Shown here: positions 1 to 64,000 of the stretch, piece by piece
Numbering within the stretch: position 1 is the first letter of the stretch
How the letters are laid out: every line of letters starts with the position of its first letter
Assembly: GCA_021846275.1 (NCBI GenBank)
Contig: JAJZBZ010000002.1
Location: 124,001-188,000 of the forward strand
DNA: 64,000 nt
DNA from: Acidobacteriota bacterium
GTDB taxonomy: Bacteria > Acidobacteriota > Terriglobia > Terriglobales > Acidobacteriaceae
Direction of reading: 5' to 3'
Translations under genes and position numbers: made by a program
The notes under the pieces: model-generated
What the model saw: only the letters and a program-made list of their open reading frames with translations
Told to the model about the DNA's origin: nothing
The model's database searches: none

Positions 1-1
1 C

Positions 2-43
2 AACGAGCGCTTGTGCGATCTGCTGCCCGCTGAGAAGTTGTAA
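2..43 (+). CDS. Possible 3' end of a gene entering from the left
   Basis: The second frame is open from the window edge and ends at TAA (41-43), giving the tail NERLCDLLPAEKL. It could be the C-terminus of an upstream gene, but 13 codons are too few to identify a family or to prove coding. Nothing else supports it. Confidence 0.2.
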   Translation, partial: NERLCDLLPAEKL

Positions 44-340
44 CGAGCCACTTCGCCGCAATCACGGGTCGGAATGGACGGTTTTAGGGCCAGGTGAAAT
101 GGACTTGCATCTTCTGTGCGGTTTTCCGCGACGCCTGGAACGCTACGACAGGGACTCGGTTGGGAGCGCTTGTGACAGACAGGCGAGCCAAATCGGCTGT
201 TGCAGTTCGGTCCAGTCTGATGTTCTGCGAGCGGAGATTGTTCTCAAGCTGGTGCAGCCTGGCCGTTCCCGGCATGGGAGCGATCCACGGCTGCCGCGCC
301 AGCGGTCCAGATTCGCTTCCGCGCGGGCCACACCGCGAGA
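44..340. other. Non-coding stretch before tRNA-Ala
   Basis: I see no convincing gene on either strand. The open frames here overlap one another in several frames, have no ribosome binding site and resemble no family I know. It is probably spacer upstream of the tRNA promoter. Confidence 0.5.
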
Positions 341-370
341 TTGACGAACCCGCCAGCCTCCGGCGACAAT
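341..370 (+). promoter_or_regulatory. Sigma-70-type promoter of tRNA-Ala
   Basis: TTGACG (341-346) is followed after 18 bp by GACAAT (365-370). The predicted start falls near 377, about ten bases before the mature tRNA. Five of six -35 bases and four of six -10 bases match the consensus. Confidence 0.55.
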
Positions 371-385
371 GGGAGAGCAGCATGT

Positions 386-461
386 GGGCCTGTGGCGCAG
401 CTGGGAGCGCGCTTCCATGGCATGGAAGAGGTCATCGGTTCGATCCCGATCAGGTCCACCA
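386..461 (+). tRNA. tRNA-Ala (GGC anticodon)
   Basis: A complete 76-nt cloverleaf with an encoded CCA end. The acceptor stem is GGGCCTG (386-392) with CAGGTCC (451-457). The D stem is GCGC/GCGC. The anticodon arm CTTCC-ATGGCAT-GGAAG puts GGC in the anticodon position. The T arm ATCGG-TTCGATC-CCGAT is canonical and the discriminator base is A. It decodes GCC and GCU alanine codons. A promoter lies just upstream and a hairpin terminator just downstream, so it is probably a single-gene transcript. Confidence 0.97.
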
Positions 462-483
462 AAGCATCAACCGTTTACGAGTC

Positions 484-508
484 GCCGCAAGGCGGCTTTT
501 CTGTTTTA
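484..508 (+). terminator. Intrinsic terminator after tRNA-Ala
   Basis: A compact hairpin with stem GCCGC (484-488) and GCGGC (492-496) around an AAG loop is followed by TTTTCTGTTTT. It lies 23 bases past the tRNA CCA end and fits the end of the tRNA transcript. Confidence 0.8.
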
Positions 509-839
509 CGGGTCCGCTATTGATCCGGCCCTGAGTCATTGCCGAAGCGACAAGGCATCCGTCGTCGGTGGTCAGTCAAAACGCATCTTCCGCTTTTGCC
601 TTTGCTCATCCCGCTGCCATTTCCGAAGGAAAGCTGCTGTTTCTGTTGCCTCCAACAGGAGCCAGCCGCGACCTTCTGGAGCGTCACGGCGCGAACGCGC
701 GGTTGCCCATGCAATGCCTGCTGGATGAAATGCCGGTGAGGAATACCGCCGTTGATATATGATTCCTCACGAACGACGCATACGCTGCCGAAGCAAGCAT
801 CCGGCGCGCCATTGACCCCCACGCAAAGGAGTTCCTGAG
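509..839. other. Intergenic region, no gene seen
   Basis: This stretch has short overlapping open frames on both strands, none with a ribosome binding site or a recognisable protein. The last bases carry the ribosome binding site of the next gene (AAAGGAG near 825-831). Its promoter presumably lies here but I cannot point to it with confidence. Confidence 0.5.
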
Positions 840-1769
840 ATGAATTGTCTTACTCGCCGCAGCATGCTTCTTCGTTCCGCCGCCGCTCTTGCCGGAGTGC
901 AAGTCGTCGGCCTCCCGCGACTATGGTCGGCGGATTTTCGATTGAAGCCCGGCGTGCAGATGTTCATGTTCGCCGCCGACTACCGCAAGGATCCCGCAGG
1001 CACACTGAAAGGTCTCGCGTCCATCGGCTACGGCTACGTCGAGGCGTATACGGCCATCATTCCGAACATCGCTGACTTCAAGAAAATGCTCGGCGATGCC
1101 GGTCTTGGCTGTCCTTCCGCTCATTTTCCCTTCGGTCCGGCGGACTCGACGGAAAGACTTCTCGATCAGGCCGGCGTTCTCGGCGTGCGCTACGTTGTCA
1201 GCTCCACGCTGCCACCACGGCAGGCGAAGGGCGGCAATTTCGCCGATGTCCTGCAGACGCTGAATCACATGAACGCTGATGATTTTCGCCGTGTCGCCGC
1301 CCTGGCCAACCAGATCGGCGAGAGCGCGCACAAGCGCGGCATGCAGTATGCCTATCACAACCACAACTTCGACTTCCGCAAGGTCGAGGGCAACACGACG
1401 GGCTACGAGATTCTGCTTCGGGAGACTGATCCGAAGCTTGTCAAGTTTGAACTCGACGCCGGATGGGCTGCCGTCGGCGGCGCCGATCCAGCGGCAATCA
1501 TTCAGGCCAATCCCGGTCGAGTCCGCCTGCTCCACTTCAAGGACTTCAGCACCATCACACCGCCCATCAACGAACTCGGCGGCAAGGCCGGAGCCAACAT
1601 CGTCGATCTCGGAACCGGAGTCGCTCCGTTGAAGGCAGCGTATGAGGCGGCGCGCAAGGCCGGCGTCCGGTACTTCATTGTCGATCACGACCCGCCATTC
1701 CACGGCCAGACCACCCTGCAGGCGGCTAAATCCGACTATGAGTTTGTCGCGGGCCTGATGGCTTCGTAA
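840..1769 (+). CDS. Tat-exported sugar phosphate isomerase/epimerase family protein (TIM barrel)
   Basis: A 309-residue protein of the xylose-isomerase-like TIM-barrel superfamily (AP endonuclease family 2 fold). The N-terminus has RRSMLLRSAAALAG and a hydrophobic stretch up to about residue 32, which fits a twin-arginine signal, so the enzyme probably works in the periplasm. Conserved barrel segments are visible: the HNHNFDF strand in the middle, the FELDAGW metal-binding strand, LLHFKDF, and an acidic/His C-terminal part containing IVDHDPP. The family binds a divalent metal and isomerises or epimerises sugars or inositols; the substrate here is unknown. The ATG has AAAGGAG at good spacing. 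Family assignment is firm, specific reaction open. Confidence 0.88.
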   Translation: MNCLTRRSMLLRSAAALAGVQVVGLPRLWSADFRLKPGVQMFMFAADYRKDPAGTLKGLASIGYGYVEAYTAIIPNIADFKKMLGDAGLGCPSAHFPFGPADSTERLLDQAGVLGVRYVVSSTLPPRQAKGGNFADVLQTLNHMNADDFRRVAALANQIGESAHKRGMQYAYHNHNFDFRKVEGNTTGYEILLRETDPKLVKFELDAGWAAVGGADPAAIIQANPGRVRLLHFKDFSTITPPINELGGKAGANIVDLGTGVAPLKAAYEAARKAGVRYFIVDHDPPFHGQTTLQAAKSDYEFVAGLMAS

Positions 1770-1916
1770 CAGCCATCCCTCAGCGTTGCAACGTCGCTTT
1801 TGCTCACTCCCCGTTTTCGGCCAAATCCCGCCCGCGCCCAACGGAAGCGGCCACAAATCTCCGTGGCGCGGCGCAAAGCGCGCGTCCGCTGCATTGCATG
1901 CCCGGATGCGATGCTC

Positions 1917-1928
1917 GTGCGGTACACT
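1917..1928 (+). promoter_or_regulatory. Putative -10 region of the DPP IV gene
   Basis: The 12-mer GTGCGGTACACT ends in a -10-like TACACT (1923-1928). It lies 22 bases before the proposed GTG start, leaving a leader of about 16 bases with a GGGGGAGG ribosome binding site. The same 12-mer precedes the trehalase gene. No good -35 is visible. Confidence 0.35.
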
Positions 1929-1950
1929 GCCGTGGATGGGGGAGGTTTTT

Positions 1951-4242
1951 GTGAGCGGATTTCGGAAGCAGCGGAAGTTTTTTTGTGCGCTGGCCTGTGC
2001 GGCGGCGCTTGGTTGGTGGAACGCGGCGTCGGCCGGTGCCGCGGACACCGGCAAGCCGCTCACCGTCGAAGAGATCTTCGCTCACGGCTCCATGATCGGC
2101 CACGTACCGAGCGGCCTGAACTGGTCGCCCGACGGCTCGCGGCTCACGTTCATGGACGCGCAGGGCATCCTGGAGATCGACCTCACCACGGGCAAGCCTC
2201 GCGTCCTCGTGAGCGCGCGCCAGTTGTCGTCGCTCAGCGGCGGCACGGCCAACGAGCAGGCCGCCGACCATCGCAACCGCTACCATCAGGCGGCGTATCT
2301 GTGGACGCCCGACGGCAGGAGCCTGCTGCTTGACCAGGACGGCGTCTTCTGGCTCTACAACCTGGCCACGCGCCACGCCGTTCAGGTCGCCTCCGCCGGG
2401 GAAGCCTCCGAGGATTCGCCCACCATCTCGCCCAACGGCCGCGCGCTCGCCTTCATCCGCTCGCACGGCGTCGCGGTTGTCGCCCTGCCCGATGCCAACG
2501 GCACGGCCAGCTCGCCCAGCGCAGCCGCTCAGCCCGTCCGCGCGCTCACGCCCGGCTCCAGCGCCACTCTGCTTGACGGCCAGGTGGACTGGGTCTACGA
2601 AGAAGAGCTTGGCGTCCGCAGCAATCTCTTCTGGTCGCCGGACTCAGCACGCATCGCCTACCTTGAAATGGACGAGGCCAAAGTCCCCGAGTACCCCATC
2701 GAAGACTGGCTGCCCACGCACGCCGGCGTTGCCATGCAGCGCTATCCGCAGCCGGGCGACCCGAACCCCGCCGTCCGGCTCGGCGTCGTCTCCGCCAGTG
2801 GCGGCGCGACGACATGGATCCAGCTTCCCGTCCGTCCCAACGAGGACTACATCCCGCGCTTTGGCTGGGTTGATGCCCACACCGTCTGGGCCGAGACACT
2901 CACCCGCGACCACCAGCACAAGACTCTCTGGTTTGCGGACGCCACCACCGGAAAATCCCGCGCCGTGCTGACCGAAACCGATGCAAAGTTCTTCGACGAG
3001 CGTTACGATCTCTTCGTCGGCGACGGCCACATCCTGCTCACAAGCTGGCGCGACGGCCACACCCACCTCTATCTCTACAGCTACGATCCTGCGCAGCCGA
3101 TGGCCGCCGACGCCCGGCTCGATCGCCAGCTCACCCGCGGCGACTTCGAGGTGACGAAACTGCTCGGCGTGGACTCCGCCCACCAGATCGTTTACTTCCA
3201 GTCGAACGAGGGCGACTGGACCCAGCGCCAACTCTGGCAGGTCAGCTTCAGCGGGCAGAAAAAGCCGCTCACCACCGACGCCGGCACTCATGACGGCCAC
3301 TTCGCGCCCACCGGCGGAGCCTTCAGCGACCAGTTCTCCACGCGCACGCAAACGCCCGAGGTGCGCGTCTGCCGCGCCGCCGGCTCGTGCTGCGTCGTCT
3401 GGCAGACCACGGCTCTGGCCGACTACGCACTGCCCGCGCCGCAACCGTTCACGGCCAAGGCCGCCGACGGCACCACGCTCTACGCCACCATCCTGCTGCC
3501 GCCCGGCAAGACCACCCCCGCAAGCGTTCCGCTCATTCTGAATCCCTACGGCGGCCCCGGCGTCATGTCCGTCACCAACCACTGGGGCAACGACGGCTAC
3601 CTTTTTGACATCGTTCTCGCCGAGCATGGCTTCGCCGTGATCCACGCCGACAACCGCGGCATGGACGACCGTGGCCGGGACTTCCAGCAGGTCGCGTATC
3701 ACCACTTCGGACCCACGCAGCTTGCCGACCAGCTCGCGGTCGCCGACGCCGCGCTCGCTGAGTTTCCGCAGCTTGATCCGAAGCGCCAGGGCTGGTGGGG
3801 ATGGAGCTGGGGCGGCACTTTCACCCTCTGGACGCTCACTCACTCCACGCGCTTCCGCGCCGCCGTCGCCGTCGCACCCGTCACCAACTGGCGCGACTAT
3901 GACTCCATCTACACCGAGCGCTACCTCGGCGACCCGCGCACCGATCCCCAGGTCTACCACGATTTCTCGGATGTAAATTTTGCGGCGAATCTTCACGGGC
4001 ACCTGCTGCTCGTCCACGGCACCGGCGACGACAACGTCCACATCGAAAATTCGATCCAGTTCATCCAGCAGATGACCATTCACAACGTGCCGTACTCGTT
4101 CAACGTCTATCCACGCAAAACCCACTCCATCGCCGGCGCCGAGGTTCGCCCGCATCTTTACAACAGCATCCTCGACCACTTCGAGCAGTACCTCATGCCG
4201 CCCGTCACCGCCACTCCGGCCACCGGAGCCACCGGGCAATGA
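1951..4242 (+). CDS. Secreted dipeptidyl peptidase IV (S9B prolyl peptidase)
   Basis: With a GTG start at 1951 the product has 763 residues. This start is preferred because GGGGGAGG lies five bases upstream and the protein then opens with a signal peptide (FRKQRKFFCALACAAALGWW ending near ASAGAA). In-frame codons reach back to 1786, but that part is unlike any export signal. The N-terminal two thirds form the DPP IV beta-propeller, including the Glu motif DWVYEEEL that anchors the substrate's free N-terminus. The C-terminal third is the alpha/beta-hydrolase: GWSWGG with nucleophile Ser619, Asp in GTGDDNVH and His in KTHSI. It removes N-terminal dipeptides, preferring Pro or Ala second, and acts outside the cytoplasm. 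Its stop overlaps the next start. Confidence 0.95.
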   Translation: MSGFRKQRKFFCALACAAALGWWNAASAGAADTGKPLTVEEIFAHGSMIGHVPSGLNWSPDGSRLTFMDAQGILEIDLTTGKPRVLVSARQLSSLSGGTANEQAADHRNRYHQAAYLWTPDGRSLLLDQDGVFWLYNLATRHAVQVASAGEASEDSPTISPNGRALAFIRSHGVAVVALPDANGTASSPSAAAQPVRALTPGSSATLLDGQVDWVYEEELGVRSNLFWSPDSARIAYLEMDEAKVPEYPIEDWLPTHAGVAMQRYPQPGDPNPAVRLGVVSASGGATTWIQLPVRPNEDYIPRFGWVDAHTVWAETLTRDHQHKTLWFADATTGKSRAVLTETDAKFFDERYDLFVGDGHILLTSWRDGHTHLYLYSYDPAQPMAADARLDRQLTRGDFEVTKLLGVDSAHQIVYFQSNEGDWTQRQLWQVSFSGQKKPLTTDAGTHDGHFAPTGGAFSDQFSTRTQTPEVRVCRAAGSCCVVWQTTALADYALPAPQPFTAKAADGTTLYATILLPPGKTTPASVPLILNPYGGPGVMSVTNHWGNDGYLFDIVLAEHGFAVIHADNRGMDDRGRDFQQVAYHHFGPTQLADQLAVADAALAEFPQLDPKRQGWWGWSWGGTFTLWTLTHSTRFRAAVAVAPVTNWRDYDSIYTERYLGDPRTDPQVYHDFSDVNFAANLHGHLLLVHGTGDDNVHIENSIQFIQQMTIHNVPYSFNVYPRKTHSIAGAEVRPHLYNSILDHFEQYLMPPVTATPATGATGQ

Positions 4243-5222
4243 AAACGGAGTGCTCCGCGAAGACCGAGCCGATGACAACCGACCTGCGCCACGAGATCGG
4301 ACTCGGCGGTCGCGCACCGACAGCCGCCGAGCCGCATCCAGCCGAGCGGCCCGACACCGGCCATCTCATCCGAGGCCACGCGCGCGTCGGCGAATGGGAC
4401 GTGACCATCCTGACCGATGGCTTCTTTTACCTCGACGGCGGAGCCATGTTCGGCGTCATCCCCAAGCCGCTCTGGGAGAAACGCTCGCCCGCCGACGCCA
4501 GCAACCGCGTCCTGCTCGGGACCAATACTGTTGTGCTGCGCGACGGCAAACAGACCATCGTCATCGAAACCGGCATCGGCGACAAGCTCACCGCGAAGCA
4601 GCGCGAACTCTTCGCCGCGAAATCGCTGCTGCCCTCAGCCTTTGCCGAGGCTGGCATCGCGCTCGACTCGGTCGACATCGTCATCAACTCGCATCTACAC
4701 TTTGACCACTCCGGCTGGAACACGCGCCGCGACGCCAGCGGACAGCTCGTCGCCACCTTCCCACGCGCACGCTACTTCGCACAGCGGGGCGAGATCGCCG
4801 ACAGCCGCCTCCAGCGCGAGCGCGACGGTGTCAGTTACATGGCCGACAACTACGAACCGCTCGTCGCCACCGGGCAGATGACCCTGCTCGACGGCGCGGC
4901 GGAGATCACGCCCGGCATCCGCGTCGAGCTGTTCCCCGGCCACACGCCACAGCTTCAGGGCATTCACATCGAAAGCCACGGCCAGCACGCCTGCTACATC
5001 TCTGATCTCATCCCCACCACCGCGCATCTGGACCCCGTCTGGGGCATGGGCTACGACCTCGACCCGCTGCGCGTCATCGAAGAACGCAAGCGATTCCTCG
5101 CGCGCGCCATCGCCGAAAACTGGCTCGTCCTCTTCACCCACGACCACCACACCCCATTCGCGCGCCTCGCCTGGAACGACCGCGGTCGGCCGATCGTACG
5201 AATGCACGAGCCGAGCGCCTGA
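4239..5222 (+). CDS. MBL-fold metallo-hydrolase (lactonase-like)
   Basis: A 327-residue metallo-beta-lactamase-fold enzyme. The zinc motif HLHFDH is at residues 152-157, with further ligands in FPGHTP (about 232), SDLI (Asp about 253) and FTHDHH near the C-terminus. No signal peptide is seen, so it is probably cytoplasmic. The layout resembles AiiA/YtnP-type lactonases that open homoserine-lactone rings, but related enzymes hydrolyse other esters, so the substrate is unproven. The start overlaps the DPP IV stop as ATGA, which argues for translational coupling in one operon; a second ATG at 4272 is possible. The first about 45 residues are variable and may be a linker. Confidence 0.9.
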   Translation: MKTECSAKTEPMTTDLRHEIGLGGRAPTAAEPHPAERPDTGHLIRGHARVGEWDVTILTDGFFYLDGGAMFGVIPKPLWEKRSPADASNRVLLGTNTVVLRDGKQTIVIETGIGDKLTAKQRELFAAKSLLPSAFAEAGIALDSVDIVINSHLHFDHSGWNTRRDASGQLVATFPRARYFAQRGEIADSRLQRERDGVSYMADNYEPLVATGQMTLLDGAAEITPGIRVELFPGHTPQLQGIHIESHGQHACYISDLIPTTAHLDPVWGMGYDLDPLRVIEERKRFLARAIAENWLVLFTHDHHTPFARLAWNDRGRPIVRMHEPSA

Positions 5223-5243
5223 ACGTGCGGATACCCGACCAGC

Positions 5244-5612
5244 ATGAAACCGATCCCAAATCAAAATTCCCTGCGCGAACACCTGCTCGATCTCGAACTA
5301 TCGCTCATGGAGCCTGCGCTCCGCCGCGACCCGGCGCGCGTCGCCGCGCTGCTCGACTCTGACTTCGTCGAGATCGGTTCTTCTGGGTGCCTCTGGTCGC
5401 GCGAGGAAATCCTTTTGCTGCTCGCCACGGAATCCGACTACCAGCCGCCCACGGTCGAGGACTTCCACCTGCGCCCGCTCACGGCTGACCTTGCGCTCGT
5501 CACCTATCGCACGCGCCGCGACAACGGCAGCCAGGCGCTGCGCAGTTCCCTCTGGCGACGCCACGGAGCCGACTGGCGCTGCGCGTTCCACCAGGCCACG
5601 CCGGCCCCTTGA
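5244..5612 (+). CDS. DUF4440 / NTF2-like protein
   Basis: A 122-residue protein of the DUF4440 branch of the NTF2-like (SnoaL) fold. It has an N-terminal helix rich in Leu and Glu, the typical ALLDSDFVEIGSSG segment, then SREEIL and the strands LALVTYRT and SSLWRR before a WRCAFHQ end. This matches whole single-domain members in length. Family members are usually small cytoplasmic proteins that bind ligands or act as minor enzymes; no catalytic role can be read here. It lies 21 bases after the MBL gene on the same strand and is probably its operon partner. Confidence 0.85.
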   Translation: MKPIPNQNSLREHLLDLELSLMEPALRRDPARVAALLDSDFVEIGSSGCLWSREEILLLLATESDYQPPTVEDFHLRPLTADLALVTYRTRRDNGSQALRSSLWRRHGADWRCAFHQATPAP

Positions 5613-5973
5613 CCTGCCTGTGACAACCGCCCTCGCCACGCTCACAAGCCTCCACAATCCCTACTCGAAGATCGTCTGAATAGGCCTTTGGTCGGCTTTG
5701 CGGTCGGAAATCGGTCCGCAGTGGCGAAAATCAAGGCAGGTTGCAGAACGAAAAGCCGAAAAAAGCGAGGCTCCGGCGCGCAACATCACCATCGGGAAGA
5801 GACTTTTCTTCAGCCGCAAAAAATGGATGGTCGGATCTGATGGTCGGATCAGAGATTCCTCAGAGCCGTTTCGTGATTCCCATGCACGAGCCGACATCGC
5901 GAGGTGCAACTTTTCCTGAGGAAAAGCTGCGCGAAGTTTCAGCCTCGCTGGGTACACCTGTCGTGAAGCTGCT
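5613..5973. other. Intergenic region between convergent genes
   Basis: This gap separates the 3' ends of two convergent genes. It holds a small hairpin, TCTGAT (5836-5841) with ATCAGA (5848-5853), inside a local duplication of GGTCGGAT. There is no T-tract, so it is not a clear terminator. I see no gene here. Confidence 0.5.
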
Positions 5974-8900
5974 TCAGCTTCCGGGAACGACATTGACCGT
6001 GAGATAGGCGTGGTTGCTGACGGTGACGTTGTTCACGTAGGCTGCGCCGGTGATCTGGAGCGTGGCCGTGCCGAGCGGAGTGCCGCTGGAGGTGGTGCCG
6101 GTGCCTGAGGGTGAGGAGCTGCCGCAGCCGAGCGAGGAGAATGTGGCTCCGGCGAGCAACAGCGCGGCGAGAAGCAGCATGCCGACTGAGCCTTGCAGCC
6201 AGCGCAGTCTGCGTCGGCTGAAGGGCAGCAGCAGCAAGGCTGCGAGCGCGACTCCGCCAGTGGCACGAGCCAGGCCGAAGGGTGAGCGTGGCGCTCGATT
6301 GGCGGCTGTGATGAGGCCGGGGTAGGTGGTGATGGTGAGCGTGGTGGCTTCGGTGCCGTTGACGATGGCGGGGTTGAAGGCGCAGTTAATGGCTCCGGCG
6401 GTGGGCGGGTTCTGTTCGGCGCAGAGAATCTGAATGGGGCCGGTGAGTCCGCCGGTGGAGGTGATGGTGAAGGGCACGGTGGCGGTCTGCCCCTGAATGA
6501 TGCTGATCGAGGTGGTGGTGGAGCTGATGGTGAAGCTTTCGACGGCAAAGCCAAGCTGGTTGGAGGTTGCCTGGCCGTAGACCGTGTCACCGGAGTAGAT
6601 GGCGGTCAGCTCATAGGTTCCGCCGGGCAGGGTGGGCACGTTGAGCGAGGCGACGGCGGTGTCGGCGATGCCGATGGAGAGCGTGCTTTCGCCGATCAAC
6701 TGGGTGCCCGCATAGAAGAAGACGTTGCCGGTCGGGTTCTGTTCGATGCCCGCCGCGGGCGCGGTGACCGGGGTGACGGTGGCGGTGAGGTTCGCGGCCT
6801 GGCCGGGCGAGAGCACGGCCGAGGTGCTGGTGAGCGTGACGGTGACCGGCTGCAGGACCGGCTCCAGCACGAGCGGGCTGCTGGTGCTCGAAGCCCAGGT
6901 CGTATCGCCGGAGTAGACGGCGGTGATGGTGTGTGCAACGGCGGCGGAGATGGCGATGTCGGCCAGGGTTGCTGAGTTGTTGGTGACGGTGGCCGTGCCG
7001 AGCAGCGTGGTGCCTCCGTCGTAGAACGAAACGGTGCCGGTGATGGTGTAGGAGGTAGTCGTCGTTGCTGCGGGTGCAATGGTCGCGGTGAAGCTCTCCG
7101 GCGTGCCCTGGGCGAGTTTGCTGGGCGTGGCGCTGATGGAGACGGTGGTCGCCTGCTTGGCGACGGAGATGGTCACGGACTGCGAGGTGGACTGGTTGTA
7201 GTTTGTGTCACCGGAGTAGATGCCCTGAAGTGTGTGCGAGCCGGAGGTTGGAGCAGTCATGTTGAAGCTGGCCGTGGTGACGTTGGTGGTGGTCGAGAAC
7301 GTTGCGGTTCCCTGCGGGACTCCGTCGAGATCCACGGTCATGGTGCCGGTGGGCGGCGAGTTGCCGGGATTGGCCGAGGTGACGGTTCCGGTGACGGTGA
7401 TGGTGGCGCCAGCGGCGGGGGTGGTGGTGGAGGGCGCGATGACCAGCGTGGTGGCGCTGGGCTGGATGTTGAAGGTGACGGGCAGCGAGGTGCCGGGCGC
7501 GTAGTTGGAGTCGCCGCTGTAGATGGCCTCGATGTTTTGGCCGCCGATGGTGAACTGCGCAGGCTCGACGTAGGAGGCTGTGCCATCGGCGGTGAGCGTG
7601 ACCGGCGAGCCTGCGTTCTGCTGGCTGGTCTGGTCGTAGAACTGAACTGTGCCGGTGGGCACGGAGCCGCCGGAAAGCGAGGTGACCTTGGCGGTGAGGT
7701 CAATGTCGGTGGACGGGTTGTAGGTCAGCCCGTTCTGGTTGGTCATCAGCACCTGGTCCTGCTCGGTGCCTGTCGCATCGGGCCGCGTCCACTGAGCGAC
7801 GAGGGCCGCGCCGTTTGCTGCTCCCAGGCCGGTGGCGAGATCGAATCCAGCGGCAGCGGCGTAACCGACGCGGCCTGCGGAAACAGCGCCGGAGTTCGCC
7901 GTGCTCTCGGCGTTGCCGCAGGTTCCGGCGGCGCAGAAGAGGCGATTGCCGCCCGTGGTCACGTCGGTGAAGACCGGCTGCGACGCAGCGCTGGCAGGCG
8001 AAGCGTCTGTTGTCGAAATGCCGACTGTCGAAGCGCCGTTCGCGGAAGAGTTGGTCGCGTCCTCGGTGCTTGTGGCAGCGCCGGAAGCTGCGCCCGAGGA
8101 GGCTTCTGACGTGCTCTGAGCCGCGCCTGTCGCATTGGCCGCTGGAGTCATCCGCGCCAGGCGATAGAGATTTGGCGCGAGATTGCCCTGCTGACCGTAG
8201 CTCGCGTCCAGGCTTGCCGCGAGGCCAGCCATCATGGCCGCTGCAATCGCGCTGCCGCTGGCCGTGGCTGCGTTGCACGAGGAGGCGAGGTTGGCGCCGC
8301 TGAGGCAGAAGGCCGCGCCGGGCAGAGCGGTGGACGATGGGGCGGTGGACGATGAAGCCGCCGGAAGGACCATGTCCGGCAGGTAGCGATGGTGCTGCGC
8401 GCCGGAGCCGGGGGTCAGGCCGGGGTCGCTGGTGGGCAGGCCCTGCGCGCTCTGCCACTGCGGCGTCGGGTAGAGCGCGCTGACGCCGCCGCCGGTGGCC
8501 AGTGCGGGAGCCGAAGCGGAAGCCTGCTCCCAGCCCGCGAGAGTGGATTGCTTCGCGCCGGCGGTGGTGATGGTCGCGGCTCCGACGGCGAGATTCCACG
8601 GCGTGGAGGCGAGGGCGTTCATGCCGGGCTGTTGGCCCGGAGTCTGCACCTGATCGGGAACGGCAGCGCACTCGGCTGCGCCGTGGTCACCGCTGGCGGC
8701 GATGACGGCGATGCCTTCGGCGGCGGCAATCTGATCGAGCGTCGCGTAAAAGGCGGCGTGAGCCGCGCTGACTGCGGTCTCGCAGGATTCGTAGCCGAGC
8801 AGAATCGTCTGCGCCGCTGCGCTGTTGACGGCCGCGGCAAAGGCAAGATCGATGCCGTCCGTGGCGCGCGTGCCTGCGGCGGGAATGACGCTGACCTGGG

Positions 8901-9873
8901 CACCGGGTGAGGCGGCCATCACCCAGTCGGTCATCGCCGTGGTCACTGCTTCGTCGGTGGTGCGTCCGGGGTCGGCGCCGTCGGGCTGCACGGCGAGCAG
9001 TCCGGTTCCGTCGCCGAGGCTGAAGGTTGAGCGGAAGTAGGCGACATCCTCCTGGCGAAGATTGCTGCGCGTGGGAATGGCCACGGTTGCGCCCGCGCCG
9101 GCGGCCTGCACGCTGCCCTGGTTGCTGGCTTCCTGTGTGCCGGATTGACCGCTGGTTGCCGGAGTCATTTCCGGAAGGCTGCCAAGCTGGGCGAGCGTTG
9201 CGGGTGTGAATGGCTGAGCGGGTTGAATGGTCGTGGCCAGGGCCAGGGCCTGCGCGGTGACGCCAGCAGCGGCGGCCTGAGACAGAGCGGCTGTGGCTCG
9301 CACGCCATCGAGCGAGACGAGTCCTGCCACCTGCGCCGAGAGCGAGGCCGGAATCACGGGCGGCGCGGCGAAACGCAAGACCGGCTGACCGTCGGCATCT
9401 GTTCCCGCCGAGACAAGCCGCGCCTGAAAGGCTGACTGCAACTGAGCGCGCGAGCCACTGAAGACAATCCACATGCGGCTGGCGGGCAGCGGCTCCAGTT
9501 GAAAGCCCTGCGCGGTGAGCCAGGTGGTGACGGCGCTGAGCTGGGCGACGGTGGGCGCGAACTGCGCGGCGAACTGCGCGGGCGTGAGCCACTGGTGGAA
9601 CTGCGCGTTGCCCGGTGTCTGCTGCGCATCGAGCAGCGAACGAAGGGATTTTGTCTGCGCCGCCGAGCCGCGCAGAAGCAGGATCACGCGGCGGACGCCG
9701 AGGGAGTTGCCGCCAGGGGATGCTGTGCCGCTGGTGGTGACGCGCTGCGCGAGGCCAGATGTGGCGCAAAGAGCGAGGACGAGCAGCAGCGCAGCGCGCG
9801 CAAGCCGTAGCGCGTTTTGGGCAGGAACCCGGCGCGCGGTTTTCTTCAGCAGCAGGCAGGCGGCAATCAGCAT
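5974..9873 (-). CDS. Secreted sedolisin-like (S53) protein with Ig-like repeats and C-terminal membrane anchor
   Basis: About 1299 residues from the preferred ATG at 9873, which places a signal segment (LARAALLLVLALCATSGLAQ) correctly; the frame is open to 9996. After the signal come a pro-kumamolisin activation domain (RRVILLLRG to about residue 190) and an S53 region with the oxyanion SGDHGA and Ser motif ASGSAIAAAMMAG. The usual Glu-xxx-Asp pair is not clear: the matching stretch reads ATDGIDLAF, so activity is uncertain. Four Ig-like (Big_3) repeats follow, each ending in a variant of IYSGDTNY. Two hydrophobic segments (GGVALAALLLLPF and VGMLLLAALLLAGA) and a Gly/Ser/Thr tail close the protein. 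It is probably an exported acid-protease relative held at the membrane. Confidence 0.85.
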   Translation of the reverse strand: MLIAACLLLKKTARRVPAQNALRLARAALLLVLALCATSGLAQRVTTSGTASPGGNSLGVRRVILLLRGSAAQTKSLRSLLDAQQTPGNAQFHQWLTPAQFAAQFAPTVAQLSAVTTWLTAQGFQLEPLPASRMWIVFSGSRAQLQSAFQARLVSAGTDADGQPVLRFAAPPVIPASLSAQVAGLVSLDGVRATAALSQAAAAGVTAQALALATTIQPAQPFTPATLAQLGSLPEMTPATSGQSGTQEASNQGSVQAAGAGATVAIPTRSNLRQEDVAYFRSTFSLGDGTGLLAVQPDGADPGRTTDEAVTTAMTDWVMAASPGAQVSVIPAAGTRATDGIDLAFAAAVNSAAAQTILLGYESCETAVSAAHAAFYATLDQIAAAEGIAVIAASGDHGAAECAAVPDQVQTPGQQPGMNALASTPWNLAVGAATITTAGAKQSTLAGWEQASASAPALATGGGVSALYPTPQWQSAQGLPTSDPGLTPGSGAQHHRYLPDMVLPAASSSTAPSSTALPGAAFCLSGANLASSCNAATASGSAIAAAMMAGLAASLDASYGQQGNLAPNLYRLARMTPAANATGAAQSTSEASSGAASGAATSTEDATNSSANGASTVGISTTDASPASAASQPVFTDVTTGGNRLFCAAGTCGNAESTANSGAVSAGRVGYAAAAGFDLATGLGAANGAALVAQWTRPDATGTEQDQVLMTNQNGLTYNPSTDIDLTAKVTSLSGGSVPTGTVQFYDQTSQQNAGSPVTLTADGTASYVEPAQFTIGGQNIEAIYSGDSNYAPGTSLPVTFNIQPSATTLVIAPSTTTPAAGATITVTGTVTSANPGNSPPTGTMTVDLDGVPQGTATFSTTTNVTTASFNMTAPTSGSHTLQGIYSGDTNYNQSTSQSVTISVAKQATTVSISATPSKLAQGTPESFTATIAPAATTTTSYTITGTVSFYDGGTTLLGTATVTNNSATLADIAISAAVAHTITAVYSGDTTWASSTSSPLVLEPVLQPVTVTLTSTSAVLSPGQAANLTATVTPVTAPAAGIEQNPTGNVFFYAGTQLIGESTLSIGIADTAVASLNVPTLPGGTYELTAIYSGDTVYGQATSNQLGFAVESFTISSTTTSISIIQGQTATVPFTITSTGGLTGPIQILCAEQNPPTAGAINCAFNPAIVNGTEATTLTITTYPGLITAANRAPRSPFGLARATGGVALAALLLLPFSRRRLRWLQGSVGMLLLAALLLAGATFSSLGCGSSSPSGTGTTSSGTPLGTATLQITGAAYVNNVTVSNHAYLTVNVVPGS

Positions 9874-10026
9874 CGGTGGCAAGCATGATTGTAAAGCCGG
9901 GCAGCCCATGCTTTGCCAGAAGTTTTCTTTCCCTCCCGCGACAGGTTCGCCGCAGGCCACACGGTTGGCGTCCTGAGCTGCCGGGCTGGCGCGCACTCCC
10001 AGGCACTCCCGCGCTGCGCGGTGCGG

Positions 10027-11076
10027 CTATGGCTGTTTGTTGCTGGTGAAGATGGCTTTGGGGCAGATGGCGTGGACGCCGACGCTGCCATCCACCAGTT
10101 GTGTGATGTCCACATCGACGGCGACGCTGGTCAGCATGTAGGCGTCATCGGCGCTCAGATGCTTTTCGGTTTCGAGGAAGCGGATCATGTCGCGGACGGC
10201 GAGTTTGGTGGCCGTGTTCAGGTCCGGGCTGAAGCCCATCGTGATGAAGCTGGTCGGCGTCTCGGCGCGCGGCCAGAGCAGGTGCTGGTGCTTGTGGACG
10301 ACGAAGCGGAAGGTGCCGGTCAGGAAGGTTTCCAGCGCGGTGATGTCCACCTCGCCATTGCCCTGTCCGGCGTGGCCGTCGCCCACTTCAAAGAGCGCGC
10401 CGGGCGCGTGTACGGGCAGATAGAGCGTGGTTCCGGCCACCAGTTCGCGGTTGTCCATGTTGCCGCCGTGCATCCACGGGGGCGCGCTGTCGATGCGTCC
10501 GGCGGACTCCGGCGGCGCGTCGCCCATGCTGCCGAAGAAGGGATGCAGCGGAATCTGGATGCCCGGCGCGAAGTCAGCCAGCATGCGCGCGCGGTTGAGC
10601 GGAATGATCTTCGTGCGCCCATAGGGATAGTCGTTGGGCAGGAAGCCGCGGCCGGCACCGAATCCGTTGCAGGCAAAGGGCGCGTCAAGGTTGATCTTCA
10701 GAATATCGACCTCCAGCACATCGCCCGGCTCGGCTTCGGCAATGGCAAGCGGGCCGGTGAGGATGTGGCCGCCGGGTCCGCGATCCTTCACCTGCTGGAA
10801 GATGGCTTCGTTGTACGGGGGAATATCGGCTGCCGCGACGCCTTCGCTTTTCAGACGCTCATCGGAGCCGCAGGTGGAGAGCGTCTGGATGGTGACGGTG
10901 TCGCCGGAGTGAACGGTCATCACCGGCTTGGCGTGCGCCCAGTAGTAGCCCCAGGCCACGGTCTGCGGCGTTGCCAGGAGCGTCTTCGCAGCCTGCTGCG
11001 CGCGGACAGCGAGGTTTGTAAGCATGATGGCCGCAACACAGAACAACCGAACTGCGATGATGCTGTCTTTTCGCAT
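10027..11076 (-). CDS. Secreted acetamidase/formamidase family protein
   Basis: A 349-residue member of the FmdA/AmdA family, which hydrolyses formamide or acetamide to ammonia and the acid. Typical segments are visible: HSGDTVTIQT, GPGGHILTGPLAI, GDVLEVDIL, the PFFGSMG turn, GGNMDNREL and the GDGHAGQGNGEVD metal-site region. It starts with a classic signal peptide (MRKDSIIAVRLFCVAAIMLT to RAQ), which is unusual because the well-known enzymes are cytoplasmic. GGGAGG lies five bases before the ATG. It is 30 bases from the sedolisin-like frame on the same strand, but a functional link is not evident. Confidence 0.92.
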   Translation of the reverse strand: MRKDSIIAVRLFCVAAIMLTNLAVRAQQAAKTLLATPQTVAWGYYWAHAKPVMTVHSGDTVTIQTLSTCGSDERLKSEGVAAADIPPYNEAIFQQVKDRGPGGHILTGPLAIAEAEPGDVLEVDILKINLDAPFACNGFGAGRGFLPNDYPYGRTKIIPLNRARMLADFAPGIQIPLHPFFGSMGDAPPESAGRIDSAPPWMHGGNMDNRELVAGTTLYLPVHAPGALFEVGDGHAGQGNGEVDITALETFLTGTFRFVVHKHQHLLWPRAETPTSFITMGFSPDLNTATKLAVRDMIRFLETEKHLSADDAYMLTSVAVDVDITQLVDGSVGVHAICPKAIFTSNKQP

Positions 11077-11176
11077 CTTGTCCTCCCTGGATTTCTCGCT
11101 GCAAACTTGGATTTGCGGAGCCGGATTCGCCGAGCCGGAGCATGAGCTGATTCGTGTTCGTCCGGCCTTTGCAGCG

Positions 11177-13474
11177 TCAGACCTTCTGCGCGCGCTGCAC
11201 CTCGCGCACGCCGGGCAGGCGACGCAGCCCGGTGACCATGCGATTCAGATGGCGCACGTCCTCGGCCTCCACCACAAACTCCACAATCGCCTCGCCGTTA
11301 GCGCCGTCGCGCGTTTCCACGGCGCGGATATTGGTGTCGTCGCTGGAGATGATCGCTGTCATCTCCTTGAGCATGCCGGAGCGGTCGTCGCAGTGAACGG
11401 TGATGCGCACCGGATAGCGCTGCGCGCGACCGGCGACCTCGGAGGCCGTCGGCGCCCACTCGACAGCGATGCGGCGGTCGCTCTCGTAGAGCAGGTTCTG
11501 CACATTCGGGCAGCTTCGCGCGTGGACGGCCACGCCCTTGCCGCGCGTGACGTAGCCCACAATCTCCTCGCCGCGAATCGGATTGCAGCATCGCGCGCGA
11601 TAGACGAGCAGATCATTCTGGCCCTCGACCTGAAGCGAGTCCGAACCGGTCAGATGCAGCCGCCGCACGGCCTCGGACATCGCCGCAGCGCCGGTTTCCG
11701 GTGTCTCCTCGGTCTCTTCGGCTGTCGTAGCGAGTGTGAGTTCGGGCGCAAGACGATTCAGAATCTGTCGCGCCGACTGCTTGCCAAATCCTATGCCGAC
11801 CAGCAGGTCAGCCGCCGTGGCCAGTCCGTACTCGCCCGCCAGTCGCGCAAGGTCCGTATCGTCGATGCGGTTCATTGGAACTTTGAACTTGCGCGCCTCG
11901 CGCTCCAGCAGTTTGCGGCCCACTTCCATCGCGCGCAGGCGCTGGTTTTCGTTGAGCCAGTGCTTGATCTTGTTGCGTGCGCGCGGACTTTTGGCAAAGG
12001 TCAGCCAGTCGCGGCTGGGCGTGTGTCCGTTTTGCGTGACGATCTCGACGATGTCGCCGTTGCGCAGCTTCGTGCGCAGCGGCACCATGCGCCCGTTGAC
12101 CTTCGCGCCCACGCAGGTGTGGCCCACTTCGGTGTGCACGGTGTAGGCAAAGTCCACCGGCGTGCCGTCGGCGGGAACGATCACCACCTTGCCGCGCGGC
12201 GTGAAGGTGTACACCTCCTCCGGATAGAGGTCCATCTTGAGGCTGGAGAGGAACTCATTCGGATCGGTCATCTCGCGCTGCCAGTCGACGAGCTGTCGCA
12301 CCCAGGCCAGCCGCTGCTCGTCGCGCGCCGAGATCACGCTCTCGCCGGCCTTGTACTTCCAGTGCGCGGCGATGCCTTCCTCGGCGATCTTGTGCATCTC
12401 CTCGGTGCGAATCTGCACCTCGAACTGATGCCCGTTCTCACCCATCACGGTCGTGTGCAGCGACTGGTAGAGGTTGGCGCGCGGAATGGCGATGAAGTCC
12501 TTGACGCGCCCCGGCACCGGACGCCAGAGCATGTGAATCAGCCCCAGCGCCGCGTAGCAGTCCGTCTTCGTCTCGGTAACGATGCGAATCGCCAGCAGGT
12601 CAAAGACCTGATCGACGCCGATCTGCGATTTCTGGAGCTTCTGCCAGATGGAGTAAAGCCGCTTGATGCGCCACTCGACACGGGCCTGGACGTTGTGTTC
12701 GCGCAACTGCTCGCGGATCGTCTCCTCGACCTGCGCCATGAACTGCTCACCGTCCGCGCGACGCGCCTCCACGGCCTCGGCCACCTGCTGATAGCTGACC
12801 GGGTCGGTGTAGCGAAAGGCCAGATCCTCCAGCTCGCCGCGCACCTTGCCCATGCCCAGCCGATGCGCCAGCGGGGCGTAGATGTCGAGCGTCTCGCGGG
12901 CAATGGCCTCGCGCCGCTCCGGCTTCAGATGCTCCAGCGTGCGCATGTTGTGCAGCCGGTCGGCCAGCTTGATGAGCACGACGCGCACGTCGGAGACCAT
13001 CGCCAGCAGCATCTTGCGCACGTTCTCCGCCTGGCGGTCCTCGCGATTGGCAAACTGAATCTTGTCAATCTTGGTCACGCCCTCGACGATGTGCGCCACC
13101 TGCTCGCCAAACTCGGCGGCAATCTCATCGGTCGTCACCGGCGTGTCTTCCACGGCGTCATGCAACAGCCCGGCGGCAATCGCCGTCGCATCCAGCTTCA
13201 TCTCGGCCAGAACTTCGGCCACTTCCAGCGGATGAATGATGTACGGCTCACCGGAGGCGCGACGCTGCCCCTCGTGGAAACGAACGCAGAAATCCCAGGC
13301 CTTGCGGATGGGTTCAGGATTTTCCGTGGGACGGTGCTCGCACACCTGCTGAATCAACTGCTCAAATCGCTGCGCAATCGCACTCTCGCTGGTGGAAATA
13401 CGCTGTGACGCGGAAGCAGACGCGGCAGAACGCATATCCGTGATCCCGTTCGGATTCGGTTGCGGAGCCGCCAT
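11177..13474 (-). CDS. relA: Bifunctional (p)ppGpp synthetase/hydrolase
   Basis: A 765-residue long Rel protein that makes and degrades the stringent-response alarmone. Domains in order: an HD hydrolase with GLLHDAVEDT (His105-Asp106); the synthetase with GRVKDFIAIP and LYQSLHTTV, where the RxKD form is typical of bifunctional enzymes; a TGS domain (VYTFTPRGKV to NGHTPSRDW); and a C-terminal ACT domain (about 690-760). All parts look intact, and hydrolase plus synthetase motifs suggest both activities. The N-terminus has about 30 extra Ala/Ser-rich residues. No ribosome binding site precedes the ATG, while a perfect TATAAT lies five bases upstream (see the separate entry). Confidence 0.96.
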   Translation of the reverse strand: MAAPQPNPNGITDMRSAASASASQRISTSESAIAQRFEQLIQQVCEHRPTENPEPIRKAWDFCVRFHEGQRRASGEPYIIHPLEVAEVLAEMKLDATAIAAGLLHDAVEDTPVTTDEIAAEFGEQVAHIVEGVTKIDKIQFANREDRQAENVRKMLLAMVSDVRVVLIKLADRLHNMRTLEHLKPERREAIARETLDIYAPLAHRLGMGKVRGELEDLAFRYTDPVSYQQVAEAVEARRADGEQFMAQVEETIREQLREHNVQARVEWRIKRLYSIWQKLQKSQIGVDQVFDLLAIRIVTETKTDCYAALGLIHMLWRPVPGRVKDFIAIPRANLYQSLHTTVMGENGHQFEVQIRTEEMHKIAEEGIAAHWKYKAGESVISARDEQRLAWVRQLVDWQREMTDPNEFLSSLKMDLYPEEVYTFTPRGKVVIVPADGTPVDFAYTVHTEVGHTCVGAKVNGRMVPLRTKLRNGDIVEIVTQNGHTPSRDWLTFAKSPRARNKIKHWLNENQRLRAMEVGRKLLEREARKFKVPMNRIDDTDLARLAGEYGLATAADLLVGIGFGKQSARQILNRLAPELTLATTAEETEETPETGAAAMSEAVRRLHLTGSDSLQVEGQNDLLVYRARCCNPIRGEEIVGYVTRGKGVAVHARSCPNVQNLLYESDRRIAVEWAPTASEVAGRAQRYPVRITVHCDDRSGMLKEMTAIISSDDTNIRAVETRDGANGEAIVEFVVEAEDVRHLNRMVTGLRRLPGVREVQRAQKV

Positions 13475-13479
13475 GCTTC

Positions 13480-13485
13480 ATTATA
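13480..13485 (-). promoter_or_regulatory. -10 hexamer directly before relA
   Basis: On the minus strand TATAAT is followed by GAAGC and the relA ATG (13474). Transcription would start at or one to two bases before the start codon, giving a leaderless message. No clear -35 is seen 16-18 bases upstream. Confidence 0.45.
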
Positions 13486-13527
13486 GGCATGGATTGTAAC
13501 AATCGCTCACTCGGCCAGGCTCTCCTC

Positions 13528-13539
13528 CAGGGCCGACGC
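13528..13539 (+). repeat. Left terminal inverted repeat of the ISAs1 element
   Basis: CAGGGCCGACGC, exact reverse complement of 14497-14508. The next bases (CTCTTAATTTTCC) also partly match the other end. Confidence 0.85.
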
Positions 13540-13542
13540 CTC

Positions 13543-14400
13543 TTAATTTTCCACTCCGAGCAGTCGTAGCAGGCATGGATGGTCCCATGCGGCAGCGAGT
13601 CGCTTTCCGTGGATGCCCGGTTTGCAGGTTTTGTCCCGTTTGAGCAGATTGAGAGCGATGCGGTTGAGCAGGGGGAAGTTCTGCGCGGAGAAGTTCTGCG
13701 CGGCGTTTCCGGCGCGCTTGCGGCTCAGATTCTCGCCGAAGGCCACGTCCAGCACCCATTGCAGTTTGTTTTCGATGCTCCAGTGCCGGCCTACGAGTTG
13801 GTTCAGTCGTGCAGCATCCGTGGGCAGGCTGCTGATGGAGTGGCGGGTTTTCTGTTCGGTTTTGCCACGATGGCACGCTGACAGCCCATGGCGTCGATGG
13901 TCACCACGGTCCCGCTCAACTCCAGCGCCGCAAGCAGCTTGGGAATCGCCGTAATCTCGTTGGACTTTTCCTCCACCTTGCGCTGGCCGAGCACCCGATT
14001 GTTGGCCCCGGCCCAGGCTGAAACCATGTGCACAAGTTGCTTTTTGCCCACCTGGCGCGTGCCGCACAGCGTCTTTCCGTCGATGGCCACCACTTCGCCA
14101 GCCGTCAGCCTGGCGATCGACGCGACCCAGGTGGCGAATCCCTGCTCGAACTGCTCCGCGTCGAGCGCGGCAAGGACGCGGTTGAAGGTGTCGTGCGAGG
14201 GGATGCCACCCGGGCAGCGTGAGAAAGGTCTTGAGCCAATCCCGCTTGGTCTTGCCGTAATGCTCGATCTCATTCCAACTGTTGGCACCGCTCAATACTG
14301 CAGCAATGGCGATCAGCAGAATCTCTTCCAGAAAATGCTCGCGTGTCCGCACTACCCGCGGATCACGCAACTCGGAGAAGTACTTCAAGGGATTTCCCAT
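13543..14400 (-). pseudogene. ISAs1-family transposase, frameshifted and internally deleted
   Basis: The remnant begins at ATG 14400 (MGNPLKYFSELRDPRVVRTR) and runs through the H-repeat/ISAs1 N-terminal region (LLIAIAAVLSGANSWNEIE). One extra base near 14207-14215, where LPxGIPSHDTF is expected, shifts the frame. The second frame carries GEVVAIDGKTLCG, HMVSAWAGANNRVLGQ, KSNEITAIP and VTIDAMGCQ. About 100 residues are then missing near 13850-13880, and the first frame resumes with ISSLPTDAARLNQLV, HWSIENKLQWVLDVAFGE and LLNRIALNLLK. A tandem copy of GAAGTTCTGCGCGG (13675 and 13690) adds five residues near the end. It cannot make an active enzyme. Confidence 0.92.
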
Positions 14401-14496
14401 ATCCCCATCCCACCGCCAGAATCGATCCCTGCATACAGCATCCCTGAGGATGGCGACCCGGATGCCACCTATCCTGATCCCAGCGCAAATTTGGAT

Positions 14497-14508
14497 GCGT
14501 CGGCCCTG
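14497..14508 (-). repeat. Right terminal inverted repeat of the ISAs1 element
   Basis: GCGTCGGCCCTG on the plus strand, exact reverse complement of 13528-13539. Confidence 0.85.
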
Positions 14509-14766
14509 AATGAAATCACTGTAGACGACGATAAGTCCACGGACTTTGCGTATCATTGCCTGTCAAGAAATTTCAGAAGAACTTTCCAAACTGCAGGCGA
14601 CTGGTCAATCTCAACAAGAAACGGGTATTGGTCGATGCGTAGTGTGTCTGCGGGAGGCAAAAAGGTCTCTGACTGGAAAACAAACAATCCCAGCAACAGC
14701 AAACCACCACTGCTTATTTATAAAGACCAACTTGGGAGGTGCAGCCTTGTCACGCAATATTATTCC
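14509..14766. other. AT-richer orphan segment beside the IS
   Basis: This 258-bp stretch is visibly less GC-rich than its neighbours. On the plus strand one frame is open from about 14523 to a TAA at 14766-14768, containing QEISEELSKLQATGQSQQE and GRCVVCLREAKRS. It has no ribosome binding site and I do not recognise it. It may be the remains of a gene interrupted or brought in with the insertion sequence, or plain spacer. Confidence 0.3.
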
Positions 14767-16107
14767 TTAATCGCCGGTGGCGAGCGCTGGGCGGCGGGTG
14801 CGCAGGCGCTGGGTGAGCCAGTAGAAAAGTGGGCCGAGCAGGGCGATGGCGAGCGCGAAGGCGAGGGCTGAGATGTGGCCGAGTTGTTCGTCGCGCGCGG
14901 CGTAGAGCGCGTAGGCGATGAGCGCTGCGGGGCCGAGGCCGAGCGCAGTGGCGAAGGCGAGATTGCCGGCGCGGAATGGGCGCTCCAGATCGGGTTCGCG
15001 CAGGCGCAGGACGACGAGAGCGACGAACTCCAGCAGCAGGCTCGCGCCGTAGAGGACGAGGTCGATGGAGATGAGGCGCTCGAAGCGGAGGTTGAGCGCG
15101 AGCGCCCAGGCAAGGCCGCAGAGCAGCACGGAGACGATGGGGACGCCGCGACGGTTGCGGCGGGCGAGCGCGCGGGGCAGCATGCCGTCCTCGGCCATCG
15201 CCAGGGGCAGCCGGGTGTAGCTCATCATGAGCGCGTTGAACATCCCGAAGCCGTTGATGGCTCCTCCGGCGACGACGGCCAGGCCAAGCAGCGGACCGCC
15301 GAGCAGGCGCGCGGCGTCGGTCCAGGAGCCGGTGGTGAAGTGGGCGACGGAGATGCCGGCGCAGGCCACGGCGGCCAGCGGCAGGATGTAAGTGAAGGCG
15401 ACGAGCAGGGCCGAGGCGAGCATAGCGCGCGGGTAGTTCCGCTGCGGGTCTTCGACCTCCTGGGCGACGGTGGAGGCGTTGTCCCAGCCCATGTAATTCC
15501 ACATCGCGACGAGGATCGCGGTGCTGAGGGTGGTGCTGGCTCCGGCGTTGCTCCACTGCACGGCGGGATGCGTGGCGAAGGCGCGCCAGAAGCCGAGCGC
15601 GATAAAGACGGCGAAGGGCGCGAGCAGCAGCAGAAACAATCCGACAGTGCCTTCGCCGACGGCGGGCGCGCCACGCAGGTTCCATGCACAGCAGACGACG
15701 ACGACCAGAAGCGACCAGAGATAGGCGCGCGGGCCGGCCATGAGCGCGGGCGAGAAGCGGCCAAGGTATTCGACGAAGATGGTGGGGTAGATGGCCATGT
15801 CAAAGACGCTGGCGGCGAGCGAGAGCCAGCCCTCCTGATAGCCCCAGAAGGGGCCGAGCGCGCGGCGAACCCAGACGTAGAAGCCGCCTTCGGCGGGGAT
15901 GGCGCTGGCCAGTTCGCCGATCATGAGCGTGGTGGGGATGCTCCAGAGAAACGGGAGCAGGAGCAGGATGACGATGGCTTTGGCGAAGCCGGCTCCGCCG
16001 AGGATGTCTTCAATGCCGTATGGGCCGCCGGAGACCATGAAGTAAGTGGCGGCGATGAGCGGGATGATCCGCAGCTTGCGGCGGGCCGGCTGGCGTCGGA
16101 AGCGCAT
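14767..16107 (-). CDS. APC-superfamily amino acid permease
   Basis: A polytopic membrane protein of 446 residues from ATG 16107; the frame is open to 16164, but the first about 19 residues lack any helix and this internal Met puts the basic RFRRQPARRK stretch at the N-terminus. Around twelve membrane helices follow. The first helix has the APC signature ATYFMVSGGPYGIEDILG, next comes SAIPAEGGFYVWVRRALG, and the sixth-helix region has MWNYMGWDN. These fit proton-coupled amino acid or polyamine permeases of the inner membrane. The exact substrate cannot be read. It is divergent from the MBL gene at 16209, and no conserved partner is adjacent. Confidence 0.9.
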   Translation of the reverse strand: MRFRRQPARRKLRIIPLIAATYFMVSGGPYGIEDILGGAGFAKAIVILLLLPFLWSIPTTLMIGELASAIPAEGGFYVWVRRALGPFWGYQEGWLSLAASVFDMAIYPTIFVEYLGRFSPALMAGPRAYLWSLLVVVVCCAWNLRGAPAVGEGTVGLFLLLLAPFAVFIALGFWRAFATHPAVQWSNAGASTTLSTAILVAMWNYMGWDNASTVAQEVEDPQRNYPRAMLASALLVAFTYILPLAAVACAGISVAHFTTGSWTDAARLLGGPLLGLAVVAGGAINGFGMFNALMMSYTRLPLAMAEDGMLPRALARRNRRGVPIVSVLLCGLAWALALNLRFERLISIDLVLYGASLLLEFVALVVLRLREPDLERPFRAGNLAFATALGLGPAALIAYALYAARDEQLGHISALAFALAIALLGPLFYWLTQRLRTRRPALATGD

Positions 16108-16208
16108 ACGTGTGACTGTAACAATGATTGGGCGCTGACCCAAGGGAAAACTGCGCTGTTGCATCGCCGGGCAGTGAATCGGGCAGCGGGTCGCGGCATC
16201 AGATAGTC

Positions 16209-17252
16209 ATGCTGCTGGAACCGGCGCGCCGCGAAGGTCGGCGCTTTCTGAATCCTGTGCCGACGATGGTGGGCGATCCGCGCACGATGTACAAAGTGCT
16301 GCCCAAGTTTTTCTTCGGCGGGAAGGCGCGCAGGCCGAGCCAGCCGCTGGGACCGTTTGTGACGGATACGCGAGTGTTCGACACGGCTCCGGCGTCGGGA
16401 CTGCGTGTGACGTGGATGGGCCACTCGACGATGCTGATCGAGATGGACGGCGTGAGGGTGCTGGTGGACCCGATGTGGGATGAGCGGGCTTCACCGAATC
16501 GATGGGTGGGGCCAAAGCGATTCTTCGCGCCGCCACTGCCGCTGGACCAGTTGCCGAAACTCGATGCCGTGCTGATTTCGCATGACCACTATGATCATCT
16601 GGGCGAGCGGACGGTGCGCAGGCTGGCACGGTTGCAGCCGAAAGTGGAATGGATTGCGCCACTCGGCGTGGGAGGCGTGCTGGCGGGGATTGGTGTTCGC
16701 CGCTGGCGCGAGTTGGACTGGATGAGCGAAGCTGTCGTTGGCGAGGTCGGCGTCGGCGAGGCGCGGGCCGACGAGTCACGGGTGAGCGACGTGCGAGCGG
16801 GCGAGCTGCGAGTAACGGCGTTGCCGACGCGGCACTTCTCCGGGCGCGGGCTGTGGAATCGGTTTGAAACGCTGTGGGCCTCCTTTGCGCTGGTCGGGCC
16901 GCGGCATCGTGTCTACTACGGAGCAGACTCAGGGGAGTGGGCTGGGTTTGCGGAGATCGGTGCGCGCTTTGGGCCGTTTGACCTGACGATGCTGGAGATT
17001 GGCGCGTCGGACCCACTGTGGGCGGAGATTCACATGGGGCCGGAGGGCGCGGTGAGGAGCTTTCGCGCAATGGGCGGCGAGGGGTTGCTGATGCCGATTC
17101 ACTGGGGGCTGTTTGACCTGGCGCTGCACCACTGGCGTCAGCCAATGGAGTGCGTGTCGAGCGTGGAGGGATTGCCGCTCTGGTCGCCGACGCCGGGCGA
17201 GCCGACGGAGGTGATACCGGGCGTGGAAGTGCGATCCGAGTGGTGGCGCTGA
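16209..17252 (+). CDS. MBL-fold hydrolase, NAPE-PLD/UlaG-like
   Basis: 347 residues from ATG 16209 (an upstream in-frame start at 16128 would add a low-complexity Ser/Gly stretch). The order is that of the N-acyl-phosphatidylethanolamine phospholipase D-like branch: WMGHSTMLIEMDGVRVLVDP, HDHYDH at 125-130, TALPTRHFSGRG, YYGADSG with the Asp ligand, FGPFDLTMLEIGA and MPIHWGLFDLALHHW. No export signal is evident. Residues 176-200 are an unusual Val/Gly/Glu/Arg repeat (VGEVGVGEARADESRVSDV) between the WRELDW and RVTALPT segments, which normally lie close together. The reaction is probably hydrolysis of a phosphodiester or ester; substrate unknown. Confidence 0.88.
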   Translation: MLLEPARREGRRFLNPVPTMVGDPRTMYKVLPKFFFGGKARRPSQPLGPFVTDTRVFDTAPASGLRVTWMGHSTMLIEMDGVRVLVDPMWDERASPNRWVGPKRFFAPPLPLDQLPKLDAVLISHDHYDHLGERTVRRLARLQPKVEWIAPLGVGGVLAGIGVRRWRELDWMSEAVVGEVGVGEARADESRVSDVRAGELRVTALPTRHFSGRGLWNRFETLWASFALVGPRHRVYYGADSGEWAGFAEIGARFGPFDLTMLEIGASDPLWAEIHMGPEGAVRSFRAMGGEGLLMPIHWGLFDLALHHWRQPMECVSSVEGLPLWSPTPGEPTEVIPGVEVRSEWWR

Positions 17253-17335
17253 AGGTGCTTCGAGGGTGGACGTTGGTGCGGGCGTCAGGTGGGCATGGCG
17301 CGGACGGCTTCATGCTAATCTGTTGATACCGACGC

Positions 17336-17428
17336 GGAGAGATGGCCGAGAGGCTGAAGGCGGCGGTTTGCTAAACCGTTATAGGGTCAAAAGCTCTATC
17401 GAGGGTTCGAATCCCTCTCTCTCCGCCA
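17336..17428 (+). tRNA. tRNA-Ser (GCT anticodon)
   Basis: A 93-nt class II tRNA with encoded CCA. The acceptor stem is GGAGAGA (17336-17342) with TCTCTCC (17418-17424). The anticodon arm has the loop TGCTAAA with GCT, decoding AGC/AGU. A long variable arm follows, and the T arm is GAGGG-TTCGAAT-CCCTC. The tRNA 3' end is a classic attachment site for P4-type integrases, and such an integrase remnant begins 187 bases downstream. Confidence 0.97.
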
Positions 17429-17542
17429 GCAACCCTTCCAGCGCCATTCTAGAACGTCCAGCCTGAAGTTAAATTCCTCTGAAAATAAATAACTTCCTGC
17501 TTTAAGCCGTCCATCTGGATACCATGAAAGCCGGATTCCAGC

Positions 17543-17585
17543 GGGGGTATCTTTGGGGGTATCCTTCTCTTCCCCTGGGGGTATC
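17543..17585 (+). repeat. Three GGGGGTATC direct repeats (probable integrase arm sites)
   Basis: GGGGGTATC occurs at 17543-17551, 17555-17563 and 17577-17585, each followed by a C/T-rich triplet. The spacings are 12 and 22 bases, close to one and two helical turns. They lie between the tRNA-Ser end and the integrase start, where P4-type elements carry sites for the arm-binding domain. Function is inferred from position and periodicity. Confidence 0.6.
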
Positions 17586-17614
17586 TTCCCTGGCGAGCAA
17601 TTGGAGGGCTTACG

Positions 17615-18223
17615 ATGGCGCTCACTGACACTGAAATCCGCAAAGCAAAGGCCAAGGGCAAGCCGTATCGTCTGAGTGATGGCGGCGGTCTGTATCTTTT
17701 CGTCACTCCGGCAAGCAGCAAGCTGTGGCGCTGGAAATACCGCTTTGAAGGGCGCGAAAAACTGATGACCTTCGGGAGCTATCCCGATGTATCGCCGTCT
17801 TTGGCCCGTGAACGACACGCGGCGGCGCGCAAGCTGCTAGCAACCGGCACAGACCCTATGGCCGAACGGAAGGCCGAGAAAGCAGCGGCAGAGGATTCCT
17901 TTCAAAGCGTTGCCCGCGTCTGGTGGGAGCACTGGCGGGATGGCAAAAACCCGCGCCATGCTGACTATGTGAAGCGCCGGATGGAAGTTGACATTCTTCC
18001 CTGCCTGGGCGCGCGGCCCGTCGCGGCCATTGAAGCGCCGGAACCAGTGAGCATGGTCAAAGCGACTGAGGCACGCGGCGCGCGCGACATTGCCAAGCGC
18101 GCCCTGGAGACGACCGGACAACCGCCTGCCAGAACCAATGGCAGCCTGAAAGCAAAAACTGTCCGAACTACCGGAGCCACCTCTGGGGAAAGCGCCGATT
18201 TTTTTATTTTTTCGCGCTCATAG
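17615..18223 (+). pseudogene. Truncated P4-type tyrosine integrase
   Basis: The frame encodes 202 residues. Residues 1-85 are the arm-DNA-binding domain (DUF4102) with LTDTEIRKAKAKGKPYRLSD, GGGLYLFVTP and MTFGSYPDVSPSLARE. Residues 95-168 are the SAM-like core-binding domain with WWEHWRD, YVKRRMEVDILPCLG and ARDIAKRALETTGQ. After about residue 169 (position 18119) similarity stops, and the last 34 residues are unrelated. The catalytic domain with its R..H-R-Y residues (usually about 200 more residues) is missing, so the enzyme cannot recombine DNA. AATTGGAGGGC provides the ribosome binding site. It is the left end of an element that was lost or deleted. Confidence 0.9.
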
Positions 18224-18283
18224 CCTCGCTGCGCGCATCCTCCTTTCGCCACCATCCCATCCTGCCGCCGACCCGCCTCCGGG

Positions 18284-18312
18284 TTGCCTCGGCGCGCGGA
18301 ACACGCTAGACT
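18284..18312 (+). promoter_or_regulatory. Promoter of rpmE
   Basis: TTGCCT (18284-18289), a 17-bp spacer and TAGACT (18307-18312) lie upstream of rpmE. The predicted start near 18319 gives a leader of about 25 bases containing the AGGAAAGG ribosome binding site. Confidence 0.5.
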
Positions 18313-18343
18313 GAAAGAATTGCAGGAAAGGTTCTTCTCGAAC

Positions 18344-18562
18344 ATGCCCAAACCAGGTATTCACCCCGACTACGCCGCCGTCAAGGTTCACTGCTCCTGC
18401 GGCAACAGCTTTGAAACACGCTCCACGCACAAGGGCAACCTCAGCGTCGAGATCTGCTCCAACTGCCACCCGTTCTTCACCGGCAAGCAGCGCCTCGTCG
18501 ACACCGCCGGCCGCGTGGAGCGCTTCCGCCGCAAGTACGCCGAAAAGGCAGCCACGAAGTAA
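18344..18562 (+). CDS. rpmE: 50S ribosomal protein L31, zinc-binding type
   Basis: A full-length 72-residue bL31. It keeps the four cysteines of the zinc-binding form, CSCG in the first third and CSNC in the second, followed by [21 protein letters not shown]31 sits at the central protuberance and bridges the two ribosomal subunits. The zinc form is normally used when zinc is plentiful; no zinc-free paralogue is seen in this window. ATG 18344 has AGGAAAGG at good spacing. A promoter precedes it and a terminator follows, so it may be transcribed alone ahead of dusB. Confidence 0.97.
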
Positions 18563-18586
18563 CGCGCGGCGTCCGCGCGCACATCC

Positions 18587-18613
18587 GGCCTCCGCTGCGG
18601 CGGAGGCCTTCTT
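18587..18613 (+). terminator. Terminator after rpmE
   Basis: Nine-base stem GGCCTCCGC (18587-18595) with GCGGAGGCC (18600-18608), loop TGCG, followed by TTCTT. The T-tract is short, so some readthrough into dusB is likely. Confidence 0.65.
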
Positions 18614-18642
18614 GCATCCATCGGCAGCAATCCGAGGGCATC

Positions 18643-19914
18643 ATGGCAGGCAAGGGTTTCACCGTGAAAAAAAACTGGGACAATCCGATTGAGCACGCAA
18701 TGCCCGCCTCGGCGCGCGTCCCGGCTTCGTTTGCCATCGGCTCCGTCACGGTCGCTCCGGCCACCGTGCTCGCGCCGATGGCCGGCGTCACGGACACCGT
18801 CTTTCGTCGCTTCATCCGACACGCCAGCCTGTTTTCCGCCGCGACCACCGCCAGCGAAACGAGTTCCGCATCGGTCGAGGACGCCGTCACCAACCAGCAA
18901 TCCGGCTGCGGCCTCCTGATGACCGAGTTCACCTCCGCCGACGGACTCTCGCGCATGCGCGAGTCGAAGCGCAAACGCTATCTGACGTTTTACGAGGACG
19001 AGCACCCCATCGCCGCGCAGATCTTCGGCTCCAACCCGGAGACGCTCGCCGAGGCCGCGCGCATCATCGAGCAGACCGGCTTCGATACCGTCGATCTCAA
19101 CCTCGGCTGCCCGGCCAAGCGCGTCGTCGGCTGCAATGGCGGCTCCGGCCTGCTGCGCGATCTGCCGCGCATCGCGGAAATCTTCCGCGCCGTGCGCGAC
19201 GCCGTCGCGATTCCCTTCACGGTCAAGTTCCGCCTGGGCTGGAACGACACCTCAATCATCTGTGTCGAGCTTGCCCGCATGGCTGAATCCGAAGGGCTGA
19301 ATGCCGTCGCGCTGCACGCGCGCACCCGCGAACAGGCCTACACCGGCCAGGCACGCTGGGAGTGGATCGCCGCTGTCAAACAGGCCGTCACCATCCCCGT
19401 CATCGGCAACGGCGACATCCGCACGCCCGAGGACGCCGCGGCCATCGTCGACCAGACCGGCTGCGACGCCGTCATGATCGGTCGCGCCGCACCGTCCAAT
19501 CCGTGGATCTTCCGCCAGATCGCCGAATACACCGCGACCGGCGCCTACTCGCGGCCCACCGAAGCCGACCGCTGGCTCATGATCCGCACCTACTTCCAGA
19601 TGCTGCTTGCCGAAGCGGAAGCCAGCCAGTCGCAGCCTCGCGACGCGCGCCACGGTGAGACGGCGGGCAGGATGAAGCAGTTCGCCTCGTGGTTCACTCA
19701 CGGCGTCGCCAACGGAGCGAAACTCCGCCAGCAGGTCTTCGTCTGCAAGACGGGCCGCGAGGTTCTCGATGCCGTGGATCGCTTCTTTGAGTCGCGCCTG
19801 ACCGCAAACGGCGATCACCCGGAGATAGCGACTGCTGCGGAGGAACGGACGGACGGCGAGCATGCAAATGACGCTCAAGCGCTCACGGCTGCGGCATTCA
19901 CCTGCTCCGGTTGA
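18643..19914 (+). CDS. dusB: tRNA-dihydrouridine synthase
   Basis: A 423-residue flavoenzyme that reduces uridines in tRNA D-loops with FMN and NADPH. Family motifs are clear: APMAGVTDTVFRRF, MTEFTSADGL, PIAAQIFGSNPE, LNLGCPAKRVVGCNGGSGLL with the catalytic Cys in GCPA, ALHARTREQAYTG, PVIGNGDI and MIGRAAPSNPWIF, and the C-terminal helical domain (KQFASWFTHG). It is longer than typical DusB (about 330 residues) because of about 28 Ser/Thr/Ala-rich residues between FRRFIRHA and GLLMTEF and a Glu/Ala-rich tail after about residue 385. The insertion sits in the flavin-proximal part yet leaves motifs intact; I believe similar insertions occur in other acidobacteria. Confidence 0.95.
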   Translation: MAGKGFTVKKNWDNPIEHAMPASARVPASFAIGSVTVAPATVLAPMAGVTDTVFRRFIRHASLFSAATTASETSSASVEDAVTNQQSGCGLLMTEFTSADGLSRMRESKRKRYLTFYEDEHPIAAQIFGSNPETLAEAARIIEQTGFDTVDLNLGCPAKRVVGCNGGSGLLRDLPRIAEIFRAVRDAVAIPFTVKFRLGWNDTSIICVELARMAESEGLNAVALHARTREQAYTGQARWEWIAAVKQAVTIPVIGNGDIRTPEDAAAIVDQTGCDAVMIGRAAPSNPWIFRQIAEYTATGAYSRPTEADRWLMIRTYFQMLLAEAEASQSQPRDARHGETAGRMKQFASWFTHGVANGAKLRQQVFVCKTGREVLDAVDRFFESRLTANGDHPEIATAAEERTDGEHANDAQALTAAAFTCSG

Positions 19915-19941
19915 TGCAGCTTTCTGCGCTTCTGCGCCGCG

Positions 19942-20691
19942 TTATGGAATCGCCTCTGCCTTCACGCTGATCTCCATCCTGCCGTCGGCAAGATCGAGGG
20001 TCCCGATCGAAAGGTTTTTGCCTTCGACCAGCGGCGAGCGCTCGTCAAGCGTGACCTGGCGAATCGCCGGGTCCGGCGGAACCGTGGACTTCTGGTCGGC
20101 GATGCTGGAACGCTCGATCTTGCTGCGCAGCTGAACTTCCCGCCCCATGCCTTCAAGCGAGGCTTCGATGCGCAGTCCAAGATCGATGTACTGAATCCGC
20201 GTGCTCGTATCGTTTTTCTCTGTCGTGCCTGTCACCAGCGGCACGCGCACTCCCTGTCGAAGCACGGTTTCCGCATGCGCGGTCAGCATCACCGTCTCGT
20301 GCTCGGTCTTCGTCGTTCCGTTCGCGGCTGTTTCGGTCAGCGTATACGTCAGCCGATATATCGCTCTTGGCTTGTCGAGGGCTGTGACGACGGTTTCAAT
20401 CAGCCGCATCTGCTGCGGATCGGCATAGACAGCCAGGGCATTGGCGGTGGTGTCGTAGTAAATCTTCGCACGCGGCAGCAGGTTGCGCAGCGTCGTTTGC
20501 ACATCGTTCGCCTGATAGTTATCCGTGAACGAGTGAAGCGGAAACAGGCGAAAACTCGCTTCCGTATCCGTACCGCTCTGCGCCCGCAGGCTTGGCGTGG
20601 GCAGGCACAGGGCCACCGCGCCGCAAAGAACCATCCATTTCCAGCCACAAAACACAACTCCGTCACCAGGCAGCCTCATCTTTGGCAGCAT
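19942..20691 (-). CDS. Secreted protein with secretin N-domain-like segment
   Basis: A 249-residue exported protein. A hydrophobic stretch (WMVLCGAVALCLPTPSLRAQ) gives the signal peptide. Residues from about 55 to 105 (DVQTTLRNLLPRAKIYYD, then ANALAVYADPQQMRLIETVV) look like the small N1/N2-type domain found in secretins such as GspD and PilQ, but there is no secretin pore domain. The remainder is beta-rich with TYTLTET, HETVMLTAH and a strand pattern ending in RMEISVKAEA. A periplasmic accessory role in a secretion or pilus assembly is possible but no such genes are adjacent. Convergent with dusB and divergent from the next gene. Confidence 0.6.
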   Translation of the reverse strand: MLPKMRLPGDGVVFCGWKWMVLCGAVALCLPTPSLRAQSGTDTEASFRLFPLHSFTDNYQANDVQTTLRNLLPRAKIYYDTTANALAVYADPQQMRLIETVVTALDKPRAIYRLTYTLTETAANGTTKTEHETVMLTAHAETVLRQGVRVPLVTGTTEKNDTSTRIQYIDLGLRIEASLEGMGREVQLRSKIERSSIADQKSTVPPDPAIRQVTLDERSPLVEGKNLSIGTLDLADGRMEISVKAEAIP

Positions 20692-21003
20692 TGCTCCTCC
20701 TGATATTTCCCACAGTTTCAGTGATTGTACGTCTATGTCACCGGACGCGGCACCGCCGACAAGCGCTCGAAGATCGTGAAAAATATTCGGCGTGTAAACT
20801 CTTCCCTCTTGAACTTGCAGCGGATTGAATTGCTCAGCCGAAACCGTCGGCAGCGGATCAGGAATCTGAGAGCATACCCAAGAAACGCCAGATGGGATAC
20901 GGCCTTCTGTGCTACGCTTCAGATCAACTGGCCTGTCTCCACAGAGATCTTTGCATTCTTGTCGGAGTCGGATAACGGAAACAATGCAGCCGAGGGAAGA
21001 CCG
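20692..21003. other. Divergent intergenic region
   Basis: This 312-bp region separates two divergent genes and should carry both promoters, but no clear -35/-10 pair stands out. The right-hand end has GAGGGAAG as ribosome binding site for the gene at 21004. The frame of that gene stays open back to 20725, but the upstream codons do not look like protein. Confidence 0.45.
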
Positions 21004-22161
21004 ATGCGCCGACAGCTTCCAATCGCCTTGCCCATTTGTATTCTCGCCCTCGCGTCGTCACTCGGTCGCGCGGCCAGCCCCGCCGTCGACCACACGACCG
21101 CGACGGCCAGCGCATCAGCGACTCAATGGAACGCGGCGGCGGCGACAAAATACCTGGACGACCGCGAACTCTGGTGGCAGGACTGGCCCCGCGCGCAGAA
21201 GGATCACGGCACCCTCTGCATCTCCTGCCACACGCAGCTTCCCTATGCGCTGGCAAGGCCGCTGCTCAGCCGCCAGCTTGGTGTAACGGCGATCTCCGCG
21301 CCGGAGCAGGCGATGCTTGCCAGCATACGGAAGCGCGTTGCTCTCGGCGGCGAAGCAAAGACCTTTTATACTGACGCCGACAACGGCCCCGGCAAAACAC
21401 TGGAGGCGCGCAACGCCGAGCAGGTGATGAACGCGCTGATTCTGGCCAGCTACGACGCGCAGACCGGCCACCTGCAAGCCTCGACGCGCGAGGCGCTCGA
21501 CCGCATGTGGACGACGCAGGTGGCGACCGGGCCGAAGGCCGGCGCGTGGGTCTGGCAGGACTTCCATTTTTCGCCTTGGGAAGCGCCGGAATCGGAGTAT
21601 TTTGGCGCGGTGATGGCCGCCGTGGCCGTCGCCATGGCGCCGGACAACTATCGCGCAACGCCAGCGATTCAGCCCCATCTGGCCCTGCTGCGCGGCTATC
21701 TGCGACGCGAGGCCGCCGCTCAGCCGTTGGCCAACTCCGCACTGCTGCTCTGGGCCTGCTCGCGCTGGCCGGGAATGATCCCACCCGCTCAACAGGCTGC
21801 GCTGGAACGCGCCATCGTCGCCCGGCAACAGGCTGACGGCGGATGGTCCCTGACCACGCTCGGCGAAGGCACCTGGAAGCGTCGCGATGACTCGCCGTTT
21901 GAAACCCGCAGCGACGGCTACGCCACCGCCATCGCCGTGTTGGCGCTCAAGGAATCCGGCCACGCCGCAGCGCTGAAAATGCCGTTGCAACGCGGCGTTC
22001 AGTGGCTGCGGACAAACCAGAATCCAGCCACCGGACAGTGGACGGCCTGGTCGGTGAACCGCCGTCGCGATCCGAACTCGGATGTGGGAAAGTTCATGAG
22101 CGACGCGGCCACAGGCTTCGCCGTGCTGGCGCTCGACGACCCCGTCGGAAGACAGAAGTAG
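21004..22161 (+). CDS. Secreted terpene-cyclase-fold (squalene-hopene cyclase-like) protein with CxxCH
   Basis: 385 residues from ATG 21004, chosen for GAGGGAAG upstream and a signal peptide (QLPIALPICILALASSLGRA). The body is an alpha-toroid of the squalene-cyclase/prenyltransferase type, with repeat elements such as QQADGGWSLTTLGEGTW, ATAIAVLALKESG, VQWLRTNQNPATGQW and AATGFAVLAL. Near the N-terminus CISCH (Cys72, Cys75, His76) is a typical c-type haem attachment motif, and LWWQDWPRAQKDHGT precedes it. The DXDD motif of true squalene-hopene cyclases is absent, so cyclase activity is doubtful. It may be a periplasmic haem protein on a toroid scaffold. Convergent with the following gene. Confidence 0.75.
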   Translation: MRRQLPIALPICILALASSLGRAASPAVDHTTATASASATQWNAAAATKYLDDRELWWQDWPRAQKDHGTLCISCHTQLPYALARPLLSRQLGVTAISAPEQAMLASIRKRVALGGEAKTFYTDADNGPGKTLEARNAEQVMNALILASYDAQTGHLQASTREALDRMWTTQVATGPKAGAWVWQDFHFSPWEAPESEYFGAVMAAVAVAMAPDNYRATPAIQPHLALLRGYLRREAAAQPLANSALLLWACSRWPGMIPPAQQAALERAIVARQQADGGWSLTTLGEGTWKRRDDSPFETRSDGYATAIAVLALKESGHAAALKMPLQRGVQWLRTNQNPATGQWTAWSVNRRRDPNSDVGKFMSDAATGFAVLALDDPVGRQK

Positions 22162-22180
22162 CGCCGCGAGAAGACAACCG

Positions 22181-23806
22181 TCAGCCGCGCCGCTTGCGAA
22201 AAACCATCTTCAGCGCTGTGCGCCAGTCCTCACCCACGGCAATCAACTCCCAGTCGATTTCGGGAGCCAGGTAGCGCAGGACGACTTCGTTGGCCGGATG
22301 AATACGCAGCGCCGGAGCGACAAGCAGAAGCTTCGGCGACGCGCCAGCCAGCTCCACGCCCGCAAAATATCCGCTGCGCTGGAAGGCATCGAGCGTCTGC
22401 CCGGTTGCGGCGTGTGTGCTGCGATCCGCATGCAGCGCGCGCACGCGCATCCAGTAGTCCAGACCCTGCAGCGGCAGGTGCAGGTCTTCCTCAGCCTTGA
22501 CCTCAAGAATCACAAGGCGCCCGCCGCGATCCACCGTCAGCAGGTCCATCATCCCGCGCTCGCCGCTGGCCATCGCCGGTACCTGCGAGTAAAGAAACTC
22601 CTGACGCAGCGCAGGCAGAAACTCCGCGATGCCGGTGCGAATCCGCGACTCCAGCCACCCCTCGGTGCGCAGGCGAAAAAGCGCGTCCTTCACCGTCCCA
22701 CTCGGGTGACGCGCCGCGAACAGCCGCTCCAGCAGCGAACCGCAGAGCGCTTCGGTCTCCTCGTTCAACGGTGTCTCGTTCACGCCCGCGCCAAAGGTGA
22801 TCTCCACCTCGCGCGAGAACGACTGCGCCGACGCCTGCTGACGGACGCGCGCAAATTCGAGACCATCCAGCAGCAGCGCGACCTCCGTCGCAGCCGTCGC
22901 GCGCTGCTCCACGCGCGCCGCACCACCCGGCGGCACCAGCGCCAGCACGCGCTCCACACCCGCCTGCGCGCGCTCGATGGCGGCGCGCGCATCGAAGGCA
23001 TGCGTCAACCGCTGGCTCTCGTTTCCGTTCTCCGCGATCTCGACCGCGCACAACTCTTCCGTCTTTTCGTTCAGCGTGAAGAGCCGCCAGCCGGCAACAC
23101 CCGGATGCAACCAGCGCATGCGCGTCGCCGTGGTCTGCTCCATTCCTGCGGGCACGATCACGCGCAGCGCGCCGTAGTGACGCTGACGCGCCGACTGGCC
23201 GACGCTGTGACTTCTGCAATAGTCCAGCCAGAGCAGCCCGACCGTGAGCACACCGTCGACGGTGGACTTTGACTCCGCTGTGCCCACGCCAATCACCGCT
23301 TCGGCGTTCATGCCGCGGCTGCCCTGCAGGAGTTGCCCGCGCACGTACGCCGGGCCGAAGCTGTGCTCGAGATCCGCCGCCGAGCGAAATCCATCCGGCG
23401 TCCAGTCGGGAAAAGTTCGCCGCAGCACACGCTCCAGCAGTCGCTGATACTGCCTGCGCTCGCTTTCGCGCACGCTCGGGGATCGGCGATCCTTCTGCGC
23501 CACAATCTCCAATGCGCCGGGCTTGCTCGCGCCCATGCGTCGCGTCGTCAGGCGCAGTCCATCCGCGCGCACCTGCGCAGCCACCACCGTGCGCACCAGA
23601 TTGCGCTCCTCGCTCCAGAACTGAAGCAGGCAGCGCCCGTGCGCCAGCGAAAGAGAAAACTTCGCTGCGCGCAGATCGAAAAGCATCTGTCCATCTTCGA
23701 GAATCACCGCTTCCGGGTGGTCCGCGATGTAGGCGTCGATGATCTCGGCCAGTTTTTCAGGCGACTGCTCGGCGACTGGGACGCCGTGCCTGGCAACCGG
23801 ACGCAA
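22181..23806 (-). CDS. Protein of unknown function with a C-terminal PD-(D/E)XK nuclease-like domain
   Basis: About 541 residues; the start is a TTG at 23806, six bases after the DinB gene stop, but later starts cannot be excluded. I do not recognise a named family. Residues 395-460 carry a PD-(D/E)XK pattern: Asp421 in MMDLLTV, Glu435-x-Lys437 in LVILEVKAEED and Gln447-xxx-Tyr451 in PLQGLDYW, spaced as in that nuclease fold. Residues 165-220 (VIGVGTAESKSTVDGVLTVG, LLWLDYCR, ALRVIVP) look like a related but degenerate domain. No helicase, methylase or toxin partner is adjacent. Nuclease activity is an inference from the motif; the fold also occurs in non-enzymatic proteins. Confidence 0.65.
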   Translation of the reverse strand: MRPVARHGVPVAEQSPEKLAEIIDAYIADHPEAVILEDGQMLFDLRAAKFSLSLAHGRCLLQFWSEERNLVRTVVAAQVRADGLRLTTRRMGASKPGALEIVAQKDRRSPSVRESERRQYQRLLERVLRRTFPDWTPDGFRSAADLEHSFGPAYVRGQLLQGSRGMNAEAVIGVGTAESKSTVDGVLTVGLLWLDYCRSHSVGQSARQRHYGALRVIVPAGMEQTTATRMRWLHPGVAGWRLFTLNEKTEELCAVEIAENGNESQRLTHAFDARAAIERAQAGVERVLALVPPGGAARVEQRATAATEVALLLDGLEFARVRQQASAQSFSREVEITFGAGVNETPLNEETEALCGSLLERLFAARHPSGTVKDALFRLRTEGWLESRIRTGIAEFLPALRQEFLYSQVPAMASGERGMMDLLTVDRGGRLVILEVKAEEDLHLPLQGLDYWMRVRALHADRSTHAATGQTLDAFQRSGYFAGVELAGASPKLLLVAPALRIHPANEVVLRYLAPEIDWELIAVGEDWRTALKMVFRKRRG

Positions 23807-23812
23807 GGCTGC

Positions 23813-24346
23813 TCACCAGCCTCGGGACTGACGCAGACGCACGATGTGCGCCGTGTGATGGCGGCTGTGCCAGTCATAGATGCCAAGCGCAAGCGCAAGG
23901 GACTGGCGACCACTCTTCGGGTGCGTGTAACCACGCTCCAGAAATTGCTCTTCGCTCATCTGTTCGAGCAGCGCAGTCCACCGCGCATGAAGAGAGTCGA
24001 TGAGCGCCAGCGAAACCTCCACCGGAAGCAGCCTGCCGTCGCTCAGCTCGGCCCATGCGGCCTCATCGTAGGCGGTAATCGCGGGCCAGTCCTCCGTCAG
24101 CGCCAGCTTGAAGCGCACGTACGAATTCATGTGGCTGTCCGCCACATGATGAACCGTCTGGCGCACCGTCCACCCGCCTTCGCGATAGGGCGTATCGAGT
24201 TGCTGGTCGTCCAGTCCCTCGACCGCCTTGCGCAGCGCGCGAGGCAACTGGCGCAGCGTTTCGATGCTCGACGCGCGCGACTCCGGCGTGCTTTCGGACG
24301 AGCGCGAAAATTTTCCAATCGGGTATTTCTGTTCTTCCAGTGTCAT
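23813..24346 (-). CDS. DinB/YfiT-family metal-dependent transferase or hydrolase
   Basis: A 177-residue four-helix DinB-superfamily protein of the YfiT branch (bacillithiol transferase-like). The three metal-binding histidines are present: His in TVHHVADSH, and two in DWHSRHHTAH. The N-terminus reads YPIGKFSRS, matching the usual PIGKF start of YfiT proteins, and LEERGYTHP-like and QSLALALGIYDWH segments follow. In Firmicutes this family moves thiols onto electrophiles; the thiol used here is unknown, so a general thiol-dependent detoxification role is only suggested. It runs into the PD-(D/E)XK gene with a six-base gap, so the two are probably co-transcribed. Confidence 0.85.
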   Translation of the reverse strand: MTLEEQKYPIGKFSRSSESTPESRASSIETLRQLPRALRKAVEGLDDQQLDTPYREGGWTVRQTVHHVADSHMNSYVRFKLALTEDWPAITAYDEAAWAELSDGRLLPVEVSLALIDSLHARWTALLEQMSEEQFLERGYTHPKSGRQSLALALGIYDWHSRHHTAHIVRLRQSRGW

Positions 24347-24370
24347 GGCTCTCCTCTTGCTTCGGCTTTC

Positions 24371-24562
24371 TCACTTCGCTGCTGTCTGCGTCTTCGCCGC
24401 AGCGGCTGTTTTTGCTCCGCCGGATTTCGCCGTCGAGCGATGCGCGTTGTGATGTCCGTGGCGGTGATGTTTGTGGTGAAAGAGATGATGCTTGCGGCCA
24501 GCCGCAAAACCCGGCGAAGCGCAAAGAACGAGAGCGAGCAGGACGAGCGCAATTCGTTTCAT
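24371..24562 (-). CDS. Small secreted His/Lys-rich peptide
   Basis: A 63-residue frame from ATG 24562. Residues 1-21 form a textbook signal peptide (MKRIALVLLALVLCASPGFA, cut after AGFA-type small residues). The mature part of about 42 residues begins GRKHHLFHHKHHRHGHHNAH, with about ten histidines in 18 residues, then an Ala/Lys/Thr tail. Such composition suggests metal or acid buffering or envelope binding in the periplasm. No homologue comes to mind. The gene lies 24 bases before the DinB gene on the same strand and on the opposite strand to tldD. The ribosome binding site is weak, but the signal peptide is too good to be chance. Confidence 0.65.
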   Translation of the reverse strand: MKRIALVLLALVLCASPGFAAGRKHHLFHHKHHRHGHHNAHRSTAKSGGAKTAAAAKTQTAAK

Positions 24563-24665
24563 GTTGAGCAGCGTACCACGCTGCGCCCCGGCGCCGCATC
24601 CCGATCCGGAACCTGCCCCATCGAGCAAGGCCGCGCCTGCCGCGCTGCCAAATCCAGAGCAGGCG

Positions 24666-24671
24666 TACACT
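24666..24671 (+). promoter_or_regulatory. Putative -10 of tldD
   Basis: TACACT lies six bases before the tldD ATG, preceded by G as in GTACACT upstream of the DPP IV and trehalase genes. CTGCCA 15 bases upstream could act as -35. A leaderless or very short leader is implied. Confidence 0.3.
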
Positions 24672-24677
24672 GAGAAG

Positions 24678-26150
24678 ATGGGAATCGCGCCGCAGGCATC
24701 CACTCCTCCGCTGACCGAAACGGACAATCATCGCCGCTATTTTTTTGAGAAATTTGGCCTCACCGAGCGGCTACTGGAGCGGTGCCTGGGTGAAGCGCTG
24801 AGCGCTGGCGGCGAATTTGCCGATCTTTACTTCGAATCCGTCACGGCCACCTCGCTCGGCATCGAGGAACAGATTGTGAAGTCAGCAAGCACGGGAACCA
24901 GCGTTGGCTGCGGCATTCGCGTCATAGCGGGCGAGCGCACCGGCTACGCCTACACCGACAACCTGAGCCAGGAGCGGCTGCTCCACGCCGCGCGCACGGC
25001 GGCGATGATTGCCAGCGGCCCGGCAAAGCAGCCCGTGGTGGGCTTCGAGGATGCTCGCTCCACGGACCTCTATCCAGTTCCACTCGGCGGATTCGATCTC
25101 GATCTGGCCGCGCGACTGGAGTTGATTCAGCGCGCCGACCGCGCTGCACGCAGCTTTGATCCACGCATCGTGCAGGTGCGCGCGAGCTTCGCCGAGGAAC
25201 TGCGCCGGATTCTGGTGGTCGGCTCCGACGGAGCCTTTGCCAGTGACACGCAGCCTCTGGCCCGGCTCAATGTCTTCGTCATTGCGCGGGACGGAACCAT
25301 CACGACGCGAGGCTCGGCGGGTGGTGGCGGACGCGCAGGCGTGGAACAGTTCACCGGCGGGAAAAGCCCGGAGCATCTGGCGTGCGAGGCAGCGCGCGGA
25401 GCTGTGCTGCAACTGGGCGCGCGGCCCGCTCCAGCAGGCGAGATGGAGGTCGTGCTCGGGCCGGGATGGCCGGGAATTCTGTTGCACGAAGCCGTCGGAC
25501 ACGGCCTGGAAGCGGACTTCAATCGCAAAGGAACATCGGCTTTTTCCGGGCTGATCGGCCAGCGGGTGGCCAGCAGCAAGGTGACCGTGGTAGACAACGG
25601 AACGATGGCCGGGCGCCGCGGTTCGCTCAATGTGGACGACGAGGGATCGGCGACGCAGGAGACCGTGCTGATCGAGAACGGCATTCTGAAGGGCTACCTG
25701 ACCGACAAGCTCTCCGCGCGGCTGACCGGCGCGGCCAACACCGGCTCCGGGCGGCGGGAAAGCTACCAGTGCATTCCCATGCCGCGCATGACGAACACCT
25801 ACATGCTGGCCGGCGAGGACGACCCCGAGGATATTCTGCGCAGCGTCAGGCGTGGCCTGTATGCGGTGAACTTCGGTGGCGGGCAGGTGGACATCACCAA
25901 TGGAAAATTTGTCTTCTCGGCGTCCGAGGCTTACCTGATTGAGGACGGAAGGATCACCGCTCCCGTTCGCGACGCCACATTGATCGGCAACGGACCGGAG
26001 GCGCTGCGTTACGTCTCGATGGTCGGCCACGACCTGCGGCTCGATGAGGGCATTGGCACCTGCGGAAAGGCCGGGCAATCCGTGCCCGTCGGCGTGGGAA
26101 TGCCGACGATCAAACTCGACCGCATGACCGTCGGCGGAACGGCGGGCTGA
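24678..26150 (+). CDS. tldD: Metalloprotease TldD
   Basis: 490 residues from ATG 24678; the frame is open to 24492 but that part overlaps the His-rich gene and looks non-coding. TldD pairs with TldE/PmbA to form a cytoplasmic protease that degrades unfolded peptides and matures some ribosomally made peptides. The zinc site HEAVGHGLE has His270, Glu271 and His275, and Cys in GIGTCGKAGQS near residue 463 is the third ligand. Other conserved parts are EQIVKSASTG, GYAYTDNL, NVDDEGSATQ, GYLTDKLSA, MPRMTNTYM and NGKFVFSASEAYLIEDG. No PmbA partner gene is in this window, so it must be elsewhere or absent. Confidence 0.95.
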   Translation: MGIAPQASTPPLTETDNHRRYFFEKFGLTERLLERCLGEALSAGGEFADLYFESVTATSLGIEEQIVKSASTGTSVGCGIRVIAGERTGYAYTDNLSQERLLHAARTAAMIASGPAKQPVVGFEDARSTDLYPVPLGGFDLDLAARLELIQRADRAARSFDPRIVQVRASFAEELRRILVVGSDGAFASDTQPLARLNVFVIARDGTITTRGSAGGGGRAGVEQFTGGKSPEHLACEAARGAVLQLGARPAPAGEMEVVLGPGWPGILLHEAVGHGLEADFNRKGTSAFSGLIGQRVASSKVTVVDNGTMAGRRGSLNVDDEGSATQETVLIENGILKGYLTDKLSARLTGAANTGSGRRESYQCIPMPRMTNTYMLAGEDDPEDILRSVRRGLYAVNFGGGQVDITNGKFVFSASEAYLIEDGRITAPVRDATLIGNGPEALRYVSMVGHDLRLDEGIGTCGKAGQSVPVGVGMPTIKLDRMTVGGTAG

Positions 26151-26167
26151 CTCGCTGGCCGCGTCGC

Positions 26168-28036
26168 TCAGGATCTTTTCGCGAATCCATCCATCGCCTG
26201 CGTCTTGAGAATTTTTCCACCTTCCTGAATCACGTACAGCCTGTTTGCGGCCAGCGCCTTCAGTGTGTCCACCGTGCCCGATGGCCAGCGGATCTCCAGC
26301 GTCTCGACGGTCTTCGCCTGATCGAGGCCAAAGTGCAGGCGAAGATCATTCTGCGAATAGTAGCTGCCTCCGGAGCGTACCTCGTCGATCAGCAGCATCG
26401 GCTTCGCAGCTTTGGGATCAACCTGCGCTGTCAGCCGCAATTGCGCGCCAATGCCCGTGCGATTGCTCTTTGTGCCCACCAGGCGAATCTTGATCCAGTT
26501 GCGGCTGGTCCACGTCGAGTCGCAGCGCAGCAGTTGCGGCAGGGCGTTGATGCAGTTGACGACCACATCCATGTCGCCGTCGTTGTCGTAATCGCCAAAG
26601 GCGCAGCCGCGCGCCGGAGCCGCAGCCGTGATGCCCGGTCCGCCTTCTTTGGTCACCTCTTCAAACTGTCCGTTGCGCAGGTTGCGGTAGAGATATTTGT
26701 GCTCGGCGTAGGGTGCGTCAATCGCCGTTCCATCCACCTCCGGATAGACGTGGCCATTCGAGATCAGAATGTCGAGCCAGCCGTCGTTGTCCATGTCGAA
26801 GAAGCCAACGCCCCATCCCAGATAGCGCGTGTTCACGCCGAGTCCGGAGAGATAGGTGTGATCCTCGAAGGTTCCGTCGCCGAGGTTCTGATAGAGCGAA
26901 TCGGTGTCGCCGGCGAAGTTGGTTTTCACGATGTCCATGAGGCCGTCGCGATTGAAATCGCCAATGGAGACACCCATCCCGGCCTGTGGCTTGCCATCCG
27001 GCGAATACGCGATGCCGGACTCGATGGCCACGTCCTTGAAGGTTCCATCCTTCTGGTTCTGATAAAAAGTCGCAGCGGTCGAATCATTCGCAACGTAAAT
27101 ATCCGGCCATCCATCGCCGTCGAGATCAGCCACGGCAACCGACAGAGCGTACGTTCCAATCGCCGTGTTCATGCCAGCCTTTTCGCTCACGTCGGTGAAG
27201 GTTCCGTCGCCGTTGTTGTGATAGAGAATGTTGTGGCCGCCCTCCAGTCCCGGCGGTCCGCAGGCAACCGTGATGCCTTTGTACGAGCAGCCCGCGTCAG
27301 CCGGATCGGGCGCGGTCTTGATGTCGAAGTCGATGTAGTTGCCGACGAAGAGATCCAGATGGCCGTCGCGGTCATAATCCAGAAACGCGCAGCCGGAGTT
27401 CCAGCGCAGCTTCGGCTGCATCAGGCCGGCTTCCTTCGTCACCTCGGTAAACGTGCCGTCGCCATTGTTGCGATAGAGCGCGTTCTGCCCGTAGTAGCTG
27501 ATAAAAAGATCGTTCCAACCGTCATTGTTGTAGTCGCCCACGCAGCAGCCCTGTCCCCACCCGGAGCGCGCCAGACCCGCCTTCTGCGTCACGTCGGTAA
27601 ACGTGCCGTCGCGATTGTTTTTGAAGAGATGACAGATCGGCTCCTGGCCTTTGGGAAAGCCGTCAAGCCGCCATCCATTCACCAGAAAGATATCCAGCCA
27701 GTCATCCTGGTCGTAGTCATAAAACGCGACGCCGCAGCCTGTGGTTTCGAGCAGAAATTTATTCCTGTGCTCGTTGCCATAGATGGTCTTCACGTTCAGC
27801 CCGGACTCGCGCGCGACATCGACAAAGCTCAGGCCGAGCGGCGTTCCGGCGATCGGCGAATGCAGCCCGCCGGTGGCTCCGCGCGCCTGCGCCTCATAGG
27901 CTGGCCGAGCCATGCCGCCGGGCGTCTGTGGCTGCTGCGCAAATACGGGCCGAGCCAGCGAAAGCACGTCTTCCAGAGACAGCACCAGCGCCGTGCGCGA
28001 AAGCGAACGGAGAAATCCTCTGCGGGAAAAGGTCAA
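26168..28036 (-). CDS. Tat-exported CRTAC1-family FG-GAP repeat protein
   Basis: About 622 residues from a TTG at 28036, supported by GAGGAG seven bases upstream; codons up to 28162 look non-coding. It begins with a twin-arginine signal (FSRRGFLRSLSRTALVLS ending near VFAQ). The body is a beta-propeller of FG-GAP/VCBS repeats with Asp-rich calcium loops such as DYDQDDWLDIF, DYNNDGWNDLF and DLDGDGWPDIY. The C-terminus is the ASPIC/UnbV domain (RTGIGAQLRLTAQ, VRSGGSYYSQNDLRLHFGL, ETLEIRWPSG). The family is widespread in acidobacteria and planctomycetes as secreted binding or scaffold protein; no reaction is established. Convergent with tldD. Confidence 0.92.
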   Translation of the reverse strand: MTFSRRGFLRSLSRTALVLSLEDVLSLARPVFAQQPQTPGGMARPAYEAQARGATGGLHSPIAGTPLGLSFVDVARESGLNVKTIYGNEHRNKFLLETTGCGVAFYDYDQDDWLDIFLVNGWRLDGFPKGQEPICHLFKNNRDGTFTDVTQKAGLARSGWGQGCCVGDYNNDGWNDLFISYYGQNALYRNNGDGTFTEVTKEAGLMQPKLRWNSGCAFLDYDRDGHLDLFVGNYIDFDIKTAPDPADAGCSYKGITVACGPPGLEGGHNILYHNNGDGTFTDVSEKAGMNTAIGTYALSVAVADLDGDGWPDIYVANDSTAATFYQNQKDGTFKDVAIESGIAYSPDGKPQAGMGVSIGDFNRDGLMDIVKTNFAGDTDSLYQNLGDGTFEDHTYLSGLGVNTRYLGWGVGFFDMDNDGWLDILISNGHVYPEVDGTAIDAPYAEHKYLYRNLRNGQFEEVTKEGGPGITAAAPARGCAFGDYDNDGDMDVVVNCINALPQLLRCDSTWTSRNWIKIRLVGTKSNRTGIGAQLRLTAQVDPKAAKPMLLIDEVRSGGSYYSQNDLRLHFGLDQAKTVETLEIRWPSGTVDTLKALAANRLYVIQEGGKILKTQAMDGFAKRS

Positions 28037-28230
28037 GCAACACTCCTCGCGAACCGGCGGACGGTAAGGGACCGGATCACGCCTTGCAGTATACCCGCTG
28101 CGCAGGTGGGCTGAGCCTCCACCGAAGGGTGGAGACCGCGCGGCCCGCTCCTGCGAACGCATTTGTTCCTCTACGGCTATTCAACTCGTTCGTAGCATCA
28201 ACATCATCTTCTGCAATTTTGCTTTCGCGC

Positions 28231-28259
28231 TTGCCTGTTCTCCGCGGCTTGCCCATATT
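28231..28259 (+). promoter_or_regulatory. Promoter abutting the aspartic protease gene
   Basis: TTGCCT (28231-28236), a 17-bp spacer and CATATT (28254-28259) end six bases before ATG 28266, so the message would be leaderless or nearly so. The -35 is the same hexamer as at rpmE. Confidence 0.5.
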
Positions 28260-28265
28260 GAGTGG

Positions 28266-29249
28266 ATGGACACGTTCCTGCCCTTGCGACGGAGCATCTG
28301 TTGGATTGCCCTGCTGGGCGCATGGGCACTGACCGCTATGCCCAAGGTGACTGCCCAGCCAAACTCTTCTGCGGACCGCACGCCCTCGTCGCTGACGTTT
28401 CCCATCCTTGTCCGCAATGACAAGATCTACGTGCAAATGAAGACCTCCATCGGCAGATTTTTTCTGCTCATCGACTCCGGCACGGAACGCACGTTGATCT
28501 TTCGCCAATCGGTTCCCCGCACCTATCTGAATCTCGAACCGTTTCGTACCCGGCTCTTTGGCATTGGTGATTCCAGCCGCGTCGTGACCATCGGCCAGAT
28601 GCCTTTGGCCATCGATCTGCCGCCGTGGAGTTCCTTTCACACGCTGGCTCTGCTGGGTGATCCGCTACCTGTCGATGCTGGTCCGTATGACGGGATTCTG
28701 GGCCTGGATTTCTTCCGCGCCTATTGTGTCCTTCTTGATCGCGGCGCACTTCGGATGCAGATATTTCCCGTTGGCCAGTGCGCCGCGAACACGGAGACCT
28801 GGACGACCGTGCATGTGGACTGGACGCGGCACGCCATCCTGGTTCCGCTTCGTGTGCAATTCACCCAGACCCAGAGCGAGGCCCGCACGGAAGCAATCCT
28901 CGACACGGGTGCCAATCTCCCGCTTCTGCTCTCGAATCAATATCGGCAAGCGGCGGGACTCAAAGTGAAACACCACTACAAAACCGGCACCGTAAAAACC
29001 TACGGCGCAAACGGAGTGGTTCGCGCCGATGTTGTTCCGGGCGCACAGTATCGGCTGGGCAACAGTACGATTCTTATCACGACCCGCGTCGCCGTGGCAC
29101 GCGGCAGGCTTCACCCCAAGGCGGGGATATTCGCCAACAAAGCCCTGCGCTTTCAATCCGTGCTTGGCAATGAGGTGCTTTCCCTGGTTGCCATCAAATT
29201 CGATGCCCTGCACCGCTGCATTTATCTGCAAGTGCCGAAATTGAACTAG
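28266..29249 (+). CDS. Secreted retropepsin/pepsin-like aspartic protease
   Basis: 327 residues with an N-terminal signal (SICWIALLGAWALTAMPKVT). Two aspartic-protease half-sites are visible: LLIDSGTERT (Asp70-Ser-Gly) and AILDTGANLPLLL (Asp213-Thr-Gly). Each is followed by the hydrophobic-Gly strand of the fold, GILGLDFF after the first and SVLGNEVLSL after the second. This gives a bilobed single chain with two catalytic Asp, like pepsins, rather than a retroviral-type dimer. It probably acts in the acidic periplasm; its target is unknown. It precedes the glycosidase gene by 10 bases and is likely in the same operon. Confidence 0.75.
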   Translation: MDTFLPLRRSICWIALLGAWALTAMPKVTAQPNSSADRTPSSLTFPILVRNDKIYVQMKTSIGRFFLLIDSGTERTLIFRQSVPRTYLNLEPFRTRLFGIGDSSRVVTIGQMPLAIDLPPWSSFHTLALLGDPLPVDAGPYDGILGLDFFRAYCVLLDRGALRMQIFPVGQCAANTETWTTVHVDWTRHAILVPLRVQFTQTQSEARTEAILDTGANLPLLLSNQYRQAAGLKVKHHYKTGTVKTYGANGVVRADVVPGAQYRLGNSTILITTRVAVARGRLHPKAGIFANKALRFQSVLGNEVLSLVAIKFDALHRCIYLQVPKLN

Positions 29250-29259
29250 ACTAGGGAAC

Positions 29260-31956
29260 GTGAAAAATGCAACCGTTCGGTCTTGTCCGTCCGCTTCCGT
29301 TAACACCCTCGTTCGCCGCATCACGCGCGGACTTCTGTTCGCCAGCCTGATCTTTGCGAGTGTGCCGCCTGCGGCTCTCGCGCAGCGGCTGCATCCGCTC
29401 GATGCCTTTCCGCTCGACGCTCCGAAGCAGGACGATCCGCTCGTGATTCGCCGTCCCGTGCGCACCCGTGAGCCGTTCACCGTGGCTGGCGAGCGCGGCA
29501 TGCTGGTGGGCCGCGAGGCGGGATCGTTTGAGGCCTGGATTCTGCCCATCAAGCTCATCAGCCACATGGCCATCACCGCGCAGATCGAGGGCTACCCGGT
29601 GCCGATCGACGTGAACCAGCAGGCGGCCTCGATCCAGGTGCATCCCGACCACACCGTCCTCACCTACGCTCACATCGGCTTTACGCTGCGCCAGATCATG
29701 TTCTCGCCGAGTGAGCCCCTGAACAACGATGCCGCAGAGCAGCCCGCGACCGGCCCCGTCGTGCTCTTTCAGATCGACGCGCGCCACCCGGTGGACCTGA
29801 CCTTCCGCTTCACGCCGGAGATGCTCTGGATGTGGCCCAAACGCAACAGCGGCGTGCCCTCGCCGGAGTGGGTTGAGCACGGAGCACCCTCGACATCGGG
29901 CGCAGCGGCGAATGCCGACGCTGACGGCTACTACGTGCTTCATCTCGACTATCCCGACCTTGCCGGAGCGGTCACAATCCCCGGCGCGCAGCCAGGCGTG
30001 ATGACTCCCTATCAGGAGCGACCGCAGGTGCATCCGCTGGAGCTGCATCTGCACTACGATCCGAAGCGTGACGGCAGCCGTTACTTCCCGCTGCTGATGG
30101 CCGTGGGAGCTACAACGCAGACGGCCACCAACGCCGCGCTGGGCCAGACGCTGGCCGAGTTGAACGCGCGCATCCCCGCGCTCTACGCCAGTGAGCAGGC
30201 TGCATATCAGTCTGTGCTGAAGACGGCGACGAGTATCGAGACGCCCGACCCCACGCTCAACCGCGCTTTTCGCTGGGCCGAGGTCTCGATCGAACAACTG
30301 AAGGCGCATGGCTACGATGCGATCCCCGGCGCGGGCGAAACGGCGCTCGTCGCCGGCTACTACGAGAGCGGTGACTCGGCGCGGCCGGGCTTTGGATGGT
30401 TTTTTGGCCGTGACGCGCTCTACACGCTCTACGCCGTGGACGCGATGGGCGACTTCGCCCTCACGCGCGACGAGCTGAATTTTCTTGCCGCGCGCCAGCG
30501 CGCCGACGGCAAGATCATGCACGAGTATTCGCAGACCGCCTACGATCCCGACGTTCACTGGCGCAGCTTCCCGTACATGTACGCAGCAGCCGACGCGACA
30601 CCGCTCTTTCTGCTTGCCGTGCGCGATTACCTGCGCTCCTCCGGCGATGTTGCCTGGCTGCGCGCGCACCGCGCCGTAATCGATAAAGCGTGGGCCTTTG
30701 AGACGGCTCCAACGTCCGACACTGACCACGACGGCATCTACGACAACTCGCAGGGCACCGGATGGGTGGAGAGCTGGCCGGGCGGAATGCCGCATCAGGA
30801 GGTCTATCTCGCGCTGCTGGATGAAGAGGCCAGCCTCGCCTACAGCGATCTGGCCTCTGCGCTTGGCAGCACAGACGCGGCAAAGCAGGCAGCCACGCGA
30901 GCGACGACCATTCGCGCAACGATTGAGCGCGAGTATGCCGACGCGCAGAAGGGTTGCTACGCCTTCAGCCACGGAATGGACGGCAAGCCCGACCGCACGC
31001 GCACCGTTTATCCGGCGATGGCCTGGTGGGACGCGACGACCAACCCGCAGCAGCCTGTCGATCATTCCGCTTCCTGCCTGCGCCAGATGGCCGCGCACAC
31101 GCTTGAAACCGACTGGGGACTGCGCGACGTTGCCTCCGACGAGCCAATCTTCGACGGCATGAGCTATCACCAGGGTTCGGTCTGGCCGCTCTTCACCGGC
31201 TGGGCCGCGCTGGCTGAGTATCGCGGCAACCAGCCGCTGGCCGGCGAACAGATGCTCATGGAAAACATCCATCTCACGTGGGCGTCCGATCTCGGTGCCG
31301 TCACCGAGCTGCTCTCCGGCGATACCTACGTTCCCTTTGGCCGCTCGACGAGCCACCAGCTCTGGTCCAGCACCATGGTCATCGAACCGACCCTGCGCGG
31401 CATGCTCGGCATCACGCCCGACGCCGCGCATGCGACGCTCACGGTCAATCCGCACCTGCCCGCAAGCTGGCCGCGCATGACGGTGGACAAACTGCATCTC
31501 GGCGCGCGGACGGTGCGCGTGACGATGGAACGAAAACCGGACGGCCTGCTCGTGACGGCAACTGCGGACGCGCCGCCTGCGCTGCGCAGCGATCTTCCTG
31601 GCGCGCGCAGTCTCCGCGGCGACGCGCACACTGCTTCGCTGCTCATTCCACTGCCCGCCGTCGAGGTCGTCGATCCCATCTTTGAGTTGCCAGAAGCTGG
31701 CGCTCATTCCACTGCGCCGCGCGTGGTGGAGGCCAACTACGGGGACAAGACTCTGCGCCTGACGCTCGAAGCGCCGGCCGGCACTGAGGCGGATTACGCG
31801 CTCGTCGTCAACGCGAAGGTCCATCCGCGCCTTGCCACGCAAGCCGGGGCTGGTAACGCAAGCCTGCTTCGCGCCGACGATGGCAGCCGGCATCTGCATG
31901 CCGCATTCTCCGGCGGCGCAGACTGGCAGACAATGACCGTGACGCTCGCCTGGTGA
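29260..31956 (+). CDS. Exported glycogen-debranching/amylo-alpha-1,6-glucosidase-like glycoside hydrolase
   Basis: 898 residues from GTG 29260 with AGGGA just upstream; a signal peptide (TRGLLFASLIFASVPPAALAQ) starts about 20 residues in. Residues about 60-330 are a beta-sandwich N-terminal domain. From about 330 to 740 is an (alpha/alpha)6 barrel with GFGWFFGRDALYTLYAVDAM, RQRADGKIMHEYSQTA, GTGWVESWPGGMP and DGMSYHQGSVWPLFTGWA, which match the debranching/GH63-like superfamily; acidic residues in these motifs are candidates for catalysis. The C-terminal part is beta-rich. It would trim branched alpha-glucans or oligosaccharides in the periplasm. Substrate is inferred only from fold. Confidence 0.85.
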   Translation: MKNATVRSCPSASVNTLVRRITRGLLFASLIFASVPPAALAQRLHPLDAFPLDAPKQDDPLVIRRPVRTREPFTVAGERGMLVGREAGSFEAWILPIKLISHMAITAQIEGYPVPIDVNQQAASIQVHPDHTVLTYAHIGFTLRQIMFSPSEPLNNDAAEQPATGPVVLFQIDARHPVDLTFRFTPEMLWMWPKRNSGVPSPEWVEHGAPSTSGAAANADADGYYVLHLDYPDLAGAVTIPGAQPGVMTPYQERPQVHPLELHLHYDPKRDGSRYFPLLMAVGATTQTATNAALGQTLAELNARIPALYASEQAAYQSVLKTATSIETPDPTLNRAFRWAEVSIEQLKAHGYDAIPGAGETALVAGYYESGDSARPGFGWFFGRDALYTLYAVDAMGDFALTRDELNFLAARQRADGKIMHEYSQTAYDPDVHWRSFPYMYAAADATPLFLLAVRDYLRSSGDVAWLRAHRAVIDKAWAFETAPTSDTDHDGIYDNSQGTGWVESWPGGMPHQEVYLALLDEEASLAYSDLASALGSTDAAKQAATRATTIRATIEREYADAQKGCYAFSHGMDGKPDRTRTVYPAMAWWDATTNPQQPVDHSASCLRQMAAHTLETDWGLRDVASDEPIFDGMSYHQGSVWPLFTGWAALAEYRGNQPLAGEQMLMENIHLTWASDLGAVTELLSGDTYVPFGRSTSHQLWSSTMVIEPTLRGMLGITPDAAHATLTVNPHLPASWPRMTVDKLHLGARTVRVTMERKPDGLLVTATADAPPALRSDLPGARSLRGDAHTASLLIPLPAVEVVDPIFELPEAGAHSTAPRVVEANYGDKTLRLTLEAPAGTEADYALVVNAKVHPRLATQAGAGNASLLRADDGSRHLHAAFSGGADWQTMTVTLAW

Positions 31957-32026
31957 GCGCGGGCAGGATGCACAAAACGAGAGTGGATGCAGAACGCGAA
32001 GAGGCACAGTCGAGCGCTCCGCGCCG

Positions 32027-33700
32027 CTACTCGATCGGAATCGCTTCCTTGGGGCGCGATGGCGGCCTTTTCATCAGGTACGCGATCGGAATTAGGCAGA
32101 CCGTGAGAATGACCAGCATGTGAATCGTGTCGATGTAGGCAAGAATCTGCGCCTGCTGCATCATCGATTCGTAGAGCCTTCCAGCGGCGTGCGTCGCGGC
32201 TCCGGCAGCCGAATACCCCTTGGTCTGAAGCGTACCCACCAGTCCACCGCGCATCGACTGATAGAGCGAAGAGGCAGGCGTCGCGTGCGCGGCCAGATAC
32301 TGCTGGTGCACCTGCGCGCGTCGCACCAGCATTGTGCTGATGAACGAGACACCGACACTGCCGCCCAGGTTGCGCGCCAGCGCCGTCAGGCCGGAGACCT
32401 CGTTGTTTTTCTCGCGTGGAACGCCGACAAACGACATCACGCTGATGGGCACAAAAAGAAACGGCATGCCCAGCACCATGATGACGCGCCAGCTTGCCGC
32501 CGTCCAGAAATCGATGCCGAGATAGAGGTCCGAGATGCGATAAACGCCGAAGGAGACCATCGCGAATCCGAAGCAGATCAGCGCGCGCGGATCGACCTTC
32601 TGCCCAATGAAGCCGACGATGGGAAGCAGCACGATGAGCACCAGTCCGCCGAGCGAAAGCACGGAGCCTGCCTGCGTGGCGGAGTAACCCATGACCTCCT
32701 GCAAGAACTGCGGAATCATCACGGTCGTTGCGTAGAGCGTCGCGCCGATGACGAGCATCACAAACTGCGTCGTGGCGAAGGTTGGATTCTTATACAGCCG
32801 CAGATCGAGGATCGGGTGCTCTGCCGTCAGTTCGCGCCAGACGAACGAAATGAAACCCACAGCGGCAATCGTGGCACAGGCGATGATCAGCCCGGAGCTG
32901 AACCAGTCCTTTTCCTGGCCCTTGTCCAGCATGATCTGCAACGCGCCAATCGTCAGCGCCAACAGGCCGAGTCCGAAGCCATCCACCGAACCAACCTTGT
33001 CACGCATCCGCTTCAGATACGGCGGGTCTTCCACAATTCGCGCGCTCAGGAACAGCGAAAGAATGCCGACCGGAATATTGAGGAAAAATATCCAGCGCCA
33101 GGAGTAGTTGTCCGTGATCCAGCCGCCGATGGTCGGCCCGATCGCCGGCGCCACCACCACCGCCATACCATAGAGAGCGAAGGCGACGCTGCGCTTCTCC
33201 GGCGGAAACGTATCGGCCAGAATCGAACGCTCACTCGGTTGAAGTCCGCCACCGGCCGCGCCCTGCAGGACGCGAAAAAAGACCAGCATGAAGAGCGAGT
33301 TGGCAAAGCCACAACAGAGCGAAAATACCGTGAACAGGGCCACGCAGACCATGTAAAACCGCTTGCGCCCATAGCGGTTGGCAATCCATCCGCTGATCGG
33401 CAGAATGATTGCGTTAGAAACCAGATATGAGGTCAGAACCCAAGTCGCCTCGTCGTAGCTTGCGCCCAACGCGCCGGCGATGTGCGGCAAGGCAACGTTG
33501 GCAATCGAAGAGTCCAGCGCCTCCATGAACGTGGCCAGCGTCACCGTGAAGGCAACCACCCAGGGATTGAAGCGCGGCTTCCAGTGGTCGTCGTGAATTT
33601 CCTGCTGGGCGGCACCCTGGCTCGCGTGCTGAATCGCGTCCTGACTCGCGCTCTGGTCCGGCTGCGAATTGGAATCGGCCATCTCGGTCGACTCTGCCAT
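32027..33700 (-). CDS. DHA2-family MFS drug efflux permease (EmrB/QacA type)
   Basis: 557 residues with 14 predicted membrane helices. Typical motifs: ALDSSIANVALPHIAGALG in helix 1 (DHA2 motif D1), WVLTSYLVSNAIILPISGWI, NRYGRKRFYM in the first cytoplasmic loop (motif A), FRVLQGAAGGGLQPSERSI (motif B) and GPTIGGWITDNYSWRWIFFLNIP (motif C of antiporters). This is a proton-driven exporter of toxic compounds in the inner membrane. The first 40 residues are an Asp/Gln/Ser-rich cytoplasmic tail. No HlyD-type adaptor gene is adjacent, so it may act alone or borrow one. Convergent with the glycosidase gene. Confidence 0.93.
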   Translation of the reverse strand: MAESTEMADSNSQPDQSASQDAIQHASQGAAQQEIHDDHWKPRFNPWVVAFTVTLATFMEALDSSIANVALPHIAGALGASYDEATWVLTSYLVSNAIILPISGWIANRYGRKRFYMVCVALFTVFSLCCGFANSLFMLVFFRVLQGAAGGGLQPSERSILADTFPPEKRSVAFALYGMAVVVAPAIGPTIGGWITDNYSWRWIFFLNIPVGILSLFLSARIVEDPPYLKRMRDKVGSVDGFGLGLLALTIGALQIMLDKGQEKDWFSSGLIIACATIAAVGFISFVWRELTAEHPILDLRLYKNPTFATTQFVMLVIGATLYATTVMIPQFLQEVMGYSATQAGSVLSLGGLVLIVLLPIVGFIGQKVDPRALICFGFAMVSFGVYRISDLYLGIDFWTAASWRVIMVLGMPFLFVPISVMSFVGVPREKNNEVSGLTALARNLGGSVGVSFISTMLVRRAQVHQQYLAAHATPASSLYQSMRGGLVGTLQTKGYSAAGAATHAAGRLYESMMQQAQILAYIDTIHMLVILTVCLIPIAYLMKRPPSRPKEAIPIE

Positions 33701-33866
33701 GAATTCTCCTGCGGGCCGCGCGCACAGGCTCGGTTCCCGGCTTGCCGTGCCGCTCGGTCATCTCAAAAAAAACAGCCAACAGCAGACCGCTGGCCGCGCT
33801 TGCAGTGAATACCACAATCTAGATGCGCGGCCACCGGGAAAGGCGCAGAATTTTGCGCCCTCGTCC

Positions 33867-35537
33867 TCAGTCCGCCGCGTGGCTGCCCGCCGCCCGATGC
33901 ATCATCTCGGTCATCTTCAGGTAGACGGCATTGCTCCACCCGAAGCCGATCTGGTTTGCCTTGTAACCCGTCAACACATGCACGGAGCTGTCGCCAGCCG
34001 CCACGTTGTATTTCTCCAGAATCGTCCCGTCCTGCGCGTAGCCGCGATCAATCGTCGCCGTGAATTTGCGCGCAATACGCAGCGCGTCTTCACGGTATCC
34101 GCTCGCATCCAGCCCGGCGACGGCAACCCAGTTCGTCGGTGCCCAGCCAAACGGCTCGTCCCACTGCAGACCCGTATTCGTCGCGCTCATCGACAGTCCA
34201 CCTGGGCGCTCAATCACGCCGAGGTGGTGCACAATGCTGGCCGCCTGCGAACGCGTCGCCACCCCGGCCCACAGCGGATAGAACCACGAGATGTACGCAT
34301 AGTGCGACGAACGATTGTGGATGAAATCGTAGTCGGCAAAGACGCCCTGATCCGCGCGCCACAGAAAACGGTTCATGTCCACGCGCCGCCGGTTCGCCAT
34401 CGCACTCCAGTGCTTCGCATCCTGCGGCCTGCCAAGCAGATGCGCAAAGTGGGCCAGATCTTCCTCGTAGCGGAAGAGCAGGCTGTTCAGGCAGACAGGC
34501 GCGTAGTGGTGTGTTGCGCCGGAAAAAGCCTCGAAGCGAAAGCTGGGATCAAAACCCGACTCGCGCATCGCGCGGTCACCCTCATAGAAATCCCGCGTCA
34601 GCCGGTAGCCCTTCACCACGGCGCTGGCGCAGACTGCCGAGCGCGTAATGTCGCAGCTTGTCCTCCGCAGCCGCTCAATCTCCGCCTCGTCCGGATGCTC
34701 GACGGATTTCTCCAGAAAGCCATGATCCTGATCCGGGTGCGCCAGCAGCCAGCGAATGATGTCGGGATAATACGTACTGTCGTCAGCCATCTCCGGCACC
34801 GGGCCGCTGCCGTAATCGTAGTAGCGCGCCAATCCCGTATTGCCCGCCCGGTGCTCAGGCCGCATCCAGGTCGCGTGATCCTTCTCGGCCATTTCATAAG
34901 CTTTTGCCAGCCACTTGTCCGCCTCGTGGCGGCTGGAAAACGCCGACGGATCCTCATAAACGGCGCGAATCATCGAGGTCAGAAACGGCGCTTGCGAACG
35001 CGTCAGGTAATAGGTGCGGTTGGCGTTCAGCGTCGCGCCATAGTGCTCGATCTCGAAGAAGAAGTTGTCCACCATGTTGCGCGCCATCTCCGCGCGATGG
35101 TCGGCCACCAGCCCGAGAATGATGAAGTAGCTGTCCCAGCCATACATCTCGTTGAATCGCCCGCCGGGCACGATATACGGTCGCGGCAGATACAGCAGGC
35201 CGTTCTCGCCCATCTCCTCCGGCATCACGTCACCGAGCTTGTGTATCGGGCGCGGCAGCCGACGGATGGTCACGCCGCAGTGCTCGGCCGTCTTCATCAC
35301 CTCATCCGGCGTCGTGAAATCCGCGGGCAAATAAAGAACCGGGCGCGTCGTCACCTTGCTGTCCACCAGCGAGTGGCAGTCTGTCATTGAGCGCGTGAGC
35401 GTGTTCCAGGTCTCGTGAATATAGGCCAGCGTCGCCGCCGGGTTGGGCGCAGGAGTGCTATGCGCGGGAGATGGATTTGCGGTCACAATCATTGCGATAG
35501 ATACCACCAGAGACGGAAAAAGCTGCAAGCATTTCAT
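33867..35537 (-). CDS. treA: Periplasmic trehalase (GH37)
   Basis: 556 residues that cleave trehalose into two glucoses. Both GH37 signatures are present: PGGRFNEMYGWDSYF (124-138) and QWDEPFGWAP (about 446). The general acid Asp is expected in the SGWDFS-like stretch, here varied to SGFDPSFRFEAFSG in the middle. That stretch deviates from the usual SGWDFSSRW pattern, but Asp is kept. A signal peptide (LFPSLVVSIAMIVTANPSPA) sends it to the periplasm. It would feed on extracellular trehalose or recycle osmoprotectant. A -10-like TACACT ends eight bases before the ATG. Confidence 0.93.
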   Translation of the reverse strand: MKCLQLFPSLVVSIAMIVTANPSPAHSTPAPNPAATLAYIHETWNTLTRSMTDCHSLVDSKVTTRPVLYLPADFTTPDEVMKTAEHCGVTIRRLPRPIHKLGDVMPEEMGENGLLYLPRPYIVPGGRFNEMYGWDSYFIILGLVADHRAEMARNMVDNFFFEIEHYGATLNANRTYYLTRSQAPFLTSMIRAVYEDPSAFSSRHEADKWLAKAYEMAEKDHATWMRPEHRAGNTGLARYYDYGSGPVPEMADDSTYYPDIIRWLLAHPDQDHGFLEKSVEHPDEAEIERLRRTSCDITRSAVCASAVVKGYRLTRDFYEGDRAMRESGFDPSFRFEAFSGATHHYAPVCLNSLLFRYEEDLAHFAHLLGRPQDAKHWSAMANRRRVDMNRFLWRADQGVFADYDFIHNRSSHYAYISWFYPLWAGVATRSQAASIVHHLGVIERPGGLSMSATNTGLQWDEPFGWAPTNWVAVAGLDASGYREDALRIARKFTATIDRGYAQDGTILEKYNVAAGDSSVHVLTGYKANQIGFGWSNAVYLKMTEMMHRAAGSHAAD

Positions 35538-35545
35538 AACACCGG

Positions 35546-35557
35546 AGTGTACCGCAC
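35546..35557 (-). promoter_or_regulatory. Putative -10 region of trehalase
   Basis: On the minus strand GTGCGGTACACT occupies this site, identical to 1917-1928 before the DPP IV gene. TACACT is eight bases before ATG 35537, so the leader would be only a few bases. No clear -35. Confidence 0.35.
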
Positions 35558-35730
35558 CGAAAGACTCCGCGGCACACCCAAGGCACGCTCATGCCGCACG
35601 CGCACCGCGCAGCTTGCCCGTAGGATGCAAACTGAGGCGGAAAAGCAACCCGCGTCGCGCAGTTCGCCAACACCACTGCTTACGAACGAGCGCCAAAATT
35701 TTCGAGGGATTACAAATTCACAGAGCGAGG

Positions 35731-35780
35731 CAAAACAAAACCGCCTGAAACTGGAACTGAGTCTTCCAGGCCCAGGCGGC
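35731..35780 (-). terminator. Strong intrinsic terminator on the minus strand
   Basis: Read on the minus strand: CCGCCTG pairs with CAGGCGG and, inside, CTGGAA pairs with TTCCAG around a GACTCAG loop, with a 3x3 internal loop. It is followed by TTTTGTTTTG (35740-35731). There is no minus-strand gene upstream for several kb, so it most likely ends the candidate small RNA. Confidence 0.75.
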
Positions 35781-35979
35781 AAGCCGTCCTGATGGCAGGC
35801 TCTTGTTTTCGGTCCTTCCCGGCGCAGGCAGTGTGCTCCTCAACACGGCTGCTCGCGCACAACTTCAGTTGAATGGGTCAGCAAGAGACCGCAATTGCTG
35901 GAAACCCACCAGTTCCTGAAATTGCCTGGTACTGGACGGTATACCTGCTCCCTTCGCCACGGAGGTCTTGGCGAAGTAC
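35731..35979 (-). ncRNA. Candidate structured small RNA, about 250 nt
   Basis: No protein fits this stretch, yet the minus strand folds strongly. From 5' to 3': H1, CTTCGCCA (35976-35969) with TGGCGAAG (35959-35952), its nine-base loop AGACCTCCG exposing CCTCC. A long-range helix pairs CCGTCC (35939-35934) with GGACGG (35789-35784) and, inside it, AGGC (35927-35924) with GCCT (35800-35797). It encloses H2 (TGGGT/ACCCA plus CAGCAA/TTGCTG, 35908-35874), H3 (CAACTGAAGTTG, 35871-35860) and H4 (35858-35822). An intrinsic terminator ends the unit. It does not match 6S, tmRNA, SRP or RNase P RNA as I know them. A leader of treA (start 35537) is an alternative, though the terminator is 194 bases from that start. 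Confidence 0.5.
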
Positions 35980-36203
35980 AACATAATCCTAAATTTTCCA
36001 ATATCTTACGCAAGTCCTATCGGGTAGATCGAAGGCGTATCATACCCTCACGCAAGCCGCTGTTTTCAGGCATCGTTCCCGCTGAAACAGTTACCCGTCA
36101 AGAGCTTTTGATCACCAGCCCCAACTTCCGATCAAATTCCCGCAAGATTGTATAGACAAGCGCGAAGGCGCCACGTATCATACGTTGCCAGGAGAAAAAC
36201 CTG
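35980..36203. other. Spacer between candidate small RNA and next gene
   Basis: On the minus strand TTGCGT (36013-36008), 16 bases and TAGGAT (35991-35986) could be the small RNA promoter, a weak match. On the plus strand TATAGA near 36152-36157 could serve the gene at 36204. I see no protein here. GC content is clearly lower than in the flanking genes. Confidence 0.3.
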
Positions 36204-37664
36204 TTGCCGGGTGTCGCGAAATCACAAACTGACGCTTCCGAGTCCGTCTCCAGCGGGCAGCGCGGCATTCCCTTTCAGCCTGAATCAGCCGAAGACTTCG
36301 CCGTCGTTCGCGAGCAACTGGATCGAATCCTCGCCCATCCGCTTTTTTCGAACAGCAAGCGCTACCCCAGCCTGCTCCGCTTCGTCGTCGAGCAGACACT
36401 TGATGGCAATGCGGATCAGCTCAAGGAGCGACTGATTGGCATTGAGGTCTTTGGGCGCGCGCCGGACTACGACGCCAATGCCGACCCGGTCGTGCGCGTG
36501 ACGGCGGGCGAGACCCGCAAGCGTCTGGCGCAGTACTACTACGAGCCGGAACACGCGGGCGAACTGCGCATCGAGCTCCCGACCGGAGCCTATCTGCCGC
36601 AGTTTGTCCGCCCCGCCGCAGAGGCCACGAGCCAGGAAACGCAGAGTCAGAATCTGCTGAGCCAGAATTCGTCCAATTCAACGTCGCCCAGCCAGCAAAC
36701 CCCATCGCGGGCAACTGAGCCGCTGCTCATGCCCGCTCCGCAGTCCTCACACGCGCATCCGCTTGCCGGGCACATGCCGTGGGACTTTCCTCAGTTCTGG
36801 CATCCTCGGCATCCTCTGCAGCCTGGGCGTGGCAGTCATCACTACTCGGGAACGACGGTTCACCTTGTGGTCACTGTGTTGATGGTGGTGGCCGCCCTGG
36901 GAGCGGGTATTTTTGCCGGATACCGCCTGCATGCGCCCCGTCCGCAGGCACCTGTGGATCACACGGTGGAAGACTTCTGGCAGCCGGTAACGGTCGGCGA
37001 CTCCACCGTGACCATCTGCCTCGGCGAACCGGCGCGCGACACCAGCGACGACGGTGACTGGTCCAAGCCAATCCCGCATACGGTTTCCTCCGAGCCGCTC
37101 TACGTCCACATTCATCTTTCCGGCCTCTTTGCGCTGGCCGACGTGGTCACGCTCACGCGGGTCGAGGTGCCGCTGCTTGCCCAACACAAGCCGTTCCGCG
37201 TCTCCGCAGCCTCTGAGGCCAGCTTTGGCGAGCTGCGCGAAGGCCCGGTCGTGCTGATTGGAGCGTTTGACAATCTCTGGGTCATGCGTCTCAGCCGCGA
37301 TCTCCGATTCGGCTTTGACTCCAGCAACGGCACGGCGCTGATCGTGGACCGAAAGAGCAACAAGCGCACGACATGGGCATCGGACTGGGATCAGCCCTTT
37401 GAACGGCTCTCAAAAGACTACGCGATCATCGCGCGCTTCCGCGATCAGGTGACAGGGCAGCCGGTGATGATGGTCTCCGGCATCTCGGAAGAAGGGACAG
37501 AAGCCGCCGGCGAGCTAATCTCGAACGCAAACGACCTAAAGCAGTTGCTGAAAAATGCGCCGCCCAACTGGCGCTCCATGAACATGGAAGCCGTCATCGA
37601 AACCCAGGTCATCGAGGGCCACGCCGGACCGCCAACGGTACGCGCGGTCGAATTCTGGCCCTGA
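36204..37664 (+). CDS. Single-pass membrane protein with acidobacterial regulator-type N-terminal domain
   Basis: 486 residues from TTG 36204, supported by AGGAG nine bases upstream. Residues 30-135 carry a domain common in acidobacterial regulators, seen ahead of TPR or adenylate-cyclase modules: RILAHPLFSNSKRYPSLLRF, LKERLIGIEVFGRAPDYD, VVRVTAGETRKRLAQYYYE and IELPTGAYLPQF. It resembles a winged-helix DNA-binding region but is not proven to bind DNA. A Ser/Gln linker (140-215) leads to one membrane helix (218-240). The C-terminal half (about 250-486) is a periplasmic-side domain I do not recognise. The order suggests a one-component membrane sensor-regulator. Confidence 0.65.
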   Translation: MPGVAKSQTDASESVSSGQRGIPFQPESAEDFAVVREQLDRILAHPLFSNSKRYPSLLRFVVEQTLDGNADQLKERLIGIEVFGRAPDYDANADPVVRVTAGETRKRLAQYYYEPEHAGELRIELPTGAYLPQFVRPAAEATSQETQSQNLLSQNSSNSTSPSQQTPSRATEPLLMPAPQSSHAHPLAGHMPWDFPQFWHPRHPLQPGRGSHHYSGTTVHLVVTVLMVVAALGAGIFAGYRLHAPRPQAPVDHTVEDFWQPVTVGDSTVTICLGEPARDTSDDGDWSKPIPHTVSSEPLYVHIHLSGLFALADVVTLTRVEVPLLAQHKPFRVSAASEASFGELREGPVVLIGAFDNLWVMRLSRDLRFGFDSSNGTALIVDRKSNKRTTWASDWDQPFERLSKDYAIIARFRDQVTGQPVMMVSGISEEGTEAAGELISNANDLKQLLKNAPPNWRSMNMEAVIETQVIEGHAGPPTVRAVEFWP

Positions 37665-37876
37665 TTCCGACGCAAACTTTCGCCCAGCCAACTCAACCTC
37701 ACTGGCGAGCCAGCCGCCGCAGGCCCATCGCTGACTGGCCGAGCTGATTCCGGCTGCGCATTTTTTTGCACAGAACCCTTGCTTCCCACTGCGGCAAATG
37801 TTAACTCTTAAAGCAACACAACCGGCCCGACAGCTTTGTCGTGTGCCCAGCTTGATTCAGGGGGCCTTGGTAATCC

Positions 37877-38224
37877 ATGCAGATTGGTGCCGTTATCCGT
37901 GAATTTCGCCAGAGCAAGGGCATGTCGCAGGGCGACATCGAAAAGCAAACTGGCCTGCTCCGTTGTTATCTCTCTCGCGTTGAAAATGGCCACACCGTGC
38001 CGTCGCTCGACACGCTGGCCAAGATTGCCGATGCGATGGATATTCCGGTCGCGCAGTTCTTCAGTGAAGGCCGCATGTCTTCAGAGACCACTGCGCCGAA
38101 GATGGCCGACGACGAGCTGCGCTTCATGAACCAGATTCGCCGTTACTCGATGAACCTGAATGAGAGCGACCGCAAGCTGTTGCTGACGATGGTGAGGAAG
38201 TTTGCCTCCACAGCGAGCAAGTAG
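37877..38224 (+). CDS. XRE-family transcriptional regulator
   Basis: 115 residues. Residues 3-58 form a Cro/C1-type helix-turn-helix: IGAVIREFRQSKGMSQGDIE, then LLRCYLSRVENGHTVPSLDTL and IADAMDIPVAQFF. The C-terminal half (FMNQIRRYSMNLNESDRKLL, LTMVRKFAS) is a helical tail that may dimerise; no ligand-binding domain is visible. It is a cytoplasmic DNA-binding protein with unknown targets. The upstream gene is 212 bases away on the same strand and the rhomboid gene is convergent, so it is probably transcribed alone. Confidence 0.93.
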   Translation: MQIGAVIREFRQSKGMSQGDIEKQTGLLRCYLSRVENGHTVPSLDTLAKIADAMDIPVAQFFSEGRMSSETTAPKMADDELRFMNQIRRYSMNLNESDRKLLLTMVRKFASTASK

Positions 38225-38235
38225 AGCCGATTCCT

Positions 38236-39117
38236 TCAGCGCACGACGCCGACCGAACTGAGATAGAAGCCGAAGAGCACCAGCACGCCGCAGACCATCG
38301 CCACGGCGAAACGCCTGCGGGTCAGGAACTCCCTGCGCGCCGAGCCGAGCTGCGGCACCAGCGGCAGCGCGAAGAGAATGCCGCCCAGAAATCCGCCCAG
38401 GTGAGCCATGTTGTCGATGCGCACGCCCACCGGAACCACCATCGTGCCAAAGCCGATCACGAAGTTGATGGCCGCGAAGTAAATCACATAGCGCCGCAGG
38501 CTGGCCAGCTCGCGTGGCGGCATCGGCAGCCGGGAAGATTTGAGCAGGATGATCAGCGCTCCGGCCAGTCCAAAAACCGCGCCCGACGCGCCCACGCCGA
38601 CGGCATCCATCGAGTGAAAGGCCTGGCTCGCGCCCATCGAAAGCAGGTTCCCGGCCGCGCCGGCCAGAATGTAGGCGCTGAACACGCCCCACGGACCCAT
38701 CAGCGGCTCGCCCAGCAGGCCCAGATTCCACAGACACCACATATTCGAGGCCAGATGCCAGATGCCCACATGCACAAACATCGCCGTCACGATGCGCCAC
38801 CACTGCCCATCCACCAGAATCGCCTGAGGATTGTTTGCGCCCCAGTGCATCAGTTGCGCCGCCGTCGGGCTGACGAAGCTGACGCGCGAGGCCACCATCG
38901 CCAGAAAGACGAGGCAGTTCATGCCCACCAGCAGATACGTGGCCGGCGCCCAGGCCCAGGATCGCGCACCGCGCCGCTGGCGAAACTCGCGCGCACGCAC
39001 GGCGCGAAGCTGCTCCTGTTGTCCCGGCGGCAGGCGGTCTTCCGCGCTCTGCTGCTCGGGCGGCAGAATCTCTCCCGGCCGTTCCGGAAAAATTGTCTGG
39101 CTGGAATCCCCGTCCAT
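38236..39117 (-). CDS. Rhomboid intramembrane serine protease
   Basis: 293 residues from ATG 39117, preferred because GTGGAGA lies just upstream; in-frame codons continue to 39267 but look non-coding. An N-terminal cytoplasmic part of about 55 Gln/Glu/Arg-rich residues precedes six helices. The active site is complete: FVHVGIWHLASNM (His and Asn of the oxyanion region), Ser in GASGAVFGLAGA and the catalytic His in NMAHLGGFLGGIL. Rhomboids cut membrane helices of partner proteins inside the bilayer; the substrate is unknown. It is divergent from purH, with about 170 bases between them. Confidence 0.94.
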   Translation of the reverse strand: MDGDSSQTIFPERPGEILPPEQQSAEDRLPPGQQEQLRAVRAREFRQRRGARSWAWAPATYLLVGMNCLVFLAMVASRVSFVSPTAAQLMHWGANNPQAILVDGQWWRIVTAMFVHVGIWHLASNMWCLWNLGLLGEPLMGPWGVFSAYILAGAAGNLLSMGASQAFHSMDAVGVGASGAVFGLAGALIILLKSSRLPMPPRELASLRRYVIYFAAINFVIGFGTMVVPVGVRIDNMAHLGGFLGGILFALPLVPQLGSARREFLTRRRFAVAMVCGVLVLFGFYLSSVGVVR

Positions 39118-39285
39118 ATCTCCACTGTAGAGGCCCGCGCAGGAACTGGCAAAACGCCCGGGTGCCCTCAGGTTGTACCCTGAAAATACGCATTGGCGGG
39201 CGCAGGCGTTCCCGCGCAGCCGACGTGAAGCAAAACGTTTTGCGAGGCGACAGGGCGCTTTGCCCATCCTCGGGAGGATTCAGGG

Positions 39286-40863
39286 TTGCAGCAGGATCAA
39301 AGGAAGATTCGTCGGGCGCTGTTGAGCGTAACGGACAAGACCGGGCTGGTTGCCTTTGCCCAGCTTCTTACAGAACTGGGCGTCGAGCTGATCTCGACCG
39401 GCGGCACGGCGCGTGCCCTGCGCGAGGCCGGACTCGCCGTGAAGGACATCAGCGAGCTGACCGGCTTCCCTGAAATGCTCGACGGACGCGTCAAGACGCT
39501 GCACCCACGCGTCCACGGCGGGCTGCTCTACATCCGCGGCAACGCCGAGCACGAAACTGCCGTTGCCGCTCACGGCATCGAACCCATCGACATGGTTGTC
39601 GTCAATCTTTACGCCTTCGAACAGACGGCGCGAACGCCCGGCGTCAGCTTTGGCCATCTCATCGAAAACATCGACATCGGCGGCCCGTCCATGGTGCGCT
39701 CGGCGGCCAAAAACTTTCGCGATGTGGCCATCGTCACCCGCGCAGCCGACTATGCAACGCTGGGTGAGGAGCTGCGCCAGAGCGGCGGCAGCCTGAGCCT
39801 GGCCACGCGCTGGCGGCTCGCGCAGCAGGCCTTTGCCACCACGGCCGCCTATGACAGCGCCATCGCCTCCACGCTGGAGTCGATCGTCGAAGCAGGCGAG
39901 CCGGAGGCGGCCATTGCGCCGGACGCGACCCGCCTGCCCGGCGCGCTGCGCATTCACCTGCCACTCGCCATGACCCTGCGTTACGGCGAAAACCCTCACC
40001 AGCGCGCCGCGCTCTACTCGGATGACTCGAAGACTGGCATCGCCGGCGCCGAGCAGCTTCAGGGCAAGGAACTGAGCTTCAACAACCTCGTCGATCTTGA
40101 CGCCTGCTGGGCGCTGGCTCAGGAGTTTGCCGAGCCAGCCGTGGCCATCATCAAGCACACCAATCCCTGCGGCGCGGCCACCGGCACAACCATCCGCGAG
40201 GCCTACGAAAAAGCCCTCGCGGCTGATCCGGTCAGCGCCTTCGGCGGCGTCCTCGGCATCAACCGCACGGTGGACGCCGAAGCCGCAACCGAGATCGCCA
40301 AACTCTTCACCGAAGCCATTGCCGCGCCGGAGTTCACTCCGGACGCGCTTGCCATCTTCGCCGCAAAGAAGAACCTGCGCCTGCTGCGCGTCACTCCCGC
40401 GGCGCCCGCGCTGGCCATCAAGCAGGTCTCCGGCGGCCTGCTCGCTCAGGATGCCGATCTGGGCCACGTCAGCGCCGACGAGTTGCAGGTCGTTACTCAG
40501 CGCAAGCCCAGTGCAGCCGAGATCGCCAGTTTGCTCTTTGCCTGGCGCATCTGCAAGCACGTCAAGTCCAATGCGGTCGTCTACGCGCGCAACGGCCAGA
40601 CTCTCGGCATCGGTGCCGGACAGATGAGCCGCGTCGATGCGGCACGCTTCGGCGCCATGAAGGCCGTTCTGCCGCTCACTGGCTGCGTCGCCGCCTCCGA
40701 TGCCTTTTTTCCGTTCCCCGACGGGCTGGAGGTCGTCGTCCAGGCTGGAGCGACAGCCATCATCCAGCCCGGCGGTTCAGTACGCGACTCCGAGGTCATT
40801 GCCGCCGCCGACCGGCTCGGCGTGGCCATGGTTTTCACCGGCATGCGCCATTTTCGCCATTGA
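39286..40863 (+). CDS. purH: Bifunctional AICAR formyltransferase/IMP cyclohydrolase
   Basis: 525 residues catalysing the last two steps of purine synthesis in the cytoplasm. The start is a TTG at 39286 with GGGAGG eight bases upstream. The N-terminal cyclohydrolase (MGS-like) domain shows [44 protein letters not shown] and [15 protein letters not shown]. The formyltransferase domain shows [20 protein letters not shown] with the conserved Lys-His, [11 protein letters not shown] and [13 protein letters not shown] near the end. Length equals the usual family size. The gene is separate from other pur genes here. Confidence 0.97.
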
Positions 40864-40997
40864 AAATAGGCCGCAATGACTAAAGATTGAGACTTGCGAA
40901 GGATACAATCGTCCAATAAGGAGTGGCGTAACCACCGCAGTGCCGCGCAAGGCGAAGAGCAGCCGCCGCACGACCGGATCAGCGCCCAGGGATGCCG

Positions 40998-43181
40998 ATG
41001 AATCAAGCAAGCAAAGAATTTTTGCGCGGACTGCGACTGGTTGCGCTGGGCACGCTGGCGACCGCGGGGCTGATCTCCGCGGCACAAACTCCGCAAACCA
41101 CGCCCAAGACTGCCGCGCCCAGCCAGGCCGCCATCGTTGCGAATGCGGCAGACTCCTCCACGCAGACGCCAGCAGCCAGCGCTGCCGCGCAGCCAGCGCT
41201 GCCGGATCGCGCATCGGCCTATTACCACGCTGCTCTCGCGCATAGCTACGAGGAGATGGCCACCAACTATGGTCGGCAGGACTACGCCACGCGCGCCGAA
41301 GAAGAGTACAAGCTGGCGCTCAACGCCGATCCGCAATCGCCTGAACTGGCCGCGCAACTGGCCGAACTCTACTTCCGCACCGGACGCATTCGCGAGGCCG
41401 TGGAAACTGCGCAGGCCATCGTGAACAAAGACCCGGACAATCTCGACGCGCACAAGGTTCTGGGCAGCATCTATCTGCGCTCGCTCGGCCAGCAGCAGGA
41501 TGCCGCATCACAGGTTGCTCCCGCAGGGCAGATGGTCGATCTCGCCATCGCCGAGTACCAGAAAATTGTCTCGCTGGAACCGAACGAGGTCGAAAATCAC
41601 CTGCTACTCGGCCAGTTGTACACCGTCAAGCACGACACGGCAAAAGCGGAGGCGGAGTTTCGCACCGCGCAGACGCTGGAGCCATCGTCCGAGGATGTGG
41701 TCATGAGCCTCGCGCGCCTCTACGCGCAGGACGGCGACCTCCAGCGCTCGGCAGACCTGCTTGCCTCCGTGCCCGAGGATCAGCGCTCGCCGCGCATGGA
41801 GTTTGCCCTCGGCGCGACCTATGAACAACTGAAGCAGCCCGCGAAGGCCATTGCAGCCTATCGCAGCGCATCGGAAATGGATCCCGACGACGCGACCATC
41901 ACCCGCGCCCTGGCCCGCGCGCTCCTCATGGACAACCAGCTTGACGCGGCGCTCGCCGCGTACCAGAAGCTGCGCGCCGCCGATCCGCAGGACATTGACG
42001 CCCTGAACCGGATCACTGAGATTCAGCGGCGCATGGGCAAATATGAGGACGCGCTGGCCACGGCGCGCGCCGCGCTGGCCAAGGACCCAAATTCGCTCGA
42101 AGCCGGATACAACGAGGGCCTGCTGCTCGACGTGCTGGGCCGCTACGACGAATCCATCGCCGTCTACAAGCAGATGCTCGAGGCGACCAGCCACGCCAAC
42201 GGCGCTTACACCAACGAGGAAAAAGCCAATCGCAGCATTTTTATTGAGCGCCTCGCCGCCGTCTATCACGAGGACAACAAAACCTCCGACGCCATTGCCA
42301 CTTATCAGAAGCTCATCGACATGGGCGGCGATTTCGCCAAGCGCGGTTACGAGGGCGAGGCGGAGACCTATCGCGACGCAAAGATGTTTGATCAGGCAAC
42401 CGAGGTATGCCGCAAGGCCGTCGCGGCCAACCCCAACGACCGCGACCTCAAGCTGTTGCTCGCCTGGGATCTGGGTGACACCGGCAAGCTCGACGAGGGC
42501 ATCGCCATTGCGCGCAGCCTGCTGAACGGCACAAGCGCCGACCTGGATGTCTATCTTCAAATCTCGCAGATTGAGGCGCGTCAGCACCACTGGAAGGAAG
42601 CCGAGCAGGCGCTGGAAAAAGCCGAACCGCTGGCCACCAAAAAAGAGGACAAGGCGAACGTGCTCTTCCAGAAAGGCTCCATCGCCGAGGAGCAGAAGCA
42701 CATTGATCAGGCCGAGCAGGATTTCCACTCCGTGTTGGAGATCGACCCCAACAATGCGATTACTCTCAACAATCTCGGCTTCATGCTTGCCGACAAAACC
42801 ACGCGCTACACCGACGCGCTCAAGTACATTCGCAAGGCCGTCGATCTGGAGCCAATGAACGGCGCCTACCTCGACTCGCTCGGCTGGGTCTATTACAAAC
42901 TCGGCGACTACGAGCCAGCCGAAGAGTATCTGCGCAAGGCCGTCGAACGCACAGCCACCGACCCCACCGTGCATGACCACCTCGGCGACCTCTACGAGAA
43001 GACTGGCCGCATACGCCTGGCCGCCTCGCAGTGGGAGATTTCCCTTCAGGAGTTCAGCAAGGCCGCCACCGCCGATGTCGATCCAACCGAGGTGGCCAAA
43101 GTGCAGAAGAAACTGGAAACCGCACGCACACGTCTTGCCAAAGAGGACAACCTGATCGGCAGCCCCGACAAGCATCCATGA
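40998..43181 (+). CDS. Secreted tetratricopeptide-repeat protein
   Basis: 727 residues from the second of two close ATGs (40998), where CAGGG is better spaced; 40992 is possible. A signal-like region (LRLVALGTLATAGLISAAQT) and an Ala/Thr/Gln-rich linker up to about residue 80 are followed by about 14 TPR units from residue 85 to 700. Clear ones are YATRAEEEYKLALNADPQSP, NLDAHKVLGSIYLRSLG and AEEYLRKAVERTATDPTVHD. This superhelical repeat surface binds proteins, probably in the periplasm. No partner can be named. The terminator at 43202 ends the unit. Confidence 0.9.
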   Translation: MNQASKEFLRGLRLVALGTLATAGLISAAQTPQTTPKTAAPSQAAIVANAADSSTQTPAASAAAQPALPDRASAYYHAALAHSYEEMATNYGRQDYATRAEEEYKLALNADPQSPELAAQLAELYFRTGRIREAVETAQAIVNKDPDNLDAHKVLGSIYLRSLGQQQDAASQVAPAGQMVDLAIAEYQKIVSLEPNEVENHLLLGQLYTVKHDTAKAEAEFRTAQTLEPSSEDVVMSLARLYAQDGDLQRSADLLASVPEDQRSPRMEFALGATYEQLKQPAKAIAAYRSASEMDPDDATITRALARALLMDNQLDAALAAYQKLRAADPQDIDALNRITEIQRRMGKYEDALATARAALAKDPNSLEAGYNEGLLLDVLGRYDESIAVYKQMLEATSHANGAYTNEEKANRSIFIERLAAVYHEDNKTSDAIATYQKLIDMGGDFAKRGYEGEAETYRDAKMFDQATEVCRKAVAANPNDRDLKLLLAWDLGDTGKLDEGIAIARSLLNGTSADLDVYLQISQIEARQHHWKEAEQALEKAEPLATKKEDKANVLFQKGSIAEEQKHIDQAEQDFHSVLEIDPNNAITLNNLGFMLADKTTRYTDALKYIRKAVDLEPMNGAYLDSLGWVYYKLGDYEPAEEYLRKAVERTATDPTVHDHLGDLYEKTGRIRLAASQWEISLQEFSKAATADVDPTEVAKVQKKLETARTRLAKEDNLIGSPDKHP

Positions 43182-43201
43182 TCCAGGAACAGAAACTTGC
43201 A

Positions 43202-43236
43202 AAAGGCCGCCCGACGACTCGACCCGGACGGCCTTT
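43202..43236. terminator. Bidirectional terminator between convergent genes
   Basis: AAAGGCCG (43202-43209) pairs with CGGCCTTT (43229-43236) around a 19-base GC-rich loop, with T-rich tracts on both sides. It can serve both the TPR gene and the convergent binding-protein gene. Confidence 0.7.
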
Positions 43237-43254
43237 CATCTTTCCTGCCCATTG

Positions 43255-44241
43255 CTACTGATGCTGCGCCGCGTCGCGTGCATAAATATCCTGGTTCACC
43301 TTGTCCACCAATGCCGCGCCGGTGTCGATGAACACCGGATACCGCGCAAACGCCTCCACGCTGTAGTCGCGCGCAAACTCCTTCGGCTTGTCGTGGTAGA
43401 TCGTGTCCAGCTCGCGCAGCCCGACATAGGCCATCGTGTACGGCTTCTGCGCGATTGTTGCCTCAATCACTCCATCCTTGATCTCGCTCAGCGTATCCGG
43501 CTGCACATCCATCGCGATCACCACGCGATCAGTCGCATGCGAGCGGCGGACGGCATCCGCCACAGCCTTGCCCGACGAAGCCTCCAGGCAGATGAAGGCT
43601 GAAACCTTCGTCGGCCCGCTCAGGCTCAGGTACTGCATCGCGTTATCGAAAGCATTCCTGGAGTCGCCCTTGATGTTCACCACATCGATGATTTTGATGT
43701 CCGGATGCTGCTCGAATACATCCTTGTAACCTTTCAGCCGAGCATCCAAGTTCGGCTGACCCGTGATCGTGAAGAAAACCACATTTCCGCGACCGCCCAG
43801 TCGATCCACCACACGGTCAGCACCCAGGTGCCCGGCCGCAACGTTGTTCGTCCCGATGAAAAACAGTCGATGGCTGCTCGGCGCGTCGGAGTCCATGGTC
43901 AACACGGGAATATCGCTGTCAATCGCCGAGTCGATCGCGGGCTTCAGCAGCGCCTCATCGGAAACAGAGATCAGAATTCCCGACGGTTTCGCCGCAATTG
44001 CCTTTTGCAGCGCCTCCAGTTCCTGCTGCGGATCGTAGCTGTCCGGCCCGACGACGCGACCGATGACATGATAGCCCTCGGCAGCGCGCTCAAAGCCTGC
44101 GGCCGCAGTCTTCCAATACGGCAGGGAAAGGTTCGCGGAGACTAGGTAGTACACCTCCGAGCTGGAGTGGCGCGCACAGCCGCTGAGGATGAGAAGCGCC
44201 GAAGAAACTGCCAATGCAGTGAACGTTCTTATCGATGGCAT
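43255..44241 (-). CDS. Sugar ABC-type substrate-binding lipoprotein
   Basis: 328 residues of the periplasmic binding protein class used for ribose, galactose and similar sugars (Peripla_BP_4). A lipoprotein signal (ALAVSSALLILSGC) puts the mature N-terminal Cys on the membrane. Typical parts follow: YYLVSANLSLPYWKTAAAGF, QKAIAAKPSGILISVSDEAL, IPVLTMDSDAPSSHRLFFIG, GHLGADRVV and VVIAMDVQPDTLSEIKDG. No permease or ATPase genes are adjacent, so it is an orphan that either serves a distant transporter or feeds a signalling partner. The end is convergent with the TPR gene. Confidence 0.9.
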   Translation of the reverse strand: MPSIRTFTALAVSSALLILSGCARHSSSEVYYLVSANLSLPYWKTAAAGFERAAEGYHVIGRVVGPDSYDPQQELEALQKAIAAKPSGILISVSDEALLKPAIDSAIDSDIPVLTMDSDAPSSHRLFFIGTNNVAAGHLGADRVVDRLGGRGNVVFFTITGQPNLDARLKGYKDVFEQHPDIKIIDVVNIKGDSRNAFDNAMQYLSLSGPTKVSAFICLEASSGKAVADAVRRSHATDRVVIAMDVQPDTLSEIKDGVIEATIAQKPYTMAYVGLRELDTIYHDKPKEFARDYSVEAFARYPVFIDTGAALVDKVNQDIYARDAAQHQ

Positions 44242-44442
44242 ACGGATTCTCCTTGGTCGAGATGATGCTGCGACGGTCCCGATGGCTCGGCTCGGCAGGC
44301 GGCGGCGCTCAGGCTCAGCGCGCGCACCGAGGGTCCACCCGAGAACGCCGAAGGATACTCCTCTTCGCTATCAGTGTCCAATCGCGCCTCCGGTTTCGCC
44401 CGCGCGGGAAGTGCTTCCTCCCAGCGAAAAGATTTACCCTCA

Positions 44443-45663
44443 ATGCTGGAGGGATCCAGAACAGTGGCGGAATTCCACCAGCAACAGTCAGCCAGAATCG
44501 AGAGCAGCGGCAATCCCGCGTCGATCCGACTTGACGCTTCACTCGCTGTCCGCGATGCCTTCGACGAGCCGCTCGCGCAGCGCGACGAGCCTGAGCCGTC
44601 GCACGCCTACCGCGCTCCCTTCGTGCGCGACTGCGGCCGCATCCTGCATGCGCGCGCCTTCCGCCGCCTGGCTGGCAAAACCCAGGTCTTCACCCGCAGC
44701 CAGACCGAAAGCGACCACTCCCGCAGCCGCCTCACGCATACACTCGAGGTCGCTCAGATCGCGCGCACCATGGCCTCCGCGCTCGGCCTGAACGCCCACC
44801 TGGCCGAGGCCCTGGCGCTCGTCCATGACATCGGCCATCCGCCCTTCGGCCACGCGGGAGAACGCGCACTGGACGCGGCTCTGCGCCCGCACGGCCTGCG
44901 CTTCGACCACAATCTGCACGCCCTGCGCATCGTCACCAGCTTTGAAGAGCGGCACGCCGGATTCACCGGCCTCAACCTCACTCTGGGTGTGCGCGAAGGC
45001 ATCCTGAAACACTCCCGCGATTACCGCTCCGTCGAGCATCCCGAGCTTGCCGCTTACTTCCTCGATCAGCTTCCGCCCATCGAAGCGCAATTGATCGATC
45101 TCGCCGACGAGATTGCCTACCTGACCGCCGACATCGAGGACGGCCTGGAAGCGGGAATTCTGCGTCTCGATCACGCGCGCGCCGAGTTGCCGCTGCTCCA
45201 TCGGGCTTTGCTCAACGCTGAGCGCGCTCACCCCGCAGCAGCCGAGCGCCTGCTGCGCAACGACGCGCTGAAGTCCATCCTGAATACGCTTGTCAGCGAT
45301 CTGTTGGCCGAGGTATCTCGTCGCGCCGCTCAATTTACGTCGCTCGAACAGGTGCGGAACGCAGGTGCGCGCGTCGCCGCCTTCAGCGAAGCTGTCGAGT
45401 TGGATCGCCAATCCCTTCGCCGTTTTTTATACCGCGAGTTGTACGAGTCCGCAGAACTGGAGGCCGAACATCAGCGAGCTGCCGAGATCGTCACCACGCT
45501 CTTCGACTGGTGGGTTCGCAACCCCGAATCCCTGCCCGCCGACCATGCCGCACGAGCCATGCGCGACGGTGCTCCGCGCGCCGTCACCGATTACATCGCC
45601 GGCATGACCGACAGTTATATCGAACAGGCGTGGAATCGTTATGGCCAGTTGCACATGCGATAG
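44443..45663 (+). CDS. dgt: Deoxyguanosinetriphosphate triphosphohydrolase-like protein (dGTPase, HD)
   Basis: 406 residues from ATG 44443; an earlier in-frame ATG at 44374 is possible but lacks a ribosome binding site. The HD phosphohydrolase core is complete: RILHARAFRRLAGKTQVF, SRLTHTLEVAQIAR (His), LVHDIGHPPFGHAGE (His-Asp), FDHNLHALRI and LIDLADEIAYLTADIEDGL (Asp). Enzymes of this family cut dNTPs to nucleoside and triphosphate in the cytoplasm, controlling dNTP pools; some act in phage defence. The usual activating C-terminal helices (DHAARAMRDGA, VTDYIAGMTDSY) are present. Convergent with the RND operon. Confidence 0.92.
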   Translation: MLEGSRTVAEFHQQQSARIESSGNPASIRLDASLAVRDAFDEPLAQRDEPEPSHAYRAPFVRDCGRILHARAFRRLAGKTQVFTRSQTESDHSRSRLTHTLEVAQIARTMASALGLNAHLAEALALVHDIGHPPFGHAGERALDAALRPHGLRFDHNLHALRIVTSFEERHAGFTGLNLTLGVREGILKHSRDYRSVEHPELAAYFLDQLPPIEAQLIDLADEIAYLTADIEDGLEAGILRLDHARAELPLLHRALLNAERAHPAAAERLLRNDALKSILNTLVSDLLAEVSRRAAQFTSLEQVRNAGARVAAFSEAVELDRQSLRRFLYRELYESAELEAEHQRAAEIVTTLFDWWVRNPESLPADHAARAMRDGAPRAVTDYIAGMTDSYIEQAWNRYGQLHMR

Positions 45664-45695
45664 CCTCATCTGCGTCACACAGCACGCAGGCCGCT

Positions 45696-48600
45696 TCAGT
45701 CGCCCGCCACCTGCTCCAGTTCTTCACCGATGCGATGCAGCTTCATGAATCGCCACTGCAACCGGTCAAAGAAGAGATACACCACCGGCGTCGTAAACAG
45801 CGTCAGCATCTGCGAAACAATCAGTCCGCCCACAATCGTGATGCCCAGCGGACGGCGCAGCTCCGAGCCTTGCCCCAGGCCAATCACCAGCGGCAATCCG
45901 CCAAACAGCGCAGCCATCGTCGTCATCATGATCGGGCGGAAGCGCAGCAGGCTCGCCTGATAGATCGCCTCGACCGGCGGCAGCCCCTGCTCGCGCTCGG
46001 CCTGCAACGCAAAATCGATCATCATGATCGCATTCTTCTTCACAATGCCAATCAGCAGCAGGATGCCGATCAGCGCGATAATGCTCAGGTCCGTACGCGT
46101 CAGCAGAAGCGCCAGAATCGCGCCCACGCCCGCCGATGGCAGCGTCGAGAGAATCGTCAGCGGATGAATGAGACTCTCATACAAAATTCCGAGCACAATG
46201 TAGACCGCGACGACCGCCGCCAGAATCAGCCACGGCTCCGTGCGCAGCGAATCCTGGAACGCCTGCGCCGTACCCTGAAATGTTCCGCGAATCCCGGCCG
46301 GCATGCCCAGGTCGCGCTCGGCTTTCTGCACAGCGTTCACAGCCTGGCCCAGGGCGACATTCGGCGCCAGATTGAAGGTCTCCGTCACCGCTGGATACTG
46401 CCCCTGGTGGTTCACCTGCAACGAGGTATGCGTCCTCTCAAAATGCGCAATGGCCGAGAGCGGAACGATCATCCCAGTGCTGCTCTTCAGAAAAATTCCA
46501 TTCAGGGAGTCCGGGCTTTTCTGGTACGGTGGAGCCACTTCCATCACCACGAAGTACTGGTTCAGCGCGGTGTACATCGTGGAAACCTCGCGCTGGCCAA
46601 AAGCGTCGTAGAGCACCTGGTCAATCGTCGATGCCGTCAAGCCAAGGCGCGAGGCCGTGTCGCGATTGATCACCAGATTCTCTTCCAGCCCCTGATCCTG
46701 CTGGTCGGTGGAGACATCGCGCAACTCCGGCAGCGTGCGCATCTTCGCCAGCAGCCGTGGCGCCCAGGTATTCAGTTCCTTGAGATTCTCGTCCACCAGC
46801 GTGTACTGATACTGCGCATCCGCGGCGCGCCCGCCCGTCTGGAACTCCTGCTGCACCTGGAGAAACAGCGTCGCACCCGGAACGCTTGTCAGTTTCGAGC
46901 GCAACCTGTCCACAACCTGGTCGGCGGAAATCTTCCGCACACTCAAAGGCTTCAACGAGATGAACATCATCCCCACGTTGTTGCTGCCGCCACCCGGACC
47001 GGAGCCTCCGGCAAAGGCAATGATCGTATCGACGGCCGGGTCATCCAGCACCATCTGCGCCAGCTTCGTCTGCTTGATCTTCATCGCATCAAAGCTGATG
47101 TCCTGCGACGCGCGCGCCGAGCCAGTCAGGCGCCCAGTATCCTGCTGCGGGAAAAAACCCTTCGGCACAATAATAAAGAGATAAATATTCAACAAGAACG
47201 TCCCGATCGTCACCATCAGAATCAGCACCTGGTGGCGCAACACCCAGCGCAGGCCAACGGCGTATTCGTGGGCCATCCAGCGAAAGACGCGCTCGCTTGC
47301 CTTGTATATCTTTCCGTGCGTCTGTTCCTCGATGGGCCGCAGAAACTGCGAGCACATCATCGGCGTCGTCGTCAGCGAAACCAGAAGTGACACCGCGATG
47401 GCCACGCTCAGCGTAACGGCAAACTCGCGGAAGAGAATGCCCACCACTCCACCCATCAGCAAAAGCGGCAAAAAAACAGCCACGAGAGAAGTGCTCATCG
47501 AGAGCACGGTGAAGCCAATCTCCTTCGATCCGCGCATCGCCGCATCGAGCGGAGACATCCCCTTTTCCATATAGCGCGCGATGTTTTCAATCACCACAAT
47601 CGCGTCATCGACCACGAATCCGGTCGAGATCGTCAGCGCCATCAGCGAAAGATTGTCCAGCGTGTAGCCCAGCAGATACATCACTCCGAACGTGCCCACC
47701 AGAGACAGAGGCACGGCAATCGAAGGAATGATCGTGGCCCACACCTCGCGCAGAAAGAGGAAGACCACGATCACCACCAGCGCGACGCTGATCAGCAACG
47801 TCTTTTCCACTTCTTTCACGCTCTCGCGGATCGTCGTCGTGCGATCCACACCGATGCTCAGAGTGACCGTCGGCGGAATCTCGGCGCGCAGGCGGGGCAT
47901 CTCCCGCAGCACGTTATCCACGGATTGAATGACATTCGCGCCGGGAACCTTGAAAACCACCAGGGCAATGGCCGGCAACAGCGTCGAACCTGGGCCGACA
48001 TTGGTTCCTGCCAGTCCGGCTGACTCGATATTCGAAACAGAATTAATCACCTGGCCGAGATCCGAAAGTCGCACCGGCGCGCCTGTCGCCGCGTTGTAAC
48101 CAACCACCAGTGGCGCATACTCGCTGGCCTTGAATATCTGGTCGTTGTCCGTAATCAGCCAGCGATTATGCTCGTCGTACAGATTGCCCTTGGGCAGGTT
48201 CGCATTCGCGTTGCCCAGCGCCGTGCGAATGTCTTCGAGGCCAATGCCATAGGAGCTCAGTTGCATCGGGTTCAATTCGGCGCGCACCGCCGGACTGGAG
48301 CTGCCGCCCACGAAGACCTGCCCGATCCCATTAATCTGTGAAATCTTCTGCGCCAGAATCGAGTCCGCCATATCGTACAGTTGCGGCAGCGGAACCACGG
48401 GCGAGGTCAGACGCAGAATCAGAATCGGCGCGTCCGCTGGGTTCGTCTTGCGATAGCTCGGATTCTGCGGCAGATACGCCGGCAACTGACTGCGCGCCGC
48501 GTTGATGGCCGCCTGCACGTCACGCGCCGCAGCGTCAATATTGCGCGAAATGTCAAACTGAAGCGTGACCGCCGTCGCGCCCAGCGAACTGGACGAGGTC

Positions 48601-48839
48601 ATTTGCGTCACGCCCGCAATACGTCCGAACTGCTTCTCAAGCGGCGCCGCCACATTCGACGCCATGGTCTCCGGACTTCCACCGGGCAGACCCGCGCTTA
48701 CCGAAATTGTCGGCAGATCAACCTCCGGCAGGGACGCAACCGGCAGCAGCGAATACGCCACCGACCCAGCCAGCAACAGCGCCATGCTGAGCAGAGTCGT
48801 CGCGACCGGTCGGCGTATGAATGGTGCGGACAGATGCAT
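45696..48839 (-). CDS. RND efflux permease (MdtC/HAE1-like), second of a pair
   Basis: 1047 residues, the usual size of an inner-membrane RND proton antiporter with 12 helices and two large periplasmic loops. It begins MHLSAPFIRRPVATTLLSMA as family members do. The proton-relay Asp pair is seen in [17 protein letters not shown] and a conserved late segment is [19 protein letters not shown]. It follows its paralogue (48854-51997) by 14 bases, so two different permeases are made together, as in MdtB-MdtC, which form a heterotrimer. Substrates may be detergents, bile-like compounds or plant toxins; metal export is not indicated. No outer membrane factor lies in this operon. Confidence 0.95.
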   Translation of the reverse strand: MHLSAPFIRRPVATTLLSMALLLAGSVAYSLLPVASLPEVDLPTISVSAGLPGGSPETMASNVAAPLEKQFGRIAGVTQMTSSSSLGATAVTLQFDISRNIDAAARDVQAAINAARSQLPAYLPQNPSYRKTNPADAPILILRLTSPVVPLPQLYDMADSILAQKISQINGIGQVFVGGSSSPAVRAELNPMQLSSYGIGLEDIRTALGNANANLPKGNLYDEHNRWLITDNDQIFKASEYAPLVVGYNAATGAPVRLSDLGQVINSVSNIESAGLAGTNVGPGSTLLPAIALVVFKVPGANVIQSVDNVLREMPRLRAEIPPTVTLSIGVDRTTTIRESVKEVEKTLLISVALVVIVVFLFLREVWATIIPSIAVPLSLVGTFGVMYLLGYTLDNLSLMALTISTGFVVDDAIVVIENIARYMEKGMSPLDAAMRGSKEIGFTVLSMSTSLVAVFLPLLLMGGVVGILFREFAVTLSVAIAVSLLVSLTTTPMMCSQFLRPIEEQTHGKIYKASERVFRWMAHEYAVGLRWVLRHQVLILMVTIGTFLLNIYLFIIVPKGFFPQQDTGRLTGSARASQDISFDAMKIKQTKLAQMVLDDPAVDTIIAFAGGSGPGGGSNNVGMMFISLKPLSVRKISADQVVDRLRSKLTSVPGATLFLQVQQEFQTGGRAADAQYQYTLVDENLKELNTWAPRLLAKMRTLPELRDVSTDQQDQGLEENLVINRDTASRLGLTASTIDQVLYDAFGQREVSTMYTALNQYFVVMEVAPPYQKSPDSLNGIFLKSSTGMIVPLSAIAHFERTHTSLQVNHQGQYPAVTETFNLAPNVALGQAVNAVQKAERDLGMPAGIRGTFQGTAQAFQDSLRTEPWLILAAVVAVYIVLGILYESLIHPLTILSTLPSAGVGAILALLLTRTDLSIIALIGILLLIGIVKKNAIMMIDFALQAEREQGLPPVEAIYQASLLRFRPIMMTTMAALFGGLPLVIGLGQGSELRRPLGITIVGGLIVSQMLTLFTTPVVYLFFDRLQWRFMKLHRIGEELEQVAGD

Positions 48840-48853
48840 CGGATTCGCGTCCC

Positions 48854-51800
48854 TCAGTCAGCGGAGATGGTTTGCAGTTTTTCGCCTGGCCGTCCCGCCG
48901 TGCCCGCTGGTTTTCTGCGCTCACGCCAGTGCGCCAGCCGGTCAAAGTAGAGATAGACCACCGGCGTCGTGTAGAGCGTGAGAAGCTGCGAGACCAACAA
49001 CCCGCCTACAATCGTGATGCCGAGGGGACGACGCAGCTCCGCGCCAACGCCATTGCCAAACGCCAGCGGCACGCCGCCCAGCAGCGCCGCCATTGTTGTC
49101 ATCATGATCGGGCGGAAACGCAACAGGCACGCCTGAAAAATTGCCTCCGTCGCCGGCTTGCCTTCCGTGCGTTCTGCCGCCAGCGCAAAGTCAATCATCA
49201 TAATCGCGTTCTTCTTCACAATGCCGATGAGCAGAATCACGCCGATCAGCGCAATGATGCTGAAATCGGTATGCGTAATCAGCAGCGCCAGGATTGCGCC
49301 CACGCCGGCCGAGGGCAGCGTGGAGATGATCGTGATCGGATGAACATAGCTCTCATAGAGCACGCCCAGCACGATGTAAACCGTGATCAGCGCAGCCAGA
49401 ATCAGGATCGGCTCGTTCGCCAGCGACGCCTGAAATGCCGCCGCCGTTCCCTGAAACGCTCCGTTAATGCTGGCCGGCAAACCAATCTCCTGCTCCACGC
49501 GCTTGGTCGCCGCCACGGCATCGCCCAACGATTTTCCAGGTGCAACATTGAAGCTGATCACCGACGCCGGGAACTGCCCCTGATGCCCGATGGCAAGCTG
49601 CGCCCGCGTCTGCCGCCAGTGCGCCAGATTGCTCAGTGGCACCTGTGATCCATTCGACGACTTCACATACAAGTCCGACAACACGCCAGGATCGGTCTGA
49701 AACTGCGGACTTACCTCCAGCACCACATGGTACTGGTTGAGCTGCGTGAAAATGATCGATATCTGCCGCTGGCCAAAGGCATCATAAAGCGTATTGTCGA
49801 TATCGGCCATCGCAATCCCCAGCCTTGACGCCGTGTCGCGATCAATCACCAGCTCCGCGCCCAGACCGCGATCCTGCAGGTCGCTGGCCACATCGCGCAA
49901 CTCCGGCTGCTTTTCCAGCGCAGCCACCATCCTGCGCGTATACGTCGCAAGCTCATCCCCATTCGGATCCTCCAGCGAATACTGGAACTCGGTCCGGCTC
50001 ACGCGATCAGCCACCGTCAAATCCTGCGAAGGCTGAAGAAAAAGCTGGATGCCCTGCACGCGGTTCACCCGCGGCTGCAAACGCTCAATCACCTGCGGGG
50101 CGGAGATTTTGCGCACGCTGAGCGGCTTCAGGTTAATCTGCATCCGCCCGCTGTTCAGCGTCATATTCGTCCCATCCACACCGATGAACGACGAGATGCT
50201 TTCGACCGCCGGGTCTTTCAGCACAACCTCGGCCAGCTCCTGCTGCCGCTTTGCCATATCCGTGAAAGAAATCGACTGCGGCGCTTCGGAGATGCCCAGA
50301 ATCACACCCGTATCCTGCACCGGAAAGAATCCCTTCGGCACAATGAGGAACAGCATGATCGTCGCCACCAGCGTGCTGATTGTGACCAGCAGCGTGAGAA
50401 ACTGATGCCGCAGCACCAGCTTCAGCGTCCTGCCGTACCACTCGATCACCCACTCGAAGACGCGCTCGGAAGCGCGATAGACCGCGTCCTGCTCCGAATG
50501 CGGCTTGTGGCGCAGAATGCGCGCGCACATCATCGGCGTCAGCGTCAGCGAGACCACCGCAGAGACCAGAATCGTCACCGCCAGCGTCACCGCAAACTCG
50601 CGGAAGAGCCGACCGACAACATCGCCCATGAACAGCAGCGGAATCAGCACGGCGATCAGCGAGACGGTGAGTGAAACAATCGTGAACCCGATCTGTTCGC
50701 TGCCCTTCAGCGCGGCGCGCATCGGGCTGTCTCCCTCCTCGATGAAACGAGAGATATTCTCGATCATCACAATCGCGTCATCGACCACGAATCCCGTCGA
50801 GATCGTCAGCGCCATCAGCGTCAGGTTGTTCAGGCTGTAGCCCAGCAGGTACATGACGCCAAACGTGCCCACCAGCGACAGCGGCACCGCAACCGACGGG
50901 ATGATCGTTGCCGACAGATTGCGCAAAAAGAGGAAGATCACCATCACCACCAGCGCAACAGTGAGCATCAGCGAAAATTGCACGTCCTCGACCGAGGCTC
51001 GAATGACATTGGTGCGGTCCGTCAGAATGCGAATGTGAATCGAGGCCGGCATGCTCACCTGCAACTGTGGCAGCAGAGTCTTGATCCGATCCACGACAGC
51101 GATGATGTTCGCGCCCGGCTGGCGCTGAATGTTCAGGATCACAGCCGGCTTGCTGCCCATGCCCGGCAGACCCATCCACGCCGCCTGCTGCGCATTCTCC
51201 GCGGCATCGACCACCGTGGCCACGTCCGAGGTCCGCACCGGCGCACCGTTGCGGTAGGCAACGATCACCGGCTTGTAATCGCCGCTCGAAAACAACTGAT
51301 CGTTGTCTCCGATCGTGTACGACTGCGTCGTGCCGTTCAGCGTGCCCTTGGCCTGATCGACGTTCGCGTTTGCCAGCGCCGTTCTCAGGTCTTCGAGACT
51401 AAGGTTGTAAGCGGCAAGCTGCGCCGGATTCGCCTGCACGCGCACGGACGGCTTCTGGCCGCCCGCAATTGAAACCAGTCCCACGCCGGAGACCTGTGAA
51501 ATCTTCTGCGCCAGATTCGTATCCGCGGCGTCCTCCACCTGGTCCAGAGGCAGCGAATCCGAGGTAAGCGCCAGCGTCATCACCGGCGCGTCCGCCGGGT
51601 TTACTTTACTGTAGATGGGTGGATTCGGCAGATCTGTCGGCAGAAAATTCGTCGCCGCATTGATCGCCGCCTGCACCTCCTGCTCAGCCACATCAATATT
51701 TTCCGACAGATCAAATTCCAGCGTGATAACCGACCCGCCGCCCGAGCTGACCGAGGTCATCTGTTTCAGTCCCGGCATCTGCCCAAACTGCCGCTCAAGC

Positions 51801-51997
51801 GGTGCCGTCACCGACGACGACATCACCGCCGGACCCGCTCCCGGATAGTACGTCTGCACCTCGATGATGGGATAGTCCACCTCGGGCAGCGCCGAAACCG
51901 GAAGCTGCTTGTAGCCCACCGCGCCAGCAAGCACAATCGCCACCATCAGCAGAGATGTGGCGACCGGGCGAATAATGAATGGGCGGGATGGGTTCAC
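48854..51997 (-). CDS. RND efflux permease (MdtB/HAE1-like), first of a pair
   Basis: 1047 residues, same length and architecture as the neighbouring permease and plainly its paralogue. The N-terminus is [20 protein letters not shown]. The helix 4 Asp pair is in [18 protein letters not shown], and [19 protein letters not shown] recurs near the end. Sequence in the porter loops differs clearly from the partner. The start is GTG 51997, which overlaps the adaptor stop as GTGA, showing translational coupling. Together the two probably form a heterotrimeric pump with the adaptor upstream. Confidence 0.95.
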
Positions 51998-53358
51998 GGA
52001 TGCGTCCTCTTGTTGCCTGCGCCGCCGCGCCCGCCATGCGCACCCTGCGCACGTGTTGTTTGTGCGCTATGCTCCAGTCCCTGCGCCACAGGGCTTAGAT
52101 TCGGATTCCCCTCCGCGGAAAAACTCGGCTGCGCGGCGCGTGTTGCATTCAGTTCCACCACAGCATCCTGCTTCAGCCGATCCGCGCCGTCGATCACAAC
52201 GGATTCTCCCGGAGTCACCCCGCCGTCCAGAATTGTCACCTGCCCTTCGGCCAGCGCCACTTTCACCGGTGTCAGCCGCGCATGATCCGTGTTCGTCGCC
52301 GCATCGTGACGAATCGTCCATACATACGCGCCCTGATTCCCGCTCTGAACCGCCGAGGACGGCACCACCAGCGCGGCCGGGCGCTGCTGCATAATCAAGT
52401 GGATATTCACAAACTGATTCGGAAAGAGCTGCTCATCGGCATTGGTGAATACAGCCTTCAGTCGATCCGTCCCAGTCGTGGTATCGATCTGGTTGTCGGC
52501 CGTCAGCAACTCTCCCGAGGTCAGCCGCGTCGTATCACCGCGATCATATGCTTCAGCCACAAGCTGACGATGATCGCGCAGCATATCCAGCACCTGCGGA
52601 AGCTGGTTCTCCGGCAGCGTGAAGTACACCGCGATCGGCTGCATCTGGTTAATGATGACCAGATTCGTTGTATTGGCCGTGATAATGTTTCCCGGATCAA
52701 CCAGTCGCAGCCCAATCTTGCCCGTAATCGGCGACTGCACCGTGCACCAGTTCAACTGAAGCTGTGCAGTTTCGATAGCCGCCTTGTCGGACTCAATCGC
52801 ACCCTCGTACTGCCCCTGCGTCGCCAGTTCCAGATCGAGTTGCTCTTTCGAGACCACCCCCGCCTCATACAGCGCCTTGTAGCGTCGATACTCCGCCTGC
52901 GCATCCGCCAGCAGCGCCTCGTCGTGCGCCAGCGTCCCCTTTGCCTGATCCAGAGCAGCTTTGTAGGGCAATGGGTCCACCACCAGAATCGTCTGATTTT
53001 CTTTCACCGTCTGCCCTTCTTTGAAGTTCACGTGATCAAGCTGTCCGCTCACGCGCGCCTTCACCGTCACGCTGTAGTACGGCATCACCGTGCCCAGCGC
53101 CTCCAGATAGATCGGCATCGGCTTCTCAACGACCTGTGTCACCTGCACGGGCACCGGGCGGCTCAGCAGCGCATCCGCCTGCTGCGCAGCCAACTGCGCC
53201 GCCAGCTTGCGGTTCTGATACACGCGCCACACGCCGACCACAATCAGGCACAGCAGCACCACGTACACCACAGGTCGCACCCAACCCGACTTTCCGGGAT
53301 TCGGCACTTCGTTTTCGTGCAATATCATCGTCGGCTCAGACACAGAGACTTCGTCCAT
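51994..53358 (-). CDS. RND periplasmic adaptor (MdtA-like)
   Basis: 454 residues, a membrane fusion protein linking the two RND permeases to an outer membrane channel. A single helix ([18 protein letters not shown]) anchors it. Then come the lipoyl half ([31 protein letters not shown]), an alpha-hairpin ([20 protein letters not shown]), the second lipoyl half (APITGKIG-like, here [16 protein letters not shown]) and beta-barrel domains. The last 55 residues are a low-complexity Ala/Gly/Gln tail not usual for the family. It is the first gene of the operon, and its promoter must lie in 53359-53673. Confidence 0.94.
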
Positions 53359-53673
53359 TCTTGCGAAATTTTGAGAATACGAATCGAGAACTGCGGAACC
53401 ACCACAGATGGAAACTCCGTCCAGAGTTACGCTTTACTCTTAAGACGGTCAAGCGGAGGATTTTGTTTCCACCGGCGCGCAAGCCATCCTCACTTAAACA
53501 GATGCGGCCGCCACGCTCAGGGTTCGCAAATTTTGCGCCTTCCCGCATCTCCGCAATGCATAGCATCGTCATGCGCATTCTCTGCCCGCATATTTTCCCC
53601 ACACTTCTATTGTCCTCCAGTATTGCCCGCCTACCCGAACCGCCTATGATGGTCTCCAGGATTTTTTCACGCG
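53359..53673. other. Divergent intergenic region
   Basis: This 315-bp region should carry the promoters of the RND operon (left) and the HAD-UbiA gene (right). It has AT-rich patches (AATTTTGAGAATACG near 53368, CATATTTTCCCC near 53589) but I cannot assign -35/-10 pairs with confidence. I see no gene here. Confidence 0.45.
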
Positions 53674-55239
53674 ATGCCCGTCCTCACCTCAACCGAGCCG
53701 CTGTCACCAGACCGTCTGATCGAACGTCCATCCCCTTCGGCATCGCGCGCGCCAGGTGCCGGGGATTACTCCGCAACCGCAGCTCCGAGCCGCCATCCGG
53801 CACCGGACCCGGTACAGCCGAGCTACGATCCTGTCCCGCTTTGCGTCGATCTCGACGGCACCCTCGTCAAGTCCGACACGCTCCACGATTCCCTGCTGCT
53901 CCTGCTGCGCACAAACCCCTGGAATTTCTTGCTCTCACTCTGGCTTTTGCTGCGCAACCGTGCGCACGGCAAGCAATTCATCGCCCGAGTGCGACCACTC
54001 GATGTCCGTAACCTGCCCTGGAATCAGGCTGTCGTGCGTTTTCTCCGCGCCCAGCGGGGTCAGAACCGCTGCATCGTCCTTGCCACCGGTGCCGACCATC
54101 GGCTTGCCCAGAGTGTCGCTGCGCACCTGGGCTGTTTCGATCAGGTGCTTGCTTCCACAGCAGGCATAAACCTCGTCGGCCGGGCAAAGCTTGCCGCGCT
54201 CAAGGCACAGTTTCCCTCCTTTGACTACATCGGAAACTCCCGCGCCGACCTGCCGCTTCTGGCCAGCGCGCGCAACGCAATTCTCGCCAATCCATCCCCG
54301 ACATTGCAGAGAGCGATACACCGCCGTCGCATCGCCGTCTCCACGACACTGCCTGACCGCGCTCCACGCTCCGCGTCGCTGGCGCGCGCGCTTCGCCTTC
54401 ATCAATGGGTCAAGAATCTCCTGCTCTTCGGGCCGCTGCTCCTCGCTCACCATCTCAGTGCTCACCGCGCAGCTCCAGGACTGCTGGCATTTCTCGCCTT
54501 CGGCTGCGCCGCTTCGGCCTGCTACGTCTTCAACGACCTGCTCGATCTTGAAAACGACCGCCGTCACTCTCGCAAGCGACTGCGCCCGTTTGCCTCTGGA
54601 GATTTGGGTCTTCCGCAGGGACTCGCACTCATCCTCCTGCTTCTGCTCCTCGCCGCCACTCCCTGCCTGTTTTTGCCAGCGGAGTTTGGTCTCTGGCTCG
54701 CCGCCTACGTCGCCATCACCGCACTCTACTCACTCCGGCTCAAGCGTATTGCCATCGCCGACGTAATCGTACTTTCCGCGCTCTACACACTGCGACTCTT
54801 CGCTGGCGGCGCAGCCACTGCCACAGCCATTTCGCTCTGGCTCTCCAGCTTTGCCATCTTTTTCTTTGCCTCGCTCGCGCTCTTCAAGCGGCTCAACGAA
54901 CTGGAGATACTCCGCCAGCAGGGCGGCACCGAAATTCCCGGCCGCGGCTATCGCGTTGCCGACTCCGACCTCATCCGAAGCCTCGGCTCGGCCGCAGCCT
55001 ACGCATCGCTGGCCATCTTCGCCCTCTACGCTGCCCACCCCGACGTCATCCAGCTTTACCCTCACCCCGAGCGCCTCTGGCTCGTGCTCGCGCCGCTTGC
55101 CTTCTGGCTCCTGCGCATGGGCATGCTCGCCTCACGCGGCCAGCTTCACGAGGATCCGGTGCTCTTCGCCCTGCGCGACCGCACCAGCCTCGCTCTCGCC
55201 GCGCTGATTCTCGCGCTTGCCTGGTCCGCCACGCGTTAG
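53674..55239 (+). CDS. HAD phosphatase - UbiA prenyltransferase fusion
   Basis: 521 residues combining two enzymes. Residues 55-215 are a HAD-type hydrolase: VDLDGTLVKSDTLHDSL (nucleophile Asp and acid Asp), VLATGADHRLAQSVA, GRAKLAAL (Lys) and YIGNSRADLPLL (Asp). Residues 230-521 are a UbiA-type membrane prenyltransferase with about eight helices; NDLLDLENDRRHSRKRLRP gives the first Asp-rich motif, and LYSLRLKRIAIADVIVLS the second region. It resembles decaprenyl-phosphate phosphoribosyltransferase-type proteins, so lipid-linked sugar synthesis followed by dephosphorylation is plausible but not proven. The N-terminal 50 residues are Pro/Ser-rich. Confidence 0.88.
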   Translation: MPVLTSTEPLSPDRLIERPSPSASRAPGAGDYSATAAPSRHPAPDPVQPSYDPVPLCVDLDGTLVKSDTLHDSLLLLLRTNPWNFLLSLWLLLRNRAHGKQFIARVRPLDVRNLPWNQAVVRFLRAQRGQNRCIVLATGADHRLAQSVAAHLGCFDQVLASTAGINLVGRAKLAALKAQFPSFDYIGNSRADLPLLASARNAILANPSPTLQRAIHRRRIAVSTTLPDRAPRSASLARALRLHQWVKNLLLFGPLLLAHHLSAHRAAPGLLAFLAFGCAASACYVFNDLLDLENDRRHSRKRLRPFASGDLGLPQGLALILLLLLLAATPCLFLPAEFGLWLAAYVAITALYSLRLKRIAIADVIVLSALYTLRLFAGGAATATAISLWLSSFAIFFFASLALFKRLNELEILRQQGGTEIPGRGYRVADSDLIRSLGSAAAYASLAIFALYAAHPDVIQLYPHPERLWLVLAPLAFWLLRMGMLASRGQLHEDPVLFALRDRTSLALAALILALAWSATR

Positions 55240-55257
55240 CTCGCCCCGGAAAAGACC

Positions 55258-55599
55258 TCAGCGCGCGTTCTTGTAGATCATCGCCAGCAGCTCGTCATAC
55301 ATCGCCTGCCGTTCGTCCGCTGAGCCATTGCGAATCGCGTGGCTCGCGCAGTGCTCGAGATGATTCCGCATCAGCGACCGCGCCACCGCGCGCAGCGCCT
55401 CCTGCGCCGAGGTCACCTGCGTCAGAATATCCGCGCAGTAGCGATCCTGTTCAACCATCCGCTGAATCCCGCGCAACTGACCCTCAATCCGGCTCAGCCG
55501 CCGCAGATTCGATGCCTTGATCTCGGCATCCACGCCAACAGCCCTGCGCCCGTCCGCATGCACCGCGCAAACCTCCGCCTGTTTCTTCGTCGCCATCAT
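55258..55599 (-). CDS. csoR: Copper-sensing repressor CsoR
   Basis: 113 residues (112 if the second ATG at 55596 is used) of the CsoR/FrmR/RcnR helical repressor family. It keeps the Cu(I) triad: Cys in [10 protein letters not shown], His and Cys in [11 protein letters not shown]. The pattern [20 protein letters not shown] is the conserved basic first helix that contacts DNA. Binding of Cu(I) releases it from DNA. Its start overlaps the copA stop as ATGA, and GGGGGAG is just upstream. The last gene of copZ-copA-csoR, it probably represses its own operon through the dyad at 58287. Confidence 0.92.
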
Positions 55600-58019
55600 G
55601 CTCCCCCGTCCAGCTTCACTCCATTCAACCGCAGACTGTTCGTCACCACGCTCACGGAACTGAGCGCCATCGCCGCGCTGGCCAGCAACGGACTCAGCAG
55701 CACGCCCCAAACCGGATAAAGCACCCCGGCAGCCAGCGGAATCATCACCACGTTGTAGGCAAACGCCCAGAAAAGATTCTGCCGCATCACCCGCATCGTC
55801 GCCCGCGAAAGCCGCATCGCCTCCAGCACTCCTCTCAGATCGCTGCGCATCACCGTAACGTCGCCCGCCTCCATTGCCACATCCGACCCGCTCGCCATTG
55901 CCACGCCCACATCCGCCTGCGCCAGCGCAGGAGCATCATTCACGCCATCGCCAACCATCGCCACCACGCGCCACTCGGACTGCAAGCGACGAATCGCCGC
56001 CACCTTGCCCTCCGGCAGCACGCCTGCAATCACTTCCGACACTCGCACTTCCTCGCCGATCGCGCGCGCCACCCGCTCGTTATCCCCGGTCAGCATCACC
56101 ACGCGCAGCCCAGAGCGCCGAAATCCCTCCACCGCCTCACGCGATGTCTCTCGTATCCGATCCGCAACCAGAATCAATCCCACCAGTTCGCCGTCCACGG
56201 CCACCCACAGCGGCGTTCGTCCATCCGCTGACGCCTGCTCCGCCTGTGCCTCCATCTCCGTCGTCGCAATCCCGTTTTCGCGCAGCAGCAGCGGATTCCC
56301 CACCACCACGCGCTCTCCATCCACCACGCCCGTCACGCCTCGACCCGGCCACGCAACAAACTCCTCTGCTCGGCTCAGCTCCACGCCCGTCCCCTGCGCC
56401 GCGCGCACCACCGCCTCACCCAGCGGATGCTCGCTCGACCGCTCCAGCGCCGCCGCCAGACGCAATACCTCGTCACGGCCTCGCGCAGCGGCTGGCGCAA
56501 CCATTACAGTCCGCACCCCAGGCTTGCCCTCCGTGATCGTTCCGGTCTTGTCCAGCACCACGGTATCCACTTTCTCCAGTCGTTCCAGCGCTTCGCCGCC
56601 CTTCAGCAGCAATCCCGCCGCAGCCCCGCGTCCGGTCGCCACCATCACGGCCGTCGGCACCGCCAGACCCATCGCGCAAGGACAGGCGATCACCAGCACC
56701 GCCACCGCCGACGCAAACGCCTGCATCCGCCCGTTCGCTCCGCCCAGCCAGAACCACGCCGCAAATGTCATCCCCGCAAGTCCCAGCACCGTCGGCACAA
56801 AGACCGCGCTCACTCGATCCGCCAGATTCTGAATCGGCGCGCGCGTCGCCTGCGCCTCGCGCAACAGCCGCACAATCTGCGCCAGCGTGCTCTCGCTGCC
56901 CAGCGCTGTCGCCCGATATTGCAGCGACCCGCGCTGATTCAGCGTGCCGCCGATCACCCGATCGCCCGTCGCTTTCTCCACCGGCATCGACTCGCCCGTC
57001 AGCATCGACTCATCCACGCCGCTGCTGCCCGCCATCACTTCCCCATCCACCGGAACCCGCTCGCCCGGCCGCACCACGATCACGTCACCGAGCCGGATCG
57101 ACTCAACCGGCAGATCAAACTCCGCATCTCCGCGCAACACACGCGCCATCTTCGGCTGCAACTGCGTCAATCTGCGCAACGCCGCCGCAGTCCGCCCCTT
57201 CGCGCGGCTCTCCATCGCATTGCCCGTCAACACCAGCCCCAGAATCAGCAGCCCCGCATCGTAGTACACATCCGGCATCACGCCATTCCGCATGAAAAAC
57301 CCTGAGGCCGCTGTCGCCGCCGCCGAATACAGAAATGCCGCTCCCGTTCCCAGTGCCACCAGCGTGTTCATGTCCGCCGTTCGATGCCGCAGCGCCGACC
57401 ACGCCTTCTCATAAAACCGACGGCCTGACCAACTCACCATCGCCGCGCTCAGCACCAGCAAACCCCAGCGAATTGCACTCGCGCTCAGACCATAAAGCCA
57501 CGGCAACTTTGCTCGCAGCACAGGATCGACCGTATGCGTGAACGAGTCGAGAAGCGGATCCTGGACCCGAAGCAGTGCTCCCCGCACTTGCATCGCGCCT
57601 CCCCCGCTCATCAGCGGCACCGAGACAATCATCGCCACCAGGCCAGCGAATACAGTCCCCGCGGCTTTGAGACGAAGATCGTGATACTCCCTTCGCTGCT
57701 CCTCGTCGTTTTTCTCCTGTTCTTCGAGCGCCGAATCGAAATCCACCGGCATCTCCGCCTCGTAGCCCACGCCGCGAATCTTCTCCACCAGCGTCGCCAC
57801 CGCGGTCTCAGCCGGATCAAACGCCACCGTCGCGTTGTGCAGCATCAGGTTCACGCTCGCCTCCCGCACGCCAGTCGTCTCACTCAGCGTCCGCTGCACA
57901 AACGACTGGCAGGCCGCGCAGGTCATCCCTCCAACGGGAATCGTCACCCGCCTCAGATCGCTCGTCGTCCCTTTGCGCGCGACTGCTTCCGCCTTTTCGT
58001 GCTCCGTCTGGAATTGCAT
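55596..58019 (-). CDS. copA: Copper-exporting P1B-type ATPase
   Basis: 807 residues with all parts of a P1B-1 copper ATPase. One N-terminal HMA domain carries [11 protein letters not shown]. The membrane site is [11 protein letters not shown] (Cys-Pro-Cys), and the actuator shows [28 protein letters not shown] holds the phosphorylated Asp, HPLGEAV the conserved His-Pro, and [19 protein letters not shown] the hinge. It pumps Cu(I) out of the cytoplasm. It follows copZ by 29 bases and is coupled to csoR. Region about 100-190 between HMA and helix A contains a Glu/Arg-rich insert with a first membrane pair. Confidence 0.97.
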
Positions 58020-58048
58020 CGTCCCTCCATCTCAGCCATTCCACCGAG

Positions 58049-58258
58049 TCAGCGCGCGATCTCAGCCTTGAATCCAATTTCACCTACAGCCTGCGCAATC
58101 TCCGCGCCACCCACCACGCCCGTGTCGTAGGCCACACTGGCCGAGCCAACCTCCACCGCTTCCACCGTGACGCCGTCCAACTTCTCCAGCGCCAGCGTCA
58201 CGCGCCTCACGCACGCCCCGCAGTGCATTCCCTCAATCTTCAGTTTTATGGTTTCCAT
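58049..58258 (-). CDS. copZ: Copper chaperone CopZ (HMA domain)
   Basis: 69 residues from the second ATG (58258); the first ATG at 58267 lies almost on top of the AAGGAAGG ribosome binding site, so the second is better spaced. It is a single ferredoxin-like heavy-metal domain with GMHCGACVRRV near residue 10, the Cu(I)-binding Cys pair. It carries Cu(I) in the cytoplasm and passes it to the CopA HMA domain. It is the first gene of the copper operon, just downstream of the candidate CsoR operator. Confidence 0.93.
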   Translation of the reverse strand: METIKLKIEGMHCGACVRRVTLALEKLDGVTVEAVEVGSASVAYDTGVVGGAEIAQAVGEIGFKAEIAR

Positions 58259-58286
58259 CTCAACCATCCTTCCTTCTTACCAATAT

Positions 58287-58309
58287 ATGCCTATGCCCCC
58301 CATAGGTAT
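58287..58309 (-). promoter_or_regulatory. Candidate CsoR operator upstream of copZ
   Basis: The plus strand reads ATGCCTATG-CCCCC-CATAGGTAT: a perfect six-base dyad CCTATG/CATAGG around a five-base C tract, extending to eight of nine matched pairs. A GC tract at the centre of an AT-flanked dyad is the hallmark of CsoR/RcnR-type operators. On the minus strand TTGAAT precedes it and TATATT follows about 20 bases later, so bound repressor would cover the promoter spacer. It lies 28 bases before the proposed copZ start. Confidence 0.65.
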
Positions 58310-58360
58310 TCAATCTTTGGATGGAAAAAGCGGAATTTTCTTCCACCTTTGCGATTGCCG

Positions 58361-59845
58361 TCAGTGCGGCAGTTGCGTCGCATCCCAGCCGCCGCCCAGG
58401 GCCGCAATCAGCTGCACGCTATTGGTGAACTCCGCCGTTTCCAGAATCGCCAAAGCGCTCTGGTTCTGGATCAGCGCGCTCTCGGCGATCAGCACCTGCA
58501 GTTCGTTCACCACCCCGCCCAGGTACTGCTGCCGCGTGATCTGGAGCGTTGTCTCCGCACTGGCCACCGCAGCGCGCTGCGCCACATCCTCCTGCTCCAG
58601 GATGCGCTGGTTGGAGAGATCGTTCTCCACCTCGTTGAAGGCCAGAAAGACCACACCTTTGTAGTTGTTTGACGCGGCTTCAAAGTTATCCCGCGCCTGC
58701 GCCGTGAAGGCATGCCTGCGACCGCCATCCACCAGCAGCTCCGCCGCCGAAGCTCCCAGCGTCCACAGCGCGCTCGGCCCCTGAATCCAGTTGCCGCCAT
58801 GCGTGCTTTCAAATCCACCCGTTCCGCCCAGCGCAATCGTCGGATAAAACGCGCTGATGGCTATTCCGATCTGCGCATTCGCCGCCGCCGCCTGCCGCTC
58901 GGCAACCGCAATATCCGGCCTGCGCTCCAGCAGTTGCGAAGGCACTCCGAGCGGAATCTTCGGCAGAGTCAGGTCCAGCGGCGCCGGAGGCAAACTGAAA
59001 TTCGGAATCTTGTAATCGGCAATCGTTCCAACAATGTGCTCCATCTGAGCGCGAACAATGCCCACATCAATCAACTGAGCGCGCGTGCTCTCCAGTTGTG
59101 TCTGCGCCAGTGACACATCCGCCGCCGTATCCACGCCTAGATCAAGCCGTTTCTGCGTCAGCTTCAACTGCATGCTCAGCTCATCCACATCCGCCTGCAG
59201 CAACTGCGCTTCGAGATCGAGTCCGCGCATCTCCAGATACGAGGACGCCATCTGCGCCTCCAGACTGAGCGAGATATTCTCCTCTTCCGCTGCGCTGGCC
59301 TGAGCCTGGGCGCGCGCCGCCTCCACGCTCCTGCGAATCTGTCCCCAGAAATCCGGCTCCCAGCTTGCTTGCCCGACCAGTTGCAGATCATTGAACGACG
59401 ACGAGCCGCCGGAGCCATTGAAAAATGGTCGGTGAAGAGACAAGCTGTTGTGCGTGAACGACGGCCCCGCCGAGACCGTCGGTGAGAACGCAGACTGCGC
59501 CACGCGCACCTGCTCTCGCGCAGCCATGTAAATATCCATCGCCTGTCGCACGGCCAGGTTGTTCGTCGCAATCCGCTCTTCCAGTTGATTCAGCTTCGGA
59601 TCACCAAAAACCTCCCACCATTTGCCGCGCAGCATTCCGTCCGACGGCGTCGCCGGCTTCCACGCGCCGCCATCCGGCGCTGGCGGCGGCACAACCACTG
59701 TCGCCGCTCCCGTCTCCTTGTACAGCGGCGTCGGAGTATACGCCGGGCGCTGATAATTCGGCCCCACCGGCTTGCACCCAGCCGCTGCGGCAACGAGCGC
59801 GGCCACTGCAGCCAGCTTCGTCGCCGTATGTGCGGATCGCCGCAT
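58361..59845 (-). CDS. Outer membrane factor lipoprotein (NodT/TolC family)
   Basis: 494 residues, the outer membrane duct of a tripartite RND pump. The signal ends in a lipobox (AALVAAAAGCKPVGPNYQRP), so the mature protein is lipid-anchored at its N-terminal Cys. Two repeated OEP domains follow with FGDPKLNQLEERIATNN, LQLVGQASWEPDFWGQIRR, KRLDLGVDTAADVSLAQTQL, RRPDIAVAERQAAAANAQIG and WTLGASAAELLVDGGRR. Its start overlaps the adaptor stop as TGATG. As the only such gene here it may serve both RND systems. Confidence 0.94.
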   Translation of the reverse strand: MRRSAHTATKLAAVAALVAAAAGCKPVGPNYQRPAYTPTPLYKETGAATVVVPPPAPDGGAWKPATPSDGMLRGKWWEVFGDPKLNQLEERIATNNLAVRQAMDIYMAAREQVRVAQSAFSPTVSAGPSFTHNSLSLHRPFFNGSGGSSSFNDLQLVGQASWEPDFWGQIRRSVEAARAQAQASAAEEENISLSLEAQMASSYLEMRGLDLEAQLLQADVDELSMQLKLTQKRLDLGVDTAADVSLAQTQLESTRAQLIDVGIVRAQMEHIVGTIADYKIPNFSLPPAPLDLTLPKIPLGVPSQLLERRPDIAVAERQAAAANAQIGIAISAFYPTIALGGTGGFESTHGGNWIQGPSALWTLGASAAELLVDGGRRHAFTAQARDNFEAASNNYKGVVFLAFNEVENDLSNQRILEQEDVAQRAAVASAETTLQITRQQYLGGVVNELQVLIAESALIQNQSALAILETAEFTNSVQLIAALGGGWDATQLPH

Positions 59846-61080
59846 CAGATGCCACCTCGCGCCGCTGCCGCCACTTCATCCGGAGTCAGGACGCGCACCC
59901 GCTCCCCATCCACGAGGGCATCGGGTGGATCCTGAATCACCAGGTCGTCTTTGTTCAGCCCCGTATTCACCTGCACCGTGCGCCCATCATCCTGTCCGAT
60001 CGTCACGGTCACCAGATGAGCGACGCCGCTCTTCACCGTCCCCACCTGCAGGCCCGCCGCGCGGAAGATTAGCGCAGAAACCGGAAGCACGAAGACATTG
60101 CCCACGGGAGCGACCTTGAAATGCGCCTGCGCCAGGGTTCCCGCCAGCAACTCGCCCTTCGGATTGGCGACATCCACTTCCACGAGAAGCGTTCGCGTCG
60201 CCGGATCGATCGCCTGCGCGGTGCGCACCACTTTGCCTGTGTAGTGCTTGCCGGGATGCTCCGGGAAGGTCAGATCGACCGACTCGCCGACCTTGGCCGA
60301 GTCAGAGTAGACCTGCGGCACGCTCACATACACGCGCAGCGTGCTCACGGCCTGCATGTGGAACAACTCGTTGCCCGCGCCCACATTGATCAACTGCCCA
60401 ATATCGATATTGCGCGCCGTCACCACGCCATCGAACGGCGCATAGATTTTTTCAAACGACGTGAGCGCTTCGAGCTGTTGCACATTGGCCTGTGCCGACG
60501 CCACCTGTGCCGCCGTTGATTGCGCCTGATAGTTGAGGATATCCGTATTCTCCTGCGACACCGCATGGCTGCCGATCAGGCTGTTGTAGCGATCACTTTG
60601 AATCTTCGCATTCTTCGCGTTTGCTTCCGCCGTCTTCAGTTGCGCCCTGGCCTGCGCCAGTTGCTGGTCCACCTCCGGGGTCGAAATCACCGCCAGCAGC
60701 GCGCCTTTTTTCACATGCGCGCCAATGTCGTAGTACCAGTGCATCAGATAACCGGGTGTTCGCGAGTAGATCGGGGAATCCGTATACGCCGTCACGTTGC
60801 CGGGAAGGACCAGATCAACCAGGGGCTTGCCCGGCGTCGGCGGCGCAACAATTACCGCCGGCCTGGCCAGATCGATCGTCTTCCGCTCCAGCGCGGACTG
60901 CGCGTGAATGCGCGGCAGGATCCCCGTCACGGCCAGCACGATCATCGCCAGCACGATGCACACCAGGCCCGCAAGAGCCTTGCCCGCGCTGATTGGCTTG
61001 CGCTCTGGCGCCTGGTCCGTGTGCCCGCCGTGACCATGCGCTGGTGGATTTGCTGAGGTTGTCTCCGAATGCTTGCTCAT
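59845..61080 (-). CDS. RND periplasmic adaptor
   Basis: 411 residues from ATG 61080, which overlaps the permease stop as ATGA. The frame is open to 61509 but that is antisense-like noise. An N-terminal His-rich stretch (GHGGHTDQAPERK) precedes one helix (LAGLVCIVLAMIVLAVTGIL). The lipoyl halves (LVLPGNVTAYTDSPIYSRT and YAPFDGVVTARNIDIGQLI) flank a hairpin (QLAQARAQLKTAEANAKNAK). Barrel and membrane-proximal domains follow. The adaptor belongs with the permease at 61077 and the channel at 58361. Confidence 0.94.
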   Translation of the reverse strand: MSKHSETTSANPPAHGHGGHTDQAPERKPISAGKALAGLVCIVLAMIVLAVTGILPRIHAQSALERKTIDLARPAVIVAPPTPGKPLVDLVLPGNVTAYTDSPIYSRTPGYLMHWYYDIGAHVKKGALLAVISTPEVDQQLAQARAQLKTAEANAKNAKIQSDRYNSLIGSHAVSQENTDILNYQAQSTAAQVASAQANVQQLEALTSFEKIYAPFDGVVTARNIDIGQLINVGAGNELFHMQAVSTLRVYVSVPQVYSDSAKVGESVDLTFPEHPGKHYTGKVVRTAQAIDPATRTLLVEVDVANPKGELLAGTLAQAHFKVAPVGNVFVLPVSALIFRAAGLQVGTVKSGVAHLVTVTIGQDDGRTVQVNTGLNKDDLVIQDPPDALVDGERVRVLTPDEVAAAARGGI

Positions 61081-64000
61081 ATGGACTCCGGAAATTCTTC
61101 GTAGTCGATTTGCGGCCCGTCGCCGCCTTCTTTCGCCTTGCGACGCTCCAGCCAGCCATGCAGCGCTGAGAAAAACGTGGGCACAAACAGCAGCGTAGCC
61201 ACAGTCGCCAGCATCAGCCCGCCAATCACCGCCCGGCCCAGCGGCGCGTTCTGTTCGCCACCATCGCCCAATCCAAGCGCCATCGGCACCATGCCGATCA
61301 TCATCGCCAGCGCCGTCATTACCACCGGGCGGAAGCGTACAAAACCCGCATTCAGCGCGGCTCTGCGCGCATCCCCAACCAGCGCCGTCAGTTGCTCGCG
61401 CGCAAAGCTCACCACCAGAATCGAGTTCGCGGTCGCCACGCCCATGCACATGATCGTTCCCGTCAGCGCCGGCACGCTCAGGTGCGTATGCGTAAGGAAC
61501 AAAAACCACGCAATGCCCGCAATCGCCGCCGGCAGCGCGCTGATAATCAGAAACGGATCAAGCCACGACTGAAAATTTACAACGATCAGCAGATACACGA
61601 GCAGAATCGAAAACGCCAGCCCCGACAACAGTCCGACATACGACTGCTGCATCGTCTCGCTCTGCCCGCGCAGGATCACCTCCGTGCCTCGCGGCGCCAG
61701 CTTCTTGTCGCGCGCAACAATTTCTTCGATTCTGCGTGTCACGCTTCCCAGATCGGTCCCTTCCACATTCGTGTAAATATCCAGCACCGGCTGCACATCG
61801 TAGTGGCTCTCCGTTCCCATCTCCACGCCCGGATCAATCGACCCCAAATTGCCCAGAATCTGCGAAGACGCAAGGCTGCCCGGCGCAGCCGTCGTCGGCG
61901 CGCCCACGCTCGCTCCGGTAATTCCCGGCGCGCCCGCCGGCGACTCGCTGCCGCTGGTCAACTGCGGCGCTGTTCCATGTGACACCGTGATCGGAATGCT
62001 CTGCAACTCCGGAATCGTCTCCAGATCATACTGCGGCGATTGCACGGCAATGTTGTACGAAACACCGTTGTTCGGATCCAGGTAAAAATTTGGTGTCGTC
62101 TGGAAGCTGCCGCTCAGCGCCACCAGCACGCTGCCAATCACGTCCTGCTCCTGCAATCCCACCAGCGATGTGCGCGTGCGATCCACATTCACCGTCAATT
62201 CCGGCGCGTTGAACGGCTGCTGAATCCTCGCATCCACCGTGCCGGGCACATAGGCGATTTCGCTCAGCAGCTTGTCGGCAAAAATCCGATTCCCCTCCAG
62301 GTTCGGCCCGATCACCTGCACATCAATCGGAGCGCCCAGTCCGAAATTCAGAATCTGCGTCACTATATCCGTTGGCAGCGAGTAGAACATCACGCCGGGA
62401 AACTCGGTATGCAGCTTCTGGCGCAGAATATCCTCATACATCTTCGACGAATGATGCTTCGGCTGGAGCTGCACATAGATATCCGCGTCCGCCGTCCCAA
62501 CCGGCTCTGATGTCGTATAGGTGAGCGCATAGCTTGAATACGGCAATCCGATATTGTCGATAATCGTGCTGATCTCGTCCGCCGGAATCACGCGGCGAAT
62601 CGCCGCATCCACGCGGTCACACAGCGCGGCCGTCTCCTCAATGCGCAGGCTCGTATGCGCGCGCACGTGAATCTTGATCGCGCCCGCATCGCTGTCCGGA
62701 AAGAAATCCTGCCCCAGCCAGGGAATCAATCCGAGCGATGCGACACACAGCAACAGGAAGCACGCAATGAAAATCTTCGCATGATCCACACAGAAGGTGA
62801 GCACGCCAAGATACCCAAGCCGCAGCCGCTCAAACCCCGCCTCGAAGATCCGCTGAAACATCAGAAACGGATTCCGGCTCGACTTCTTCCGTTGCGCCTC
62901 CGCGTCGTCGTGCTCCTTAAGCAGGAACTTGGCCATTGTCGGCACAATCGTGCGCGACAACAGGTAGCTGGCCAGCATGGCAAAGACCACTGCCTCGGCC
63001 AGTGGCACAAACAGATAACGCGAAACCCCGGACAGGAAGAACATCGGCACAAAAACGATGCAGATCGAGAGCGTCGAAACAAACGCCGGCACCGCAATCT
63101 GCGCAGCTCCGTCCAGGATCGCCTGCTCAATCTCCTTGCCTTCTTCCAGATTGCGATTGATATTCTCAATCTCCACCGTCGCATCATCCACCAGAATGCC
63201 GACGGCCAGCGCCAGCCCGCCCAGCGTCATGATGTTGATCGTCTCGCCCAGCGCGGAGAGCACGATCAGCGAAGTCAGAATCGAAAGCGGAATCGAAACA
63301 GCAATAATCAGCGTTGATCGCCAGCTTCCCAGAAACACCAGAATCATGATCGCCGTCAGGCAGGCGGCAATCAGAGCCTCACGCACCACCCCATTAATTG
63401 CCGCGCGAACAAAGATCGACTGATCCGACAGCGGCGTGATGCGCAACTGACGCGGAAGCTGCGAATGAATCAGCGGCAGCTTGTCCATCACACTCTGAAT
63501 AATCTTCAGAGTCGAGGCCGAGCCGGTCTTCATGATCACCATCAGCGAAGCTCGCTGCCCATCCACGCGCACAATGTTCGTCTGAGGTGGAAACCCATCC
63601 CGAACATGCCCAATATCGTGCATGTAGACGACCGTCCCGTTCACAGACTTGATCGGCAGATCGTTCAGCTCCTGAATCGTCAGCGGCGCGGCATTCGATT
63701 CGACCGCATACTCCAGCTTGTCAATCTTGATCGTGCCCGCCGGCGCAATGATGTTCTGCGCGCTCACCGCGTTCACCACGTCGGCCGGTGAGATGCCGCG
63801 CGCCTGCATCTCATGCGTATCCAGGTCCACCTGCACCTGCCGCTGCTTGCCGCCATACGGATACGGAATCGACGCACCCTCCACCGTCGCAAGCTGCGTG
63901 CGAATGAAGTTCGTGCCCAGGTCAAAAAGCTGCTGCTCGGTCAGTCCCTGGCCGGACAGTCCCAATTGCAACACCGGAACCGTCGATGCGTTGTACTGAA
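61077..64000 (-). CDS. RND efflux permease, 5' end beyond the window
   Basis: At least 973 residues; the frame is open to the window edge, where it reads QYNASTVPVLQLGLSGQ, a stretch about 100 residues into family members, so the N-terminus lies beyond 64000. The helix 4 Asp pair is in LAVGILVDDATVEIENINRN and the late region holds a SFAREQ and VMTALAMMIGMVPMALGLGDG. In helix 10-11 the usual GIVKKNAI region reads GVATANSILVVSFA. It is more divergent from the other two permeases than they are from each other. First gene in view of the permease-adaptor-channel operon. Confidence 0.93.
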   Translation of the reverse strand, partial: QYNASTVPVLQLGLSGQGLTEQQLFDLGTNFIRTQLATVEGASIPYPYGGKQRQVQVDLDTHEMQARGISPADVVNAVSAQNIIAPAGTIKIDKLEYAVESNAAPLTIQELNDLPIKSVNGTVVYMHDIGHVRDGFPPQTNIVRVDGQRASLMVIMKTGSASTLKIIQSVMDKLPLIHSQLPRQLRITPLSDQSIFVRAAINGVVREALIAACLTAIMILVFLGSWRSTLIIAVSIPLSILTSLIVLSALGETINIMTLGGLALAVGILVDDATVEIENINRNLEEGKEIEQAILDGAAQIAVPAFVSTLSICIVFVPMFFLSGVSRYLFVPLAEAVVFAMLASYLLSRTIVPTMAKFLLKEHDDAEAQRKKSSRNPFLMFQRIFEAGFERLRLGYLGVLTFCVDHAKIFIACFLLLCVASLGLIPWLGQDFFPDSDAGAIKIHVRAHTSLRIEETAALCDRVDAAIRRVIPADEISTIIDNIGLPYSSYALTYTTSEPVGTADADIYVQLQPKHHSSKMYEDILRQKLHTEFPGVMFYSLPTDIVTQILNFGLGAPIDVQVIGPNLEGNRIFADKLLSEIAYVPGTVDARIQQPFNAPELTVNVDRTRTSLVGLQEQDVIGSVLVALSGSFQTTPNFYLDPNNGVSYNIAVQSPQYDLETIPELQSIPITVSHGTAPQLTSGSESPAGAPGITGASVGAPTTAAPGSLASSQILGNLGSIDPGVEMGTESHYDVQPVLDIYTNVEGTDLGSVTRRIEEIVARDKKLAPRGTEVILRGQSETMQQSYVGLLSGLAFSILLVYLLIVVNFQSWLDPFLIISALPAAIAGIAWFLFLTHTHLSVPALTGTIMCMGVATANSILVVSFAREQLTALVGDARRAALNAGFVRFRPVVMTALAMMIGMVPMALGLGDGGEQNAPLGRAVIGGLMLATVATLLFVPTFFSALHGWLERRKAKEGGDGPQIDYEEFPESI

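Follow-up and report, generated by a model that had tools for sequence, protein, structure and literature searches.

Does the protein-free gap between a trehalase gene and a divergent gene of the opposite strand hold an independent small RNA and, if so, what might control it and on what might it act? Within the window (the whole 64,000-nt stretch of DNA that was analysed), the initial annotation had placed a candidate small RNA with its own terminator on the minus strand of a 666-bp gap lacking any protein. This gap is real and extends from the start of the trehalase gene (position 35537) to a plus-strand gene (36204); as had also been claimed, no minus-strand gene lies directly upstream of the RNA, the upstream gene being on the plus strand. 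By computation, the locus holds a conserved RNA with its fold, promoter and terminator, and this RNA is linked to the divergent plus-strand gene, referred to here as cl0 (Table 1). The minus strand from 35981 to 35732 appears to encode a structured RNA that has a promoter and a terminator of its own and whose 5' end is predicted from the position of the -10 element to lie near 35977-35980. The idea of a branched small RNA that is independent and ends at a terminator of its own is supported by homologs in 15/15 same-genus genomes, strong covariation in two separately aligned groups, reciprocal model matches, a conserved promoter and the lack of any Rfam match, and we regard the reality of the RNA as nearly certain.

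Table 1. Features of the RNA locus and of the adjacent divergent gene (window coordinates; promoters and operators are predictions).
Feature	Position	Strand	Basis or remark
Structured RNA	35732-35981	-	Limits taken from the R1 and R2 covariance-model matches
P1, 8-bp 5' hairpin	35952-35976	-	98.4% of cells paired, 4/8 pairs changed on both sides (group 1)
P1 loop ACCUCCG, anti-Shine-Dalgarno-like	35960-35966	-	Motif conserved among homologs
P2 5' strand GCAGG, outer closing helix	35944-35948	-	Partner 35795-35799
P2 3' strand CCTGC	35795-35799	-	Partner 35944-35948
P3 5' strand, GUCC here	35934-35937	-	Placed by eye in this sequence
P3 3' strand GGAC	35812-35815	-	Partner of P3 5' strand
P4 arm, outer helix GCAATTTCAG/CTGAAGTTGT	35859-35925	-	Changes on both sides of pairs
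P4 apical motif GCGGUCU	35886-35892	-	Kept in 15/15 homologs
P5 arm	35822-35858	-	10/15 pairs changed on both sides (group 1)
P5 loop GAGGAG, Shine-Dalgarno-like	35836-35841	-	GAGGAGC in 15/15 homologs
Intrinsic terminator hairpin GCCGCCTG...CAGGCGG	35741-35780	-	Paired in both groups
Terminator U-tract TTTTGTTTT	35732-35740	-	Sequence
RNA promoter -10 TAGGAT	35986-35991	-	Aligned in 15 genomes
RNA promoter -35 TTGCGT	36008-36013	-	TTG and 16-nt spacer in 15/15 (pattern defined by us)
Promoter element TACCCGATAGGACTTG	36011-36026	-	One mismatch to TACCCGATNGAACTTG
Operator-like GTATGATAC, about -64	36037-36045	-	GTATNNNAC in 15/15
Regulator promoter TAGACA-N17-TATCAT	36153-36181	+	Consensus scan, 1 found vs 0.4 expected
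Operator-like GTATCATAC over regulator-promoter -10	36175-36183	+	GTATSATAC before cl0 in 15/15
cl0, unannotated divergent gene	36204-37664	+	Start codon uncertain; adjacent and divergent in 15/15

Homologs and distribution of the RNA

A DNA search of this genome and 60 relatives (61 genomes; the named relatives are metagenome bins) yielded seven same-genus homologs with 74-77% identity, that of G012 in two pieces, together with a 37-nt piece in G011. Matches at E up to 1 occurred in 54 of the 61 genomes, and those beyond this locus, the seven homologs and the G011 piece were short and were taken as chance. Divergent homologs were recognised in G002, G004, G006, G009, G010 and G011 by reading the sites of the promoter element. 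The sequences were aligned and folded separately as group 1 (8 sequences, alignment A5) and group 2 (7 sequences, alignment A9), and the covariance models R1 and R2 were built from group 1 only and group 2 only, respectively. G001, missed by both the DNA and the promoter searches, was found by R1 alone, and its locus then proved to carry the same promoter and the same neighbour, cl0.

The two models recovered each other's members. R1 found six of the seven group-2 sequences at E 3e-7 or better (G010, 6e-21; G004, 1e-13; G011, 1e-12; G001, 1e-11; G002, 2e-9; G009, 3e-7), the remaining one, G006, giving only E 0.05 locally and no match under strict filters; conversely, R2 found all eight group-1 members (E 6e-29 to 1.2e-12). 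At the present locus R1, whose training set includes this sequence, scored 244.4 bits, and R2, built without it, scored 75.1 bits (E 5.5e-21).

When R2 was run over 398 family genomes (79 genera), matches at E up to 1 were obtained in 35 genomes, strong ones (E 3e-11 or better) in the 15 genomes of this genus and weak ones (E 0.001 or worse) in the other 20. Fifteen of those 20 weak loci were read, and most look like coding sequence. R1 gave a match in 9 of 200 family genomes, of which 7 were strong and belonged without exception to this genus; G006 was missed. Among 299 class genomes R2 gave four matches at E up to 0.01, two from the same genus plus G142 and G223. Neither of the latter was counted: G142 (L158, E 1.4e-5) has a similar terminator and such a promoter was not seen there, and G223 (L097) offers only the hairpin GGGAAGAGGAGCCC. 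This hairpin (L097:1501-1527, minus strand) is identical to the apex of group-2 P5, and R2 found no more at that place. Also left out of the counts were two weak R1 matches (L084 and L085, rescored), short antisense terminator matches of R2, and a weak match at window positions 3256-3377 (E 0.1); in G010 a second R2 match corresponds to the antisense terminator (E 0.03). The RNA is present in 15/15 same-genus genomes examined, with one strong copy each, and among the genomes sampled strong matches are confined to one genus, although weak relatives may have been lost because stricter filters were applied to samples of more than 40 genomes.

Rfam 15 contained no match over the RNA, either at the gathering threshold or at E up to 10; at the latter level two matches to snoRNA families (E 2.2 and 5.8) fell outside the RNA. 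The 17 homolog loci likewise gave no Rfam match at E up to 0.5, in keeping with the initial remark that the RNA resembles no common bacterial RNA.

Conserved fold and covariation

The same order of elements was obtained in both groups: P1, P2, P3, P4 (bearing an inner stem and the motif GCGGUCU), P5 (with the GAGGAG loop) and the terminator, with a junction closed by P2/P3 and holding two arms, P4 and P5. The proposed 8-bp 5' hairpin, which is P1, and the strong minus-strand terminator hairpin followed by TTTTGTTTT are both present, the latter with 96.9% of cells paired in group 1 and 95.2% in group 2. Of the claim that a long-range helix encloses three hairpins, the further hairpins held, but the junction contains two arms and is closed by another helix. 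The helix originally suggested (CCGTCC/GGACGG plus AGGC/GCCT) exists as letters, but its pairing (75.0%) is no better than that of shuffled alignments (74.6%); in the 8-homolog alignment, 332 of 500 shuffles pair as highly as CCGTCC/GGACGG, and no covariation was detected. It was consequently dropped, P2 and P3 being the conserved closing helices.

For P2, the share of paired cells is 95.0% in group 1, where no pair has changed on both sides, and 85.7% in group 2, where one of five pairs has; since group 1 shows almost no variation in this helix, P2 is supported chiefly by where it lies and by the group-2 sequences. Pairs changed on both sides amount to 1/6 in group 1 and 7/10 in group 2 for P3, and, in group 1, to 6/10, 1/3 and 3/6 for the outer, middle and inner parts of P4. 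While the stems vary, the apical motifs GCGGTCT, GAGGAGC and CTCCG stay fixed in 15/15 sequences. The P1 loop carries CTCCG in all 15 homologs and the longer ACCTCC in 12; this anti-Shine-Dalgarno motif is open in the group-2 consensus and open save for one isolated pair in group 1, where RNAalifold placed a single G-C pair inside the loop (none in group 2), and in single-sequence ensembles the CTCCG stretch is unpaired with a mean probability of only 0.43-0.85. A kissing interaction between the P1 and P5 loops was considered by eye and rejected, as it would comprise only 4 bp.

Comparison with shuffled controls and a look for compensatory changes in relatives, two of the checks proposed at the outset, both favoured the RNA. 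The 250-nt fold has a free energy of -106.3 kcal/mol, outside the shuffled range (mean -88.0; z -3.5, 0/200 shuffles as good), and the three homologs that were folded against shuffles gave z values of -4.0 (0/200), -3.4 (1/200) and -2.5 (2/200). Pairs changed on both sides numbered 26 of 69 in group 1, against 12.0 (sd 2.1) in shuffled alignments, and 39 of 73 in group 2, against 17.1 (sd 2.7), a level reached in 0/500 shuffles in each case, although changes counted in sequences that are related to one another cannot be taken as independent events. Overall, 91.7% (group 1) and 89.3% (group 2) of cells are paired, a measure that is favoured by the prediction of the structures from the same MAFFT alignments that served for the pair counts; the independent checks on the fold are the shuffles and the reciprocal models. 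Before pair counting and R1 modelling, the P1-loop pair and a six-pair helix involving the U-tract were removed by hand from the group-1 RNAalifold structure, and in alignment A5 the G007 row carries a one-base shift at P2. No counts rest on the Infernal alignments A7 and A8 (the latter without G006), because the divergent P5 is misplaced in them.

The divergent gene cl0

The cl0 gene lies divergently upstream of the RNA in 14 of the 15 genomes according to clustering, and in the fifteenth, G003, according to tblastn (92% identity to the G005 copy). Its product has no sequence match in Pfam, NCBIfam or the PDB, and its layout comprises a winged helix-turn-helix (wHTH)-like N-terminal domain, a transmembrane (TM) helix at about residues 219-240 and a C-terminal domain of unassigned fold. 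Because the full-length model was poor (mean pLDDT 43.6), the N-terminal 114 residues were folded alone, from 8/9 sequences, and of the five AF2 models, with mean pLDDT values of 85.4, 62.9, 52.2, 47.7 and 47.5, only the first was confident. With VIA-align, the nine best rows were all OmpR/PhoB-type DNA-binding domains (Z 5.4-6.2 over 83-89 residues), although a Z of about 6 can still arise from a chance arrangement; lower in the list came ScpB-like proteins, with Z 5.0-5.2, and globins, with Z up to 4.4. Foldseek gave no significant match for the domain (best E 3.0), and a search of viral contigs for it returned nothing. On this modelling, the N-terminal domain is probably an OmpR/PhoB-like wHTH.

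The 19-residue hydropathy windows are highest at residues 218-239 (peak 2.47, among the top four windows), and the low-confidence full-length model has a helix at 219-243, so that a single predicted TM helix separates the DNA-binding-like from the C-terminal domain. Relatives of the C-terminal domain occur in 34 of 120 family genomes, and proteins of the cl0 type (wHTH-like domain, TM helix, C-terminal domain) seemingly form a large family in Acidobacteriaceae.

Promoter, operator-like sites and the wider promoter module

In all 15 genomes the RNA has, as judged by sequence, both a promoter and a terminator of its own. The arrangement TTG-N16-TAGGAT fits a promoter of the sigma70 type; an ECF-type alternative with GAACTT as -35 was set aside, this motif lying, by eye, about 20 nt from the -10. 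A simple consensus scan listed neither the terminator nor the promoter of the RNA, and its two terminator-like matches elsewhere equal the shuffled mean (2.1). Of the 15 genus genomes, 13 contain the promoter element TACCCGATNGAACTTG with up to one mismatch (12 exactly; the present genome once, with one mismatch), and G001 and G012 carry TACCCGAAAG variants. Outside the genus the pattern occurs in 10 genomes, always with one mismatch, compared with 8 for the reversed control, and only one of these matches, in G016, later proved to be part of the module described below. The ten matches in named genomes fall in nine Acidobacteria/Acidobacteriaceae metagenome bins and a Selenomonadaceae bin (L074), which points to Acidobacteriaceae as the probable family of the present genome.

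Upstream of the RNA, GTATNNNAC is located at -63 to -65 in 15/15 genomes; it is a perfect GTATSATAC in 8/15 and imperfect in 7/7 group-2 genomes. The putative regulator promoter includes a TGTC(T/C)A block conserved in the genus alignment. GTATSATAC occurs at four places in the present genome (control pattern, one), two of them at this locus. The third (L124:1501, C4:8875) shortly precedes an aminotransferase-like gene, which may be another target of the regulator, and the fourth lies between ATPase-like and transposase-like frames, all these names being taken from reading translations.

Among 398 family genomes, five contain the combination operator-N60-90-TACCCGATNNNNCYTG, at six sites in total (none for the reversed control): it occurs in 3/3 genomes of genus g3, one of them twice, and in 2 of about 50 of g9, by our own count. 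At five of these six sites outside the genus, cl0 is divergent and adjacent (57-73% identical), and in the same five (g3/g9) a shorter RNA-like stretch comes after the promoter and closes with GATTGCGGCTC...CGCCC and a T-run, which suggests that the promoter-regulator pair stays in place from genus to genus as the RNA beside it changes. At the sixth site, in G158 (L160, minus strand from 1584), the operator-promoter pair precedes a secreted-hydrolase-like frame and no RNA; this frame resembles a secreted glycoside hydrolase lipoprotein and might hint at a carbohydrate-related regulon. G006 has a second composite promoter (GTATCAAAC, TACCCGATGGAACTTG and TAGGAT; L062:1501-1760), 243 nt before an Oar/TonB-dependent receptor-like gene, and no sRNA hairpin was seen after this copy; as with the hydrolase, the name comes from reading the translation. 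Taken together, the G158 and G006 promoter copies suggest a trans-acting regulator that may have several targets.

Proposed mechanism and competing explanations

From the conserved elements we infer transcription of the RNA, DNA binding by cl0, control of the RNA by cl0, and a pairing mechanism, which combine as follows. The RNA would be made from its own sigma70-like promoter and ended at the intrinsic terminator. The membrane-anchored, ToxR/CadC-like cl0 would sense an extracytoplasmic signal and bind the GTATSATAC/TACCCGAT elements as putative sites, repressing its own gene through the site over its -10 and activating the RNA through the sites upstream of the -35. Once folded into P1, a junction closed by P2/P3 and bearing the P4 and P5 arms, and the terminator, the RNA would silence target mRNAs whose Shine-Dalgarno regions pair with ACCUCC in the P1 loop; the GCGGUCU and GAGGAG loops, likewise conserved, would help to choose targets or to bind protein. 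Binding of the operator by cl0 is proposed from position, and the large number of cl0 relatives (34/120 family genomes) argues against this link; even so, we consider control of the RNA by cl0 fairly probable. Silencing through the anti-Shine-Dalgarno loop is put forward more tentatively, at somewhat less than even chances, ACCUCC being intact in only 12/15 homologs. For the chain as a whole, in which a trans-acting sRNA of about 250 nt is the output of the membrane regulator cl0 and silences via the P1 loop, we would put the chances at close to, and slightly under, even.

The conserved loops could also be read in another way, which we judge rather unlikely: the GAGGAG and GCGGUCU loops might titrate a protein or the 30S subunit, with no mRNA pairing involved. 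The invariance of the three apical motifs on variable stems would suit such a binding RNA, as would the similarity of GAGGAG to a Shine-Dalgarno sequence and of ACCUCC to the 16S tail. CsrA is the one well-known partner of GGA loops, but a search for it (PF02599) in 21 genomes, 13 from this genus, gave no match, while 3 of 14 control genomes were positive; a CsrA sponge was accordingly set aside.

A broader variant appears improbable. Here the membrane wHTH sensor and its divergent promoter would be the stable part of a module and the RNA the part that can be exchanged, the long RNA acting on the translation machinery through its two ribosome-like loops. If true, one genus would have a three-way-junction RNA with anti-Shine-Dalgarno and Shine-Dalgarno-like loops, and two other genera a much shorter, apparently unrelated RNA.

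The genes on the other side bear on whether the RNA instead serves the trehalase gene downstream as a cis-acting leader, either riboswitch or attenuator. In the present genome the trehalase gene (PF01204; window 33867-35537, minus strand) is directly downstream, on the same strand, and begins about 190 nt past the terminator, and the next long gene belongs to the trehalase cluster in six of the eight group-1 genomes (this one and five others). However, the neighbouring gene on this side is convergent in G003 and G005 of group 1 and, as a member of another cluster, in four of the seven group-2 genomes, and the RNA is kept in all of them; the side away from cl0 is variable and the cl0 side constant, the invariable partner being the upstream cl0 gene. 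A leader function is thus very unlikely. The trehalase has no obvious part in the regulator-RNA module.

Still less credible is a small protein encoded in the region, possibly with a leaderless start at the 5' end. Ten of the 15 homologs do have a start codon (ATG, GTG or TTG) where the model begins, followed by frames of up to 71 codons, but the start is absent in the other five, G008 stops early, and the length of the longest closed sense frame varies between 16 and 71 codons. Moreover, in six pairs compared the differences show no concentration at the third position of codons, few of them being synonymous (2/11 in the closest full-frame pair), and the compensatory changes track the RNA fold; start, length and codon positions thus leave the coding reading unsupported.

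Descent from a housekeeping RNA, for example as a diverged 6S copy, suggested by the similar size and by the RF00013 (6S) model finding nothing in 19 of 21 genomes, this one included, is largely refuted and the least probable of all, since in the two genomes where 6S was found, G002 and G003, it is a separate gene (contigs C77 and C139) beside this RNA (C7 and C23), which moreover has a branched junction, an intrinsic terminator and strong matches in only one genus among the genomes sampled.

Comparison with known systems

ToxR and CadC are membrane one-component regulators with a wHTH N-terminal domain, a single TM helix and a C-terminal domain beyond it. The cl0 protein resembles them in its probable wHTH-like N-terminal domain, one predicted TM helix and C-terminal domain, but differs in having no Pfam or NCBIfam match and in that its constant divergent partner is an RNA. 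The CsrB/RsmZ sponges are characterised by GGA-bearing hairpin loops, and one such loop is present here too, but the genomes searched yielded no CsrA.

No earlier description of this RNA was found in the literature searched or in Rfam. The RNA family is new and well supported, and its candidate regulator, operator and seed are all testable. Few RNAs have been described so far in Acidobacteria, the table of a 2022 review giving four distinct annotated sRNAs for the phylum (PMC9029176). Acido-1 and Acido-Lenti-1 (RF01686 and RF01687) are likewise structured RNA candidates in Acidobacteria (PMC2864571), but the Rfam searches reported above matched neither this region nor the homolog loci.

The closest parallel for the proposed mode of action is offered by alpha-r14, NfeR1 and related Rhizobiales sRNAs, which carry anti-Shine-Dalgarno motifs in hairpin loops on variable stems; such loops are a known silencing device, NfeR1 and its relatives blocking ribosome-binding sites (PMC3927594, PMC10746234). 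In these sRNAs CCUCCUCCC occupies three hairpin loops in alpha-r14 and SmelA075, and four in SmelA099 (PMC3927594, PMC10746234). The three hairpins each with a CCUCCUCCC loop have no counterpart in the present RNA, where one loop with ACCUCC(G) was found. The RNA described here shares with alpha-r14/NfeR1 the anti-Shine-Dalgarno loop motif, the variable stems and a conserved upstream promoter element, and differs in its single ACCUCC loop, its large branched junction and its occurrence in another phylum.
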